NCBI GenBank assembly: GCA_032622095.1 | Contig: CP136066.1 | Location: forward strand, 108,335,319 to 108,399,318 | Source: Siphonodentalium dalli | Taxonomy: Eukaryota; Mollusca; Scaphopoda; Gadilida; Siphonodentaliidae | Direction: 5' to 3' | DNA: 64,000 bases | In this document: positions 1-64,000 of the stretch, piece by piece | Position numbering within the stretch: the first letter of the stretch is position 1 | How the letters are laid out: the number at the start of each line of letters is the position of its first letter | Program-made: the position numbers and the translations under genes | The notes under the pieces: model-generated | Seen by the model: the letters and a program-made list of their open reading frames with translations, nothing else | Databases searched by the model: none | Told to the model about the DNA's origin: nothing

Positions 1-187
1 GAAACAACTAGCCATATTCTTGAAACTAGTGATGAAAGAATACAGTAAAGAGGCCCAGAGATGTCGACCCATATAGACACCTATTAACCACATCCTATTT
101 GTCTAACATAGGGAGGTTGAATCATTGCCTCTCTGCTTTCTTTGTGTGGGTATCCTCCATCTGTGGTTCTCTAGTCTTGTTTAATTA

Positions 188-1060
188 GCTCACCTGAGAC
201 GAAGTCTCCGGTGGAGCTATAGTCATCACTCCTCGTCCGTCGTCCGTCGGGCCGTCCGTCCGTCTGTCTGTCCGTCCGTCTGTCCATCCGTCAACTTTTT
301 TAAAAACATCTTCTCCTCTGAAACCATCATACCAAATTGGTTCATATTTGGTGTGGATGTTCCCTAGGTGACTCTCATTCAGATTTGTTCAAATGAGGTC
401 ACTGGGTCAAATAGTTGCCAAACCAGGGTCATAACTCTATTCCTCCACAGTAATTCTTACAACAACTTCTTGATCATAACCATTGTGCCGATTTAGCTAA
501 TATTTGGTATGGAGGGTCCTTGGTGACTGGTGTTCAGATTTGTTCAAATGAGGTCACCCGGTCAATTAGTTGAGAAACCAGGGCCATAACTCATAGTAAT
601 TCTTACAATGACTTCATCTACAAAAATATTCGGCTGATTTAGCTTATATTTGGTACTGAGGGACCTTGGGTGACTGGGAATCAGATTTGTTCAAATTGGA
701 TCACTGGGTCATTGGGGGCAGAGCCAGGGACATAACTCTAAAAACCAAAAAATTACATTTTTGTATTTTGATCATATTTGGTGTGGATGTTCCCTAGGTG
801 ACTGTCATTCAGATTTGTTCAAATGAGGTCACTGTGTCAAACAGTTGCGAAACCAGGGCCATAACTATATTCCTCCTTGGTAATTCTTATAACGACTTCT
901 TGTCTATAACCATTGTGCCGATTTAGTTTATATTTGGTATGTGGGGTCATTGAATGACTGGGGTTCAGATTTGTTCAAATGGGGTCACTGGGTCAAATTC
1001 GGGTGCAGGCAGGGCCATAATTCCCAAAAAAATAATAAAAAATTCAGGAACTCCTTGATC
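188..1060 (+). repeat. Tandem-array interspersed repeat (pearl/Helentron-like, family P1)
   Basis: The left end carries a short palindrome (GAGACGAAGTCTC) and then repeated CCGTC words. After that come about five diverged units of roughly 150-180 bp. Each unit contains 'tcagatttgttcaaatg.ggtcac', 'gggccataact' and 'tatttggt'. Non-coding: no unit keeps a long open frame. The architecture (hairpin, CCGTC run, array) matches the other P elements here and resembles bivalve pearl/CvA elements; that family name is inference. Confidence 0.6.
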
Positions 1061-1342
1061 AATTTAACATACAAAAAAATTTATCACCCTCCCCCCATAT
1101 GACCCAGAACCCCACCCTGCCCCCAACCAACAGCATTCCACCCTATCTCATTTCCTAACTCACAGGATCTCCCCCACCAGCATATTAAGTCAATTGTATT
1201 AGCTACAGACAGAGAGAGTTAATATAAATACACACACAGGCATCAATTGAGATGTTTATCAGACTGACAGGTGTGAACTTAATGCACCAGACAGCACTCA
1301 TGCCAATGTGTGTTATTAAAATAAAAACAAATTATTGTTCTC

Positions 1343-1783
1343 TAACCTGAATTTAGTGTGTCTGGCATTTGCAGAATGAGGTTCCCAGAGGGTGAATTTA
1401 GTTATGCTACCCTGCACAGCAGTCTAGCATCACCAAATACACTAGCCAGGGTCCTCATTCTGCTTAAGCCTCATCTTCTGGGAAGTATATAGGCACTTAA
1501 ATTGATATTTTTACTTACTTTTTCCCTTCTATTTAGTTTCTATATCCCCTAATTTGTGAATATAAAATGCATAATTGAGGTGCCCAGTGGGTGCACATCA
1601 CCAACTTTAACTGGAGAACTTCAATCTAATGCTATGTCTCCCATAGCAGTTGAGGCCTACACAGAATGAGGTCCTCAGAGGGTGAATTTGGTGATGCTAG
1701 CCCGCATTGCAGGATTGTGTCATTAAATTCACCCTTATGGGACCTCATTGTGCAAATGTCAGACACTATGTTCAGGCTTGGCT
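1343..1783. mobile_element. Family D non-autonomous element, copy D1
   Basis: The outer arms contain GTGTCTGgCATTTGCAGAATGAGG at the left and its complement near 1745-1780. Two internal blocks of 'agagggtgaattt.gtgatgcta' lie in inverted arrangement. Same layout as D7-D9, whose 8-bp target duplications are visible; this copy is more diverged and its duplication is not clear. The 109-codon frame crossing it is accidental. Confidence 0.7.
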
Positions 1784-2223
1784 GTTCGAATATTATGTTC
1801 TTAACCACCAGTATCCAATTGAACTCATTATACCCTGAAAAGAAAACTTGGCGGGGGGGGGGGGGGGTATATTGGATTGAATTTGTCAGTATCTATGTCA
1901 GACTGTTTTCCCATCCATCCATCTGTCATTATGTCTCTATCCGTCCATCAATTGTTTTATTCTCCAGATACATATTAAAGACCAAATGGGTTTAAATATT
2001 TAGGTGTGGATGTAAATCCTTGTTTTGAACACAGCTGTAGGAGTAACACAATACATTGGTATCACTGGGCAAATGTTTGTGCCATCATTAATTATCTTCA
2101 TGTCAACAGGTCTCCCAGACATTCTTGTTGCTGATAGTGGCTTTATGAATGGAATTTTATCCCATGTTTATCTCAGATACAAATTGCCTGTTTGAAAGAT
2201 AAAGTTTATTTTTACTATTAATA
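1784..2223. other. No gene seen; poly-G tract and P-type fragment
   Basis: A run of 15 G at 1853-1867 is followed by a decayed segment with 'ccatccatccatctgtc' words typical of the P elements. No coding or RNA signal recognised. Confidence 0.5.
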
Positions 2224-2365
2224 TTAACCATTTCATGACCAGAGTTGTGCTGGTGAGACCCTGTGCTTGTGCATTCTCTTATATATGCTCCCATGGGAAG
2301 CCTCCCATATAAAAGAGAATGCACTGGCTTTCCAGGTCATGGTAATTTTGTTAAGGCAATAGGCA
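2224..2365. mobile_element. Family B TTAA palindromic element, truncated (B1)
   Basis: Begins TTAACCATTTCATGACCAG. It contains the characteristic 'gcattctcttatatatgc' / 'aaaagagaatgcactggc' hairpin and then breaks off where full copies carry a second hairpin. Confidence 0.6.
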
Positions 2366-2465
2366 TCCAAATAAATGATGTATGTCATATTATTGCAGGG
2401 ATGTCGCCACTGTGTTGGGGGGGGGGGGGTGATTTACAGATTTGTTCAATGAAATGTAATTTTTG

Positions 2466-3190
2466 AGCTCACATCTTCTCTAGACTGAATGGGTTCATAT
2501 TTGGTGTAGATGTTCCCTAGGTGACTTACATTCATATTTGTTTAAATGAGGTCACTCTATCAAATGGTTATGAAGGCAGGGCCATAACTCTTGCTCTCCA
2601 TAGTAATTCTTAAAAACTACCTCTTCTGCTGTACCATCAGGTTAAACGGGTTCATATTTGGTATGAACAGTCCTTGGGTGACCTGGAGTTCAGATTTTTT
2701 TTTCAAATGGGGTCATTGGTTTTAAATGGGGTCAACTTGTCAACTAGGGGTCAAGCAAAGGAAAGTTTTCCTCTTAATATGCTTCCTTCACACAGACCAT
2801 CAGGTCTATTTTATTGATATTTAGTATGAAGGGTTCTTAGGTATCTGGGATTCAAATTTATTCAGATGGGGTCATCAGATTAAATAGACTGGGACCAGGG
2901 ACATAACTGTATGTCTCTATAGTAATACTTAAAAATGTCTTCTCAAGAGAGGTTGGACTATTTAGCTTACATATAGTATGGAGGATCCTTTAGTGACTGA
3001 GATTCAGATTTGTTAACATGAGGTCAACCTGTCAAGAAATGACGGGGCTATGGGGACTTCACTTAAAACATCTACCTTGGAACTACCTGACTGATTAATC
3101 TTGACATATATATGTTGTTTTCGGGTTCATGGATAATTGGGCTTCAAACATGTCTAAATAGTTTATAAAACGGTGCTTGTGAGATTGGAA
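2466..3190 (+). repeat. Decayed P1-type tandem array
   Basis: Three to four diverged units contain 'gggttcatatttggt', 'gtgac', 'cagattt' and 'cagggccataact', the same words as 188-1060 but with more indels. An old copy of the same family. Confidence 0.5.
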
Positions 3191-3566
3191 ATTTCGAACA
3201 ATTGAGAAAGTTTGAGACGTCAGTTGTGAAATTCTAACCTAAGACTTGGGAATCTGGAGCCCGGTCAGGAGGGGATATGTTTAGCTGGAGGGGGATCTGT
3301 AGTGTTCCATTGGTAATTTAAAGGTAGATATTCGCTGATCGACATGAAGCCTCTCTAGCCACATATCCTGTGTAGATCTGCTTCTTTTAAAGTGATTATG
3401 AAAAGTTCTGACTGTTATGGTCTCAAGAGTCCCAGTCTTATCAGTCTTTGCAGTCTGGTGAGCGACCCCACAGTCTTTGACTGTCTTGTATTTATATATA
3501 ATATATATATAAGATTTATGGAGGCATGGACTCCGTGTGAATGTTTCAATTGTGCTTGCTTCATGA
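3191..3566. other. MOCS1 intron or upstream sequence, no feature seen
   Basis: AT-rich sequence with a short TA run near 3495-3515. No exon, tRNA or repeat family recognised. Confidence 0.4.
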
Positions 3567-3826
3567 TTAACCCTTAATTACTCATTGACGAGTAGTTTCT
3601 TTGAAAATGTTTAGATAATAAATTCAACATTTGTTGAACTTATTATCTGATCATTTCCCATCAATGAATAGGATTCCTTCAGCACTTATATTATCTTTTT
3701 GTCTGACCTGGTCTGACTGTCGTCGGATAATTTGTCCTGAATACCCTCCAATCGAATAATAGACCATTCCAATGTGTATACCTTTATAACTGAATGGGAG
3801 AAACCATTTAGTGTAGAAAGGGTTAA
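3567..3826. mobile_element. Family C TTAA-flanked palindromic element (C1)
   Basis: Bounded by TTAA at 3567-3570 and 3823-3826, with inverted termini (TTAACCCTT ... AAAGGGTTAA). It contains the family's inner palindrome 'ataataa(g/a)ttcaaca.ttgttgaacttattat' and the 'gaataatagaccattccaatgt' block. A TTAA target with no coding capacity suggests a piggyBac-mobilised MITE. Confidence 0.75.
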
Positions 3827-4896
3827 AAACATTCCCTGTATCATAGGATAGGATAATTTCATTTACAATATACATATGAATAGTACTATGGAATTAACAT
3901 ACAACAAGATAATAATGCAATATATTGCTGGGGGGGGGGGGACATAGCCCTGCTGTGCTGTGTTCCTACTTCCCCCAAAACAAATAGCACTATATAAATA
4001 ATTAATCAGGTGGCGTGAGAATTATTCTTATTCATATCCGCATATGCGTACAGACTAATCGTATATATATATATAAAAAAAATAATCCCAGACGAGTGAT
4101 CACTATCGCTTTATCTCTTCCCGGAAACGTTATTTTCTGGTCAGAACGAGGAATTAGAGAATAATATTCAGATTATAGAGAAGATCTCATGAAATCACAG
4201 AAGTCAAGCTCCATATGACTTCTCCTCCAATGCAGATTTATAATTTCATACACATAAGTAATGCATCCGGGGAGAGATTATGCATCTTTTAGAAAAAATA
4301 ATAAGATAGGAATTTATTTGATTCGCCAGAAGGGCTTTTTGCTGAGTGAGGTTTTGGGAGAATGTTAACTAACAGTGATAATTATGTGTATACTATCATT
4401 GTTATGGAGGCACAGACTCGGTATGAGTGTCCATTACTTCAAATATGCTTAGTCACATTTATTGTGTCGATATTATGGCTTGCTTCATAGTCATCGCGGT
4501 ATTGGTATTACAGCCTTTGATATGAACAAGAAGGAGATGGTGGAAAGAAAATGGTTGAGTAGAACTATGATTATGTGGTCGAATAGAACTATGTGTATAT
4601 GGTGTTTATATAAATATAAGTGTTCATATTATGCATCGTTACAGTCAGGGCATCCTGTGTTTTTACAGCGTACATTTTTGGGATAATTACTAAGCATTTT
4701 TGTCTGTAAGCATTTCCTTGATATGTCTGCTTCAACGTTGTTCCATATTGTGGGGAAGGCGTGATGGTGTAGTCTTCCTGAAAATTTGGTAAAAGGTATT
4801 TCTAGAAGTAGGGGATTAGTGTGTCTTGGGGTTGATTTTGCTTGTTTGTTGTACATAAATGTCACCTAATGTCCAGCATTATTTTTCTATTTACAG
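3827..4896. other. Intronic sequence before MOCS1 exon
   Basis: Contains an 11-G run near 3931 and AT-rich sequence. No upstream MOCS1 exon could be recognised here; the preceding radical-SAM exons presumably lie before the window. The exon at 4897 is preceded by a pyrimidine-rich acceptor (ctatttacag). Confidence 0.5.
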
Positions 4897-5007
4897 GCAT
4901 ACAAGGTTCCAGGCTTCAGTGGCCAGATTGGGTTCATAACTTCAATGAGTGAGCATTTTTGTGGGACCTGTAACAGGTTGAGGATGACCGCTGATGGGAA
5001 CCTCAAG
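4897..5007 (+). CDS. MOCS1: MOCS1 exon: MOCS1A C-terminal Fe-S cluster region
   Basis: A phase-0 internal exon of 37 codons, from acceptor ttacag|GCA to donor AAG|gtgagt. It encodes [20 protein letters not shown] followed by [17 protein letters not shown]. This is the conserved C-terminal segment of MOCS1A/MoaA, the radical-SAM enzyme that acts on GTP in the first step of molybdenum cofactor synthesis (cPMP formation, with MoaC). The C-x2-C here, plus the Cys in the second codon of the next exon, makes the C-x2-C-x13-C motif that binds the second [4Fe-4S] cluster. The Arg of NRLR is part of the conserved substrate-binding segment. Earlier exons with the SAM-binding CxxxCxxC motif are outside the window. 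Confidence 0.93.
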
Positions 5008-5094
5008 GTGAGTTCCAGAAAAGAGTTGATAAAGACTCTCATACTGTTCAAGTCCCTCCATGATTATTATACTCTGATATACCTGATCATTAAA

Positions 5095-5600
5095 TGGGGG
5101 TATACTGTATTGACTTTGTCCGTCTGCCTGTTCATCTGTCTATATCCATCTGTCAGCGATCTATCCGGGCATATATCTCAGCTATGGGTTATCAGATCTG
5201 AATGAAATTTGGTATGGAGGTTCGCCATCATGACTGCTTTCAAAAGTGTGGAAAACGACAAGCGTGTTTCCTTTCTAGAGTTGTCCCATTGTTTATCTGA
5301 AAATCTTGGTTTATTTGTCTGTCTATGCAGATATATCAGCCATGATTCCTCGATTCTCAATGAAATTTGGAGGTTCGCCATCATGATTGCAATCAAAAAA
5401 GGGGCAACTGATGTTCACTTTTGCATTCTAGTGTTATCCTTCTTTGGTTATCTGGAAATCGTGGGGCTTTTTGTCTGTCTGGGCAGATATCTTAGCTCAG
5501 CTATTGGTTACAAATCGTATCTGAATTAAATTTCGTAAGGCGGTTGACCATCATGATTGTCTTCAAAAGAGTGAGTGACCAATGACGTTGATTGCATTTT
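5095..5600 (+). repeat. Tandem-array P-type repeat in MOCS1 intron
   Basis: Starts with 'gggggtatactgtattgactttgtccgtctg', then has about three diverged units of roughly 180 bp with 'atatctcagc.atgg', 'aatgaaattt' and 'gg.ggttcgccatcatga'. Non-coding; the overlapping frames on both strands are by-products of the repeat. Confidence 0.55.
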
Positions 5601-5977
5601 CCATTCTTGAGTTATTCTTCTTTGTTTCTTTTTAATTTAACCACACATGTTTAGGTGAAGTGCAACTTCTTGTTCCTAAAAAGCCTTTAACATAGAGTTT
5701 ATCGTAATGATCCATACCATAAAATAGTAGCTAAACGAGGTGATAGCTCGTTATAATCCGGTTCTCATCATATCACTGAAGTTAAAGTGATGGCGAGCTT
5801 GGTGTCTACTTGGAGGGTGACCACTAATGTGGTAGATGGGGACATCACTTTGTTGTGTGGAGGAGGACTGATTTTATATTCAGATTTTTTATTCATCAAT
5901 AGCTTACTTTTGATCATCTGACAAGGCTCCCAGGTTTAAGATTATGGCACCCAAAGGATTTCTTCAAAATGCTTCTC
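5601..5977. other. Intronic sequence, no feature seen
   Basis: No coding, RNA or recognised repeat signal. Confidence 0.4.
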
Positions 5978-7840
5978 TAGTTGTCCCCCGAAATATTTTT
6001 TTTGGGGAACTATTAAAATAGCCGGTGTCCGTCCGTCCGTCTTGCTGTGTGTGCCCATTTATGCGAGAGTTATGGCCCTTTTTTTTACTTAGAATCTCAT
6101 AATTTTCTGGTTTCCGGATGATAATTTCAGTTTGTGTGATCATATCTGAACCAAATTTGGTATGTGAGTTTATCAGCCCTATATACAGTTCAAGTTCGAA
6201 TATGGGTTTGCTCCGCCCTTTTTTGCGAGAGTTGTGGCCCTTTTTGTCCGCCGACCCAACGGGTTCGGAGGACTATTATAATCAGCCTGTGCGTGCGTGC
6301 GTGCATCCGTGCGTGCGTTCGAGGTTTCCGGATGATAACTTTAGTTAGAGTGAACCAAATTAAATTAAATTTGGTATGTGGGTTTACTAGCAGAATAGAC
6401 AGGTCAAGTTCGAATTCTGGTTCCGTCCGCCAATTTTCACCAGAGTTATGCCCCCTTTTCGACTTTGGATTATTTGATCTGAACCAAAGTTGGTATGTGT
6501 ATTTTTCAGCTAAAGATACAGGCCAAGTTCGAATATGGGTTCCGTCCAATTATTTTTACATGAGTTCTGGCCCTTTTTTCGACTTAGAATTTGACCGTCT
6601 GTTAACATTTTTGGTTTCCGACCGATAACTCCAGTTTGGATTATTTGATCTGAACCAAAGTTGGTATGTGTATTTTTCAGCTAAAGATACAGGCCAAGTT
6701 CGAATATGGGTTCCATCCAATTATTTTTACATGAGTTCTGGCCCTTTTTTCGACTTATAATTTGACCGTCTGTTAACATTTTTGGTTTCCGACCGATAAC
6801 TCCAGTTTGGATTATTTGATCTGAACCAAAGTTGGTATGTGTATTTCCCAGCTAAAGATACAGGCCAAGTTTGAATATGGGTTCCGTCCAATTATTTTTA
6901 CATGAGTTACGGCCCTTTTTCGACTTAGAATTTGACGGTCTGTTAACATTTTTGATTTCCGACCGATAACTCCAGTTTGGATTATTTGATCTGAACCAAA
7001 GTTGGTATGTGTCTTTCTCCCAGCAAAATACAGGTCAAGTTCGAATTCGGGTTCCGCCCGCCAATTTTCACCAGAGTTATGTCCCTTTTTTACTTAGAAT
7101 TTTTGCCCATTTGAGGTTTCCGGATGATAACTTTAGTAAATGTGTACTGAATGAAATTAAATTTGGTATGTAGGTTTACTAGCACTAAAGACAGGTTTTT
7201 ATGCGCAAACAACGGTCGTATCAAGCCGACACTTAGAGGCGGACATGAGGTCTACCGACCTTTTATTCGACTTGGAATCCTGTCAATTTCTGGTTTCCGG
7301 ATGATAACTTAAGTTTGTGTGATCATATCTTAACCAAATTTGGAATGTGCGTTTATCAGCTCGAAATACAGGTCAAGTTCGAATATGGGTACGATCCGCC
7401 CATTTTTGCTAGAGTTATGGCCCTTTTGCGACTTAGAATCCTGTCAATTTCTGGTTTCCGGATGATAACTTTAGTTTGTGTGATCATATCTTAATCAAAT
7501 TTAGTATGATAGTTTATTAGCTTAAAATACAGGTCAGGTTCGAATATGGGTTTGCTCTGCCCATTTTTGTGAGAGTTATGGCTCTTTTATGACTTAGAAT
7601 CCTGTCAATTTCTGGTTTCCGGATGATAACTTTAGTTTGTGTGATCATACCTGAATCAAATTTGGTATATGAGTTTATCAGCTCGAAATACAGATCAATT
7701 CAAATATGGGTACGATCCACCCATTTTTGTCTGGTTGCTTCGGATTTAGGGTCCTTGTTATTTTTTTCAGAAAAGCTGATGCCCCCAATGAAGCCACTTT
7801 TTCGGGGGACACTGTGGCCGGACGGCCTTTTATTCATTTA
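5978..7840 (+). repeat. Long P-type array element with GTCCCCCGA ends
   Basis: The left end reads GTCCCCCGAAAT..., followed by CCGTCCGTCCGTC. About nine units of 165-185 bp follow ('ggtttccggatgataact', 'tgaaccaaatttggtatgtg', 'caagttcgaatatgggtt', 'gagttatggccctttttcgacttagaat'). The right end is near 7797-7830 (TCGGGGGACACTGTGG). The same terminal words bracket the element at 27278-28060. Units at 6600-6960 are nearly identical to each other, so that part of the array was amplified recently. Fills much of the 4.8-kb MOCS1 intron. Confidence 0.65.
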
Positions 7841-8197
7841 CGAACAGTATCATACCATGACTTAGACAGAAAAAGGGACTCGATGTTGGTGGAAATTGAC
7901 CAGGATTATAAGCAAAAGTGTTGGCCTAGTTTTGATTACAAGCAACAGTTTTTTTAGCGGCAGGTTGTCAGAACCTCGTGACTAGTTATACAATTTTTAC
8001 TATCATGATCAGTGCAGTATCAGTGTGATAACCTCTAGTTAAAAAACTCCTGGAGTTATATTTCTAGCCTGGAAAACTACGCCACGCGATTACAGCACCA
8101 TGTCAAGTACAAATGTCCAAGTTTACCACCATACAATTTATTGCACCATTGGTTCCGATCAAAGTGTTTGCAAAGTGTGTGCTTCTAGTAGTGTCAC
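7841..8197. other. Intronic sequence, no feature seen
   Basis: No gene signal. Short frames here do not resemble known proteins. Confidence 0.35.
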
Positions 8198-8796
8198 ATT
8201 TTTATACCCCCCGCAAGGGTATACTGGTATCAGCTCGTCCGTCCGTCTGTCCATCGTGCCGTCCATTCGTCTGTGGAAACAATTTTGTCCGGAGTTTTTC
8301 TCAGTCGTTTCATGATAATTTTCCGTGAAACTTGGCACAGACATCAACCACCATGGGAACCTGTGCACCTGTGATTATGACATCTGTCAGACTTTTTTTG
8401 GTGGAGTTATCCCCCCTTTTTCAACTTAGAAAATTTTCGCAACATGTATAATTTTGTCCGAGCTTTTATACCTACATTTTTTGGTCAATTTTTTTAAAAC
8501 TTGGAACATATATTTAGTACCATGGGAACCTGTGCATCTGCGATTATGACGTCTGTCCGACAAATTTTGGTGGAGTTATCCCCCTTTTTCGACTTAGAAT
8601 TTTTTTTGCAACATGCATAATTTTGTCCGAGCTTTTATTCCTACATTTTTGGGTAAATTTGTTTTAAACTTGGCACATATATTTAGTACCATGGGATCCT
8701 GACAGACCGCGAAAGCGTGGCCTATCGATCCTTTTGATTTTAGGAGTTTTAAGCAAGAGGTGTCAGATGTGCACCGAGCTTTTATTCCTACATTTT

Positions 8797-9212
8797 TATA
8801 CTTCCGGCAACGAAGTTAGGGGGCGTATACTGGAATCAGCTTGTCCGTCTGTCTGTCTGTCCGTCGTCCGTCCATGGACACAAATTTGTCTGGAGATTTT
8901 CTGTCGTTTTTTGATCAATTTCTGTGAAACTTGGCACAGACATCAACCACCATGGGAACCTATGCACCTGCGATTATGACGTCTGTTGGACTTTTTTTTG
9001 TGGAGTTATTCCCTTTTTCGACTTAGAACATTTTCGCAACATGCATAATTTTGTCCGAGCTTTTATTCCTACATTTTTCGGTAATAGGTTTAAGATTAGG
9101 ATTAACTGTTATTTTATTATTTTAACTAAATGTTTACTGACATGTGAAACATCTTAGTATTTTAAAAACACAGGGGGTATCCTTAGTCCCATTGGGACAG
9201 TCACACCTCTAG
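8797..9212 (+). mobile_element. Nested P4 Helentron-like element
   Basis: Starts TATACTTCCGGCAACGAAG and ends with the palindrome 'gtcccattgggac' followed by CACACCTCTAG. The surrounding outer element reads 'ctacattt' before it and 'tttggtcaattttt' after it, matching the uninterrupted 'acattttttggtcaa' found in sister units. The nesting therefore defines both ends and shows insertion within a run of T without an obvious target duplication, as known for Helentron-type elements. Confidence 0.7.
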
Positions 9213-9372
9213 TTTGGTCAATTTTTTTAAAACTTGGCACAGATATTTAGTACCATGGGAACCTGTGCACCTGCGTTTATGACGTCTGTCCGACATTGTT
9301 TGGTGGAGTTATCCCCCCTTTTCGACTTAGAATTTTTTTCGCAACATTCCAAGCTTTTATTCAGTCAATAAA

Positions 9373-9422
9373 TTTAGGATTAGAGTTAGGGGTTAGGGTT
9401 AGGGGGTTTTGGGTTAGGGTTA
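9373..9422 (+). repeat. Interstitial TTAGGG-like tract
   Basis: Several imperfect (G)GTTAGGG units occur in a row inside the outer P4 element. The motif matches the animal telomere repeat but is short and degenerate. Confidence 0.5.
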
Positions 9423-9845
9423 TCTGTTGACATGATTTCAGTGCCAAATATATGGTAATGGCTACTTCATTCAAATAACATTTTGAATACGGGGGGTATT
9501 ACTTAGTCCCATCTGGGACAAGCTCATCACTAGTTTGGTGTCATTTTTGCATGGCTAGAGGTAATTTCCGCACAACATTAATGTACGAGGGAGAATTTGA
9601 TTGGATGCCAACAGATCTTGTCAGTATGCTAATCTTGATATGTGCACAAATTCGTTGCAACAGTGTCACATGCCTTATGATCAAGGTAATAATTGATGTA
9701 TTGAATTTTTTCACTGCTTATTGCACTACATAAATGGATCAATTATTATTAAAATATATATTCAGTTTAGTCTTGGTTTATGATATCTGTTGATCCGTTG
9801 GGAAGAAATTTTGAATGCCTTATTGATATGTTTATCCTTTTGTAG

Positions 9846-9966
9846 GTGTGTTTGTTTGGCAACTCTGAAGTGTCCCTGAGAGATGTGATGCGTGAAAGTA
9901 CATGTGATGAGGAATTACTCGAGGTGATCGGAGCTGCTGTGAAAAGAAAAAAGAAACAGCATGCAG
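9846..9966 (+). CDS. MOCS1: MOCS1 exon: third Fe-S cysteine and basic tail of MOCS1A
   Basis: Internal exon of 121 nt, from acceptor ccttttgtag|GTG to donor GCAG|gtatat; it ends in phase 1. It encodes [15 protein letters not shown], then an acidic helix ([18 protein letters not shown]), then QHA. The Cys in codon 2 completes C-x2-C-x13-C with the previous exon, confirming the join across the 4.8-kb intron. [11 protein letters not shown] and the KRKKKQHAG end are strongly typical of metazoan MOCS1A. It joins in frame to the exon at 12394 with the split Gly codon G|GT. Confidence 0.93.
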
Positions 9967-10707
9967 GTATATTAGAGAATGTAAAATGTCAGAGAGCAGT
10001 TTGAAATTTAAGGTTGCAGCACACAATTTAAGGGTGTGGAAAAGGGCTGAAAAATGAACATTATACTTCTGGGAATTATAACTGAAAGTGTAGTCTGTTG
10101 TGGAAACACAGTCTTAAAGGTTTGAATATGTTATTTAAACTGCTAACGCATGAAAAGATCGAAATATATTAATAGCGTAGATATGGGGCAGAGTGCCAAT
10201 CTTTTGTGGTTCTGATAGTGTGTAGCAAAATCAACTGGCCTATGAACTGTCATGGTAACGGCTGACTTTAGTCTTTCTGAACAATTATCTCATGATGAAT
10301 ATCTCATTATCTCAAATTAAATTACAAGTGACTTCTTTCTGACCTAAACATATCTACCATGTGATATAAGATATAGAAATCTCTCTCTTCAACACAACCG
10401 ACTTGAATCTGATTTATAAGCTGATTGATAAGATGATTGGTACCAAGGACTTCCTCAATACTGACTACAGACATTACTCAAAACAAACCTTGACACCTTC
10501 ACAATAGCATCACCTGTTTTAGTTTTATGGATGGATGACTTTGATATATCTTATCTATTTAAATAAAACCCATTGTCTGTCTGTCTGTGACTCAACCTAG
10601 AAGATGATACACCAATCAGGCTGATTGAAAGTGTTCCCCAAAGGCCATATTTACACTCATTCGCATGGCGGTGTGGGTGGGTCGAAATGACGTCGCACTG
10701 AGACCCC
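9967..10707. other. Intronic sequence, no gene seen
   Basis: Unique-looking AT-rich sequence. The only repeat-like signal is a short 'gtctgtctgtctgtg' tract near 10575. Confidence 0.4.
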
Positions 10708-10924
10708 TACAGTAATGCCCTAAGTAATCGACTCTTTAACCACAGCAGAATTATGAGTAACTTTTCAGGATTTAGTCGGAAATATGGCTTGTTGCCATTC
10801 ATCGGAAATCTGTCACTGAGAGCTTTCTGGTGAATGGCAACAAGCCATATTTCCGACTAAATCCTGAAAAGTTACCCATAATTCTGCTGTGGTTAAGGGG
10901 TCGATTATTTAGGGCATTACTGTA
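10708..10924. mobile_element. Family A palindromic TA element (A1)
   Basis: TA-flanked (10708-10709 and 10923-10924). Ends are CAGTAATGCCCTAAGTAATCG and its complement. Arms of about 100 bp pair almost perfectly (gattt.agtcggaaatatggcttgttgcc ... complement). No internal coding capacity. TA duplications and long palindromic arms are as in Tc1/mariner-type MITEs. Confidence 0.85.
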
Positions 10925-11005
10925 CTTGCTTTGAAATTGTATGGGCACAACTGGCAACTCTCTATAGTTGAAAATGGGGTCAAATGGTCTTTTAGTTTGC
11001 CAGTG

Positions 11006-11257
11006 TTAACCCTTCCATGACTGGAGCTTCCTGAAATTTTGCGAAAACCCTGTGCCAATGCATTCTCTTATATATGCGAGTCTCACATATATAAGAGAAT
11101 ACATTGGCCTAACAATATTTACCTTCACCTTGTATTAAGCCAGTGCATTTTCTTATATATGCAAGGCTCCTTTTGGGAGACTCGCACATATAAGAGAATG
11201 CAATGGCACAGAATCTTTAATGCTGCACCACCACAGCTGCCATCATGAAAGGTTTAA
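11006..11257. mobile_element. Family B TTAA palindromic element (B2)
   Basis: TTAA at 11006-11009 and 11254-11257. The termini (TTAACCCTTCCATGA and complement) are inverted. It has two internal hairpins built of 'gcattctcttatatatgcgag' and its complement, separated by 'ggcctaacaatatttacctt'. The conserved element is piggyBac-like by its TTAA target. Confidence 0.85.
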
Positions 11258-11328
11258 CCTATACATCATCATCAGTTTGATTATTTTCTAATAACTTTTG
11301 GCAATCACATGCTGTTGTTATGCAGTCT

Positions 11329-11525
11329 GTTACAATATGTGATGCACGGTTATGATATTTTCTTACGTCCACAATATGTGATGCACGGTTATGATATTTT
11401 CTTATGTCCACAATATGTGATGGATGGTTATGATATTTTCTTATGTCCACAATATGTGATGCATGGTTATGATATGTTCTTATGTCCACAATATGTGATG
11501 CATGGTTATTATATTTTCTTACGCC
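11329..11525 (+). repeat. 39-bp minisatellite, about 5 copies
   Basis: The unit 'acaatatgtgatgcacggtt' + 'atgatattttcttacgtcc' (39 bp) is repeated five times with few changes. Because 39 is a multiple of 3, and the unit lacks stops in one frame on each strand, it produces repetitive open frames on both strands. These are not evidence of a protein. Confidence 0.9.
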
Positions 11526-11570
11526 AATTGTTGGTTTTGTGATAGAATAAACATATACATTTATTATACC

Positions 11571-12346
11571 CCCCGCAACGAAGTTAGGGGGGGTATACTG
11601 GAGTCAGCTTGTCCGTCCGTCGTCCGTCCGTCCGTCCGTGGACACAAATTTGTCCGGAGTTTTTCTCAGTCGTTTTTTTATCAATTTCCGTGAAACTTGG
11701 CACAGACATCAACCACCATGGGAACCTGTGCACCTGCGATTATGAAGTTTGTCGGACTTTTTTTGGTGGAGTTATCCCCCCTATTTCGACTTAGAAAATT
11801 TTCGCAACATGTATACATTTGTCCGAGCTTTTATTCCTACATTTTTTGGTCAATTTTTTAAAAACGTGGCACAGATATTTAGTATCATGGGAACTTGTGC
11901 ACCTGCGATTATGACGTCTGTCCGACATTTTTTGGTGGAGTTATCCCCCTTTTTCGACTTAGAAACTTTTTTTGCAACATGCATAATTTTGTCCGAGCTT
12001 TTATTCCTACAATTTTCGGTCAATGTTTTTTAATCTTGGCACTGATATTTAGTACCATGGGAACCTGTGCACCTGCGATTATGACGTCTGTCCGACATAT
12101 TTTGTGTGGAGTTATTCCCCTTTATCGACGTATAATTTTTTTCGCAACATACATAATTTTGTCTAAGCTTTTATTCCTACATTTTTTGGTCAATAGGTTT
12201 AAGATTAGGATTATGGTTGTACACCTGCAATGGGAACTGTTATTTGATTATTTTAACTAAATGTTTACTGTCATGTGAAACATCTTAGTATTTTAAAAAC
12301 AGGGGGGTATCCATAGTCCCATTGGGACAGTCACACCTCTAGTTTG
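11571..12346 (+). mobile_element. P4 Helentron-like element (complete copy)
   Basis: Begins TATACCCCCCGCAACGAAG with a GGGGGGTATAC hairpin. It has CCGTCCGTCCGTC, about three units of roughly 180 bp as at 8198-9533, and the end palindrome 'gtcccattgggac' then CACACCTCTAG, followed by TTTG. Same boundaries as the nested copy at 8797-9212. Confidence 0.7.
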
Positions 12347-12393
12347 ATCTAATAATTTCACCTGACGTTTTTAAATGTGTCATTTCATTCCAG

Positions 12394-12445
12394 GTATGCT
12401 TAATCTCTCAAAGATGAAAAACAGACCTATGATTCTTATTGGTGG
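12394..12445 (+). CDS. MOCS1: MOCS1 junction exon: end of MOCS1A with Gly-Gly and alternative donors
   Basis: Acceptor catttcattccag|GT. With the carried G, it reads GMLNLSKMKNRPMILI and then GG-stop (GGT GGG TGA, 12441-12449). The C-terminal Gly-Gly of MOCS1A is known to be essential for its activity. Two donors overlap this end. GTGGGT at 12442 leaves one base (G) and joins in frame to 13007, giving ...MILI-DETMAAA... and an A-B fusion without Gly-Gly. The consensus-like donor GTGAGT at 12446 leaves two bases and gives GGT GGA TGA, again Gly-Gly-stop. The phases were checked base by base; which donors are used is not known from sequence. Confidence 0.9.
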
Positions 12446-12451
12446 GTGAGT
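12438..12451 (+). promoter_or_regulatory. Tandem 5' splice sites 4 nt apart overlapping the MOCS1A stop
   Basis: The sequence ATTGGTGGGTGAGT holds donor 1 (G|GTGGGT, cut after 12441) and donor 2 (GG|GTGAGT, cut after 12445), and the in-frame TGA at 12447-12449. Donor 2 is closer to the animal consensus. Choice between the two, or no splicing, decides fusion versus separate MOCS1A. Confidence 0.75.
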
Positions 12452-12469
12452 TTTTATTTTCTTATCACA

Positions 12470-12710
12470 CGTTGGCCTAGCATCACTAATTGCAACCTCT
12501 GGGGACCTCATTCTGCTTAGGCCTCCTCTCCTCGGGAAAGTATAAGAAATAACAAGATTTTTAATTTCTTTAGAATTAATAATTTTCTTTTTTAGGTTAG
12601 TTTCTCTGTATCCCCAAATTGGCAGATGATGAATATGGTGATGCTAGCCCACTGTGTGTCACTAAATTCACCATTTGGGACCAAATGTTCGGCACCATAT
12701 TTTGAGGCCT
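12470..12710. mobile_element. Family D element, truncated copy (D2)
   Basis: Contains 'ctagcatcacta', 'ctctggggacctcattctgcttaggcctc' and 'gtttctctgtatccccaaattggcaga' in family D order, but both terminal arms are lost. Lies in the MOCS1A-MOCS1B intron. Confidence 0.6.
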
Positions 12711-12743
12711 GTTCCAATTCTTTCTTTTATCAGGATGCTTACC

Positions 12744-12960
12744 TACAGTAATGCTCTAAATAATCTACTCCTTAACCACAGCAGAATTATGGGTAACTTT
12801 TCAGGATTTAGTCGGAAATATGGCTTGTTGCCATTCATCGGAAAGCTCTCACTGAGAGCTTTTCAATGAATGGCAGCAAGCCATATTTTCGACTAAATCC
12901 TGAAAAATTTCCCATAATTCTGCTGTGGTTTAGGGGTTGATTATTTAGGACATATCTGTA
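12744..12960. mobile_element. Family A palindromic TA element (A2) in the MOCS1A-B intron
   Basis: TA-flanked, with arms of about 100 bp pairing with a handful of mismatches. It ends only 46 bp before the MOCS1B exon, so a stable hairpin can form in the pre-mRNA close to the acceptor. Confidence 0.85.
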
Positions 12961-13006
12961 TTTCTGTTTATATTAATTTTTACTTTGTTCAATGCTTCAT
13001 TTGCAG

Positions 13007-13950
13007 ATGAAACTATGGCAGCCGCCTATAGAAGAAGTATAAACGATAACTATATAGTCAGTACGTATCCATTATATAATCAGACAATCAGCAAACCAGT
13101 TCAATCTATCAGCCGACATCAGAGCCGATGCTTCTCAACCTCATTGGTCCATCTTCGCCAGAATCAAAGTTCAAATGAAGGTACTCCAACAGATGGTGAC
13201 GAGAATTCAGATGCCCGGCGCAGAAAACTTAGACAGCATCTGGAAGATGATATGGTTGAACGATTTGAAAAAGAAATGATGGCGACAAATGAAGATGCAG
13301 AACACAGAATTAGTGAAATTGACCTGAATTCTGAATTGAATCGGCAACAAATGAAGTATTGGGAGAGCGATTTTCATAAGATTGGTCGCCGTGACAACAG
13401 TGGAATATTTCCTGATGAGCTTAGGAAGAATGATGAATTTATTTTTAGTAACTCGGATAATTCTTTCGAGGATCATACTAAACTCACGCACACTGATGAC
13501 AGTGGGAAGGCTTCCATGGTTGATGTCGGCAGAAAGAAAATTACTGAGAGAAAGGCAGTTGCTTCAGGAAGAGTAATTTTGGGCGAGGCAGCATTCCGGC
13601 TGCTAAAGGAGAATAAACTGAAGAAGGGAGATGTGTTGGCTGTATCGCAGTTAGCAGGAATTATGGGAGCCAAAAAAACAAGCGACTTAATTCCGCTTTG
13701 TCACAACATACCCTTGTCACATGCAGCTGTATCGTTCAAGCTCAGTGATGTTGACTACACAGTCGATATCGAAGCTTCTGTTCGCTGCTCCGGTAAGACA
13801 GGTGTCGAGATGGAAGCACTGAGTGCAGTGAGCATTGCCTCGTTAACAATTTACGATATGTGCAAGGCTGTTAGCAAGGACATTGTCATCAGTGATATAA
13901 AACTCAGGTATAAGACTGGCGGCAAAAGCAAGGATTATCAAAAAAAATAA
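13007..13950 (+). CDS. MOCS1: MOCS1 terminal coding exon: MOCS1B (MoaC, cyclic pyranopterin monophosphate synthase)
   Basis: Acceptor catttgcag|AT. The frame runs to TAA at 13948. From the first ATG (13015) it is 311 residues. Residues 1-45 are basic and almost free of acids, with RCFSTS at 38-43, like a mitochondrial presequence. Residues 50-165 are a charged, low-conservation linker. From about residue 165 comes the MoaC domain: MVDVGRKK, then 214-230 AGIMGAKKTSDLIPLCH, 260-268 GKTGVEMEA, then YDMCK with D281 and K284 spaced as the essential Asp/Lys pair of bacterial MoaC, and the C-terminal YKTGGKS. MoaC converts the MOCS1A product into cPMP. With donor 12442 this exon fuses to MOCS1A; otherwise it is a second cistron. 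The exon is about 950 nt long with no internal intron. Confidence 0.95.
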
Positions 13951-14020
13951 TTTTACATTCCAACTTTGTTTTAGAATTGTTATTATATTTGATATTGGAA
14001 TATTTAATGTAAAGTGTGAT

Positions 14021-14446
14021 CAATCCTTGAAATAGTGTACCTGTCATTTGCAGAATGAGGTCCCCAGAGGGTGAATTTAGTGACACTCCTGCACTATGGG
14101 CTAGCATCACTAAATTCACCCTCTGGGGACCTCAGTCTGCTTGAGTCTCATTTTCTGGAAAGGATCTATAGTCTCAAATTAACATTGTTTTTAGTTACCC
14201 TTTCCCTTCTGTTCAATTTCTATATCCCCAAATTTGCAGAAGATAAAATGCATAATTGAGGTGATTAATAGGTGAACATCACCAACTTCAACTGGGGAAC
14301 TTCAATCTGATCCTAGTTCTCCCATAGCAGAATGAGCTCCCCAGAGGGTGACTTTGGTGATGCTAGCCAGCCATGCGGGGGTACCGTCACTAAATTCACC
14401 CTCTGGGGACCTCATTCCGCAAATGACAGACACACTCAAGTCTTTC
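14021..14446. mobile_element. Family D element (D3)
   Basis: Starts just after the MOCS1 stop. Both arm pairs are present (tttgcagaatgaggtccccagagggtgaattta and complements at about 14080-14140 and 14330-14425), with 'tatccccaaatttgcagaagataaaatgcataattgaggtg' in the middle. The ends are CAATCC... and ...CAAGTCTTTC, more diverged than in D8/D9. Confidence 0.75.
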
Positions 14447-14892
14447 AAATTCCCAGCCTAAACTAATTGTCTCTGTGAAGAAATTTAAAACCAGATCTCC
14501 CTTAAAGGCCCATTTAATTTTTGAGTCACTGATTATTTTGTTTATAGTGCCTTGATATACGGTTTTAATAACAATTTATGACATAAAATATGATTAAAAT
14601 ACTATAATTCATCACCATTTGGAACGTCTGTGTCTCAGAAGGTGTCCATAGAGTAATAGTAAATTGCTGAAATCATAGAAACATTTCCCCCGTTTCGCTC
14701 CCAGAATACAAATTCAAACTAAGATATAGTTATTCCCCTTCCATTGAAAATAATAGACTTCAGGACAGTCAAGCACAGAAAACATGTCGGTACCTCAACA
14801 AAAACAACATGTTCACACCGGATAAGTTGACGTGGTACATAATATGGCATATATTTTATATAATGTGACCTATGATTCAATCCTATTTTTAT
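14447..14892. other. No gene seen
   Basis: AT-rich sequence. The segment 14740-14850 resembles 30165-30330 ('ttccattgaaaataatagact', 'aacatgttcacac', 'ccggataagttga'), so it is part of another dispersed repeat. Confidence 0.45.
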
Positions 14893-15460
14893 GTTTACCC
14901 ATACCATAGTATGGTAAACATAGTGTCGTTGCCCGGATTGACCACTCGTCGTTAGTCCGTCCGTCCGTCCGTCTGTCTGTCTGTCTGTCTGTAGACACTT
15001 TACGCATGGTACGATAACTGAAATATTTTCTATCTGATCGGAACCAAATTTTGTATATGAATTTCTCAGCACCAAATACAGATCGAGTTCGAATATGGGT
15101 TTGATCCGAGTTTTTTTTACGGAGTTATGGCCCTTTTTCAACTTAGAATTTATGCATGCTGCCATAAGTCAAAAAGAAATTATCTGACCATAACCAAATT
15201 TGGTATGTGAGTTGCTCAACCCAAAATACATATCGAGTTCGAATATGGGTTTGATTCAATATTTTTTAATGGAGTTATGGCCCTTTGACATAGAATTCAT
15301 GAATGCTTCGATAAATCAAAAAAATTTCAACTGATAGGAACCAAATTTTGTATGTGAGTTTCTCAACTCAAAATACAGATCGAGTTCGAATATGGGTTTG
15401 ATCCGGTACTTTTTAATGGAGTTATGGCCCTTTGATTATTTTATTCATCGCTAAAATATA
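14893..15460 (+). mobile_element. P7-type array element with CCATACCATAGTATGG hairpin end
   Basis: Begins 'tttacccataccatagtatggtaaaca', a near-perfect palindrome, then 'cggattgaccactcgtc' and GTCCGTCCGTCCGTC. Three units of about 170 bp follow with 'ggaaccaaattttgtatatgaatttctcagc', 'cagatcgagttcgaatatgggtttgatccg' and 'ggagttatggccctttt'. Same family as 16085-17010 and, reversed, 60828-61365. Confidence 0.65.
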
Positions 15461-15509
15461 TCAAAGATACACAGGTGGCACTGTCTAGATAGTATCTAAT
15501 AAATCAGGT

Positions 15510-15650
15510 TCAGGATTCCATGAAGTTGTCTCTCTCTTGTGTCTTCTCACACAGATATTATCCAGTTACAATACCATGAAGTTGTCTCTCTCTTGTGTCT
15601 TCTCACACAGAGTTAGTATCCAGTTACAATACCATGAAGTTGGTTATCTT
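15510..15650 (+). repeat. Short tandem duplication, about 60-bp unit
   Basis: The block 'ccatgaagttgtctctctct' + 'tgtgtcttctcacacag' followed by 'tatccagttacaata' occurs twice, with a third partial copy. Non-coding. Confidence 0.8.
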
Positions 15651-16084
15651 GTATTGAGTTAATTAACTGCTAGGAGATGTGTTGGCTGTATCAGATTAAC
15701 TTTATACTCTATAAGTATCTCTGGCCATATCATAGGTGGAATGTTTATACTATTATATTTTATATGCATGGTTATTTAAATTTCATCTTAAAGGCATAAT
15801 CTGTTTTCATTGTTTAATAGCATTACCATTGGAATTTTGTTGGTTTCATGGGAAGACAACTTTGGTTTTCAAAGTTTTAAAAACTTGAGAGCTCTGTATC
15901 AGTCTATGGGAACAAAATAATTGTTCATAACACTTTTAAGTACTGTAGGTCTAGTTTGTTTTATCTATATATTAATGGAAAGCTTTTTCGACATTGATTT
16001 CAATTGATTACATATGTGAATTGAAAAATTAAAGGGCCACACCAGGTTTGATGTATTTTTCCTGTACTCTGCATGAGATAAAAC
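15651..16084. other. No gene seen
   Basis: AT-rich sequence without recognised repeats or reading frames. Confidence 0.4.
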
Positions 16085-17010
16085 TTTTTATGTGTACCTA
16101 TACCATAGTATGGTACACATAGCGTCAATGTCCGGATTGACCACTCGTCTGTCCGTCCATCTATATCTGTCTGTCAGACACTTTAGGTATAATGCGATAA
16201 CTCTAACATTTTCTATTTGATCGGAACCAAATTTTGTATATAGGTTTCTCATCCCAAAATACAGTTCAAGTTTGAATATGGGTTTGATCCGATTTATTTT
16301 AAAGGAGTTATGACCCTTCTTTTTTTTTTTAATTTTAAATTTGGATTTTTCATATTTATTTTAGATTGAATTTCCTCGCTCAATTTAACATAAACAAATA
16401 TTAAAAAACTTTTATAATAATACAAAAATTATTTAATTAAAAAAAAAAAATTGTCATTGACACTAATTTGTTTTAGTTGTATTCCATTAATAAGGTGTGA
16501 TGTCCTGTATTGAAAATGTGAAGATTTTATTGCAATAGTTGCATGTAATATAATGATATCAATAAATTGACATGTGAACATCCAATATCCAGAGTATGAG
16601 AATACCTTTAATAGATGTCATTCCAAGCAAAATCTGTTAATAATTGAGTGATGACATATGTTACATAGCTCTAGGGGGGGTGGTTGTATGAAGGTAAAGA
16701 TGAACAACCTGCTGGCTGGATAATTGTTTATCCTATCTGTCAAATTTATTAATGGCTAAACAATTGGATCTCACAGTGAGAGGTCCTTGTGTGAATAGGG
16801 ACAGAGTTATGAGATTTAAAACGACTCCTCCTCCACCCCAATTACTTTAACCCTTTCTTAAGACAAATTATTTGACCTTTTGATTTTAAGTTAGGTACTG
16901 ATATATGTATTACTGTGATCATATCTTTGACCAATTATCAGTTATAGCTAATCGCTATTGCCAAGGTATGGGTTAAACATCTGCCGATCGTGATCGGCCT
17001 CTCGTTTATC
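16085..17010 (+). mobile_element. P7 element, longest copy
   Basis: Left end 'ttatgtgtacctataccatagtatggtacacatag' (hairpin), then 'cggattgaccactcgtctgtccgtcc', one array unit, and a long AT-rich stretch. The right end is near 'aacatctgccgatcgtgatcggcctctcg'. The right end is supported by the reversed copy at 60828-61365, which carries 'gacgagaggtcgatcgtgcagatgtttaaccc' at the matching place. Confidence 0.6.
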
Positions 17011-17182
17011 TATGGTTCCCATAATTATTTTATCCTTATTGATTGTTTTATTTTTAATTTATATTACAAATAAAGTTTGGTATATTTATTAATATTTTGA
17101 CGTTCATATAATTCTCTTGGCATTGGTTGAATCAATGATTCAATCACTTTTGTGTGTGCCGTCTTGGATTTTACACATTTAA

Positions 17183-17300
17183 AACCCTTTCTTTACTAAA
17201 TGGGTTATCTCATTCGGTTATAAAAGTATGTTGGAATGGTCTATTATTCATCTGGACAGGTTTTCAGTAAAAATAAGCAGATGACAGATATTTAAAGTAC
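17183..17300. mobile_element. Family C fragment
   Basis: Contains 'aaccctttctttactaaatgg', 'ggttataaaagta', 'ttggaatggtctattattcat' and 'ggacaggtttcag' in family C order. One end only. Confidence 0.6.
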
Positions 17301-17324
17301 AGAAGGGGTCCTATTTATTGGAGG

Positions 17325-17433
17325 GTAATGCCCTAAATAATCTTCTCCTTAACCACAGCAGAATTATGGATAATTTTTCAGGATTTAGTCGGAAATATGG
17401 CTTGTTGCCATTCATCGGAAAGCTCTCACTGAG
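17325..17433. mobile_element. Family A element, one arm only (A3)
   Basis: The left arm (taatgccctaaataatc ... cggaaagctctcactgag) is intact but the right arm is missing, so the palindrome is lost. Confidence 0.75.
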
Positions 17434-18194
17434 GTACATATGGGTCACCTGACCAGGGGAATGTCATGGGACAGGCGCCTTTGACCTCATGTGACTTAAA
17501 GGGGGAGGGGATAATCAATAAAGAGCACTTAGTCCAAAAAAAAAAGTGTTTTGATTCTCGGGCATAGCCGCGTCTGGAAAAAAAGGCCCGCGTTGAACCA
17601 TTTTATTATGATTTTCAACCGATGCTGTCAAATGATAACACGAAAATAGGAAACTAGAAAACGGAAATTAGTTATGTTTCAAACATCGAATATGATAGAA
17701 ATACAATGGTGTATGTGTTGGTATTCAAAAACAGACACTATGCAACGATAACTACCAGGTATATTGTCACCACAAGCTGCCCAAACCCCAAGTTTATTAA
17801 GTCAAATGGTTGGATGGTATAAATTGGACGTTGCTAAACGATCACCTCTGCATACGAAATTACGGACGCAAAACGCACCGGAACGGCGGAATGTAATGTT
17901 CAAATATTTCGGCAAGGTAGATAACCCACTTTTCGTAAACAATTCTGAGATTTCCAATTTCGGGAATGCAAACAGGAAAGTAATATGGTGCGTATTGGCG
18001 ATGTGTATGCTGGTTTAATATAATAGTATTTGAAGTTTTTATGGCTAGCATGTATAGTTACTATAGTTTAGATGGATAAATATTAAAGTATATAGATAGA
18101 TATAAATAGATATATACTATAAAAAGGTACATACATATATCAAATATATCAACAACAGTAAATTGAAATATTAATTGTACATATATATCATTCT

Positions 18195-18265
18195 GGTAAA
18201 TCCCTATATCACTGGGGGTAAGCTGCTCCATGGGAAGCGGTTCGCTTGTAATAAAAGCTCCAGTG
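18195..18265 (+). repeat. Inverted repeat arm (left), about 70 bp
   Basis: 'cactgggggtaagctgctcc' + 'atgggaagcggttcgcttgt' + 'aataaaagctccagtgcgca' recurs as a near-exact complement at 23120-23192. The word 'gctccagtgcgca' appears again at 18712-18724. Confidence 0.9.
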
Positions 18266-19204
18266 CGCAGTTTACAATGCGACGGTGCGTCTGTGATTAT
18301 TTTGTGAAAAAGGAAACTGAAGTATTCAAAATGGTACGTATTATCTCTATAAACAACATTATTCTATGGAACGTCGGTCACAAATGACCAAAATGCTTCA
18401 ACTGTGATTTACATATCGCATTTATTCGAACACATTTCCATATCACGCAAAAGCAGCTGATTTATCACTTCAAAACCTGATTGTGTAACGAGAAAATTCT
18501 TAATAACATGATATTTTGTGTATGAAAATGAAATAATCTGAATAATGTCCCGTATCAATTGCTATAACAAACATCTCCGCCGTGCGATTGTTGTTGGCTT
18601 TGGTGTCTCAAACAATTAAATACTGAGAAAAATGCATTTTAATACCACCACGTGGACGCTCCAGTTCGTATTTCCATAAGCGCTAGCGCGTAGACCGCCG
18701 GGATTGGTGGGCTCCAGTGCGCATTTAAAAAGAGATTTAGGGAATTGCAGAGGGGAAAACGATCGAAACAAGTTCGTATTTATTATTTCAATCACATTGG
18801 CATTATTGGAGCCTAAAACATGACAATTATCGTGTGTTGTTTCTGTGAATTGTCAGTTATATACCAATAGTATATCCTATTATATACTCCAATCAATATG
18901 TATTTGAATGTACATGCAATCCTGTGTGATTCACATGTATTTGTACGGATATAATTAAAACTGTTCGTTTGTTGTCAGCCTAATTGATTTCGAATAGTGG
19001 GTTGATCATGTATGCATATTACGAAGTGAGAGATTGACCATTACATGCATGTATTCGAATAATTAATCTTGCAAAATAATTGTCGATATGCGGCTTGTGT
19101 AAGTCATAACACAATATGGATGTGCCATTATATAAGGATTAACTGTCATGTGGACTGTTTTTATGGAGATGTAACCGTGAGGTAAGTGGTCATAACTTGT
19201 GTAA
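18266..19204. other. No gene seen
   Basis: AT-rich sequence with one repeat of the 'ctccagtgcgca' word (about 18713). No convincing coding frame. Confidence 0.4.
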
Positions 19205-21000
19205 CTTATTAGCTCAACTTTACTTTGTAAAGTTTGAGCTATTGCCATGGCTTTGTCGTCCGTCGTCCGTGTGTGCGTGTGTACGGGCGGCGTCAACAAT
19301 AGAGGCTACAGGTCGTACCTTTGATCGGATCATTATGAAATTTGTCATAGCTGTTGACATCAACATTTGTACCGGAATGATTCATTTTGGGGTCATACGG
19401 AAAAAAAACATGGCCGCCAGTGGCCATCTTAGATTTCAAAATTCAATCCATTAGCACGGGCTACAGGCCGTACTGTTCATCTGATCGTCATGAAATTTGT
19501 CATGGATGTTAATATTGACATGTAGATGGGAACGAGTAATTTTGAGGTCATTCGGCCAAAAAACATGGCCGCCAGCAGCCATCTTCGATTTTACTCTTTG
19601 CATGACTAAATCCTTTAGCACGGGCTACAGGTCGTACCTTTAGTCAGATCGTCATAAAATTTGTCATGGATGTTAACAATGACATGTAGATGGGAACGAG
19701 TCATTTTGGGGTCATTCGGCCAAAAAAGATGGCCGCCAGCAGCCATCTTGGATTTTACTCTTTGTATGACTAAATCCTTTAGCACGGGCTACAGGTCGTA
19801 CCTTTAGTCTGATAATCATTAAATTTATCATGGCTGTTGAAATTGGAATGTAGATGGGAACGAGTCATTTTGGGGTCATTCGGACAAAAAACATGGCCGC
19901 CAGTGGCCATCTTTGTTTTCAAAATTCAATCCATTAGCACGGGCCACAGGTCGCACTGTTCGTCTGATCATCATGAAATTTGTCATGGATGTTAATATTG
20001 ACATGTAGATGGGAACGAGTAATTTTGGGGTCATTCGGCCCAAAAACATGGCCGCCAGCAGCCATCTTGGATTTTACTCTTTGTATGACTAAATTCTTTA
20101 GCACGGGCTACAGGTCGTACCTTTAGTCTGATCATCATAAAATTTGTCATGGATGTTAACAATGACATGTAGATTGGAACGAGTAATTTTGGAGTCAATC
20201 GGCCAAAAAACATGGCCGCCAGCAGCCGTCTTGGATTTTACTCTTTGTATGACTAAATCCTTTAGCACGGGCTACAGGTTGTATCTTTAGTCTGATCATC
20301 ATAAAATTTTTCATGAATGTTAATAATGACATGTAGATGGGAACGAGTCATTTTGGGGTCATTCGGCCAAAAAAGATGGCCGCCAGCAGCCATCTTGGAT
20401 TTTACTCTTTGTATGACTAAATCCTTTAGCACGGGCTACAGGTCGTACCTTTAGTCTGATCATCATAAAAATTTTCATGGCTGTTGAAATTGGAATGTAA
20501 ATGGGAACGAGTCATTTTGGGGTCATTCGGACAAAAAACATGGCCGCCAGCGGCCATCTTGGATTTCAAAATTTAATCCATTAGCACGGGCCACAGGTCG
20601 TACTATTCGTCTGATCATCATGAAATTTGTCCTGGATGTTAATGTTGATATGGAGATGGGAACGAGTAATTTTGGGGTCAATCGGCCAAAAAACATGGCC
20701 GCCAGCAGCCATCTTGGATTTTACTCTTTGTATGACTAAATTCTTTAGCATGGGCTACAGGTCGTACCTTTAGTCTGATCGTCATAAAATTTGTCATTGA
20801 TGTTAACGATGACATGTAGATGGGAACGACTCATTTTGGGGTCATTCGGCCGAAAACATGGCCGCCAGCAGCCATCTTGGATTTTACTTTTCTCTTCATG
20901 TCTATAAACTAGTATTAGACATTCAACTTTCCACATTCCTAATCGCTCCATTGACTGTAATATATTAAATTATTCCCTTTCCAAGTTGAGCTACAGTGTC
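19205..21000 (+). repeat. Pearl/CvA-like element: about ten 155-165-bp tandem units
   Basis: Ends are inverted: TTAGCTCAACTT at about 19207 and AAGTTGAGCTA at about 20983. After 'cgtccgtcgtccgtgtg' come about ten units starting 'tagcacgggctacaggtcgtacc', with 'atcatcatgaaatttgtcatgg', 'tgacatgtagatgggaacga' and 'ggccaaaaaacatggccgcc' followed by 'agcagccatcttggattt'. Unit starts are near 19452, 19617, 19780, 19934, 20098, 20261, 20425, 20581 and 20744. Two unit subtypes alternate irregularly (ending 'ttttactctttgtatgactaaat' or 'tttcaaaattcaatcc'). The short frames on both strands are repeat-derived. Confidence 0.75.
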
Positions 21001-21527
21001 ATTGACACTTTCATATTTATATACATTTAGCGAAAAAAGCCACTTTTGTAAATGTATTTAAATCGAAAAGTGTATCGTGACAAAACCAGCCCAAAATATC
21101 CCACAGCACCCTTGGCAAAAGTTAACAGGAAAAATTGAAACCCGACGATTTATTAAGTCAATCCTGCGCGAATCCAAATGCGCCCAAAACATTAAGCGTT
21201 CGTCTAACCAAACCCAAATGACGTATCAATATGGTTATGAGCTGACGTATCGATGTTGTTATGAGCTGTTGCGCATTCACCATTAATAATTGCAACTAGC
21301 CACGTGGCCGCCGACCAATCAGAATGCTGGATTTAGTGATGACAACACTTAGTATGTAAATATATATAAATGGCACGAAAACGGCATGCATGACCATTAA
21401 AGGCAGACAATCTGATCAGGTGGCCCTCGTATAATCAGATTCCAACAACAACAAAAACATTTCTCAAAAGACGCTTTAGTTATTATAATCAACTAATTGC
21501 AAAAAATAATGCCAAATACATGCAATT
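21001..21527. other. No gene seen
   Basis: Contains a duplicated 'gagctg.cgtatcga/gagctgttgcgc' stretch near 21238-21272 and AT-rich sequence. Frames here have no recognised domain. Confidence 0.35.
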
Positions 21528-21737
21528 ATGGATGCATTTTATAACTTTTCCGAAACAACAAGGTGTTATCACTGCCGAGAAAAACAAGAAAATGGCAGTG
21601 GTGCAATTCGGCACACCATGCAAGCGCACCCATCTGAAGAACTTGCGGTGCTGGTGTTAGAAAATGGCAGGGAAACCACGGGGATCATTGAATCCTCCAT
21701 TGATATAAGCGACCCTTCCATACCCGCATACACCTGA
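21528..21737 (+). CDS. Small frame with a C2H2 zinc-finger-like motif, hypothetical
   Basis: A 69-residue open frame from ATG. Cys13-x2-Cys16-x12-His29-x4-His34 (RCYHC ... IRHTMQAH) fits a classical C2H2 finger, followed by PSEELAVLVLENG and an acidic/Ser-rich tail. It lies inside the possible 5.9-kb element. It could be a remnant of a DNA-binding element protein or a chance frame. No transposase catalytic motif was seen nearby. Confidence 0.3.
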   Translation: MDAFYNFSETTRCYHCREKQENGSGAIRHTMQAHPSEELAVLVLENGRETTGIIESSIDISDPSIPAYT

Positions 21738-21990
21738 AATAACAATAATGAAATAATAATTAATAAACGCAAGATAATCAGGTATAATTGTGGGTAGAGT
21801 GTCTTCATTGCGGGTGGGTAATATTGGGCAACTCAATTTGCAATGCAGGGGTCCAGGAATTTTTTGTTTTAATTTATCATATTATTTTCTCAAAATACTA
21901 TAATAAATTAAAATCAGATATATTCCCGGACCCCTGTGATTTGCACTCCACCCGGAGTTGAAAGACAATCATATTTACAACATATATTTC

Positions 21991-22305
21991 AGATACTTTC
22001 AAATATATGGGGGTATATCGTTGGAGTTCCAACCAGTTACAGACCTGTTTCAGGTAACAGTCAGAATATTCAAGCTCAAGAATGTGCAAAAGGAAAGTCT
22101 TAAAGTTGAGAAAAAATGTGCTCCATGCAAAGTGGGGGATACAGTTGGAAATTCGAAGTTTGACACCCACCCAAACCAAGACCCTCTAGTCACGTCCCTG
22201 ACACTCCCAATCCTGCATCAAGGTGTGATGAATACAGTGTTTGCTTTTACTGAAGCAACACATCGATACGAGTTCAACGTATTCCCGACTAAAATAAATG
22301 TCTAA
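21991..22305 (+). CDS. Exon-like open frame, unrecognised
   Basis: Follows a plausible acceptor (catatatttcag|ATAC) and stays open for about 104 codons to TAA at 22303. It has a paired KKCAPCKVGD motif and a balanced composition (SLEFQPVTDLFQVTVRI; then VTSLTLPILHQGVMNTVFAF). It is more protein-like than nearby frames, but I do not recognise a family. Same strand as the zinc-finger-like frame 250 bp upstream; the two might be exons of one gene or decayed element gene. Confidence 0.25.
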   Translation, partial: RYFQIYGGISLEFQPVTDLFQVTVRIFKLKNVQKESLKVEKKCAPCKVGDTVGNSKFDTHPNQDPLVTSLTLPILHQGVMNTVFAFTEATHRYEFNVFPTKINV

Positions 22306-23119
22306 TAATCATCATTACATTCGTACTAACGAAACCATATCACCACTATACATATGGTGTTATGGTTCTGTGAAGAATGCACTGCAAATGATATGAATAT
22401 GATTATTATATTATAGTAATTATAATTATTATATATACGAATGTCTAATTATCGTAATTACATTCGTATCATTTGTATTACGAAATTCTTAATTGTCATA
22501 ATTACATTCGTATTCGGATATTTATAATATAAATGATATATAATATTAATTACAACATAAAATACAAGCTAATTGAAGAAAATGACTCTGAGGAAAGCGC
22601 ACACCACCTTCTGTAGTTTTCGGTTGTCAGAATGTTGATTATCCTGCCAAAAATAAGTCAATTACGATTCCATGACGCCTACGCACTGGCGCTTTATTTC
22701 ATCACAAGCGCACACGATGTGTAACCTGTTATCGCAATGGCACTGGGGCTTTTTGTCATGATTTGAAAGCTTTCTGGCATTGTTGTAAATGAGCAGAATA
22801 CATCGACACTGATTTGGGATTACTAGATAACGTATTAGCTTTATTGTTCAATATTGTTCACGCTCAAATAAGCTTTTAAATACGCTCTATTCACCCGGTT
22901 ACTTTCGCTATTTTCCCATAGTAAATGCATAGGGAATGTTTTTCAGCAATGTTAAACGGGTATTGTGAGCAAATATGTGACAAAACGTCCCTGGTTTTGT
23001 TATGATGTTATCGCAGAAGGGAGCAGCAGTGGAAATTCTTTTCTATTCCTTACCATCAATCTGTGTTCTTTGAATGTTGTAAATAAAATAACTTCTTCTG
23101 ACCGGATGTGCATTGGAGC
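22306..23119. other. AT-rich sequence, no gene seen
   Basis: Includes a repeated 'tacgaatgtctaatta..cgtaattacattcgta' palindromic stretch at about 22435-22515. No coding signal. Confidence 0.4.
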
Positions 23120-23192
23120 TTCTCGCATGCGCACTGGAGCTTTTATCACAAGCGAACCGCTTCCCATGGAGCAGCTTACCCCCAGTGTATAT
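23120..23192 (-). repeat. Inverted repeat arm (right)
   Basis: Complement of 18195-18265. The preceding bases repeat the theme ('gcattggagcttctcgcatgcgcactggagctttt'), i.e. a 'gcactggagc' word in tandem. Confidence 0.9.
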
Positions 23193-23465
23193 GATGTACG
23201 GAGAGTACAATGTCATATATTTATGTAATTCTTTATTCCAGATTTGATGTACAGGTAGTACAATGTGATAATTGGCCAATTTTTATAGTGGAATACATTA
23301 GTTTATATCAAAACAATGTTTTCCTTACATTTTCTTAACCTGGGAAGGCATAATAACCCATGCTAACTATGGGCATTATCCCCATAACAAAAAATAAAAA
23401 TAAAAATAAAACCCTCGCTCCCTCATCGATTCTCAAAAAAAAATTGCCTGAGAATCAAAACACTT

Positions 23466-23984
23466 GTTTTTTTTGCCTTATTAACAGTTCAGAAGATATG
23501 TGAGAATGATGCGGGAAATGTCACGCGATAGGTGCTGTTGACGTCAAAATGATATTTATTAAAGAGGCACTAAAAATTAGCAATAAACATAGGTGTAACT
23601 TTATCTGGAGAGTCATGCAATAGGTGATGTTTACTACTAATTGTTTTAACTGACTTGAAGGGCCACTAATAAATTATGCATTCTTCTCCCGAGCAATGTC
23701 GGGTACCCCAGCTAGTAACTAATAAAATGTCAAAATTGTGACAGAAACTGGTTTATTCCATAGGTAATATATTTGTTCTGAACTCCACAAGAGTTGTCAA
23801 CTCAAAGTTGTAATGTAAAGTGAAAAATATATTTTATCACATAAATACATAAATACGAACTCATTCGACCTCGAGCAGTGGCATTGTGAACTAAATGTTA
23901 AAAAACGAAGTTACTTGCAATTATGCAGCATATTTTATGCGCAATCTAACATGAAATTTTAGATTATAATATACTAGCAGGTTA
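23466..23984. other. No gene seen
   Basis: AT-rich sequence without recognised repeats or genes. Confidence 0.4.
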
Positions 23985-24470
23985 GCCCGCTACTGGCGTG
24001 GTTGGTCAGAAACATGACATTTAAATTTTTTATTTGTTTTTTAATTCTGCCTTTTTAAATTTTTTTTTTCTTCATTGAGTTAATTATGCCTTTTTAATCA
24101 AGAGAAATGATGGTACCCGTCCCTAAAAGAGGTATGATTTACGGTACATCGGGCGGAAAAACTGACCCGATGAAAATCTCCCCCCTTCATAGGAACGACA
24201 GACATAAGAATCACACAACACTCATTTTTTGTTTTAATTTAATTTTTTGTTTTTCAATGAGTTAATTCTGCCTTTTTAATCAAGAGAATTGATGGTACCC
24301 GTCCCTAGGGCGGAAAAACTGACCTGATGAAATTCTCCCCCGTCCCTAAAAGAGGTATGATTCAATGAAAATCTCCCCCGTTCCTAGGAACGACAGACAT
24401 AAGAATCACACGACACGCATTTGTTGTTTTCCAATGAGTTAATTCTGCCTTTTTAATCAAGATAAATGTA
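23985..24470. repeat. LINE-associated repeat with three tandem sub-blocks
   Basis: Opens 'actagcaggttagcccgctactggcg', shared with 47192-47220. The block 'gagttaattctgcctttttaatcaagagaa..gatggtacccgtccc' + 'gacccgatgaaaatctccccc' + 'aggaacgacagacataagaatcacac' repeats three times at about 24075, 24252 and 24434. Confidence 0.7.
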
Positions 24471-24815
24471 TTCCGGTTCCAGTGCGTTTTGCATCCATAG
24501 TTTCTTACGCATAGGTGACCGTTTAGCAACGCCGATGACAATAAAGAGCGTTACTCGGTTAACAACACCAAATTTGGTCAATATAAAGAGTGTGACTGCC
24601 TTAACCCCCGCAGTGCTGAGGACGGTGATTTTGATGATTGGGAGTGGAGAATGCGTGCTCAGAGCTTCTCCAAAATGCTGCGACGACGATTCCCGTGGGA
24701 TTTTACCATTAGATGGGAAGTTTGAGCTCAATCGAGCCAGCCGTTTTCGAGTCTATAAAGGACACATTTATTTATATACGGAAGTCTCAAAATATATAGT
24801 AGATCATGACCGTAA
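24471..24815 (+). mobile_element. RTE-like LINE 3' tail remnant
   Basis: Ends with 'aagtttgagctcaatcgagccagccgttttcgagtctataaagga', then 'cacatttatttatatacgga' and 'tctcaaaatatatagta', a tail also present at 47080-47190 and 48020-48140. The pattern resembles 3' ends of RTE-clade LINEs and their SINEs. No reverse transcriptase frame is present. Confidence 0.5.
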
Positions 24816-25239
24816 GGCGCCAGTCTGATTTTCTGTCTCCAGCTGTCGCACATGACAATAAACTCACATACCAAAAATGATCAGAATCCATCAATAAACA
24901 GCTATGTTATATAGGTTTGGGGCCGCCACCTGCCAACTGTCCCTCGCCAAACCATAAGTCAAGGTGTTTTATTATCAAAACCTCGACTAAAATTCCTGCC
25001 ACTGGGTCTGGGCATAAATTCTACTATAGAAAGATCTATACACAGGACTTCGATGTAAAACATCATTATCCCAACCAATTTCGCAAGCTGGTTTAAGTCG
25101 AAGGAGATTTGGTCTAGCAAAGATGAGCCAAGACGAGGAATCACCAAAGCTGTTTGTCTGCTATATTGCACCATATGCTAGAATATTCATTCTCCTCATA
25201 CAAATACCATGCTTGCAATTTCTATATTTGGGGGATAGG
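24816..25239. other. No gene seen
   Basis: No recognised repeat or coding signal. Confidence 0.35.
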
Positions 25240-25818
25240 TTAAGCCTTTCCTTACTAAATACTCATTGATAAGTAGTTCCCTTAGGAAATGTTTAGATAA
25301 TCAAGTTCGGCCATAGGTCATTTGTTCAACTTGTTATCTGGACATTTCCCCCATCAATGATTAGGAATCCTTCTGCAGTTTTATGCTGTATACAGTAATG
25401 CCCTAAATAATCGACTCCTTAACCACAGCAGAATTATTTTTCAGGATTTGGTCGGAAATATGGCTTGTTGCCATTAAAAAAATGTCTGAGAGCTTTCCGA
25501 TGAATGGCAACAAGCCATATTTCCGACTAAATCCTGAAAAATTACCCATAATTCTGCTGTGGTTAAGGAGTCAATTATTTAGGGCATTACTGTATACAGC
25601 ATAAAACTGTAGAAGGATTCCTAATCATTGATGGGGGAAATGTCCAGATAACAAGTTGAACAAATGGCCTATGGCCGAACTTGATTATCTAAACATTTAG
25701 GGCATTACTGTAGTTCCCTTAGGAAATGTTCAGATAATCAAGTTCGGCCATAGGCCATTTGTTCAACTTGTTATCTGTACATTTCCCCCCATCAATGATT
25801 AAGAATCCTTCTGCAGTG
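25240..25818. mobile_element. Family C copies forming a large fold-back around a family A element
   Basis: A TTAA start at 25240 begins a family C copy that runs to 'ctgcagttttatgctgta' at 25390. After the family A element the same roughly 120 bp returns in reverse complement (25595-25705), then again in direct orientation (25706-25818). The result is a palindrome of more than 400 bp centred on the family A insertion, plus a third family C half. Confidence 0.75.
25391..25594. mobile_element. Family A palindromic TA element (A4)
   Basis: TA-flanked. Arms of about 95 bp; the left arm lacks the 'atgggtaac' stretch present in the right arm. Sits exactly at the centre of the larger fold-back. Confidence 0.85.
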
Positions 25819-25821
25819 TTA

Positions 25822-26830
25822 AGCTGCTTTCACATACATGCGCTTAACGCATGCGTTTTACGGATGCGTTAGGCGGACGTCCACGTTAAGCTTTCACATA
25901 CCTCCGTTTACCTCTGCGGGTACGCGTCTGTTAGTGGATGCGTGAAGAATTATTAGTGTTTACATATTGTCCTTTCGTCATGGATTCCCCCGGCGACGAG
26001 GACGTTTAGCAATAATATTTGGTAATATATCCCATGATATTGATATATTTAACAGAAATACCGACATACCAAATGCTGAATTATGGTATAGTGAATATTG
26101 AATCTATATTGATGTTGACTTGAATTTAGCGTCAGTTAAAACAACTGATGAACTACCCTCCCCAAAATAAACAAGAAATACTATACACACTGTGTCACCC
26201 TGCCATCATGCATGAACTGAGAGCTTAATTGCCTTCATATTCTCCATGTCCCGAGTTCTTCATGTTGTTTATGATAGTTTCCCATGAATTTTGGGACATC
26301 TGTGCATCGTGGTATATATCCAATATTTTTAGGATTGAAGAGGTGGTCATATTTCCGTACTGAATCGATAAGTTCATCGTCGAAACAAGCATCGTACCTA
26401 TTCTTTTTAGGCATGGTATATCTATGCTCCTATATGCGAGACTGCCAGCAAAAATGCTAACTTCCCACAAAACCATGGCATTCTATGTCATTTAATGTAT
26501 ATTTTGACCTATACCTGCCATCACCATTATTTAATTCTTGTTTAATTTGACCCAATAATAGATAACATGGTGCCAGCTATCATACGCCCCCACATATAAT
26601 AGCATTCTCATTCGTAAACACCACAAAATATCTACGGTATATCCCAGGATTACGACATCGCACCGCTTGTGCGCTAAGCAGATAGGTTTTCGGTCTGGGA
26701 GCGAAAAGTTGTGCGCGCGCGCATTTTGTGGATGGTATGTGAAAGCTCCAGTGATAACATTGGAGACCGAAACGATGGACATACGGATGCGTTAAACGGA
26801 TGTATGAAGCGGATGTATGTGAAAGCAGCT
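25822..26830. mobile_element. PIF/Harbinger-like DNA element, about 1.0 kb
   Basis: Target duplication TTA at 25819-25821 and 26831-26833. The inverted ends are AGCTGCTTTCACATACATGCG and, at the right, ...GGATGTATGTGAAAGCAGCT; the inverted zone continues inward with 'gttaacgcatgcg'/'ggatgcgtta' words. A 3-bp TWA duplication is the hallmark of PIF/Harbinger. A broken MADF-domain frame inside (26225-26414, minus) agrees, as these elements carry a MYB/MADF-like second protein. No intact transposase; the element is non-autonomous. Confidence 0.75.
26225..26414 (-). pseudogene. Frameshifted MADF (MYB/SANT-like) protein of the Harbinger-like element
   Basis: From the ATG at 26414 the frame gives MPKKNRYDACFDDELIDSVR and then KYDHLFNPKNIGY, the first half of a MADF domain (a helix with acidic start and hydrophobic repeat). 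It then loses register near 26345. The adjacent frame continues YHDAQMSQNSWETIINNMKN, matching the second MADF helix with its conserved Trp, and stops at 26225. A 1-nt register change thus separates the two halves. MADF domains bind DNA; in Harbinger elements such a protein is thought to bring the transposase to the ends. Only about 60 residues remain. Confidence 0.6.
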
Positions 26831-27005
26831 TTATGCTGTATAACCCTTCCAGATGATTGAAGTTAACAGGTGTATCATGCCATGGCTGGCGATGAATCAT
26901 AGAGTTATTCCTCTTGATTCAGTAGGCCATCTGAGCTTGTTTGAAGTCATTCGTAGCCTCTAAATTCACATGACCATTGCAATCAAATGCCTGTTTGATT
27001 GGCTC

Positions 27006-27263
27006 TCAACCCTTCCATGACCGGAGTTTCCTGAAATTTTGCGAAAACCTTGTGCCAATGCATTCTCTTACATATCCGAGTCTCCCATAGTGAGCCTCGC
27101 ATATATAAGAGAATACATTGGCCTAACAATATTTTCCTCAACATTGTCAGCCAGTGCACTCTGTTATATATGCGAGGCTCCCTATGGGAGACTCGCATTA
27201 TATAAGAGATTGCACTGGCATAGGGACTTTAATGCTGTATCAGCACAGCTCCTGTCATGAAAA
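27006..27263. mobile_element. Family B element (B3)
   Basis: Same two-hairpin structure as B2 ('gcattctcttacatatccgag', 'ggcctaacaatattttcctc', 'gcactggcatagggac'). The flanking TTAA has decayed at the left (TCAACCCTTCCATGACC). Confidence 0.8.
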
Positions 27264-27277
27264 CACAAGAAAATTCA

Positions 27278-28060
27278 TTGTCCCCCGACGTTTCCGTCGG
27301 AGGACTATAGAAATGACCCTCGTCCGTCCGTGCGTCCGAGATTGGGTACCTTCATGGTGTGATCAACTCCTCCTACAGTTTTAAACGTAGAGATTTGAAA
27401 CTCTGGGATATTGTTCCTAACATGTTGGTGATTTGCAACATCTATATAGCTAATAACAAATATCATTTTTTCCATATTTTCGGGGGGTTTTTGACTTAGA
27501 AAATTTGGAACATTTTTGCCTTTTGGATTAGATTGGGTACCTTCAAGGTGTAATCAACTCCTCCTACAGTTTTAAATGTAGAGATTTTAAACTCTGGGAT
27601 ATTGTTCCTAACATGTTGGTGATTTGCAACATCTATATAGCTAATAAAAAATATCATTTTTTCCATATTTTTGGGGGGTTTTCGACTTAGAAAATTTTTG
27701 CCTTTTGGATGAGATTGGGTACCTTCATGGTGTAATCAACTCCTCCTACAGTTTTAAATGTAGAGATTTGAAACTCTGGGATATTGTTCCTAACATGTGA
27801 TTTGCAACATCTATATAGCTAATACAAAAATACAATTTTTTCGCGGTTGCATGCGTTTGTTCATCGGGTTGTTTTGTCCAAGAAATTTTGCCATGGTTAT
27901 TACAAGATTGTTCCAGTACTGATGTGATATTGTTGCTATAAACACATTGGTGGTTTGCAACATCTATATACTGTATAACATTGTTGCAAATAGTATCCTT
28001 CTAACAAATCCAATCATGAAGTTTACCACTCGAGTCGGGGGACATGTGGTCTGCGACCTT
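27278..28060 (+). mobile_element. P-type array element with TCCCCCGACG / CGGGGGACA ends
   Basis: Left end 'tcccccgacgtttccgtcggaggactat' (hairpin), then CGTCCGTCCGTGCGTCC. Three units of about 190 bp follow with 'agattgggtaccttcatggtgt', 'atcaactcctcctacagttt', 'tcctaacatgttggtgatttgcaac' and 'cgacttagaaaattt'. Right end 'gagtcgggggacatgtggtctgcgacc'. Shares its end words with 5978-7840. Confidence 0.65.
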
Positions 28061-28229
28061 TTATTTATATTAGAATAATGAAAGGCTACTTGGCCACATA
28101 TCCCTCTGAAAAGGTGGCTTATTTGGATGTTGGCTTCTTTTTCTGGAAAAAATCTTTGCTTTTGTTTCATATCTTGATCTGTATTTCCATGTGAGTAAGC
28201 ATATACTAAATATGAAAACAATGGGATAA

Positions 28230-28760
28230 CTTATATAACTAAAGCTATCTTCCCAACAACAAAATTGTTAGTGAATTCTAAGTTCCAAACTGGTATATAA
28301 ACTCTTGTTATAAATGATTGGACTGGACCCAAATTCAAACTTGGGGCCTGTAGTGCCATGTGAGTAATCCATATACCAAATTTGAAAACATCTTGATAGT
28401 TATAGCTAAATTTATATTCCGGATGACAAAATAATAGAAAATTCAAGTCGTAAAGGGGAAATATGTAGATCATCATCCAGATAAATGTTTTGTGATGGAG
28501 AGATAGGTGCCGAGCCAAAACCTGACCTGTTATGAACAAGTGAACAATTCTAGGTATGAAGTTACATTGAAAATAGTCGAAGTGGGTTTTAATGGTACTC
28601 AATCTGATCAGACGCTCCTAAATTACTATTTCTTTGGCTTCAGGGGTAAAAAATATTTGATTTGAGTTGAGGAACCCACCCATGAATGCTCATGATCAGA
28701 TATCGATTTTTGAAGTTTGTTATTTCTCGAGATCTGCAGTAATAAGTGGCCCAGAACACT
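28230..28760. repeat. Dispersed non-coding repeat (R1)
   Basis: The stretch 28615-28720 ('aaattactatttctttgg.ttc', 'atttgagtt.aggaacccaccc', 'gaagtttgttatttc') matches 35525-35640. Upstream, 28270-28420 has 'ccaaattcaaacttggggcc' and 'taccaaatttgaaaacatcttgatagtta' of the same style as P-array units. Confidence 0.5.
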
Positions 28761-29387
28761 TGGCCAAACGGACAGTCTTGTGGATGAAGATGGATAACTC
28801 TAAAATCAAGTGGTTATTATTACCACTTGTTTTTAGGGTCTGTTTTCCAGAGTATCATATCATTCTGCTTGGGTATTAACTTTACTATCCACATCCATTC
28901 TGTTCTGTTCCTCGTTGAAAGTTTCAAATTTAATCATACATGCATGGGAGGCCCCATGTTAACTACTGAGTTGACCAATTTATGTTATTCGAAAACACTT
29001 GAATGGCCAATTTAATTCCTCCCTTTTAACTCCCCTCACCCAGAACCGCCCAGTGAACGAAGTAGAAAAACATTCAAGAACAACATGTTTTATTCAACCA
29101 ACAATATTTATATTATATTTTTATTCATTTTTTTTGGCAAACTTAAGCACTTTTATATAATTCTCATATATACACTATACAAATAGGTTTTCAATCATAA
29201 TTGTACAACTGATAAAAACAATCTAAAGGAATAACAAAATAGCCATTTCAAACAGCTTATATAAAACGAAGGACAAATTCTAAAATACAGCACAATTCCA
29301 ATGGGAATCAGTAAACAATACCTGGACAGAGACTGGAAGGTTCACCATCAAAATAACATCAACATTCAATTCAAAATTCATAGAATA
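28761..29387. other. No gene seen
   Basis: AT-rich single-copy-looking sequence. Confidence 0.4.
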
Positions 29388-29586
29388 TACAGTAATGCGC
29401 TAATTAATCGACCCCTTAACCACAGCAGAATTATGGGTAACTTTTCAGGATTTAGTCGGAAATATGGCTTGTTGCCATTCATCGGAAAGCTCTCCATGGC
29501 AACAAGCCATATTTCCGACTAAATCCTGAAAAGTTACCCATAATTCTGCTGTGGTTAAGGGGTCAATTAATTAGGGCATTACTGTA
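29388..29586. mobile_element. Family A palindromic TA element (A5)
   Basis: TA-flanked; arms pair nearly perfectly with a loop of only a few bases ('ctctccatggc'). Confidence 0.85.
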
Positions 29587-29872
29587 TATCATTTTTTTTT
29601 ATGACTTTGGGAAGGGACTTTTTTCCCTTACAACAAAATAATTTTTAAGAAATTCATTTCAATGGCAAGTTTGTATTAGTAGGGAGGTTTAAATGTAGAT
29701 TGAGAACTTCTAACATCAAATGTCAGGCGCTGTCAGCTTCCGACGGTCAGATGTTGCAATATGACCACCAGAAGTGTTGATGTACGAACAGATATGATCC
29801 ATCTTTATCGCTATGCGAGAACATCTGGCCCATATGTAGGTGACAGCACCAAGCCAGCAAATAGCATGGCTG
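29587..29872. other. No gene seen
   Basis: No recognised feature. Confidence 0.35.
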
Positions 29873-29970
29873 TAATTTGCAGAGGTGCCCGGAGGGTGAA
29901 TTTAGTGATGCTATCCCGCATAGCGAGCTAGCATCACCAAATTCACCCTCCTGAGACCTCATTCCACTTA
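29873..29970. mobile_element. Family D fragment (single hairpin)
   Basis: 'atttgcagaggtgcccggagggtgaatttagtgatgctatcccgc' pairs with 'gctagcatcaccaaattcaccctcctgagacctcattcc'. Only one of the family's two hairpins remains. Confidence 0.7.
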
Positions 29971-30701
29971 ATTTTCGAATGCCCAGATCATATTATTCAC
30001 AACATATTCCATATTATATACCATTTGGAAGAGGAACCAAAAATATATATATTCCACCAGAATACGGAACAGCTGTGTCCACCAAGTGATAGATTCTCAG
30101 ATTCACCCCAAGACTTCCCCCATTATTTACCCCAGAATGCATCATAATTCACAACTAAGAGATAAGAGTTATTCTTCTTCCATTGAGAATAATAAACTGG
30201 CAGTACAGACCAGATCAAACTTAACCACAGAACACACGTCGGTACCTTGACAAAAACATGTTCACAGTTTATTCGACCGGATAAGTTGATAATACAGTGT
30301 TTTGGAGCTTCATCTTTCAAATGGTATATAATATGGAATATGCAGTGGAATATGTGGTTTATAATGTGATCTGGTGATTTGAAAATAAAGTGGGCCTTTA
30401 GATTTAAACTTTCAAATCAGATGAGATTTTTGATGGTGTAGGCACCAAGCCCTATTATACAGGCTAGGACAGGGAAATGTTAGGAAGTAAAGATTATGGC
30501 ACACAAGAATCACGGTCTCCCCGAAGAGCTGGGAATAATTGCCTGAAGTTAGGCTGAATTACACATAATGTATAAGCAGTCTGTTACACAGGGGACAATA
30601 TTAGCCTGGAGTACCAAGGCTCAGACAGATTTAAGAGATTTTTGGTCTACAGGGAACAAATCGTGATAAATTTATTCATGTAAGATTCTACATATAGAAC
30701 A
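29971..30701. other. Dispersed repeat remnants, no gene
   Basis: 30165-30330 resembles 14740-14850. The rest has no recognised signal. Confidence 0.4.
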
Positions 30702-30842
30702 TGTAGTTTGTGTTGTCACTTAAACTGTTTATGTCTGTGAGGGGGATTTGAGCATCTATTGAGCGAGGGTCTGCCGAGTCCAATAGATGCCAAATCCCTG
30801 AGCGGACATAAACAGTTTAAGCGACAACATTAACTACATATT
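30702..30842. mobile_element. Short palindromic element (family G)
   Basis: Arms 'atgtagtttgtgttgtcacttaaactgtttatgtctg' and 'cggacataaacagtttaagcgacaacattaactacat' pair, with an inner 'gcatctattg / caatagatgcc' pair. One copy only; no clear target duplication. Confidence 0.65.
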
Positions 30843-31036
30843 TTATTTATCCATCGCACAAAACAAAACTTGCCTTTTGTGAGGTAAATCCGTCATTTTC
30901 CTCAGTTTTTACATTAGTTAAAAAATAAAAAGATATCATCCCAGGTGTACAAGGAGACCGGACTCGTGATTGGAAGTGTGGGAAGAAATCACATCTATGA
31001 AATGAGCATAATATAAAACAAAATATTAATGTCAGT

Positions 31037-31251
31037 TTAACCCTTTCAGTGCCAAGTCCGATTTTTGTATCGACCCATATTTCCTTGATCATTTTTCAAA
31101 TTTATTGATTATAATAATGTGATACATTGATGGAAAGAGCTCTTAGAGCTCTTTCCATCAATGTATCACATTATTATATTCAATAAATTTGAAAAATGAT
31201 CAAGGAAATATGGGTTTATACAAAAATCGGACTTGGCACTGAAAGGGTTAA
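31037..31251. mobile_element. Near-perfect TTAA-flanked hairpin element (family E)
   Basis: TTAA at both ends. Ends CCCTTTCAGTGCCAAGTCC and its complement. The arms of about 103 bp differ at only a few bases and meet at 'gagctcttagagctc' with almost no loop. No coding capacity. TTAA plus a CCCTTT start groups it with families B, C and F as piggyBac-type MITEs. Confidence 0.9.
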
Positions 31252-31416
31252 AGGTACACACAGTGCTCAAGATCTTATTATATTATATTATCTAATATTT
31301 ATTATAACTATTTATTTATTATATTGAAAGGACAAAGATTATTTAACCCTTCAACAAATGTGTCCCACTTCAAAACCATGTTATGAAGCTCAACTCTTGG
31401 TGAAAGGGGCTTCCTT

Positions 31417-31657
31417 TTAACACTTCCATGATGGGAGCTGTGCTGGTGCAGTATTAAAGACCATGTGCCAGTACATTCTCTTATATATGTGAGTCTTTCA
31501 TAGGGAGCCTCGCTTATATAAAAGAATACACTGGCTGTCAAGGTAAATAATGTTAGGCCAATGTATTCTCTTATATGGGAGACTTGCATATATAAGAGAA
31601 TGCATTGGCACATGGTTTTTGTCAAATTTCAGGTAGCTCCAGTCATGGAAGGGTTAA
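31417..31657. mobile_element. Family B element (B4)
   Basis: TTAA at 31417-31420 and 31654-31657. Contains both hairpins but is in the opposite orientation to B2 (starts CACTTCCATGATGGGAGCT, ends ctccagtcatggaaggg). Confidence 0.85.
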
Positions 31658-31881
31658 GGATGTCGCTCATCGAAAGTGAGTAGGCAAGGAGTTTGAGGTT
31701 CTACCCCCGATACATGGACGAAATTCAGGACCGATTTTCAAGCTTGATCAGAGTGGAAGGACATCCGAACATGCCACTCTGATCGTAACATGGTCATTTC
31801 AATAATGAATGGGAATTTATTCATTTACATTATGATGCAATGAAACCCTCATATCGACCCAGTGCCTCATACATTTTGTAT

Positions 31882-32197
31882 TTAACCACTTCGCTGCTAA
31901 ATGATGTTATGACCTCGTGTGCTGGGCTGTTGACGTTCCAGTGGAAAAATATATTGGGGAATATCACAATAACCAAAAAACTGACAGTTGAAAGGCTGTT
32001 ATCGTTCACAATCGTGGAACATCAAACACTGTTCAAAACTTCAAGATACCGCCAAACGCCGAGTTCCAATTATGAATATTAAATAGCCAACTGCTAATGT
32101 GCTGAAGTAGGTCCGTAGTACCTGCGGACCACATAGCACACGATGTGCACTTTTACATCCGTAGTAGTTACGGACGTCATAGCAGCGAAGAGGTTAA
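31882..32197. mobile_element. Family F TTAA-flanked element (F1)
   Basis: TTAA at 31882-31885 and 32194-32197. Ends CCACTTCGCTGCTAAATGA and ...TCATAGCAGCGAAGAGG are inverted. Internal 'ttatcgttcacaatcgtggaacatcaa' is shared with F2 at 60399-60674. 'gtccgtagtacctgcggac' forms a short inner hairpin. Confidence 0.8.
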
Positions 32198-32376
32198 AAT
32201 TGAGTGGATAATTTCATCAGTATTAATCCAAGTATTAACATATAAATATATCAAATTATCTGTTGTTCTGAATGCATTGGTATGAAGATATGAAAAGAGA
32301 CTCCCTTTTCCTAGATGAAGTGAGTAATTGTTATCCCTTTATATGCACTTGAAGGCATTGGAAGTACACATCTTGG

Positions 32377-32612
32377 TTAACTCTTTGATGACTGGAATGC
32401 CAATGCATTCTCTAATATATGCAAGTCGCCCATGCGGAGCCTCGCATATATAAGAGACTGCATTGGCCTAACAATATTTACCCATCCTGTAAGCCAGTGC
32501 ATTCTCGTATATATGTGAGGCACCCTATGGTTGACTCGCGTATATAAGAGAATGCACTGGCACAGGGTCTTTAATGCTGCACCAGCGCAGCTCCCATCAT
32601 AAAAAAGGTTAA
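32377..32612. mobile_element. Family B element (B5)
   Basis: TTAA at 32377-32380 and 32609-32612; two ATATATAAGAGA hairpins as in B2. Confidence 0.85.
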
Positions 32613-32764
32613 TAATGAAACTCAGGTATTTTCACACACAGTATGCTATGAATCGGTTAGCGACTATTTAAGGCCTATCAGCATTTTGTTTTGATTGTCA
32701 CACAGTGAGCGAGATGATTCACTTTTTAAGCAAAAGACATTAATGATTACTGATCTTAATCCTA

Positions 32765-32925
32765 TACAACAATGCCGTAAGTAATCGACTCCTTAACCAA
32801 CCAGAATTATGGGTAACTTTTCAGGATTTAGTTGGAAATATGGCTTGTTCCCATTCATTGGAAAGCTCTCCCCGAGAGCTGTCTAAGCTGTGGTTAAGGA
32901 GTCAATTACTTAGAGCATTACTGTA
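32765..32925. mobile_element. Family A element with truncated right arm (A6)
   Basis: The left arm is intact to 'cattggaaagctctcc'. The right arm keeps only 'gctgtggttaaggagtcaattacttagagcattactgta'. Confidence 0.75.
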
Positions 32926-33194
32926 GTTTGGACATGCCATCTTGCTCATTTCCACTTGAGCAGACCTTTACTTGATTAACATGTTGTATAAAGTCTCGCT
33001 CGCAGTGTGGCAATCAAAGAAGAGTGCCTCAGTTCTATTTTAATCTTGAGGTCATAACAAAATAACTACAAATTAGTATAATTATAATGAAGGTTTGAAC
33101 ACTATGCATATCTTTAAAATTAAAACAATCATGAAGCCCTATAAATAATCAAATTTCAAGCCTACCAGAGTCCACATGATATATGTGAAGACTT

Positions 33195-33605
33195 ATTCAA
33201 GCCTGCAAATAATGTGTCATTTGCAGAATGAGGACCCCAGAGGGTGAATTTAGTGATGCTATCCCACACAGTGGGCTAGCATCACCAAATTCACCCTCTG
33301 GGGACCTCATTCTGCTTAGACCTCATCTTCTGGGATGTAACTATAGTCTCAAATTAACATTGTTTTTAGTTATTTTTCCCTTCTGTTCCGTTTCTATATC
33401 CCCTAATTTGAAGTAGAAAAAATGCATAATCGAGGTGACTAATGAGTGAACATCAACTGGGGAACTTCAATCTGATCCTAGGTCTCCCATAGAAGTTGAG
33501 GCCTAAGCAGAATGAGGTTCCCAGAAGGTGAATATGGTGATGCTATCCTGCATACTAAATTCACCCTCATTCTGCAAATGACACACACTACTTCCAGGCT
33601 TTGAC
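33195..33605. mobile_element. Family D element (D5)
   Basis: Ends CAAGCCTGCAAATAATG and ...CCAGGCTTTG. The first hairpin is complete (33225-33315); the second is shortened. Confidence 0.75.
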
Positions 33606-35524
33606 TGTTTTAAATAAAACAAAGGTAGGTCGTGGTTGAGTTGGACTCAGACAATGGTTTTAGCTTGACCTATATAAAAATTGATGTCATGAGGTCAATA
33701 TCATTGACAATATGGCCAATATGTAGTGCAAAATATAATAGAGCAGAAAGGGTCTAGTTACTACGAATCGGGTGGCTGGTCCGATTGGAGCAAAGACTAG
33801 TATAATGCACAAAATTCGGCATCAACTAAGTTTCTACTTCATGTATGTAAAAGTATATTTTAATATTTGCGTGCTCTCAATGTCTTTTGCTTAGACTACA
33901 TGAAATCAGAAATGTAGTAACCTAACCCCTCGAGCTATAATGGAGACTAGTGTAAAAAAAAAACTGTAACAGGTGACAGACTGACAATCTTTAAAAGGTT
34001 GAAAGTCGTTCTTTCCAACATCAAATGACTGGACTGAAGTATGTTGCTCCATTTTCATAAAAATATAAAATTATAATTGGTATTTAAATGACAACTTATG
34101 CCAACAATATAACAGTAAATTTAGTAATATTCCCATTTCATATGGTTATTAAAGAATATGTTCTCAAACAAAATAAATGGACAGAAAGGTGACCTACCAG
34201 TAGTTTCTAAGAAAATTCACTTAATAATAATGTGATATATCTGCACAATTAACTGCTCAACAGCATTTCTGCTATGCAAAATATGTCAAGAGAACATTCT
34301 GTATATAAAATTAATCACATTATGTTATTTTCAAATAGTAAACTTCTCTTCGATAACAATATATATGTTTCAATGGTTTTGGAAATTGTAATATCGAGTT
34401 CTAGTAACTGACTTATTTTAATATGTAATATCCTGTTAATGAGAATTTGCAGAAGATCAAAATGCAAAATGTTTGGGTATGGTATTAAAAGTTATCTGGA
34501 CATGAATTTGAATTCTAAAATCTTCTACAAATAGAGTTATCACTCCTGCAATAGGTCTGTGTACCGGAGATCACTCTCAGGTGCCTAATTATAAGTGTGA
34601 GCGTGATTATTACTTTTGGAGAAAATTCCCAATGATCACTATTATTTTGCATTGAGACATAAGTGTGAAATTGTCATCGCTATTATTATTTACAGCCTAA
34701 ATTATTAATTTCAGACTAATTGCTCACCCATCACTATTTTTAATTTCAGACTAATTCCTCACCCATCACTATAATAGGCACCTAAGAGTACCGGTAGTTT
34801 TTAATCATTGCAAGACTTTGGCTGTACATAAAAAAGTTGAAAGCTGGCATTAATTAAAAACTACACATATCTTGTATCATGATATATTTATAACACTACA
34901 ATTGAATATTATATATCACTATAACAATACAATTTAATATTATATATCACTATCACAAATAGCTTGATTATGATTGGTATATTGAAACCAATTCATCTTT
35001 TCAACCTTGCAACCCCATAATTATAACAGAAATAGAGGATATGATATTTATGAAACGAGTCTAAGAATTTTCAGTTTTCTCGAGCCTCCGGCGAAGATAT
35101 AGTGCGCTATTCTGTTCTCAGTTTGTGACATTATATCGTATGTTTATTAGATAAATACGAATTACATATTCTATTTATCGTATAACAATGTCCAAAACTA
35201 TATATTTCAAGATTATAATTGCGAGAATTTCGGCATCGCGTTGATTGACGCGCACGAATTTGACCTGCATTTAGTTAGAGACACGGCTCGAACTCGGCTG
35301 CCAATCAGAACACACTTTTTGTCAACAAACCAATCAAATTATCGGAAGGTGATATGAACTAGTAGTTCATATGAAATTGATTTATGACATACTTTCCAAA
35401 GTAAATAATGATTGAGTCATATGATAAAATAATATATGAGTCAGCTGTATGACCGTTAACATTTAAATATCGATGAAACTGAAGGTGGAATATTCAAGAT
35501 GGTTAAAGATACATAATCCAATTT
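33606..35524. other. No gene seen; two short tandem duplications
   Basis: AT-rich sequence. At 34698-34772 'atttcagactaattgctcac' + 'ccatcactat' occurs twice. At 34904-34966 'ataacaatacaatttaatat' + 'tatatatcactat' occurs twice. A 34745-34790 stretch pairs with 34555-34600 ('aggtgcctaattataagtg'). No exon recognised. Confidence 0.4.
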
Positions 35525-35690
35525 AACGCCCCAAAATTACTATTTCTTTGGGTTCTGGGATAAACAATATTAGATTTGAGCCAAGGAACCCACCCATCAA
35601 AGCCCAGAGTTATCAGGTTTTGAGTTTTGAAATCTGTTATTTTCACCACCTTGAATATTTGGCAGTCTGGCAAATATTCAACGAATGCCG
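35525..35690. repeat. Dispersed non-coding repeat (R2)
   Basis: Matches 28615-28720 over about 100 bp. The 158- and 131-codon frames on opposite strands across this repeat and the next element have no domain features and are not called as genes. Confidence 0.5.
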
Positions 35691-35926
35691 ACCGACATAC
35701 TCTCGATACCAAATCATTAATTTTCGGCAAATTTAACTCGATTCTGATAACTGAAGTGGCATTCCAAGAAATATTGTTGTTGAAATCTGATGATATGGGG
35801 ACGATCGAATTGTGTACCTTTAATCTATTCGCTGCAACAATTCCAACAACAAATAATTCTATGAAACTCAATTGTAGAATACACAGGAGAAATGCATGCA
35901 TTGCACATATTTCACATACAAGTGTT

Positions 35927-36214
35927 TTAACCTTTTCTATATTAAATGGATTCTCCCATCCAGTTATAAATGTACACATCGGAACATTCTACTGTCCATT
36001 TGGAGGGGTGTTCAGGCAATAAATGCAGACAACAGACATAAAAACAGATAATACAAGATCAGAATGTTTCATATTCATAGGTGGGAAATGTTCAGATAAT
36101 AAGTTCAACAATCGACCTATGGTACCTATGGCCGTTTGATGAACTTATTATCTGAATATTTCCGAACGGAACTACTTGCCATTGAGTATTTAGTATAGAA
36201 ACTGAAAGGGTTAA
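35927..36214. mobile_element. Family C TTAA-flanked element (C3)
   Basis: TTAA at 35927-35930 and 36211-36214. In reverse orientation to C1: 'tggattctcccatccagttataaatgta' at the left and 'gttcagataataagttcaaca' at the right. Confidence 0.8.
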
Positions 36215-36469
36215 AAGATAGATTTTCAATGAAAAAAGTTATGTTCTAAAAATAGTAACAATTCCTGTCTCAGTTTGTGGGGGGAAATATCTCCAAGTGA
36301 CAGGTCTCTCTGAGTCAAAATTATCATTCTATAACCCTATTAAAATCAATAAGGAAATTTGGTTAAAAATAGTGTCTCGCTTCAGGGCCACAATTACAAA
36401 AACAACAACATTTTTATAATACCTGATTTCAAAACTACAAATAGCTTATTTTGTGAATAATCTACATGT

Positions 36470-37100
36470 ATTTATAAAAGAGTAGGATCTGTCTGTCCAT
36501 CTGATTTTCTCCCAGACTGCTGTTCCGATTTCAACCAAATTTGGTGTGGTGACTCGGGGTAACTTGGTTGAGGTTATAACGGTGTTAGTTTAAAATAAAT
36601 TTGATTTAATAATTTTAACTGAATAAATAAAATAAAAAATTGATTTTAAAATAAGCTCACTATGGGCCTATTTCAGAATAAAATAAGTCCAATATGAACC
36701 TATGTCACTATTTAGGTCCAATATGAACCTATTTATTTGATGTGTTTTTACTGCGGCCCATGCCATCCAATGGAATAACAGGTATAAGTCCGCTATGGGT
36801 TAATACCAGAATCAAATAAGTTCAATATGAACCAATGTCAATATTTAGGTCCAATATGAACCTATCTGCACGAGGATATATTGAAGTAGCATAATAAATA
36901 TTATATCTATATATAAAGGAATACGATCTGTCTGTCATGTGCATGAAGCACACACAGGGGCCACAGGATGCTAATGCACAAAGGAGCCAAAGGCCCCTCC
37001 AATGCTAAATAGAGGCTCCCAAAAGAGCCTTTTTCAGCTAGTTTTCAGATAAAACTGAGAGTAGTATATTATTTTGTCCAAAAAGACATAATAAAGAGGT
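36470..37100 (+). repeat. Low-copy repeats with 'ggtccaatatgaacctat' units
   Basis: 'gatctgtctgtc' words start two segments (36487 and 36925). Between them 'aataagtccaatatgaaccta' and 'tatttaggtccaatatgaacctat' recur four times at 36690-36870. 36595-36680 is A/T-rich. Non-coding. Confidence 0.5.
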
Positions 37101-37434
37101 TTATTTCTGATTTAGCCAAGCTTACGTGTAATTCATGGTGAAATCTCTTTGTTGAAATGAAATTTGGAGGGTCCTAACAAGATAGAGTTCTCCGAACATC
37201 TTGAGATTTTCTGTTCTGAAAATAGCCCCTTTCTCTGCCCCAGGAATGTGATAAGAAAATGAAGGAATTATAAATAAAATTGATATTAATTGTATAGATA
37301 ACAAGATTGATAAAAGCTTTTCCTGACAGGTCACAGGTGTCCTCAAATCATATCTATTATTTTATACCCTGGAATCTACATAGAACTTGCTAGGAAGAGA
37401 TGCACTATCTTTAACTATTTCACAGCTACACAAG
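37101..37434. other. No gene seen
   Basis: A 74-codon minus-strand frame is present without any recognisable domain; not called. Confidence 0.35.
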
Positions 37435-37577
37435 TGGGATAATGTCACCAAATTCACCCTCTGGGAACCTCATTCTGCTTATGCCTCAACTTCTTTGGGA
37501 AACCTGGGATCAGATTGAAGTTCCCCAGTTAAAGTATTGGCACAGGGTTTTCGCAAAATTTCTAAGGAAGGGTTAAA
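37435..37577. mobile_element. Fused fragments of families D and B
   Basis: 37440-37535 is part of family D ('gtcaccaaattcaccctctgggaacctcattctgctta'). It runs directly into 'ggcacagggttttcgcaaaatttctaaggaagggttaa', the right end of family B. Confidence 0.65.
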
Positions 37578-38033
37578 TGTGCTCCATAATAATAATTAAC
37601 TTTCCCCTATTTATAATAATTAACTTTCCCCTATTTATTTCCATAAAAACAACTGAAAATATGTACTGAAATTTGTCTGCATTTAAAGGTTACAATATAC
37701 TGCTGTAATTTACCCCAATATTCTACCTACAAAAATTATCAGTTGATTAGTCTAGCTGACTCTAGAATAACAATGTGCCCATATATTCAACCAACTGATT
37801 TTAGTCATTTAGGTAAAGATGTGACGTTGGTTCATGTTGTGTTTTATGGGGGTATAAAACACATGCCGAAATGAGTGTTGATTAATCAACAGGTAGGATT
37901 TAAAAAAAAGTGTAGCTGGTAAATCACTGACAGTTTGAAGAGTTTGTTCCAAGACATATGGAGCATCATATCCAAACAGCATATAATTTTACCCAGTGTA
38001 ATTTCAATGCAGAATATTAACCTTGCTCGCATA
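37578..38033. other. No gene; 26-bp direct duplication
   Basis: 'ataataattaactttcccct' + 'atttat' is repeated directly at 37588-37638. The rest is featureless. Confidence 0.45.
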
Positions 38034-38250
38034 TACAGTAATGCACTAAGTAATCGACCCCTTAACCACAGCAGAATTATGGGTAACTTTTCAGGATTTA
38101 GTCGGAAATATGGCTTGTCGCCATTCATTGGAAAGCTCTCGGAGAGAGCTTTCCGATGAATGGCAACAAGCCATATTTCCGACTAAATCCTGAAAAGTTA
38201 CCCATAATTCTGCTGTGGTTAAGGGGTCGATTACTTAGGGCATTACTGTA
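38034..38250. mobile_element. Family A palindromic TA element (A7)
   Basis: TA-flanked, arms of about 105 bp, nearly perfect palindrome with 'ctctcggagagag' centre. Confidence 0.88.
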
Positions 38251-38481
38251 AACAAGTTAATGATATGTATGAAAATATTAGTGATTTTCATGAACATTCG
38301 GATCCATAAGGAAACAGCAATTTAATGGCCTGGTTTACGACCCCATCCTACAACTTGTTTCCTACATTTAAAAAAATAAATTATTTACTGGTTTGAATTA
38401 TGCATGCTCCTGTGGTTAAAAGCTCCTGTGGTTAAAATATGAAACATGTGGCAAAGAAAATAGTTGACGGAAGAGTCTTTT

Positions 38482-38616
38482 CAGGGGAGGAGCCAGGAGC
38501 CTGACAGGGGGGCTATAGCTACCATGCTGACATTGCAGATTTCCCCGATGGGGCTAACACTCCCCAAAAGGGGGGCTGTAACCCCTCCCCTGACACCTCT
38601 TCTGGTGCCACCCCTG
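38482..38616. mobile_element. hAT-like MITE with 8-bp duplication
   Basis: Ends CAGGGGAGGAGCCAGGA and, at the right, TCTGGTGCCACCCCTG are inverted. They are flanked by AGTCTTTT (38474-38481) and ATTCTTTT (38617-38624), an 8-bp duplication with one mismatch. CAGGGG-type ends and an 8-bp duplication are hAT features. 135 bp, no coding capacity. Confidence 0.75.
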
Positions 38617-38652
38617 ATTCTTTTCCATTACATTTCCCTTCATGTCTATTAT

Positions 38653-39036
38653 TTAACCATTCATATGGAATGGATTCTCCCATTCAGTTATAAAAGTAAA
38701 CATTGGAATGGTTTATTATTCATCAGGAGCAATGTTCAGGAATTACAGTAATGCCCTAATTAATCGACTCCATAACCACAGCAGAATTATGGGTAACTTT
38801 TCAGGATTTAGTCGGAAATATGGCTTGTTGCCATTCTCGGGGGTAACTGAAAAGTTACCCATAATTCTGCTGTGGTTATGGAGTCGATTAATTAGGGCAT
38901 TACGCAGAAGGATTCCTAATCATTAGTGAGATATGTTCAGATAATAAGTTCAACAAACGCCATAGACTATGGTCGTTTGTTGAATTTATAATCTGAACAG
39001 TTCCTAAGGGATGAGTATTTAGTATAGAAAGGGTGA
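38653..39036. mobile_element. Family C element carrying a nested family A element
   Basis: The TTAA start at 38653 and the family C left part end at 'gcaatgttcagg'. After the insertion at 38744-38903 the right part resumes ('gcagaaggattcctaatcatt ... gtatagaaagggtgaac'). Confidence 0.75.
38744..38903. mobile_element. Family A element (A8), nested and internally shortened
   Basis: The left arm runs to 'gttgccattctcggggg' and the right arm restarts at 'taactgaaaagttacccataattctgctgtgg'. The last bases of the right end (CTGTA) are replaced by 'gcag'. Confidence 0.8.
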
Positions 39037-39259
39037 ACTGTTTTATAGAAAGAAATACCTCAGATATTTATACATGTAATAAAAGATATCGTTTTCAAAA
39101 ATCTTGTGAAATTCGTGTATAGTTTCACTGTTTGAAGAGGCGATAAAATTATTTTTCCCTCCTACATCTATTGCTTCCAATAAAATGTTTGTAAACCAGG
39201 CTATAATATTGGTGTAGCCTAAACCAATTGTTTCAAGTTTCATACTAAAGCCCCCTACG

Positions 39260-41285
39260 TTAGAGAGACAATTTCCTCTGCCTTTCACCATCGCGGAAGT
39301 TTTTGTCGAACCTCTGATACATTTCACCTGAAATCTCACCCGTAAGAAGCTTTTGTAATAGCGGACGTTTATCACTATCATCAACAGTTTTCTGGACAGG
39401 ACTAGAGTTTTCCTTTCTTGAAGAATAAAGATCCAAAGGATAACGTGAGTCCACATATCCTCGAAGAACCTTTTCTAATTCTGACATGTTTTTACCACCA
39501 GAATTTTTCGAACATTTCAGACTAGTTTGTGCCGGTTTCATAGCTTTCTGTTTTTTCTGATCCTCTGCCTGAGCATTCAACAGAATCATTCTAAGTTTAC
39601 TCTCGAAAAAATCGGTGCTAGATGAAACTGTCGGTGAAGTTGGCATAGAAACCGATGATGACTTAGATTTATTTGGTTGAGCTTGAACATCATCACTATT
39701 CTTTAGAGGAACACTAGTATTAGATTCGCATAATACAGTTGATGAGTCAGGCAGAATAGCGTCATCTTCCAATGAGTAATCATTACTCAGAAGACAATTA
39801 TCACTATCGTTAGACGACCAATTTTGTTGAGTCATTCCTGAAATGAGCGAACAAACCTGCTCATCTCCGAGATTATCACAATATTGAAGTGCAAAATCCA
39901 AAAAGTCCTCCGACGATGACTGGTGGTCCAATGTCGCTGAATTTTCTGCCTCCTGATATGGCATTGTGGGAAAAGCATGACCTGATGAAACTGTACCCGA
40001 AGAACCTGAGCATGATTTGTGAATAGGTTTGGAAATGACATCTGTTTTTTCGGCGAAATGTGTTTCGAGATTGCCTTTCCACATCGGATCAGTTTCTGAT
40101 AGCAGATGTTCAAGATCACTGAAAGTACTACTATCTGGTACAACTTTCGTCGTCATAGAAGACTTTGTCGCTCTTGATTTCTCAATTTTCTTGCTCAACT
40201 GTTCCAGAATGTTTGTACGCAAGAAAGACGGCAGCATTTGAGACTCGCTATCCACCTTATCACTTAGAAGGGAGCGCAGTAATGTTCTTTGACGTTTTTT
40301 ATGTAGATCAAAATCTCCAGTTTCACAATGCTTCCGTTTTGTTGAATCGGGTTCAGTTTTAAAAATATGACTTCTTTGATTCACTTGTTTGCGATCTTTT
40401 TCGCAGTTTGGAGTCACTATGGTATCTGTGTTACAACAATGAGCACTGTTAGCAGAATTATTATTATTGTTGTTGTTTACTAACTCATTAAAATCACAGT
40501 AACTTGGCAGCTGGCCATTAAACATGGAACTATTCAGACATTGTGAGCCAGGAGAGATTGAGGAATTATTAACATTCACAGTTGATGTTTGGTTGTAAGC
40601 GTTTTGGTTGAAAGTTGAAGGGTCTGGAATGTATAATGGTTGATCATCTCGCTTTCTTGTGTCATTATCCAGATTTTTCAAAAAATCATAGAGAAAATCC
40701 AAGTTATTCAGATCAGTAAAATCAGGTTGCTCTATCGAACTTGAAAACATTTCCAGATCTGAATTATTGAATGATGATGAATCTAGAGGTAAATTATCAT
40801 TGAAAGTATTAAGTGAAGGACACGTGTTGTGCAGCATGGAATCGGGACTAGTTTCGTTCTTAATGCATGTCAGAATGTTAGACACACCATCCGAGTCAAT
40901 AATCATGGGATCACATTGGCTTTCACAAATTCTTGACACGTCGCTAACGACTTCACTAGGCTGGTTACTAATGAAGTCTGGCTGTTCGTGAGAATCATAA
41001 TATTCATGCTCCATCGTAGAGATGTCTGAAGGGCTGCCCCTTGGTGAGTAGTTCGAATTAGCACCATTGCTGCTACCTAGAGGGCTGCCGGACATAGAGT
41101 TTCCACTGTGGTAACCGCTGCTTAGTCCATCTGTGTCTGCTTCCTCGGACATATCTGATGTGCTACTAGCACCGCCAGGTGATGAGCCAGCATAATCATT
41201 AAAATCCATGCTCCCAGTCATGGTGGTTACCACAGGACCTTGCATCGTTGATTGATTGCCTTGGACTTCGTGACTATTGTCCTCA
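39260..41285 (-). CDS. Last coding exon of an LxxLL-motif protein, possible nuclear-receptor coregulator
   Basis: Open for 661 codons from ATG 41245 to TAA 39260. The frame extends 13 codons upstream to a good acceptor (ttctttccag|T at 41285, phase 2), so the protein probably starts in an upstream exon. Residue numbers are from ATG 41245. Ser/Gly-rich N-terminus (TDGLSSGYHSGNSMSGSP, about 38-55); acidic/hydrophobic segment about 175-192 (DLNNLDFLYDFLKNL); Asn run about 257-265; basic KKRQR at 316-320, a possible nuclear signal. LxxLL motifs are LRSLL (323-327), LEHLL (378-382) and LQKLL (630-634). Largely disordered composition. LxxLL boxes contact nuclear-receptor ligand-binding domains; three of them plus a basic stretch suggest a transcription coregulator. 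I do not recognise the ortholog. Base composition and sustained frame contrast sharply with the flanks, so the gene is real. Confidence 0.85.
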
Positions 41286-41754
41286 CTGGAAAGAATGAAG
41301 AAAAATTAATTTAACAAAATTATAACATTATAATGAGAGGCCGATCACGATCATCTGATGGTTAAACCATACGACTACAACAATCGAAACCATCCAGCGA
41401 GCGTACTAATTACCTCCACTCAAAGACCAATATTTCAGCGTTATACAGTCAGCTCCAAGCCTGCGATGTTTATATAATAGAGAATTTGTTATATTTTAAA
41501 TATTTTGAGGTGTTGACAGATACATTGGTTCAGCTAGTAAAGCTACCCCAATAACATAGTCTGGTTTTCAAACAATTCGCATCATTAAAAATTATATGCA
41601 GGAGGGGAAAAAAATAATGAAAGTGTCCATTTAGTATAGAAAGGTTTAACACACGAGTGGTCCAAAGCATGCAGTCACCATCACAGTGTGAACGACATCA
41701 TAACCTCGTCACAGTGAAACTCAGCATTCTGCCAGCGAGTGTCGATCTCATAAC
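41286..41754. other. Intron or flank of the minus-strand gene, no further exon seen
   Basis: No upstream exon of the 39260-41285 gene recognised. Contains 'ggccgatcacgatcatctgatggttaaaccata' near 41340, similar to the right end of the P7 element, and a family C edge near 41628-41650. Confidence 0.4.
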
Positions 41755-42192
41755 CAAGCCTGCAAATAGTGTGTCTGTCAGTTGCAGAATGAGGTACCCG
41801 GAGGGTGAATGAATTTAGTGATGCTATCCCGCACAGTAAATTCACCCTCTGGGAACATTCTGCTTACAGGCCTCATGGGAGATATACATGTACATGGAGG
41901 ATCAGATTGATGTTCCCCAGTTGAAGTTGGTGATGTTCACCCATTAGTCATCTTGGGTATGCATTTTATCTCCTGCAAATTATGGGATATAGAAACTTTT
42001 CAGAAGTGAAAAAGTAATTAAAAACAATGTTAATTTGAGACCAGATACTTCCCAGAAGGTGAGGCTTAAGCAGAATTAGGTCCACAGAGGGTGAATTTGG
42101 TGATGCTAACCCACTGTGCGGGATAGCATCACTACAATTCACCCTCTGGGGACCTCATCCTGCAAATGACAGACACACAATTTGCAGGCTTG
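41755..42192. mobile_element. Family D element with 8-bp duplication (D7)
   Basis: Ends CAAGCCTG ... CAGGCTTG, flanked by CTCATAAC (41747-41754) and CTCATATC (42193-42200). Both internal hairpins are present, the first shortened. Confidence 0.85.
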
Positions 42193-42214
42193 CTCATATC
42201 TTATTGACAGTGAT

Positions 42215-42625
42215 TACAAACCAAGCACTCTAACCGGGAAGTCGGTAGCCGAGAGGTACGTAGCGTACTGGTCTCTCGTGCTAGCGGACCGGGGATCGCA
42301 ACCTGGTCAGGCTATGCTGACAAAAATCAGAACTCTGTCAGATAACAAGTTTGTCAGGCCAAAAAGTCTCATTCGAGATCACTGAATAAGATCCGAATGC
42401 AAAAATGCTGACTTCCCCCATTACAACATTTGTCCAGGTATGTTGTCATGGTACAGTACGCTGTCCGATCGGGCGCGGACATTAATGGCTGACCCGTGTA
42501 CATGCCTCGGTGTATGCATGTTAAAGAACGCTACTGGGGTCACCACAGGGTTATAAAGTTACTCAGCTGTGGTAGCACCTGGGCCGGCTCATAATTGTCA
42601 GTAAATGGCAGCGAGATGTCAAAGG
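42215..42625 (+). mobile_element. tRNA-derived SINE
   Basis: 42230-42315 looks like a degenerate tRNA: an A-box-like 'gtagccgagaggtac', and 'ggggatcgcaacctg' in the place of a B box. Then comes a body with 'ccgatcgggcgcggacatta' and 'gtatgcatgttaaagaacgc', and an A-rich end 'ggaagaagaaaaaaagaa'. The pol III promoter plus A-rich tail is the SINE layout; the 'gcatgttaaagaacgct' word resembles conserved SINE core/tail segments known from molluscs (from memory, not checked). Confidence 0.65.
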
Positions 42626-42730
42626 AAGAAGAAAAAAAGAACCACTGAGCTACCGAGCTCATACGTTACGGTAGGACCTTTTTCCCTCTCCGCTTCTCCC
42701 TGCTGTTGGTGGGCAGAGGTCAACTACCTA

Positions 42731-42976
42731 TTAACACTTTCACAATGGGAGCTGCGCTGGTGCAGCATTAAGTTCATGTGCCAGTTCATTCTCTTATATA
42801 TGCATGTCTCCCACAGGGAGAGAATGCACTGGCTTACAAGGTCAACGTAAATATTATTAGTCCAATGTATTCTATTATATATGGAAGCTCCCTATGGGAG
42901 ACTCACACATATAAGAGGATGCATTGGCACAGAGTTTTAGCTAAATTTCAGGAGTATCCAATGACTGAAGGGTTAA
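42731..42976. mobile_element. Family B element (B6)
   Basis: TTAA at 42731-42734 and 42973-42976. Opposite orientation to B2; the first hairpin is shortened. Confidence 0.82.
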
Positions 42977-43265
42977 ATCTATTCCTCTCAATTTACAAAG
43001 CTGGGTTGGTTTTATGATGCCATGCTAGATAACCTTATGATGCCATAGCAGATAAGCTGGCATATAGGAAAGCTTCCTTACGAAGAGGAGACAAATCAGT
43101 TAAATCGATCTGCACATTACAAAAGGGATGATTATATAAATGGAGGTCTCTATTCAAACAGACAGTTTAGTTCCCCACTGGCCCCCAGATAGTTGGGATA
43201 CTGTGAATATTTTCATTAAAAGTATTACAGGAATCGCTGACGTCCTATGGGATTTGAGCCAGGGC
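42977..43265. other. No gene seen
   Basis: No feature beyond the 8-bp duplication of the next element. Confidence 0.35.
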
Positions 43266-43519
43266 CAAGCCTTGAAATAGGGTGTCTGTCATTTGCAGAA
43301 TGAGGTTCCCAGAGGGTGAATTTAGTGATGCTACCCCGCAGAGTGGGCTAGCATCACCAAATTCACCCTCTGGGGACCTCATTCTGCTTACACCTCAGCA
43401 GAATGAGGTTCCCAGAGGGTGAATTTGGTGATGCTAGCCCGCTATGCGGGGTAGCATCACTAAATTCACCCTCTGGGGACCTCATTCTGCAAATGACAGA
43501 CACCCTATTTCAAGGCTTG
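43266..43519. mobile_element. Family D element, compact copy with perfect 8-bp duplication (D8)
   Basis: GCCAGGGC occurs at 43258-43265 and 43520-43527, with ends CAAGCCTTG ... CAAGGCTTG. The left hairpin and right hairpin are themselves reverse complements, so the whole 254 bp folds three ways (two local hairpins or one long hairpin). It lacks the middle roughly 180 bp of full copies. Confidence 0.9.
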
Positions 43520-43703
43520 GCCAGGGCAATACATTAAATGATGCAATGTGCATCATGTTATATGACATTATCATCATTTACGGGGCTGAAGATATGAGAG
43601 AAACCCATTTTACTGTTTAGCTTCGAAAATACAAAAGGACAGGCCAATAATAGATTGTTAAAGTGAATCAATATACTAATGGTGGTGACATTTAATATAA
43701 ATA

Positions 43704-43752
43704 TATACAGAGAGAGAGAGAGAGGGAAAGAGAGAGTGAGGGAGGGGAAATA
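43704..43752. repeat. (AG)n microsatellite
   Basis: An imperfect AG run 'agagagagagagaggg' followed by 'aaagagagagtgaggg'. Confidence 0.85.
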
Positions 43753-43835
43753 TATAGAGATAATTATACATGTAACCATATCATAATCATGCCAACAACT
43801 GTTTCAGTTATCAAATCGCAATGCCAAAATTAGTC

Positions 43836-43983
43836 CAGGGGTAGCATCATGATTTCCATGCAGGGACTATGATCCCCGACAGAAGAGCTTTAGGATCCCT
43901 AATGGGTCGACCATTGCATATCTCCCCAATCCTCCTCAACAGAGGGGCTGTATCCCTGACTCCCTCCCCTGAAGCCACCCATG
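43836..43983. mobile_element. hAT-like MITE with perfect 8-bp duplication
   Basis: AATTAGTC at 43828-43835 and 43984-43991. Ends CAGGGGTAGC and AGCCACCCATG (the right tip mutated from CACCCCTG). 148 bp; shares 'gatccccgacag' with the element at 49799-50548. Confidence 0.82.
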
Positions 43984-43991
43984 AATTAGTC

Positions 43992-44649
43992 GTGATTAGT
44001 CTGTGCTTGTGCATCAACATATATGTATTATTATATGAGTTATAATGCGCCATTTCATAACTAACTTATATAATAATACATATTAAATGCACAGGTTTAT
44101 AAATATCAGAACAAAATCATTTTAATTCAAAACTAATGCTATACTTTCTTATAGAATCTTTTTAAATCATGAAAATAAAGTGGAAAAATCTATTTTTAAC
44201 AAGATAAATATCTGGGTTCTAGGCTGCATTTAATGTGTCAACTTATACATGGTATTTTTATTGGAATCTAAATTAAAAGCAATATAGATATTATAACAAT
44301 TAACCTCAATCCCTGATTATGTTTTTAAACTTGTCTACAATGCACCATAGGCCATTTGTTGAACTTATTATCCAAATATTTCCCATAAATGAATATGAAT
44401 CATTTTGATCTTGTTTTATCTGTTTTTATTACACTCCTATGTGCGAGTTCCATTGAACCTCCGTTAATTAAAAATGGTAATATCACTAGTGAATTATGTT
44501 ATTTCTTGTAACGTCATTTACGTTACGTCGCTTTAATACCGATCTAGACTGAACTTTCGATGGTTGATCTTTCTCCACATTGAGGCTTTCATGCATTCGT
44601 TTTGGATGTTTTAATCATATATGGCGAACCAAATTGATGCGGAAGTGTA
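43992..44649. other. No gene; small family C fragment
   Basis: 44345-44440 has 'ccataggccatttgttgaacttatta' and 'tttcccataaatgaatatgaatc' from family C. The rest is AT-rich. Confidence 0.45.
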
Positions 44650-44816
44650 ATAAATAGAGTAATCAATTAGTTCCGAGAATTATGTTAAATAATCACACTC
44701 GATGAGAGAGACGTTTAGGTAAGAAACGAGTGCGCGTTTCATTTCTTACCAAAGTCTCTTGCCTCTCGTGAATTATTTAACGTAATTCTTGAAACCAATT
44801 GATTACTCTCTATTTC
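44650..44816. mobile_element. Hairpin element with 'gagtaatcaatt' ends
   Basis: 'agagtaatcaattagttccgagaattatgttaaataat' pairs with 'attatttaacgtaattcttgaaaccaattgattactctct' with a few mismatches, with 'ggtaagaaacgag / catttcttacc' pairing inside. Single copy in the window. Confidence 0.7.
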
Positions 44817-44878
44817 TGTTTGTCATCTGTTTAGAAAGGGTTAAAGCAATGACAAAGACAACTACTGGTATGTGCAAT

Positions 44879-45286
44879 CAAGCCTGAGTTTAGTGTGCCT
44901 GTCATTTGCAGAATGAGGTCCCCAGAGTGTGAATATAGTGATACTATCCCACATAGCGGGCTAGCATCACTAAATTCCCCCTCTGGGGACCTCATTCTGG
45001 AAAGTTTCTCCATTATAAAATTTCTGTAGAAACTTCTTCACAAAGATTCTATTTCTTTTTTAGCTCAGTTTCTCTATATCATCAAATTGGCAGACGACAC
45101 ATTGCATATTCAAGGTTCCCAATGGGTGTAGATCACAATATTCTCCATTTGGGAACTTCAATCTGAGTCTATGTCTCCCATAGCAGATGAGGCCATGCAG
45201 AATGAGGTCCCCAGAGGGGGAATTCAGTGATGCTAGCCTCTGGTGACTTCATTCTGCAAATGACAGGCACACTAAACTCAGGCTTG
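44879..45286. mobile_element. Family D element with perfect 8-bp duplication (D9)
   Basis: TGTGCAAT at 44871-44878 and 45287-45294. Ends CAAGCCTGAG ... CTCAGGCTTG. Confidence 0.9.
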
Positions 45287-45624
45287 TGTGCAATTTTTTA
45301 TTCATAGACTTCAGTCTGTTTTGACTGATAAGTTAGATTTATAGATTGCACTGGAGTGCAAAAATCATTTCAAGAAAAACGAAAATGAAAAATACCTCGT
45401 TCAGTGAACACTTGTTGCTATTTGCAGTCTGTGAGATAAACCATATCATGAGATGGGCACTGTCCCAGAATCTCTAACAGAAATCGGGCTGTGCATAAAT
45501 GAGTCCCTACTAATGTAACCATATTATACACCATTAGGCCACTATTTTATGTTTGTTGGTTTACATATAATTTTCTATTTAAAGAGGGCAGGAGATAAGA
45601 AGTAAAATTAGTTATGATTTATCT
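45287..45624. other. No gene seen
   Basis: No recognised signal beyond the D9 duplication. Confidence 0.35.
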
Positions 45625-47045
45625 GTTTTTATTACATAATTAGCCCCTAAACCCAGCCTCATATTTTTAAATAAGACAGATGTGTATTACATGTGTATTA
45701 TCGGCATTTGCAGTGACGTAATAGCTTTTAATAGCGCAATGCATGATGTTGATGTTAATGCCCAAACTTTAATATTATATTAATTAGAATATAATTATGA
45801 TATTTGATTTGTGTTGGGTTATTTAGTGTTGACTGTGAGATAAACATGGGTGATTGAACAATTCTCTTAACATGAAAAGACCATTTAAAATGAAACTATA
45901 TTTTTTTTAAGGTGTCTTTAATTCCACTTTGGTTGTGATAAGGAAATGAATATTAATTATTTTAACCCCAGCTGTGTCAATATCGTTTTTTCCTTGCTAA
46001 AATGTGATTATGTGATAAAATGGATCTAAAATTTATCGCAATTCTAAACCAAATTTATTAACCTAATGTCCACCTAAATTTGATTCGAGCCTTGCTAAAG
46101 CTTGAATTGAATTTAGTGCACTCGGTTAATAGAATTGTGACTCATTAGAGATGCTGTATTATTTTTAATATAGGCCCCATTATACTCAAGAGGAAATAAA
46201 ACAAGTGCTAGCTGATACGCAGATTTTTTTTATTTTTTTTCTTCATAATTTAATGATTTTTAGAGGATCGGTAAACCAACAAATAAAAAAGTGTCCTTTA
46301 TACACCCAAAGAATATACCACAATAGTAATTAAACCATGTAAACTGTGAACCTGTTCCTCCATTTAACAAGTCACAACCCTATTACATAATGATAAGCTT
46401 TGAATTGTATCTCAATTTTGTACCAGTGCACTTAAAGCTAGTGTCCTCTTTCAAAACATCACAGGGTGCCAATTGTTTGGAAGTAAATCTTGGCACTTAA
46501 TCATTCAATGAGTCATAAAGAACTATTAAAGCAATTAAAGAATTACTACTTAACAGATATATAATGGTTGGACATTTGCAAAGTTTGCAAATCTTAATTT
46601 AGATATGCAGGTTTTGTCTTGTACAATATACAGAGGATCTCTATTGAGTCGCAATTCTATGCAAAATTGATTAACCGAGTGCAATGAATTCGATTCGATC
46701 TGAGCTTTAAAGTGGCTCGAATCAAATTTAGTGAACGAAGTTAATAAATATTTTATAGAATTGCGAAAATTTTTAGATCCATTTTATCACATAATCACAT
46801 TTTATCAAGGAAAAACAATCTCGAAATGGCTGTGGTGAAAAATTAATAATATTTATTTCCTTATCAAACAGTATCAAAACCAAATAAAGACACCTTCAAG
46901 AAAAAATTTAGTTCCATTTTAAATGTGTCTCTTTCATGTTTACAAAATTGTTCAACTACCCTAATATTACTGCATGATGTTTACCTCACAATCAACACTA
47001 AATAACAACCAACACAAATCGAATATCATAATTATATTCTAACTA

Positions 47046-48145
47046 GCTGATGTGCCCGACTTCATCCAGGACACTGTCGCACATTCCAAATTTGAGTTGG
47101 ATCGGTCGAGCATTTTTCGAGTCTATAAAACACACTCACACATACATATATACATACATACACACAGACAGAAGTTCCAAAATATATAATAGACTAGCAG
47201 GTTAGCCCGCCACTGGCGGCGTTGGTCAGAAACATGACATTTTTTTGGCTTTTCAACGAGTTAATTGTGCCTTTTTAATCAAGAGAAATTATGGTACCCG
47301 TCCCTAAAAGATTTAAGGTACATCGGGCGGAAAGAACTGACCCGATGAAAAATTGTTGAGCCCGACGTTGTCCGGGCTATTCAAAAACCAAATTTCAAGT
47401 CGATAGCTCCACCCGTTTCCGAGATATGGTCTGCGCATGCGCGAAGCTGGCGTCGCACGGGCTCGGCGACCCGATAAAATTCGTATCCGGGGCAAGATAC
47501 ATTCACATACCAAATTTCAAGTCGATAGCTCCACCCGTTTCCGAGATCTCGTCTGCGCATGCGCTGCACGGGAGTCGCACGGGCTCGCCAATACGACAAC
47601 GACGACCACCTGGTCAAACTACACTCACGTACCAAGTTTCGTCCCGATCGGTCGAGGTGTTGGTATCTGATGCAAAAGCAAAAGCAAAAGCATTATGCCT
47701 ATATCCACACTAACTCCCCCCCCCTAAGCCCTGACCTAAGTGTCATACATACTATAACAATGATGTTGTAAGAGTACTATGGCATCCAATAAATCTCCCC
47801 GCATAGGAAACCACTCAAAAGTATTGTTCCCGTATATCTATCTGAAGATGCTAATAACGTTGAATGGTAAACAGACGCTCTTTATAGCGATGCGTCAAAA
47901 ACAAACGCTCATTAAATTATCACTTGATTAACCACCGCAGTGCCGTTTTTTGTGACTGAGATTGGAGAACAGGTGCTCTGAGCTTCTCCAAAACGCGACG
48001 CCGACGGTGTCCGTGGGTTTTTACACTTATATACAAAATTTGAGCTCAATCTGTCAACGCGTTTTCGATTCCATGAAGTACACATATACACACACACACA
48101 CACACATATATATATACGGAGTTCTCAAAATATATAGTATAGATT
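47046..48145 (+). mobile_element. RTE-like LINE/SINE tail remnants inserted in the fold-back
   Basis: Opens 'ctagctgatgtgcccgacttcatccagg'. There are two tails 'tttgagttggatcgg..gagcatttttcgagtctataaaacacac' (ending 47190) and 'tttgagctcaatctgtcaacgcgttttcgattcc' (ending 48140), each closing with 'aaaatatata.tagact/agatt'. Between them lie the 'actagcaggttagcccgccactggcgg' opening seen at 23985 and GC-rich 'ccgtttccgagat' direct repeats (47405 and 47537). Plus- and minus-strand frames of 60-95 codons here have no reverse transcriptase motifs. Confidence 0.5.
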
Positions 48146-48149
48146 AACA

Positions 48150-48797
48150 TAATAATGAAGTTCCAGGATTGACACTGACATCATTGCACTTACATCACTC
48201 TGCGCATTATCCGTAAACCCAACAAAAAAGATTTTTAACTTTAAAGAAAAATTTGGACAAATAATATCGATATGGTGTCACAAGAAGCTTGTACAGAAAA
48301 AATTATTCAAAATTGATTCACATTTGTTAACGTTATTAAGTCGGACAGAATTTTCTAAGTCAAAATAAGTCGAAAATGAAGTGTAATATTACGAAAAACA
48401 GTCTGAGCCAATCCCTAGCCGCATCATGTAGAGAGGGTATTGTGAGAAGCATGTATACCAAAAATTATTGAAATCGGTTCATATTTATTAAAGTAATTAT
48501 TAAGTCGGACAGAATTTTCTAAGTCAAAATAAGTCGAAAATGAGGCGTAACTTAAAAAAAAGAAAGTCGGACCGAACCGCAATTAGCATCATGCGGAGAG
48601 GCAGTCCTAAGGAGATTGCATACAAAAAATTATTGAAATCGGTTAATAGTTGTTCGAGTTATGAAGTCGGACGGACGGACGGACGGATGGACGGACGGAC
48701 GGACACACAGAGGGAGAAAGCGTGACGGATGGACGGACGACGGACGGATGGACGCAGTCAATCCAGTATACCCCCCATTTTCTTCGAAAGTGGGGGT
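48150..48797 (-). mobile_element. P-type array element, reversed
   Basis: Reads in reverse: hairpin 'tataccccccattttcttcgaaagtgggggtata' at 48765-48799, then GGACGGACGGAC words (48667-48755). Units follow with 'aagtcggacagaattttctaagtcaaaataagtcgaaaatga' at 48340, 48500 and 48540-48600. It supplies the right boundary of the sequence inserted in the fold-back. Confidence 0.6.
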
Positions 48798-48840
48798 ATA
48801 AAAATATTAGGCTGGGTTTAGGGGCTAATTATGTGATAAA

Positions 48841-48986
48841 TGTATATACTAGATTGAGTGAGCAAGATGCCAAGCTCATCACATGGCCATCCTGTACTTG
48901 CTGCATGCTGCATGCTCAAGGCATATGGATATCAAAAGCTTACTGTGAGCTTGTAGAATTCATATAAAATATTATACTACATACTT
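48841..48986. other. Short spacer, no feature
   Basis: Nothing recognised. Confidence 0.3.
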
Positions 48987-49140
48987 TTGACCCTTTTTAT
49001 ACTAAAGCATTATTGATGAGTGACTAGTTATCAGATGTCGTCTGCTCTTATTATCTTAACATCCCTCCAAATGAATGCTAGACCATTCTAATGTCAACTT
49101 TTATAACTGAATGGGAGAATCCATTTAGTATGTAAAGGTA
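48987..49140. mobile_element. Family C element, internally deleted
   Basis: Both ends are present ('gaccctttttatactaaa' and 'tgggagaatccatttagtatgtaaagg') but the inner palindrome is missing. Confidence 0.65.
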
Positions 49141-49488
49141 TATAATACATATGGCCATATGTACATACTATGGGTCAATACTATAGAACATTTTACACTT
49201 GTAAAATAATTTTATTTAAATTTTTATTAATGATACTGAAGGGTGAGAATATCAAGAGCTGAGCTCAGTGTTGGGCTGGTATATAACCCTGTGTGGTACA
49301 CAACAGAATGCCAGTAGGTGTGCATAAGTATACCCTATGGTTGTGTTACAGATGATCAATGAGAGATAACTCTAGAATGTAAATAACAGACAACAGAATT
49401 TAAACCTCTTTTGAAAGTCATTCTGATAGCAAAGCCACATACCCAATTTCAATGAGCTCTGATAACACATAGCTCAGATACAGTAATG
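49141..49488. other. No gene seen
   Basis: No recognised signal. Confidence 0.35.
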
Positions 49489-49690
49489 CCCTAAGTAATC
49501 GACCCCTTAACCACAGCAGAATTATGGGTAACTTTTCAGGATTTTGTCGGAAATATGGATTGTTGCCATTCAGGATTTAGTCGGAAATATGGCTTGTGGC
49601 AACAAGCCATATTTCCGACTAAATCCTGAAAAGTTACCCATAATTCTGCTGTGGTTATTAAAGTGGTCGATTACTTAGAGAATTACTGTA
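49489..49690. mobile_element. Family A palindromic TA element (A9)
   Basis: TA-flanked. The left arm has an internal repeat ('gccattcaggatttagtcggaaatatgg' twice), so the arms are unequal. Confidence 0.8.
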
Positions 49691-49798
49691 TCTTTGGACA
49701 GACAAAGGGATAATCATTTCCAGACAAACAAACGTTTTAACTAGAACTAATATAAGTAGCCAATAATCAACAATGTTTAAACCCCCCCCCCCCCCCCC

Positions 49799-50481
49799 CA
49801 GGGGTGGCACCAGAAAATCCCCGACAGGGTGGCTACACTAAATTACACTATATTGCCTGTTGGTATGTGAAATGAGCGCACATAGTGTGTGTGGCGAACC
49901 AATGACCAAAACCATATTGAAGTAATTATAGTCTCTTAGCTGGAGCCTGGAGAATTCTAATAGATCTGCAGTTGCTTATAATTGATGAACATTACCACAT
50001 ATAACTCGAAGATGAATTGAATTGAACCCATGAATTGTTATGAAAATTCCTATATTCTAGGGAGGCCCCTTGTCTTCTGTGTCAGTTCTAATTTCTAATT
50101 TCATTAGTTGCAAGTGCCATCATGGTGTTTCACTGTCGGGGATATAGCTAACATGTGGCCATACTGTAGGTACTCAATGGTTATATAGACCAATGTGGCC
50201 ATTGTGACGAATTCAGAGTAGCCAGCAATGATAAAGCACACATGTTTCAATAGATTTTCATTACCACTAAAACGCTGATGGTGTAACAATACAGGGGAAT
50301 ACCCCCAGATTTAATGGGAACCTGTGCCATGAATATTTTGTGTGGGATATATTCCGCTGTATGTTCTCTCTCTGACACTTTCCCACACTGACAGTCTGTA
50401 CATGATTACTTCATCTTATACACACAACCGACTTACATATAGAAAATCCCCGACAAGTCCTCCCAGACGAGGGGGCTAGAG

Positions 50482-50522
<41 letters not shown>

Positions 50523-50548
50523 TGTGCCCCCCACTGGCGCCACCCCTG
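49799..50548. mobile_element. hAT-like element (750 bp) inserted in a poly-C site
   Basis: Ends CAGGGGTGGCACCAG and CTGGCGCCACCCCTG are inverted. They are flanked by C8 at 49791-49798 (within a longer C run) and C8 at 50549-50556, consistent with an 8-bp duplication. Carries a 40-C tract near its right end (50482-50521). No transposase frame. Confidence 0.65.
50482..50521 (+). repeat. Poly-C tract, 40 bp
   Basis: Uninterrupted C40 following 'gagggggctagag'. Its length in the assembly may be unreliable. Confidence 0.95.
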
Positions 50549-50556
50549 CCCCCCCC

Positions 50557-52092
50557 TACTCCCATTGAAAGGATTTATGATGGCGATTATCCAAGCCAAA
50601 TAGTATTGAAGTCTAACCATCCATTTCTGAGAGGACAGACATACAGATGGATGATGAGTCATACACATGTATAATCCAGAGAGGACGTTCGTCTAAGTTT
50701 AAAGAACTTGTCCTCCAATCCCAGTCTCTGTACCATCTTATGATAATAAAATATGTTTATTAAAATCAAACATGTAATCCAGTATTACCTGCAACTGATT
50801 CAAATGAATTGGGGGGGGGGGGTGATGAACAGAAATGCTGTTAACAAATTTTGCAGAATTTTGCCCAATTCTCAGCAGTGACACTTGAGTATAAAGGGGG
50901 GCATAAAAGTGCACCTCCTGCCCTCACCAAGGGGGCACTTTAAAGGGGCACAAAGTGCTGTATGATTACCAAACTTTTGTCTTTTTGACATACATTTATA
51001 TACCAACACATCTGACAGCAAAAAGAGCCCTTTACTGGAAGTTGTGCCCCTCTTGCCCATGGATGCTTTCGGCACCCCTGATTGTCAGACAGACAGACAT
51101 GCAGGTGGAACTTCCACCCGGAAACTCGATGGAACTAAATTATTGGTATTTAGACACCTTCTAATATCCTAGTGTTTTCTGTAGACAGATGGTGTGACAT
51201 GTCTCAAGACATTGATCGATAATCCAGACAGAACCTCATCCAATTCCAAAGACATCTGATGATATGGGTATTCTCATATAAGCAACCTTCATCAGTAAGT
51301 GGGAGTCTGTAACGCCACTTTATTGTTTGAACAACATAAGTAGCTGACACGCAAGATCAGGGAAGGTGGAGCATAACTCACCACTCGCCTAGGGAGAGGA
51401 GGGTATTCTAAGTGATTACAGCACTTGTCCTCCAATCCCTTTTGTCATATATCAAATTATGAACGAATAAAATATGTTTAAACAAAAACTCGCCTTCGAC
51501 GGAAGCCTGTGCAAATGCATAAATTACATATCAAAAGAGCTTTGATTTTTGTTTTGATCATGCAACAATGAGCGAGACGATATAACAAAAGGTTAATCCA
51601 GTGTAGGTAAATTCATGTGGAAATCAGCAAGAATGTGCGTGTCAAACATATAGGATTAAGGCCAAGCAACAACTTTAGTCATCTCGCTGGCTATATGTCA
51701 CATCAACGATGCATAGTGCCTTAATTGTCAGATTAAACTGATGGTCGGTGGCCTATTAAATTGGCTTTCTATTGTCAAATTAGGTTTTGTGAAAGAGTAC
51801 GCTTAATTGCACATGATTTTGGTCTCAATATTGTTGCCCTTTCCCATTTTAAGAATGTTGTGGTCGAGAGCACAAAGACCTAGAGTGAAGTTGCAAAATA
51901 CGGCGATCAGGCACTCTGGGCTGCCAATACTACACATCTGAGTTCTCCACAACTAAAGTCTAATTTGCAGACATAATGATGTCATAAGCATTCATTATTG
52001 CCTGGCAAAAGGAAATGGATCAAGACTAGGATACTCAGTCTTTCCACTTCAGAACAATAACATTTATAATTCAACGGAAACCACTATAGAGG
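50557..52092. other. No gene seen; G and C rich patches
   Basis: An 11-12 G run is at about 50811-50822. At 50890-50955 'aaaggggggcataaaagtgc' and 'gggggcactttaaaggggca' form a partial palindrome. No exon recognised. Confidence 0.4.
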
Positions 52093-52321
52093 TTAACCCT
52101 TCCATGATGGGAGCTTCCTGAAATTTTTAGAAAAACCCTGTGCCAATGCATACTCTTATACATGTGAGTCTCCCATATGGAGCCTCGCATATATAAGAGA
52201 ATATACTGGCCTAACAATATTGACATTGCAAGCCTATCTATGAGAGACTGACATATCTAAGAGAATGCAATGGCATAGTCTTTAATGCTGCACCAGCGCA
52301 GCTCCGTCATGAAAGGGTTAA
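52093..52321. mobile_element. Family B element (B7)
   Basis: TTAA at 52093-52096 and 52318-52321. The first hairpin is complete, the second partly deleted. Confidence 0.82.
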
Positions 52322-52609
52322 CAAAAGCATTTCCTGGATTAAACTGTGTCATCACGGGTCACTTTCATTAGGAAGAGATCCAGTATTCAGACATCAGACA
52401 TATCCTCCGGCTTGTATATAAATAAACAACAGACGGAACTTATTATTGATCGGTGCACTATATAGTGATCGGGATCAAATCTGATCTGGAAATATAAAGC
52501 TAACGTAGTACAATCGATGAACAATAATACAATCAAGTCAATACAGTACACTTTATGGGGAATAATTCCAATGCAGCAGAATTTATCAACGATAATGCTA
52601 AATTTTTAC
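52322..52609. other. No gene seen
   Basis: Nothing recognised. Confidence 0.35.
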
Positions 52610-54577
52610 GACCTCCTATCTTCGTATATATATAGACATCTCTATTCACATAGGGATATATTTTCCCATAAACTGCCCACAACTTAAATTAATGGCGCTA
52701 TAGTTAACAACTATTTGGTGGATAACTTAAATCCCTGTGGCCTGAAATTATGTTCACTTTTGTTACATTTTGATCTGGTTAGGCCAATAAATACATGAAA
52801 TTTTTGTATATGGCCTTCGGAGGCAACATAAAGACTTCATCTAGTCATGGAATGTAGAACAGACAGAGCCAGATTTTCCCGACAGTATTGAATATAAAGA
52901 GCGTTAATTTTTTAGTAAAATAAAGAAAATGTAAATCAATTGTCTCATTTTGGTGCGAAAAATGGAAAATAGCTGGAAAATTGCTATTTTCAGGCTAATA
53001 CAGCCTGCATGTCAGTATTTCATAAATTTATCAATACATTTTATCCTTCCTTACTACAAAGACATAATTTGGAGGCTCAAACAAGCCTACTCTGTTTAAA
53101 TTACTGGCATTATAAATTTAACAACTACATGTACTTGGTAGACAACTTAATAAGCCTCATTCAATTTGGCTGATGTAACCATTTTAATACTAAATACACT
53201 GTATTATGGTCTATTACTTATTTGGATGGATGTTCAGGTAATTACAGCAAACTACAGGCAGAAGAAATGATAATACAAGTGAAGAAGGGTTCCTAATCAT
53301 TGGTGGGAAATGTCGAGATAATAAGTTAAACAAACAGCCTAGACCGTTTGTTGAACTTATTATCTGAACATTCCCTGAGGGAACTACTCATCAATGAATA
53401 TTTAGTAAAGAAAGAGTTAACCTTTGAATGTGCAAATGTTTCCATTCAAATAATAATGTTCCTGTGTTGACCATGCCATCAATCATAGCTCTAGGTCATT
53501 GATATTTCTAGTCAACATTGGCAATCATCCTAGAATTCGAGTACCAGGTACTTAGAAGGTTATCTATCCTCAAGGCATGACTTTATAATGTAATTAAGCG
53601 TTCCATCTTTTGTGGAAGAATTGATAAATCTAAAGAGAATCAGAAGATGAAAGAAACTGAAAAAACCACTGTAGAGTTGGACTCTCAGATGGTTTAATTC
53701 TGTCGAGTCTGGATAGTTCAGATGTCTGCACATATTTGGTATGAGGATTGTTATGTTACTCGTTACCATACCTTTGCATGGATCACAAATCTGCTATATA
53801 AATTGGATGGCTATTGACAGCCTAATCTGCTATGAACCTTTCCAACTGAGCCACCAGTGAGCCTAATTGGGTTAACCCTTTCTATACTAACTACTCATTG
53901 ATGAGTAGTTATCCCTTAGGAAATGTTCAGATAATAAGTTCAATAAATGTTTGTTGTACTTGTTATCTGAACATTTCCCTCCAAAAACAGGACTTCTTCT
54001 GTACTTAAATTATCTGTCGCCTGCTTATATGTATACATGAACATCCCTCCAAGTCAATAATAGACCCTTCCAATGTACACTTGTTTAACTTGCTTGGAGA
54101 ATCCATTAAGGAAAGAAAGTGTTACTTGGTTTTCCATGAGGCTTTCAAAATAGGTCTAGCAAATATCATGTTTACCAACATAAATTTGCACTGATTTCAG
54201 TGCTGATTTGCCTATTGTTTGGAATGATGATATTTTGAAACACAAGAAGCAGTAAAGAATATTGTCAACTGATTATTGAAAGGACAAATTAACAGGACCT
54301 GTGTAATTATCACTGCAGAATTTTAATAAGTAAGAATGTGTGTCTTCTCGCTATTGTTATCCAAACATACACAAGCAGGCAATTACTGATTAACAAATTT
54401 CAAGGGTTTTATTGAGATCTGATTATTACATTTAATAGAGGTAATTGTTGACCATAGTCTTAAAACATTTTGGCAAAAAGTTTGGCCAAATGAAATTTTC
54501 TTTTTTTGAAAAAAATATCACCATTGGCCAATTTGGCCACCGTCATTGTGAACCGAGCCTTGCACCAAAAGAGTTAA
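52610..54577 (+). repeat. 2-kb segment, upstream copy of a direct duplication
   Basis: From 'gacctcc.atcttcgtatatatatag' to 'ccttgcaccaaaagagttaa' it is repeated at 54804-56775 with only scattered substitutions and small indels. It contains two family C elements (about 53190-53420 and 53872-54124), both also present in the other copy, so they were there before the duplication. No gene in either copy. Confidence 0.92.
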
Positions 54578-57205
54578 TTATCTGTATCCAATTTGATGGA
54601 ATTTATACGTGATTCGAGGAGTTCATTCGGGAATTGTTCCACTTGTCCCACAGGCATGGACAGCTAACCATGACTAAGTGACGATGTTCATAACGAGACA
54701 TTTTGTATTCATTGCGGACTGAGTGGTTTTGCCCCGAGATGAATATGTTTGTTACTATACGGAAACTGTTTCGCAAAAAGTTCCACCAATCACATTCCGT
54801 CTAGACCTCCGATCTTCGTATATATATAGACATCTCTATTCACATAGGGATATATTTTCTCATAAACTGCCCACAACTTAAATTAATGGCGCTATAGTTA
54901 ACAACTATTTGGTGGATAACTTAAATCCCTGTGGCCTGAAATTATGTTCACTTTTGTTACATTTTGATCTGGTTAGGCCAATAAATACATGAAATTTTTG
55001 TATATGGCCTTCGGAGGCAACATAAAGACTTCATCTAGTCATGGAATGTAGAACAGACAGAGCCAGATTTTCCCGACAGTATTGAATATAAAGAGCGTTA
55101 ATTTTTTAGTAAAATAAAGAAAAATGTAGATCAATTGTCTCATTTTGGTGCGAAAAATGGAAAATAGCTGGAAAATTGCTATTTTCAGGCTAATACAGCC
55201 TGCATGTCAGTATTTCATAAATTTATCAATACATTTTATCCTTCCTTACTGCAAAGGCATAATTTGGAGGCTCAAACAAGCCTACTCTGTTTAAATTACT
55301 GGCATTATAAATTTAACAACTACATGTACTTGGTAGACAACTTAATAAGCCTCATTCAATTTGGCTGATGTAACCATTTTAATACTAAATACACTGTATT
55401 ATGGTCTATTACTTAGTTGGATGGATGTTCAGGTAATTACAGCAAACTACAGGCAGAAGAAATGATAATACAAGTGAAGAAGGGTTCCTAATCATTGGTG
55501 GGAAATGTCGAGATAATAAGTTCAACAAACAGCCTGGACCGTTTGTTGAACTTATTATCTGAACATTCCCTAAGGGAACTACTCGTCAATGAATATTTAG
55601 TAAAGAAAGAGTTAACCTTTGAATGTGCAAATGTTTCCATTCAAATAATAATGTACCAGTGTTGACAATGCCATCAATCATAGCTCTAGGTCATTGATAT
55701 TTCTAGTCAACATTGGCAATCATCCCAGAATTCGAGTACTTCGTACTCAGGAGGTTATCTATCCTCAAGGCATAAGTTTATAACGTAATTAAGCTTTCCA
55801 GCTTTAGTGGAAGAATTGATCAATCTAAAAGAGAATCAGAAGATGAAAGAAACTGAAAAAACCACTGTAGAGTTGGACTCTCAGATGGTTTAGTTCTGTC
55901 GAGTCTGGATAGTTCAGATGTCCGCACATATTTGGTATGAGGATTGTTGTTACTCGTTACCATACCTTTGCATGGATCACAAATTTGCTATATAAATTGG
56001 ATGGCTATTGACAGCCTAATCTGCTATGAACCTTTCCAACTGAGCCACCAGTGAGCCTAATTGGGTTAACCCTTTCTATACTAACTACTCATTGATGAGT
56101 AGTTATCCCTTAGGAAATGTTCAGATAATAAGTTCAATAAATGTTTGTTGTACTTGTTATCTGAACATTTCCCTCCAAAAACAGGACTTCTTCTGTACTT
56201 AAATTATCTGTCACCTGCTTATATGTATACATGAACATCCCTCCAAGTCAATAATAGACCCTTCCAATGTACACTTGTTTAACTTGCTTGGAGAATCCAT
56301 TAAGGAAAGAAAGTGTTACTTGGTTTTCCATGAAGCTTTCAAAATAAGTCTAGCAAATATCATGTTTACCAACATAAATTTGCACTGATTTCAGTGCTGA
56401 TTTGCCTATTGTTTGGAATGATGATATTTTGAAACACAAGAAGCAGTAAAGAATATTGTCAACTGATTATTGAAAGGACAAATTAACAGGACCTGTGTAA
56501 TTATCACTGCAGAATTTTAATATAAAGTAAGAATGTGTGTCTTCTCGCTATTGTTATCCAAACATACACAAGCAGGCAATTACTGATTAACAAATTTCAA
56601 GGGTTTTATTGAGATCTGATTATTACATTTAATAGAGGTAATTGTTGACCATAGTCTTAAAACATTTTGGCAAAAAGTTTGGCCAAATGAAATTATCTTT
56701 TTTTGAAAAAAATATCACCATTGGCCAATTTGGCCACCGTCATTGTGAACCGAGCCTTGCACCAAAAGAGTTAATGATATGAGGAACGAAATCGTAATAA
56801 TAATACACTGAGATATGCAAAGGTTCCATGGGGGGTTCAAGCACCACTTTGCACATTATCCAAAAACCATTAAATCTGGAATAATTGTCAGGAAAGAAGT
56901 AGACGTCATGTTATTTACGCTGCTATTAATATTTGATTAGATTTACTATCAATATACATCTAGAGGCAATATAGATGGTCTAGACGGAATGTGATTGGTG
57001 GAACTTTTTGCGAAACAGTTTCCGTATAGTAACAAACATATTCATCTCGGGGCAAAACCACTCAGTCCGCAACAATACAAAATGTCTCGTTATGAACATC
57101 GTCACTTAGTCATGGTTAGCTGTCCATGCCTGTGGGACAAGTGGAACAATTCCCGAATGAACTCCTCGAATCACGTATAAATTCCATCAAATTGGATACA
57201 GATAA
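54578..57205. mobile_element. 2.6-kb element with about 230-bp terminal inverted repeats
   Basis: Left repeat 54578-54807 (TTATCTGTATCCAATTTGATGG...) and right repeat 56977-57205 (...TTGGATACAGATAA) are near-perfect complements. Flanking TAA occurs at 54575-54577 and 57206-57208, a possible 3-bp duplication. The interior is the second copy of the 2-kb segment (54804-56775) plus about 200 bp of other sequence. No transposase frame. Confidence 0.8.
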
Positions 57206-57230
57206 TAACTGTCACCGACATATGTGAACA

Positions 57231-57510
57231 AGCCTGGAAATAGTGTGTCTGTCATTTGCAGAATGAGGTCACCAGAGTGAATTTAGTGACCCTATCTGGA
57301 TAGCTTCACCAATTTCACCCACTGGGAACCTCATTCTACTTAGGCCTCAACTGCTATGCGTACCTAAGATAAGATTGAAGTTACCCAGTAGAAGTTGGTG
57401 ATGTTCAACCATCAGTCATCTCAAATATGAGTTTTATCTTCTGCAAATTGGGGGATATAGAAACTTCCCAGAAGGGAAAAGGTAACTAAAAACAATGTTA
57501 GCGTGAGAGG
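57231..57510. mobile_element. Family D element, right half missing (D10)
   Basis: Starts CAAGCCTGGAAATAGTGTGTCTGTC. The first hairpin is degraded; it continues to 'gaagggaaaaggtaactaaaaacaatgtta' and stops. Confidence 0.7.
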
Positions 57511-58271
57511 ATAGAAGGAGTGCCGTTGCCTCAAATTATATCCTTCCACAATGGCACAATGTGTCGAATTGACAAACACATAAACACACATGTCGTTCTG
57601 TGTTTATTACACATCACCAATCTGTGAATTAAAAAATACAGACACAAGGTTTATTCAGGCACATATTGGGCTTATTTTGTCATGTGTGATGATGCTTTTA
57701 TTTTATAATTTCCGGTTTCATGGATGAGATGAATGTCATTTACGTCATGTGTTCACACATTCCAAATATGGAGTAGCAAGAACATTGTAATTCTAGGAAC
57801 AAATCTGTTATAAAAATGGTCATTCTTTGCTCTCAAGGCAATAACATTTCTCTTTAGGTTGATGCCTCAAGCATTTCTTGCCATTCTGTGAATCAAATGC
57901 AGCCATTTTCTGCTTCCCCTCTGAAGTCCACCTCTGGTGGAGTATAAGATTGCGGCCTGACTCCCTGAATTAATATCAAAAGTTCCGTATACAGATTCCT
58001 GTTTTGAACAGACAATAAAAGCTGTGACTGTAAATACAATCAGCTGCTGACAATGATTAGGAAACACCATTCATTGAGCAAGATAAATGGGAGATAATTC
58101 CGCCTCAGAATGATCAGTATACCGATTAAGTGGGTTTCGCCATAAAAACTAATGGTATGAGAATTATCTCTGGCTCACTTTGAGGCATATGGACACGCTG
58201 TTATCACAACTCATCAAATACAGAAAGTTCAGAAACGTTCATGGTAGGAATCAGTGTCAATAACTTTTATA
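57511..58271. other. No gene seen
   Basis: No recognised repeat or coding signal. Confidence 0.4.
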
Positions 58272-58490
58272 TTAACCCTCTCTTTACTGAATGGATTCTA
58301 CCATTCATTTATAACAGTATACATTGAAACGGTTTATTATTCATTTGGAGGGGTGTTCAGGTAATAAAAACAGACAGAAAAACAGTTACTACAAGGGTAT
58401 AGAATGATTCATATTCATTGGTGGGAAATGTTCAGAAAGTTGTTGAACTTACTATCTGAACATTTCCTATGGGAACTACTCATCAATGAG
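58272..58490. mobile_element. Family C element, right end replaced by family B
   Basis: TTAA start at 58272-58275. Runs through 'ttcagaaagttgttgaacttactatctgaac' to 'actactcatcaatgag', where it joins family B sequence. Confidence 0.75.
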
Positions 58491-58733
58491 TTGCGCCGGT
58501 GCAGCATTAAAGATTCTGTGTCAGTGAATTCTCTTATATATATGCGAGTCTTCCATAGGGAGCCTCGCATATATAAGAGAATGCACTGGCTTACAAGTTG
58601 AAGGTAAATATTGTTAGGCCAATGTATTCTCTTATATATGCGAGGCTCCCTATGGGAGACTTGAATATGTAAGAGAATGCATTGGCACAGGGTTTTCGCT
58701 AAATTTTAGGAAGCTCCCATGATGGAAGGGTGA
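58491..58733. mobile_element. Family B element (B8), left tip lost
   Basis: Begins 'ttgcgccggtgcagcattaaag'. Two complete hairpins; right end 'aagctcccatgatggaagggtgaac'. Confidence 0.8.
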
Positions 58734-59086
58734 ACTCTGATTTATCGTTTTAAGGTGGCAAAGATGATGCTCTGTTTCAGCTGAGATAGTCATGGCAAAT
58801 TTTACAAAAACTAAATCTTTCACAAACAAATTAAGATACATCTTTAAGTTAGTTCATTGAAAAGATAAGAGCTCCTTAGCTCAAGTGCAAGTATTGGTCT
58901 ATTTTCTATGGAAAGATACCATTTGTGTAATTAGGCACTTAACAATTTTTACAACCAGATTATGATGCAAGTTGTGTTCTGTAATCTACAATATTATGTC
59001 AGATAATTTCAATCCATGATTGTCACCTTCATTGATACTATAGCTACCTTTATTGCGATTTAAGTCTGACGAATAACCAGTAATGA
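58734..59086. other. No gene seen
   Basis: Nothing recognised. Confidence 0.35.
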
Positions 59087-59332
59087 TCGCAGTATCACCC
59101 CAAGCGTTATATAGCCTTAGCAGGATTCTACGACAATTGCACGAGTGCTACGGAACCGAGGATATTCGTCCTAGTACATGAAATTTTGGATGAACTCAAG
59201 ATCGATGCATACCTGCTTCTGGAAACAAAGAATAACGAATGTATGGAAGCGATCAGCGAAGATGAAAAAGTTAAAGTTCTATCAGGCGACATAGATCATT
59301 ACAAAGATTTGTGCAGTGTTAAGTCGTATTGA
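59087..59332 (+). pseudogene. Possible coding remnant or exon, unrecognised
   Basis: An 81-codon stop-free frame without an early ATG, ending TGA at 59330. Composition is protein-like: ALAGFYDNC, then FVLVHEILDELKIDAYLLLE, then NECMEAISEDEKVKVLSGDI and HYKDLC. GC content and codon character differ from the AT-rich surroundings, and the relative GC enrichment continues to about 59760 with many stops. Could be a retrocopy or decayed exon; family not recognised. Confidence 0.35.
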
Positions 59333-60398
59333 ACATAAGGCAAATGATGTTTAAACTGCTATTATTTTGCAACCTTGGCGTGGATTTGTCCCAAACAGCC
59401 CAACTGAAACATGTCAACGCATTGGCGTGACTGTTGATTAAGTCATAGTCGAAGTGTGTCGCGTAACCAAGCAATCGAATCCTTTGAATTTGCAAAGAAA
59501 TAATGGTCGACGATTGTGACTGTGAGGTTAAGTGTAGAGAGTAATTCTGTAAAGTTGGTTTAACTGAATGATGCCTTTCACAAAGTGTCGAGAATTGGCA
59601 CGTGTGATTTTGAGAATCATGATAAAACAGATCACCGATGCTAGTAGACGTACATCAAAAGTCGCCATGTTTTCAATCCAGCAGATACAAGTCCCTGCAC
59701 CATCCACATCTTTGACATGCCTATCGCAGCGCGATACAATGTGATTAACATTAGTTTTAAAAAATTGTTTGAGAATTGCGTCTGCCTTAGTTCAAAGTTA
59801 GTTCAGTCTGACTACCATCTCCCCCCCCCCCCCCCCCCCCCCCTCCATGCACTGCTCCACTTGGCCCAACAATATTAAAAATTTAGGTAAACTGAAACAC
59901 CAAAACCTACCCATGGTCCCCATACACAACTTCTAGTAACATCCTCTGTATTCCAATAAAGAAAGATATCCAGTGATCGGCAATACTTCCTGGAGCCATA
60001 TCAGAGAGAAGATACATTGATTGTGATACACACCAAAGTGCTGTCACATATGGAACCACTTGCAGCCATAGTGAGTTGATTTATTGAATTGGTTCAAAGA
60101 AAATACTAAGTGGAAAACACCAAGGCACAGCTGACATTAACAGGTATTTGTAGATAGCTCTCATTCTCCCTTCGAGACAGACTTCATCAAAATATTTCTT
60201 TACCAATGTGAGAAATGTTAAGATCATAAAGCTAATGATAACAACATACCATGGCACTAACTGGCAATAAATAATCGGAACACATGGACACATGATGCAT
60301 TGGCGTGTGTGGCTTTAATAAAGAGATATTATCATGGCCAGCCATAGCTGTCTGTTTTATAATAACTATAGGCATGTGACATGTTATATGATACACTT
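59333..60398. other. No intact gene; poly-C tract
   Basis: The first 430 bp keep the somewhat higher GC of the preceding frame but contain frequent stops. A C run of 24 is at about 59820-59843. A minus-strand 70-codon frame at 60081-60293 is hydrophobic but unrecognised. Confidence 0.4.
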
Positions 60399-60674
60399 CT
60401 AACCTCCTTGCTGCTAAATGACGTTAGTGATGGCATGTGCTGGGCTGCTGACGTTATTGCCATTTTCCAGTGGAAATATATAATGGGAATATCACAAGAA
60501 CCATAACACTGACTCAGTTGAAATGGTATTATCGTTCACAATCGTGGAACATCATACTCTGATTGAAACTTGAGATACAGTTATTCCGATGCTCCAGTCT
60601 CCAGTAATAAATAATGGCCTGTTGTGGACCATATAACACATGACATGCAGACGTAATAGTAGTGAAGAGGTTAA
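60399..60674. mobile_element. Family F element (F2)
   Basis: Left CTAA (mutated TTAA) then CCTCCTTGCTGCTAAATGACG; right 'tagtgaagaggttaa' (TTAA 60671-60674). 'gtattatcgttcacaatcgtggaacatc' is shared with F1. Confidence 0.75.
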
Positions 60675-60827
60675 AGAGTTAATTTTCCTCTTATAGATAG
60701 TGGCACCTTGCACATCTAATTCTAAAGTGGTCTTCAAACCAGCTAATGCTATTCCCTCACCCTGTTCAGCAATGCAATTAGGGTCATATCAGAGTTTTCT
60801 TTTGACAGTCACACATCAAGACGAGAG

Positions 60828-61365
60828 GTCGATCGTGCAGATGTTTAACCCATACCTTGGTGATAGCGATTAGCTATAACTGATAAAATAAGTCTCCGTA
60901 ATTATTAATAATAAACAAAATTTATAATTATTTTTTTGTTAAATTGAGCAAGGAGTTGAAAATAATTTTTTTTTTTTTTGGACAAAGGGCCATAACTCTG
61001 TTAACAAAAATTTGATCAAACTCATATCCGAACTCGATCTGTATTTTGGGCTGAGAAACTCAACTACCGAATTTGGTTCTGATCAGATAAAATTTTTGAG
61101 TTATGAATTCTAAGTAAAAAAAGGGCCATAACTCCGTAAAATAACTCGGATCAAACCCATATTCGAACTTGATCTGTATTTTGGTCTGAGAAACTCATAT
61201 ACAAAATTTGGTTCTGATCTGTTATAAAATGTTCAAGTTATCGCACCATGCATAAAGTGTCTACGGACAGACAGACAGATGGACGGACGGACGAACGACG
61301 AGTAGTCAATCCGGACGTCGACACTATGAGTACCATATTATGGTATGGGTACACATAAAAAGTGA
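60828..61365 (-). mobile_element. P7 element, reversed and internally shortened
   Basis: Minus-strand start is the hairpin 'accatattatggtatgggtacacataaaaa' at 61332-61362, then 'agtcaatccgg' and GGACGGACGGAC (61262-61292). There are two units ('aagggccataactc', 'gaactcgatctgtattttgg'). The other end is 'gacgagaggtcgatcgtgcagatgtttaacccataccttgg' at 60820-60865. Confidence 0.65.
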
Positions 61366-61739
61366 TATAACAATAGGGTATAATCGAGTAAAGGTACTCA
61401 AAGTGGAAACGAACAGAACCGGGTGTCAAACCAATAAAATATAAAAGTGAATTGTTTTCAGTGCTGGGTGACAGTCAAAACGAAACACGATATGACCCTA
61501 ATTCGGTCAATGAATAGTAGATAGCATAGCGGATGTGCAGAGTACATATAAGAAGGGTGTGCAACCAGCCCGAGATTGTTGGGATTCATGATCAGCTAAT
61601 AGTTCAACATAACAGCTTGGTTTATCAGCAGATCCCTACAAAACCGAAACAGAACACAAAGCGCATCTTAACCCTTTCATGACAGGAGCTGCGCTGCGCT
61701 GATGCAGCATTAAATATCTTAGTAACAGTTACCTACAGG
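61366..61739. other. No gene; family B fragment
   Basis: 61668-61720 (TTAACCCTTTCATGACAGG ... gatgcagcattaaat) is the end of a family B element. Confidence 0.5.
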
Positions 61740-61956
61740 TACAGTAATGCCCTAAGTAATCGACTCCTTAACCACAGCAGAATTATGGGTAACTTTTCAG
61801 GATTTAGTCAGAAATATGGCTTGTTGCCATTCATCAGAAAGCTATCACTGAGAGCTTTCTGATGAATGGCAACAAGCCATATTTCCGACTAAATCCTGAA
61901 AAGTTACCCATAATTCTGCTGTTGTCAAGGAGTCGATTATTTAGGGCATTACGGTA
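61740..61956. mobile_element. Family A palindromic TA element (A10)
   Basis: TA-flanked, arms of about 105 bp, close to a perfect palindrome with 'tatcactgagag' centre. Confidence 0.88.
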
Positions 61957-62750
61957 CGTGGAATTGGCAGGAAAATTCTATTATAGCTTATATATGTCCT
62001 ATATATAGTGCTACATTTTGCTTAAAATGCATATATGTGTGAATTATAGCCTATGCTATGCGAAAATAGTCCTAACCGATATTAGAGGGCAACCATTCAG
62101 GAATCAGGGAGCTAAATGTGTTCTAGAGTCGGGGAACGAGTACACCGTGGAATGCTAAAGGTGAAGGTAACTGAAGAATGACCTTCACCTGATACATGCG
62201 ACACGTTATTAATGGATGAAATCGCATTTATTTGATTTGTACATCATATCTAAATAATTTAAACTGGTGAATGAATGGGGGAATGGATTTTTGTGAGCGG
62301 GAAATTTATTTAACTAGCTGCTGTAGTTCTGGATTTGTCCAGATCAAATTTGGCTGTGGGATAGCCCTGTCGTACACTTGGGGATTTATTTAAAAAAGTA
62401 AACACATGACCTAAGATTTTTCGTCCATTTTCGTGATCAACTGGTGTCAATCTAGCCGGGTAAACATCACTGATATGGCCTGCAGGCTTGAATTCAGTGA
62501 ATTTGGCCGAAACGTTAACACTGTCGCCTATGGGAAACCATTTAGTTCCGCGATTCCTTCAATATACACACCATGGCCACCACTGATGTGTATGGGGCCA
62601 TTTTATATTAGTGGGTCTTTCGTGTATAAGTATGCTATAACCCATTTTTTTTTATTGCACTGCTCTGCGCATGCACGAATAAATCAACTTGATATGCGAT
62701 AGACCCTTCCCCATATGTGGCAGAACACTGATTAATTAGACTGGTGAAAA
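61957..62750. other. No confident gene; LINE-tail-like fragment
   Basis: 'actagctgctgtagttctggatttgtcc' at 62314 resembles the 'actagctgatgtgcccgacttcatcc' start at 47041. An 89-codon frame at 62433-62702 has no recognised domain. Confidence 0.35.
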
Positions 62751-62792
62751 TACAGTAATACCCTAAATAATCGACTCCTTGACTCCAGCTGT
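62751..62792. mobile_element. Family A terminal fragment (A11)
   Basis: TACAGTAATACCCTAAATAATCGACTCC followed by unrelated sequence. Confidence 0.65.
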
Positions 62793-64000
62793 TTCAATTT
62801 TTTCAAAAAGAAGTGAAACAAACACTCTTTATTTCAACCACATTAGGAATAGACTAGCACGAATGCTCTTTTCAGTTTTTTTATTGGGACCCAAACATCG
62901 TGTTCAAAGTTGTATTTTGAATGACTTCAATTCGTCTTTCTGGGACATATAATGCTCGTAAAAAGGTAACGTTCAAATATTTATCGACCTATTTCCATAC
63001 CAGTAAAAATGTGAAAGAAAATATTATTAGGTTTATTTTGGAGCGCAAACCGCCAAGTGGCTTTAAAGTTTACAAAACTGATAATGTGTGAGTACCCATG
63101 CTTGTGAGTACCCATGCATTTAATTCACTCACTGACAGAATTTAGCATTCAACTGATATTTCAGAATATTCCAACCCACACCAATCATACCGTTTCACCC
63201 TTTTTAAATTAAAAACTGAAAAACCAGCTGATGCCGTCTGAAACATTTGAAGTAATTGCGGCAAACAAATGGCGTCAATAAATATACTGTTCCTTTCCAT
63301 AGGAAGACCCGGTGATGACTATTGGTGGGCATGACATAGAAAATTCTTATTACTGGAAGGAGACTCATTAATACGATCAATTTTTAGTGTTTTCTAAATT
63401 AGTGCATCCTAATTTATATCTAAAATGCTTGATTCTATTGTAAAGTGGTTTAGATATTATTTGAAGTAGCTCAATTTTGTCCTACAACCCCGGGAACGGG
63501 GCATTTTACATATATATTCTAGGGTTCAAAGGATTAAATAGCCTTCAATTTTGGTAATGATCTTGAAAATATTGCCTAGAAATAACCTTAAATGACCATG
63601 AATTTTTAAATAGAGTGAATTAAAAAAACCTTTAAAATTGTCACCAAATATTTCTGAATGCATGACCTTGAATTTCATTAGGTCCGACTTCAGAAACCAT
63701 GTGCTATTCCAAGGATGGAGGTTGTCAGTGGTTTGTAGAATTGATGAAGGAGGGAGGTTGTCTGTCTGTTGTAGAATCGATGACCTAACATTGTAGCAGA
63801 TCTCACCCAGACACCAGAGTGATCAAGTAATCTTCCATGACTACATAATTAACTTCTACAGTCCAAACACCTATCTCAGCTGGGTATTAAATACATTAAA
63901 GCCTTCAGATTAACATTCCCAGTTGGTTCCAACCCCCACACTGCCTCAGGTCTCAATATTCTCATCCAAAGTCAGCCCTCATCGTCTTAATTTGGAATAC
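62793..64000. other. No gene seen
   Basis: AT-rich sequence with no recognised repeat family. 63710-63790 has an imperfect direct repeat ('ggaggttgtc.gt.gtttgtagaattgatga'). Confidence 0.4.

Follow-up and report, generated by a model that had tools for sequence, protein, structure and literature searches.

Two splice donors four nucleotides apart as a putative switch between MOCS1A and a MOCS1AB fusion in the scaphopod Siphonodentalium dalli

The MOCS1 locus

The stretch of DNA analysed here (the window, 64,000 nt, whose numbering is used throughout) is C6:108335319-108399318 of the 2.23-Gb genome of Siphonodentalium dalli, which comprises nine contigs, and it carries on its plus strand a gene that is, by its predicted protein content, MOCS1. 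The earlier MOCS1A exons were found in 50 kb added upstream of the window. Eight predicted exons, from window coordinate -19064 to 12445, were assembled into a protein of 352 residues, which is without its first exon(s) and N-terminus and whose exon borders are those drawn in this analysis. This protein matches TIGR02666 (GTP 3',8-cyclase MoaA) with 390.2 bits against a cut-off of 284.05, over model positions 1-336 of 336 and residues 26-352, with the end of the model falling on the final glycine; by this match it is a MoaA-type radical SAM enzyme ending in Gly-Gly. The next exon on the same strand encodes, in frame, a full-length MoaC domain (PF01967, 187.2 bits, model 1-136 of 136; TIGR00581, 186.5 bits, cut-off 141.5), as expected of MOCS1B. 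Among solved structures, 10 MoaC sequences match MOCS1B and two MoaA sequences match the end of MOCS1A, the latter only over residues 7-66 of 92, so that the Gly-Gly tail lies outside the match.

A six-frame search of the genome (2.23 Gb; best three candidates scored) gave a single MoaC match, at this locus, and a whole-genome search for MoaA (best 10 candidates scored) gave five matches, all of them at this locus. No second source of a MoaA or MoaC protein was seen among these best candidates, so that free MOCS1A and MOCS1B would both have to come from this one gene. Two scans of viral contigs gave no relative. The region of interest is probably where MOCS1A ends and MOCS1B begins within a bicistronic MOCS1 gene, putatively a single transcription unit, with the following features.

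4897..5007, plus strand: MOCS1A exon with the C-terminal FeS-cluster motif FCGTCNRLR (joined translation, TIGR02666 match, genome match G000:C6:108340218-108340325)
9846..9966, plus strand: MOCS1A exon preceding the switch exon, ending in phase 1, ...QHA G/ (joined translation)
10708..10924, plus strand: copy of a self-complementary repeat that precedes the switch exon; its complementarity to 12744-12960 is 89%, and it is probably incidental (repeat search, folding)
12394..12445, plus strand: switch exon, the last of MOCS1A, 48 nt long to donor 12442 and 52 nt to donor 12446 (joined translation)
12442..12443, plus strand: upstream donor TTG/GTGGGT, 6.91 bits, predicted to give an in-frame A-B fusion (translation, donor score)
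12446..12447, plus strand: downstream donor TGG/GTGAGT, 9.16 bits, predicted to give Gly-Gly-stop (translation, donor score)
12447..12449, plus strand: MOCS1A stop codon TGA on intron retention, inside the donor GTGAGT (sequence, translation)
12744..12960, plus strand: second copy of the 10708-10924 repeat, inside the switch intron (repeat search, folding)
13005..13006, plus strand: acceptor AG of the switch intron (sequence, acceptor context)
13007..13950, plus strand: exon with the linker and MOCS1B (MoaC) to the stop codon (joined translation, domain matches)
13008..13010, plus strand: TGA brought into frame with MOCS1A by splicing at donor 12446, GG/A TGA (joined translation)
13015..13164, plus strand: presequence-like stretch, the first 50 residues from an in-frame Met, Ser/Thr-rich with one acidic and six basic residues (composition, helical moment)
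13516..13923, plus strand: MoaC domain, PF01967 1-136/136 (profile match)

Splice outcomes at the end of MOCS1A

The initial annotation had read the end of the switch exon as ATT GGT GGG TGA, and these bases stand, base for base, at 12438-12449. The two GTs lie 4 nt apart (GTGGGT at 12442-12447) and form a tandem donor of the GYNNGY type. Joining donor 12442 to 13007 translates as ...NRPMILI-D-ETMAAAYRR... and reads through to the MOCS1B stop, a fusion lacking Gly-Gly, while joining donor 12446 to 13007 translates as ...NRPMILIGG-stop, with the TGA supplied by the acceptor exon; the first bases of that exon, ATGA, hold a stop in one frame and Asp-Glu in the other. Retention of the intron also ends in ...NRPMILIGG-stop, with the TGA at 12447-12449. 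All three outcomes had been predicted correctly, and the list was incomplete: in the joined translation, skipping the switch exon keeps MoaC in frame and so preserves the fusion, since the exon measures 48 nt as far as donor 12442. The gene identity, coordinates and phases of the earlier reading also hold, and the switch that it proposed fits a gene found at one locus that would have to supply both proteins; what it missed are exon skipping and the acceptors that restore the frame after donor 12446 (below), and the use of either donor is a prediction. As far as sequence can tell, then, the locus permits both an isoform ending in Gly-Gly-stop and an in-frame A-B fusion without Gly-Gly.

The downstream donor had been called the nearer to consensus, and its score bears this out, with 9.16 bits against 6.91 for donor 12442 (scores computed from human donor frequencies and the base composition of the window). 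Predicted U1 duplex energies of -9.9 and -7.9 kcal/mol, respectively, give the same order. Ranked against the 6841 GTs of the window, donor 12446 falls in the top 0.31% and donor 12442 in the top 2.06%, so that the weaker donor, taken singly, is not rare. The seven other predicted donors of the gene score 7.84, 10.74, 8.14, 6.20, 4.61, 12.08 and 5.86 bits; with exon borders as drawn here, both switch donors fall inside this range, donor 12442 beating three of the seven and donor 12446 five. As a pair they exceed what chance would give: on both strands of the window, only one of 474 GTNNGT sites, the switch site itself, reaches 6.9 bits or more with each of its two donors, a threshold that was set after the weaker site's 6.91 bits had been seen. 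Given a Gly-Gly-stop end, the rough chance of the whole arrangement (the two GTs, the correct frame and an immediate stop) is about 0.0014 under a model that assumes uniform Gly codons. At 12450 lies a third GT, whose score of -6.29 bits is too low for a donor. The exon at 9846 starts with a donor-like GTGTGT, and its junction rebuilds a donor of 9.1 bits.

A third acceptor that restores the frame after donor 12446 had been named as evidence against the switch. Such acceptors do exist: exon starts at 13032, 13035, 13038 and 13062 (by translation) and at 13092 (by codon position) put donor 12446 in the MOCS1B frame. They look poorer, however, and we reject them as the main route from donor 12446, because the better, more pyrimidine-rich AG at 13006 precedes them all. 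Acceptors 13022 and 13058 would yield a fusion in frame with donor 12442 (translated).

The exon that follows would open with a linker. The highest helical moment of the protein lies at residues 23-40 of the stretch that begins with Met 13015, and an acidic linker follows. An internal targeting signal has been reported upstream of human MOCS1B (PMC9607355), and the linker here fits such a signal; its composition is compatible with a putative cleavage of the fusion that would release mitochondrial MOCS1B. The exon 13007-13950 is likely the last. If so, the rebuilt stop would lie 3' of the last junction, and the mRNA that carries it should escape junction-dependent decay. The 1250 bases after the MOCS1B stop (13951-15200) hold no AATAAA; only ATTAAA at 14593 and AGTAAA at 14658 were found.

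The proposed switch and its rivals

We think it probable that the two donors 4 nt apart act as the switch between MOCS1A and the MOCS1AB fusion. Donors 12442 and 12446 would compete for one acceptor (13005-13006). The stronger, 12446, would give a bicistronic mRNA encoding MOCS1A with a free C-terminal Gly-Gly, in which the next exon would contribute its first four bases, finishing the second Gly codon and adding the stop. The weaker, 12442, would remove both Gly-Gly and stop and shift the frame by 4 nt, opening the MOCS1B frame; its product would be a MOCS1AB fusion that carries the presequence-like linker and presumably releases MOCS1B. Exon skipping could yield a similar fusion. The use of both donors, their ratio, and the processing and import of the fusion are all predictions. 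Several points count against a switch by donor choice: skipping could supply the fusion without donor 12442, the donor scores are built on human frequencies and their comparison within the gene on exon borders drawn here, and splicing at tandem donors 4 nt apart has been judged mainly noise in human and mouse (PMC4267661).

The strongest rival, which we consider unlikely, is that donor 12446 is used almost always and donor 12442 is noise, with the fusion arising when the 52-nt exon is skipped, either directly or through recursive splicing. Skipping stays in frame in the joined translation, and the splice types of human MOCS1 include exon skipping. The switch exon begins with GTATGC, so that joining it to the exon before recreates a donor, CAG/GTATGC, of 8.92 bits, close to the score of donor 12446; this rebuilt 5' splice site makes it a candidate for a recursively spliced exon. 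Skipping from rebuilt donors has been described (PMC6224609), and complementary 217-nt repeats lie on both sides of the switch exon. However, a GT donor is rebuilt at two of the eight MOCS1 exon junctions, the other with 9.1 bits, and human exons are said to start with GT more often than with any other pair of bases (PMC6224609), so the rebuilt donor at the switch exon is not special. We also reject the flanking inverted repeats as a designed exon-skipping device; they look incidental, since each folds on itself and the window holds seven near full-length copies.

A broader version of the switch by donor choice seems to us improbable: that a frame-shifting 4-nt tandem donor, elsewhere mostly noise or a trigger of decay, became a working switch between enzyme and fusion in a metabolic gene, that restart on the Gly-Gly-stop mRNA, at the ATG 4 nt past the rebuilt stop, also gives some MOCS1B, and that three ways (donor choice, skipping and restart) together set the ratio of A to B.

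We give very little weight to the reading in which splicing is essentially always from 12446 to 13007 and MOCS1B is made on its own, through reinitiation at Met 13015 or an internal promoter. Only 4 nt separate the rebuilt TGA from the start of the in-frame ATG, which is flanked by A at -3 and G at +4 and opens the presequence-like stretch, a context that may leave room for some restart. Reinitiation past a long frame is usually inefficient, which counts against this reading. Traces of MOCS1B made by reinitiation were reported in one human patient (PMC9607355; PMC9313850), but the human bicistronic mRNA is stated to yield functional protein from the first frame only (PMC9607355), and Neurospora NIT-7B alone failed to reach mitochondria (PMC7232280). 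Exclusive use of donor 12446 would also leave the in-frame upstream donor 12442 unexplained.

Equally hard to credit is donor 12442 as the working donor with Gly-Gly MOCS1A made by intron retention, for although the retained switch intron does end in Gly-Gly-stop on translation and the unspliced nit-7 mRNA of Neurospora makes NIT-7A (PMC7232280), donor 12446 scores 2.25 bits above 12442 and yields an identical protein with the 561-nt intron removed.

The competition of two donors 4 nt apart, which we prefer, would if both are used be an unusual case, in which a frame-shifting 4-nt donor choice yields two needed proteins and is not noise. Gly-Gly-stop written as GGT GGG TGA is itself donor-like (G/GTGGG, G/GTGA), so that the same letters could code both the catalytic tail and its removal, which suggests why MOCS1 genes may acquire such switches.

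Comparison with known MOCS1 genes and other features of the window

The principle, that splicing picks MOCS1A or a fusion, is already known, and only the frame-shifting 4-nt form could therefore be new. In humans, MOCS1A and the AB fusion are reported to arise by alternative splicing (PMC9607355), and in cattle the same is reported from predicted RNAs (PMC3034695); the vertebrate gene, bicistronic and giving MOCS1A or a MOCS1AB fusion by splicing in the last MOCS1A exon (PMC9607355, PMC3034695), resembles the reading proposed for ours. Drosophila would be alike as well, with a short Mocs1A and long Mocs1A-Mocs1B proteins reported from alternative splicing (PMC5817353), although another paper calls human-type Mocs1 splicing in flies unclear (PMC8790633). 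Different MOCS1 splice types are said to occur in invertebrates too, with Gray and Nicholls cited for this (PMC3034695).

At the level of the splice sites the human gene would differ from the present one. Human MOCS1A is taken here to have 385 residues, and its donors to lie 15 nt apart. With these values, published numbering (c.1150G>A, p.Glu384Lys; c.1165+6T>C; PMC9313850) would place the fusion donor of the human gene one base into the first Gly codon, like donor 12442 here, with the second donor 15 nt on (1165-1150) and the whole stop in the removed piece. Here the distance is 4 nt and the stop is rebuilt across the junction. Human donors 15 nt apart would share a frame, whereas those of S. 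dalli lie in different frames.

Neurospora crassa nit-7 parallels the outcomes predicted here in that Gly-Gly is encoded in an intron, with unspliced RNA giving NIT-7A and spliced RNA NIT-7AB, and in having two nearby donors (deletions 1460-1696 and 1469-1696; PMC7232280). Without the ability to produce the AB splice form, a Neurospora strain is reported to show no significant growth on nitrate (PMC7232280). By arithmetic on the published numbers, however, the nit-7 donors are 9 nt apart and the introns 237 and 228 nt long, both multiples of three, which puts the donors in the same frame; moreover, the MOCS1A-like protein comes from unspliced RNA, and the 1469 variant is reported as not essential (PMC7232280).

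In human tissues donors shift by four nucleotides more often than by any other distance (PMC8055015; PMC4267661), and splicing at such tandem donors is described as mainly noise, with tissue regulation of about 20% in human and 3% in mouse (PMC4267661). Other GYNNGY donors usually shift the frame and are read as noise or a decay route, whereas here both frames would give a needed protein. Provisionally, then, the 4-nt frame-shifting form with its rebuilt stop differs from the human form as we infer it and from the Neurospora form as published, and what would be new, again provisionally, is the combination of donors in different frames with a stop reassembled at the junction. Among the matches listed, titles and the starts of abstracts on MOCS1 or on tandem donors described no 4-nt MOCS1 switch; the paper of Gray and Nicholls from 2000, whose title is said to concern diverse mechanisms and which is reportedly cited for invertebrate MOCS1 splice types, may hold one. 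Passages from PMC6318936, PMC9370521 and PMC5372717 contain nothing on the splice sites.

The repeats that flank the switch exon are probably ordinary mobile repeats. They belong to a self-complementary family whose units, about 217 nt long, consist of two 108-nt arms nearly without a loop; it looks like a foldback mobile element and is present in the window as seven near full-length copies (10708-10924, 12744-12960, 25391-25594, 29388-29586, 38034-38250, 49479-49690 and 61740-61956) and some partial ones. Folded alone, the copies at 10708-10924 and 12744-12960 reach -176 and -150 kcal/mol; as a pair they reach -333 kcal/mol. A second family of short foldback repeats is represented by a copy at 12466-12658, which starts about 20 nt past the tandem donor, inside the switch intron, and has relatives near 1652 and at 14050-14420, 33223-33545 and 43295-43490. 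The intron preceding the switch exon also carries, at 11332-11526, a tandem array of about five copies of a 39-nt unit.

Elsewhere in the window, the open frames at 39260-41305 and 35503-35988 (both minus strand) match no Pfam family at E 0.01. The former encodes 681 residues, is rich in Ser and Asn, and has a leucine motif of the LLQKLL type; by resemblance, it is possibly a nuclear receptor coregulator.
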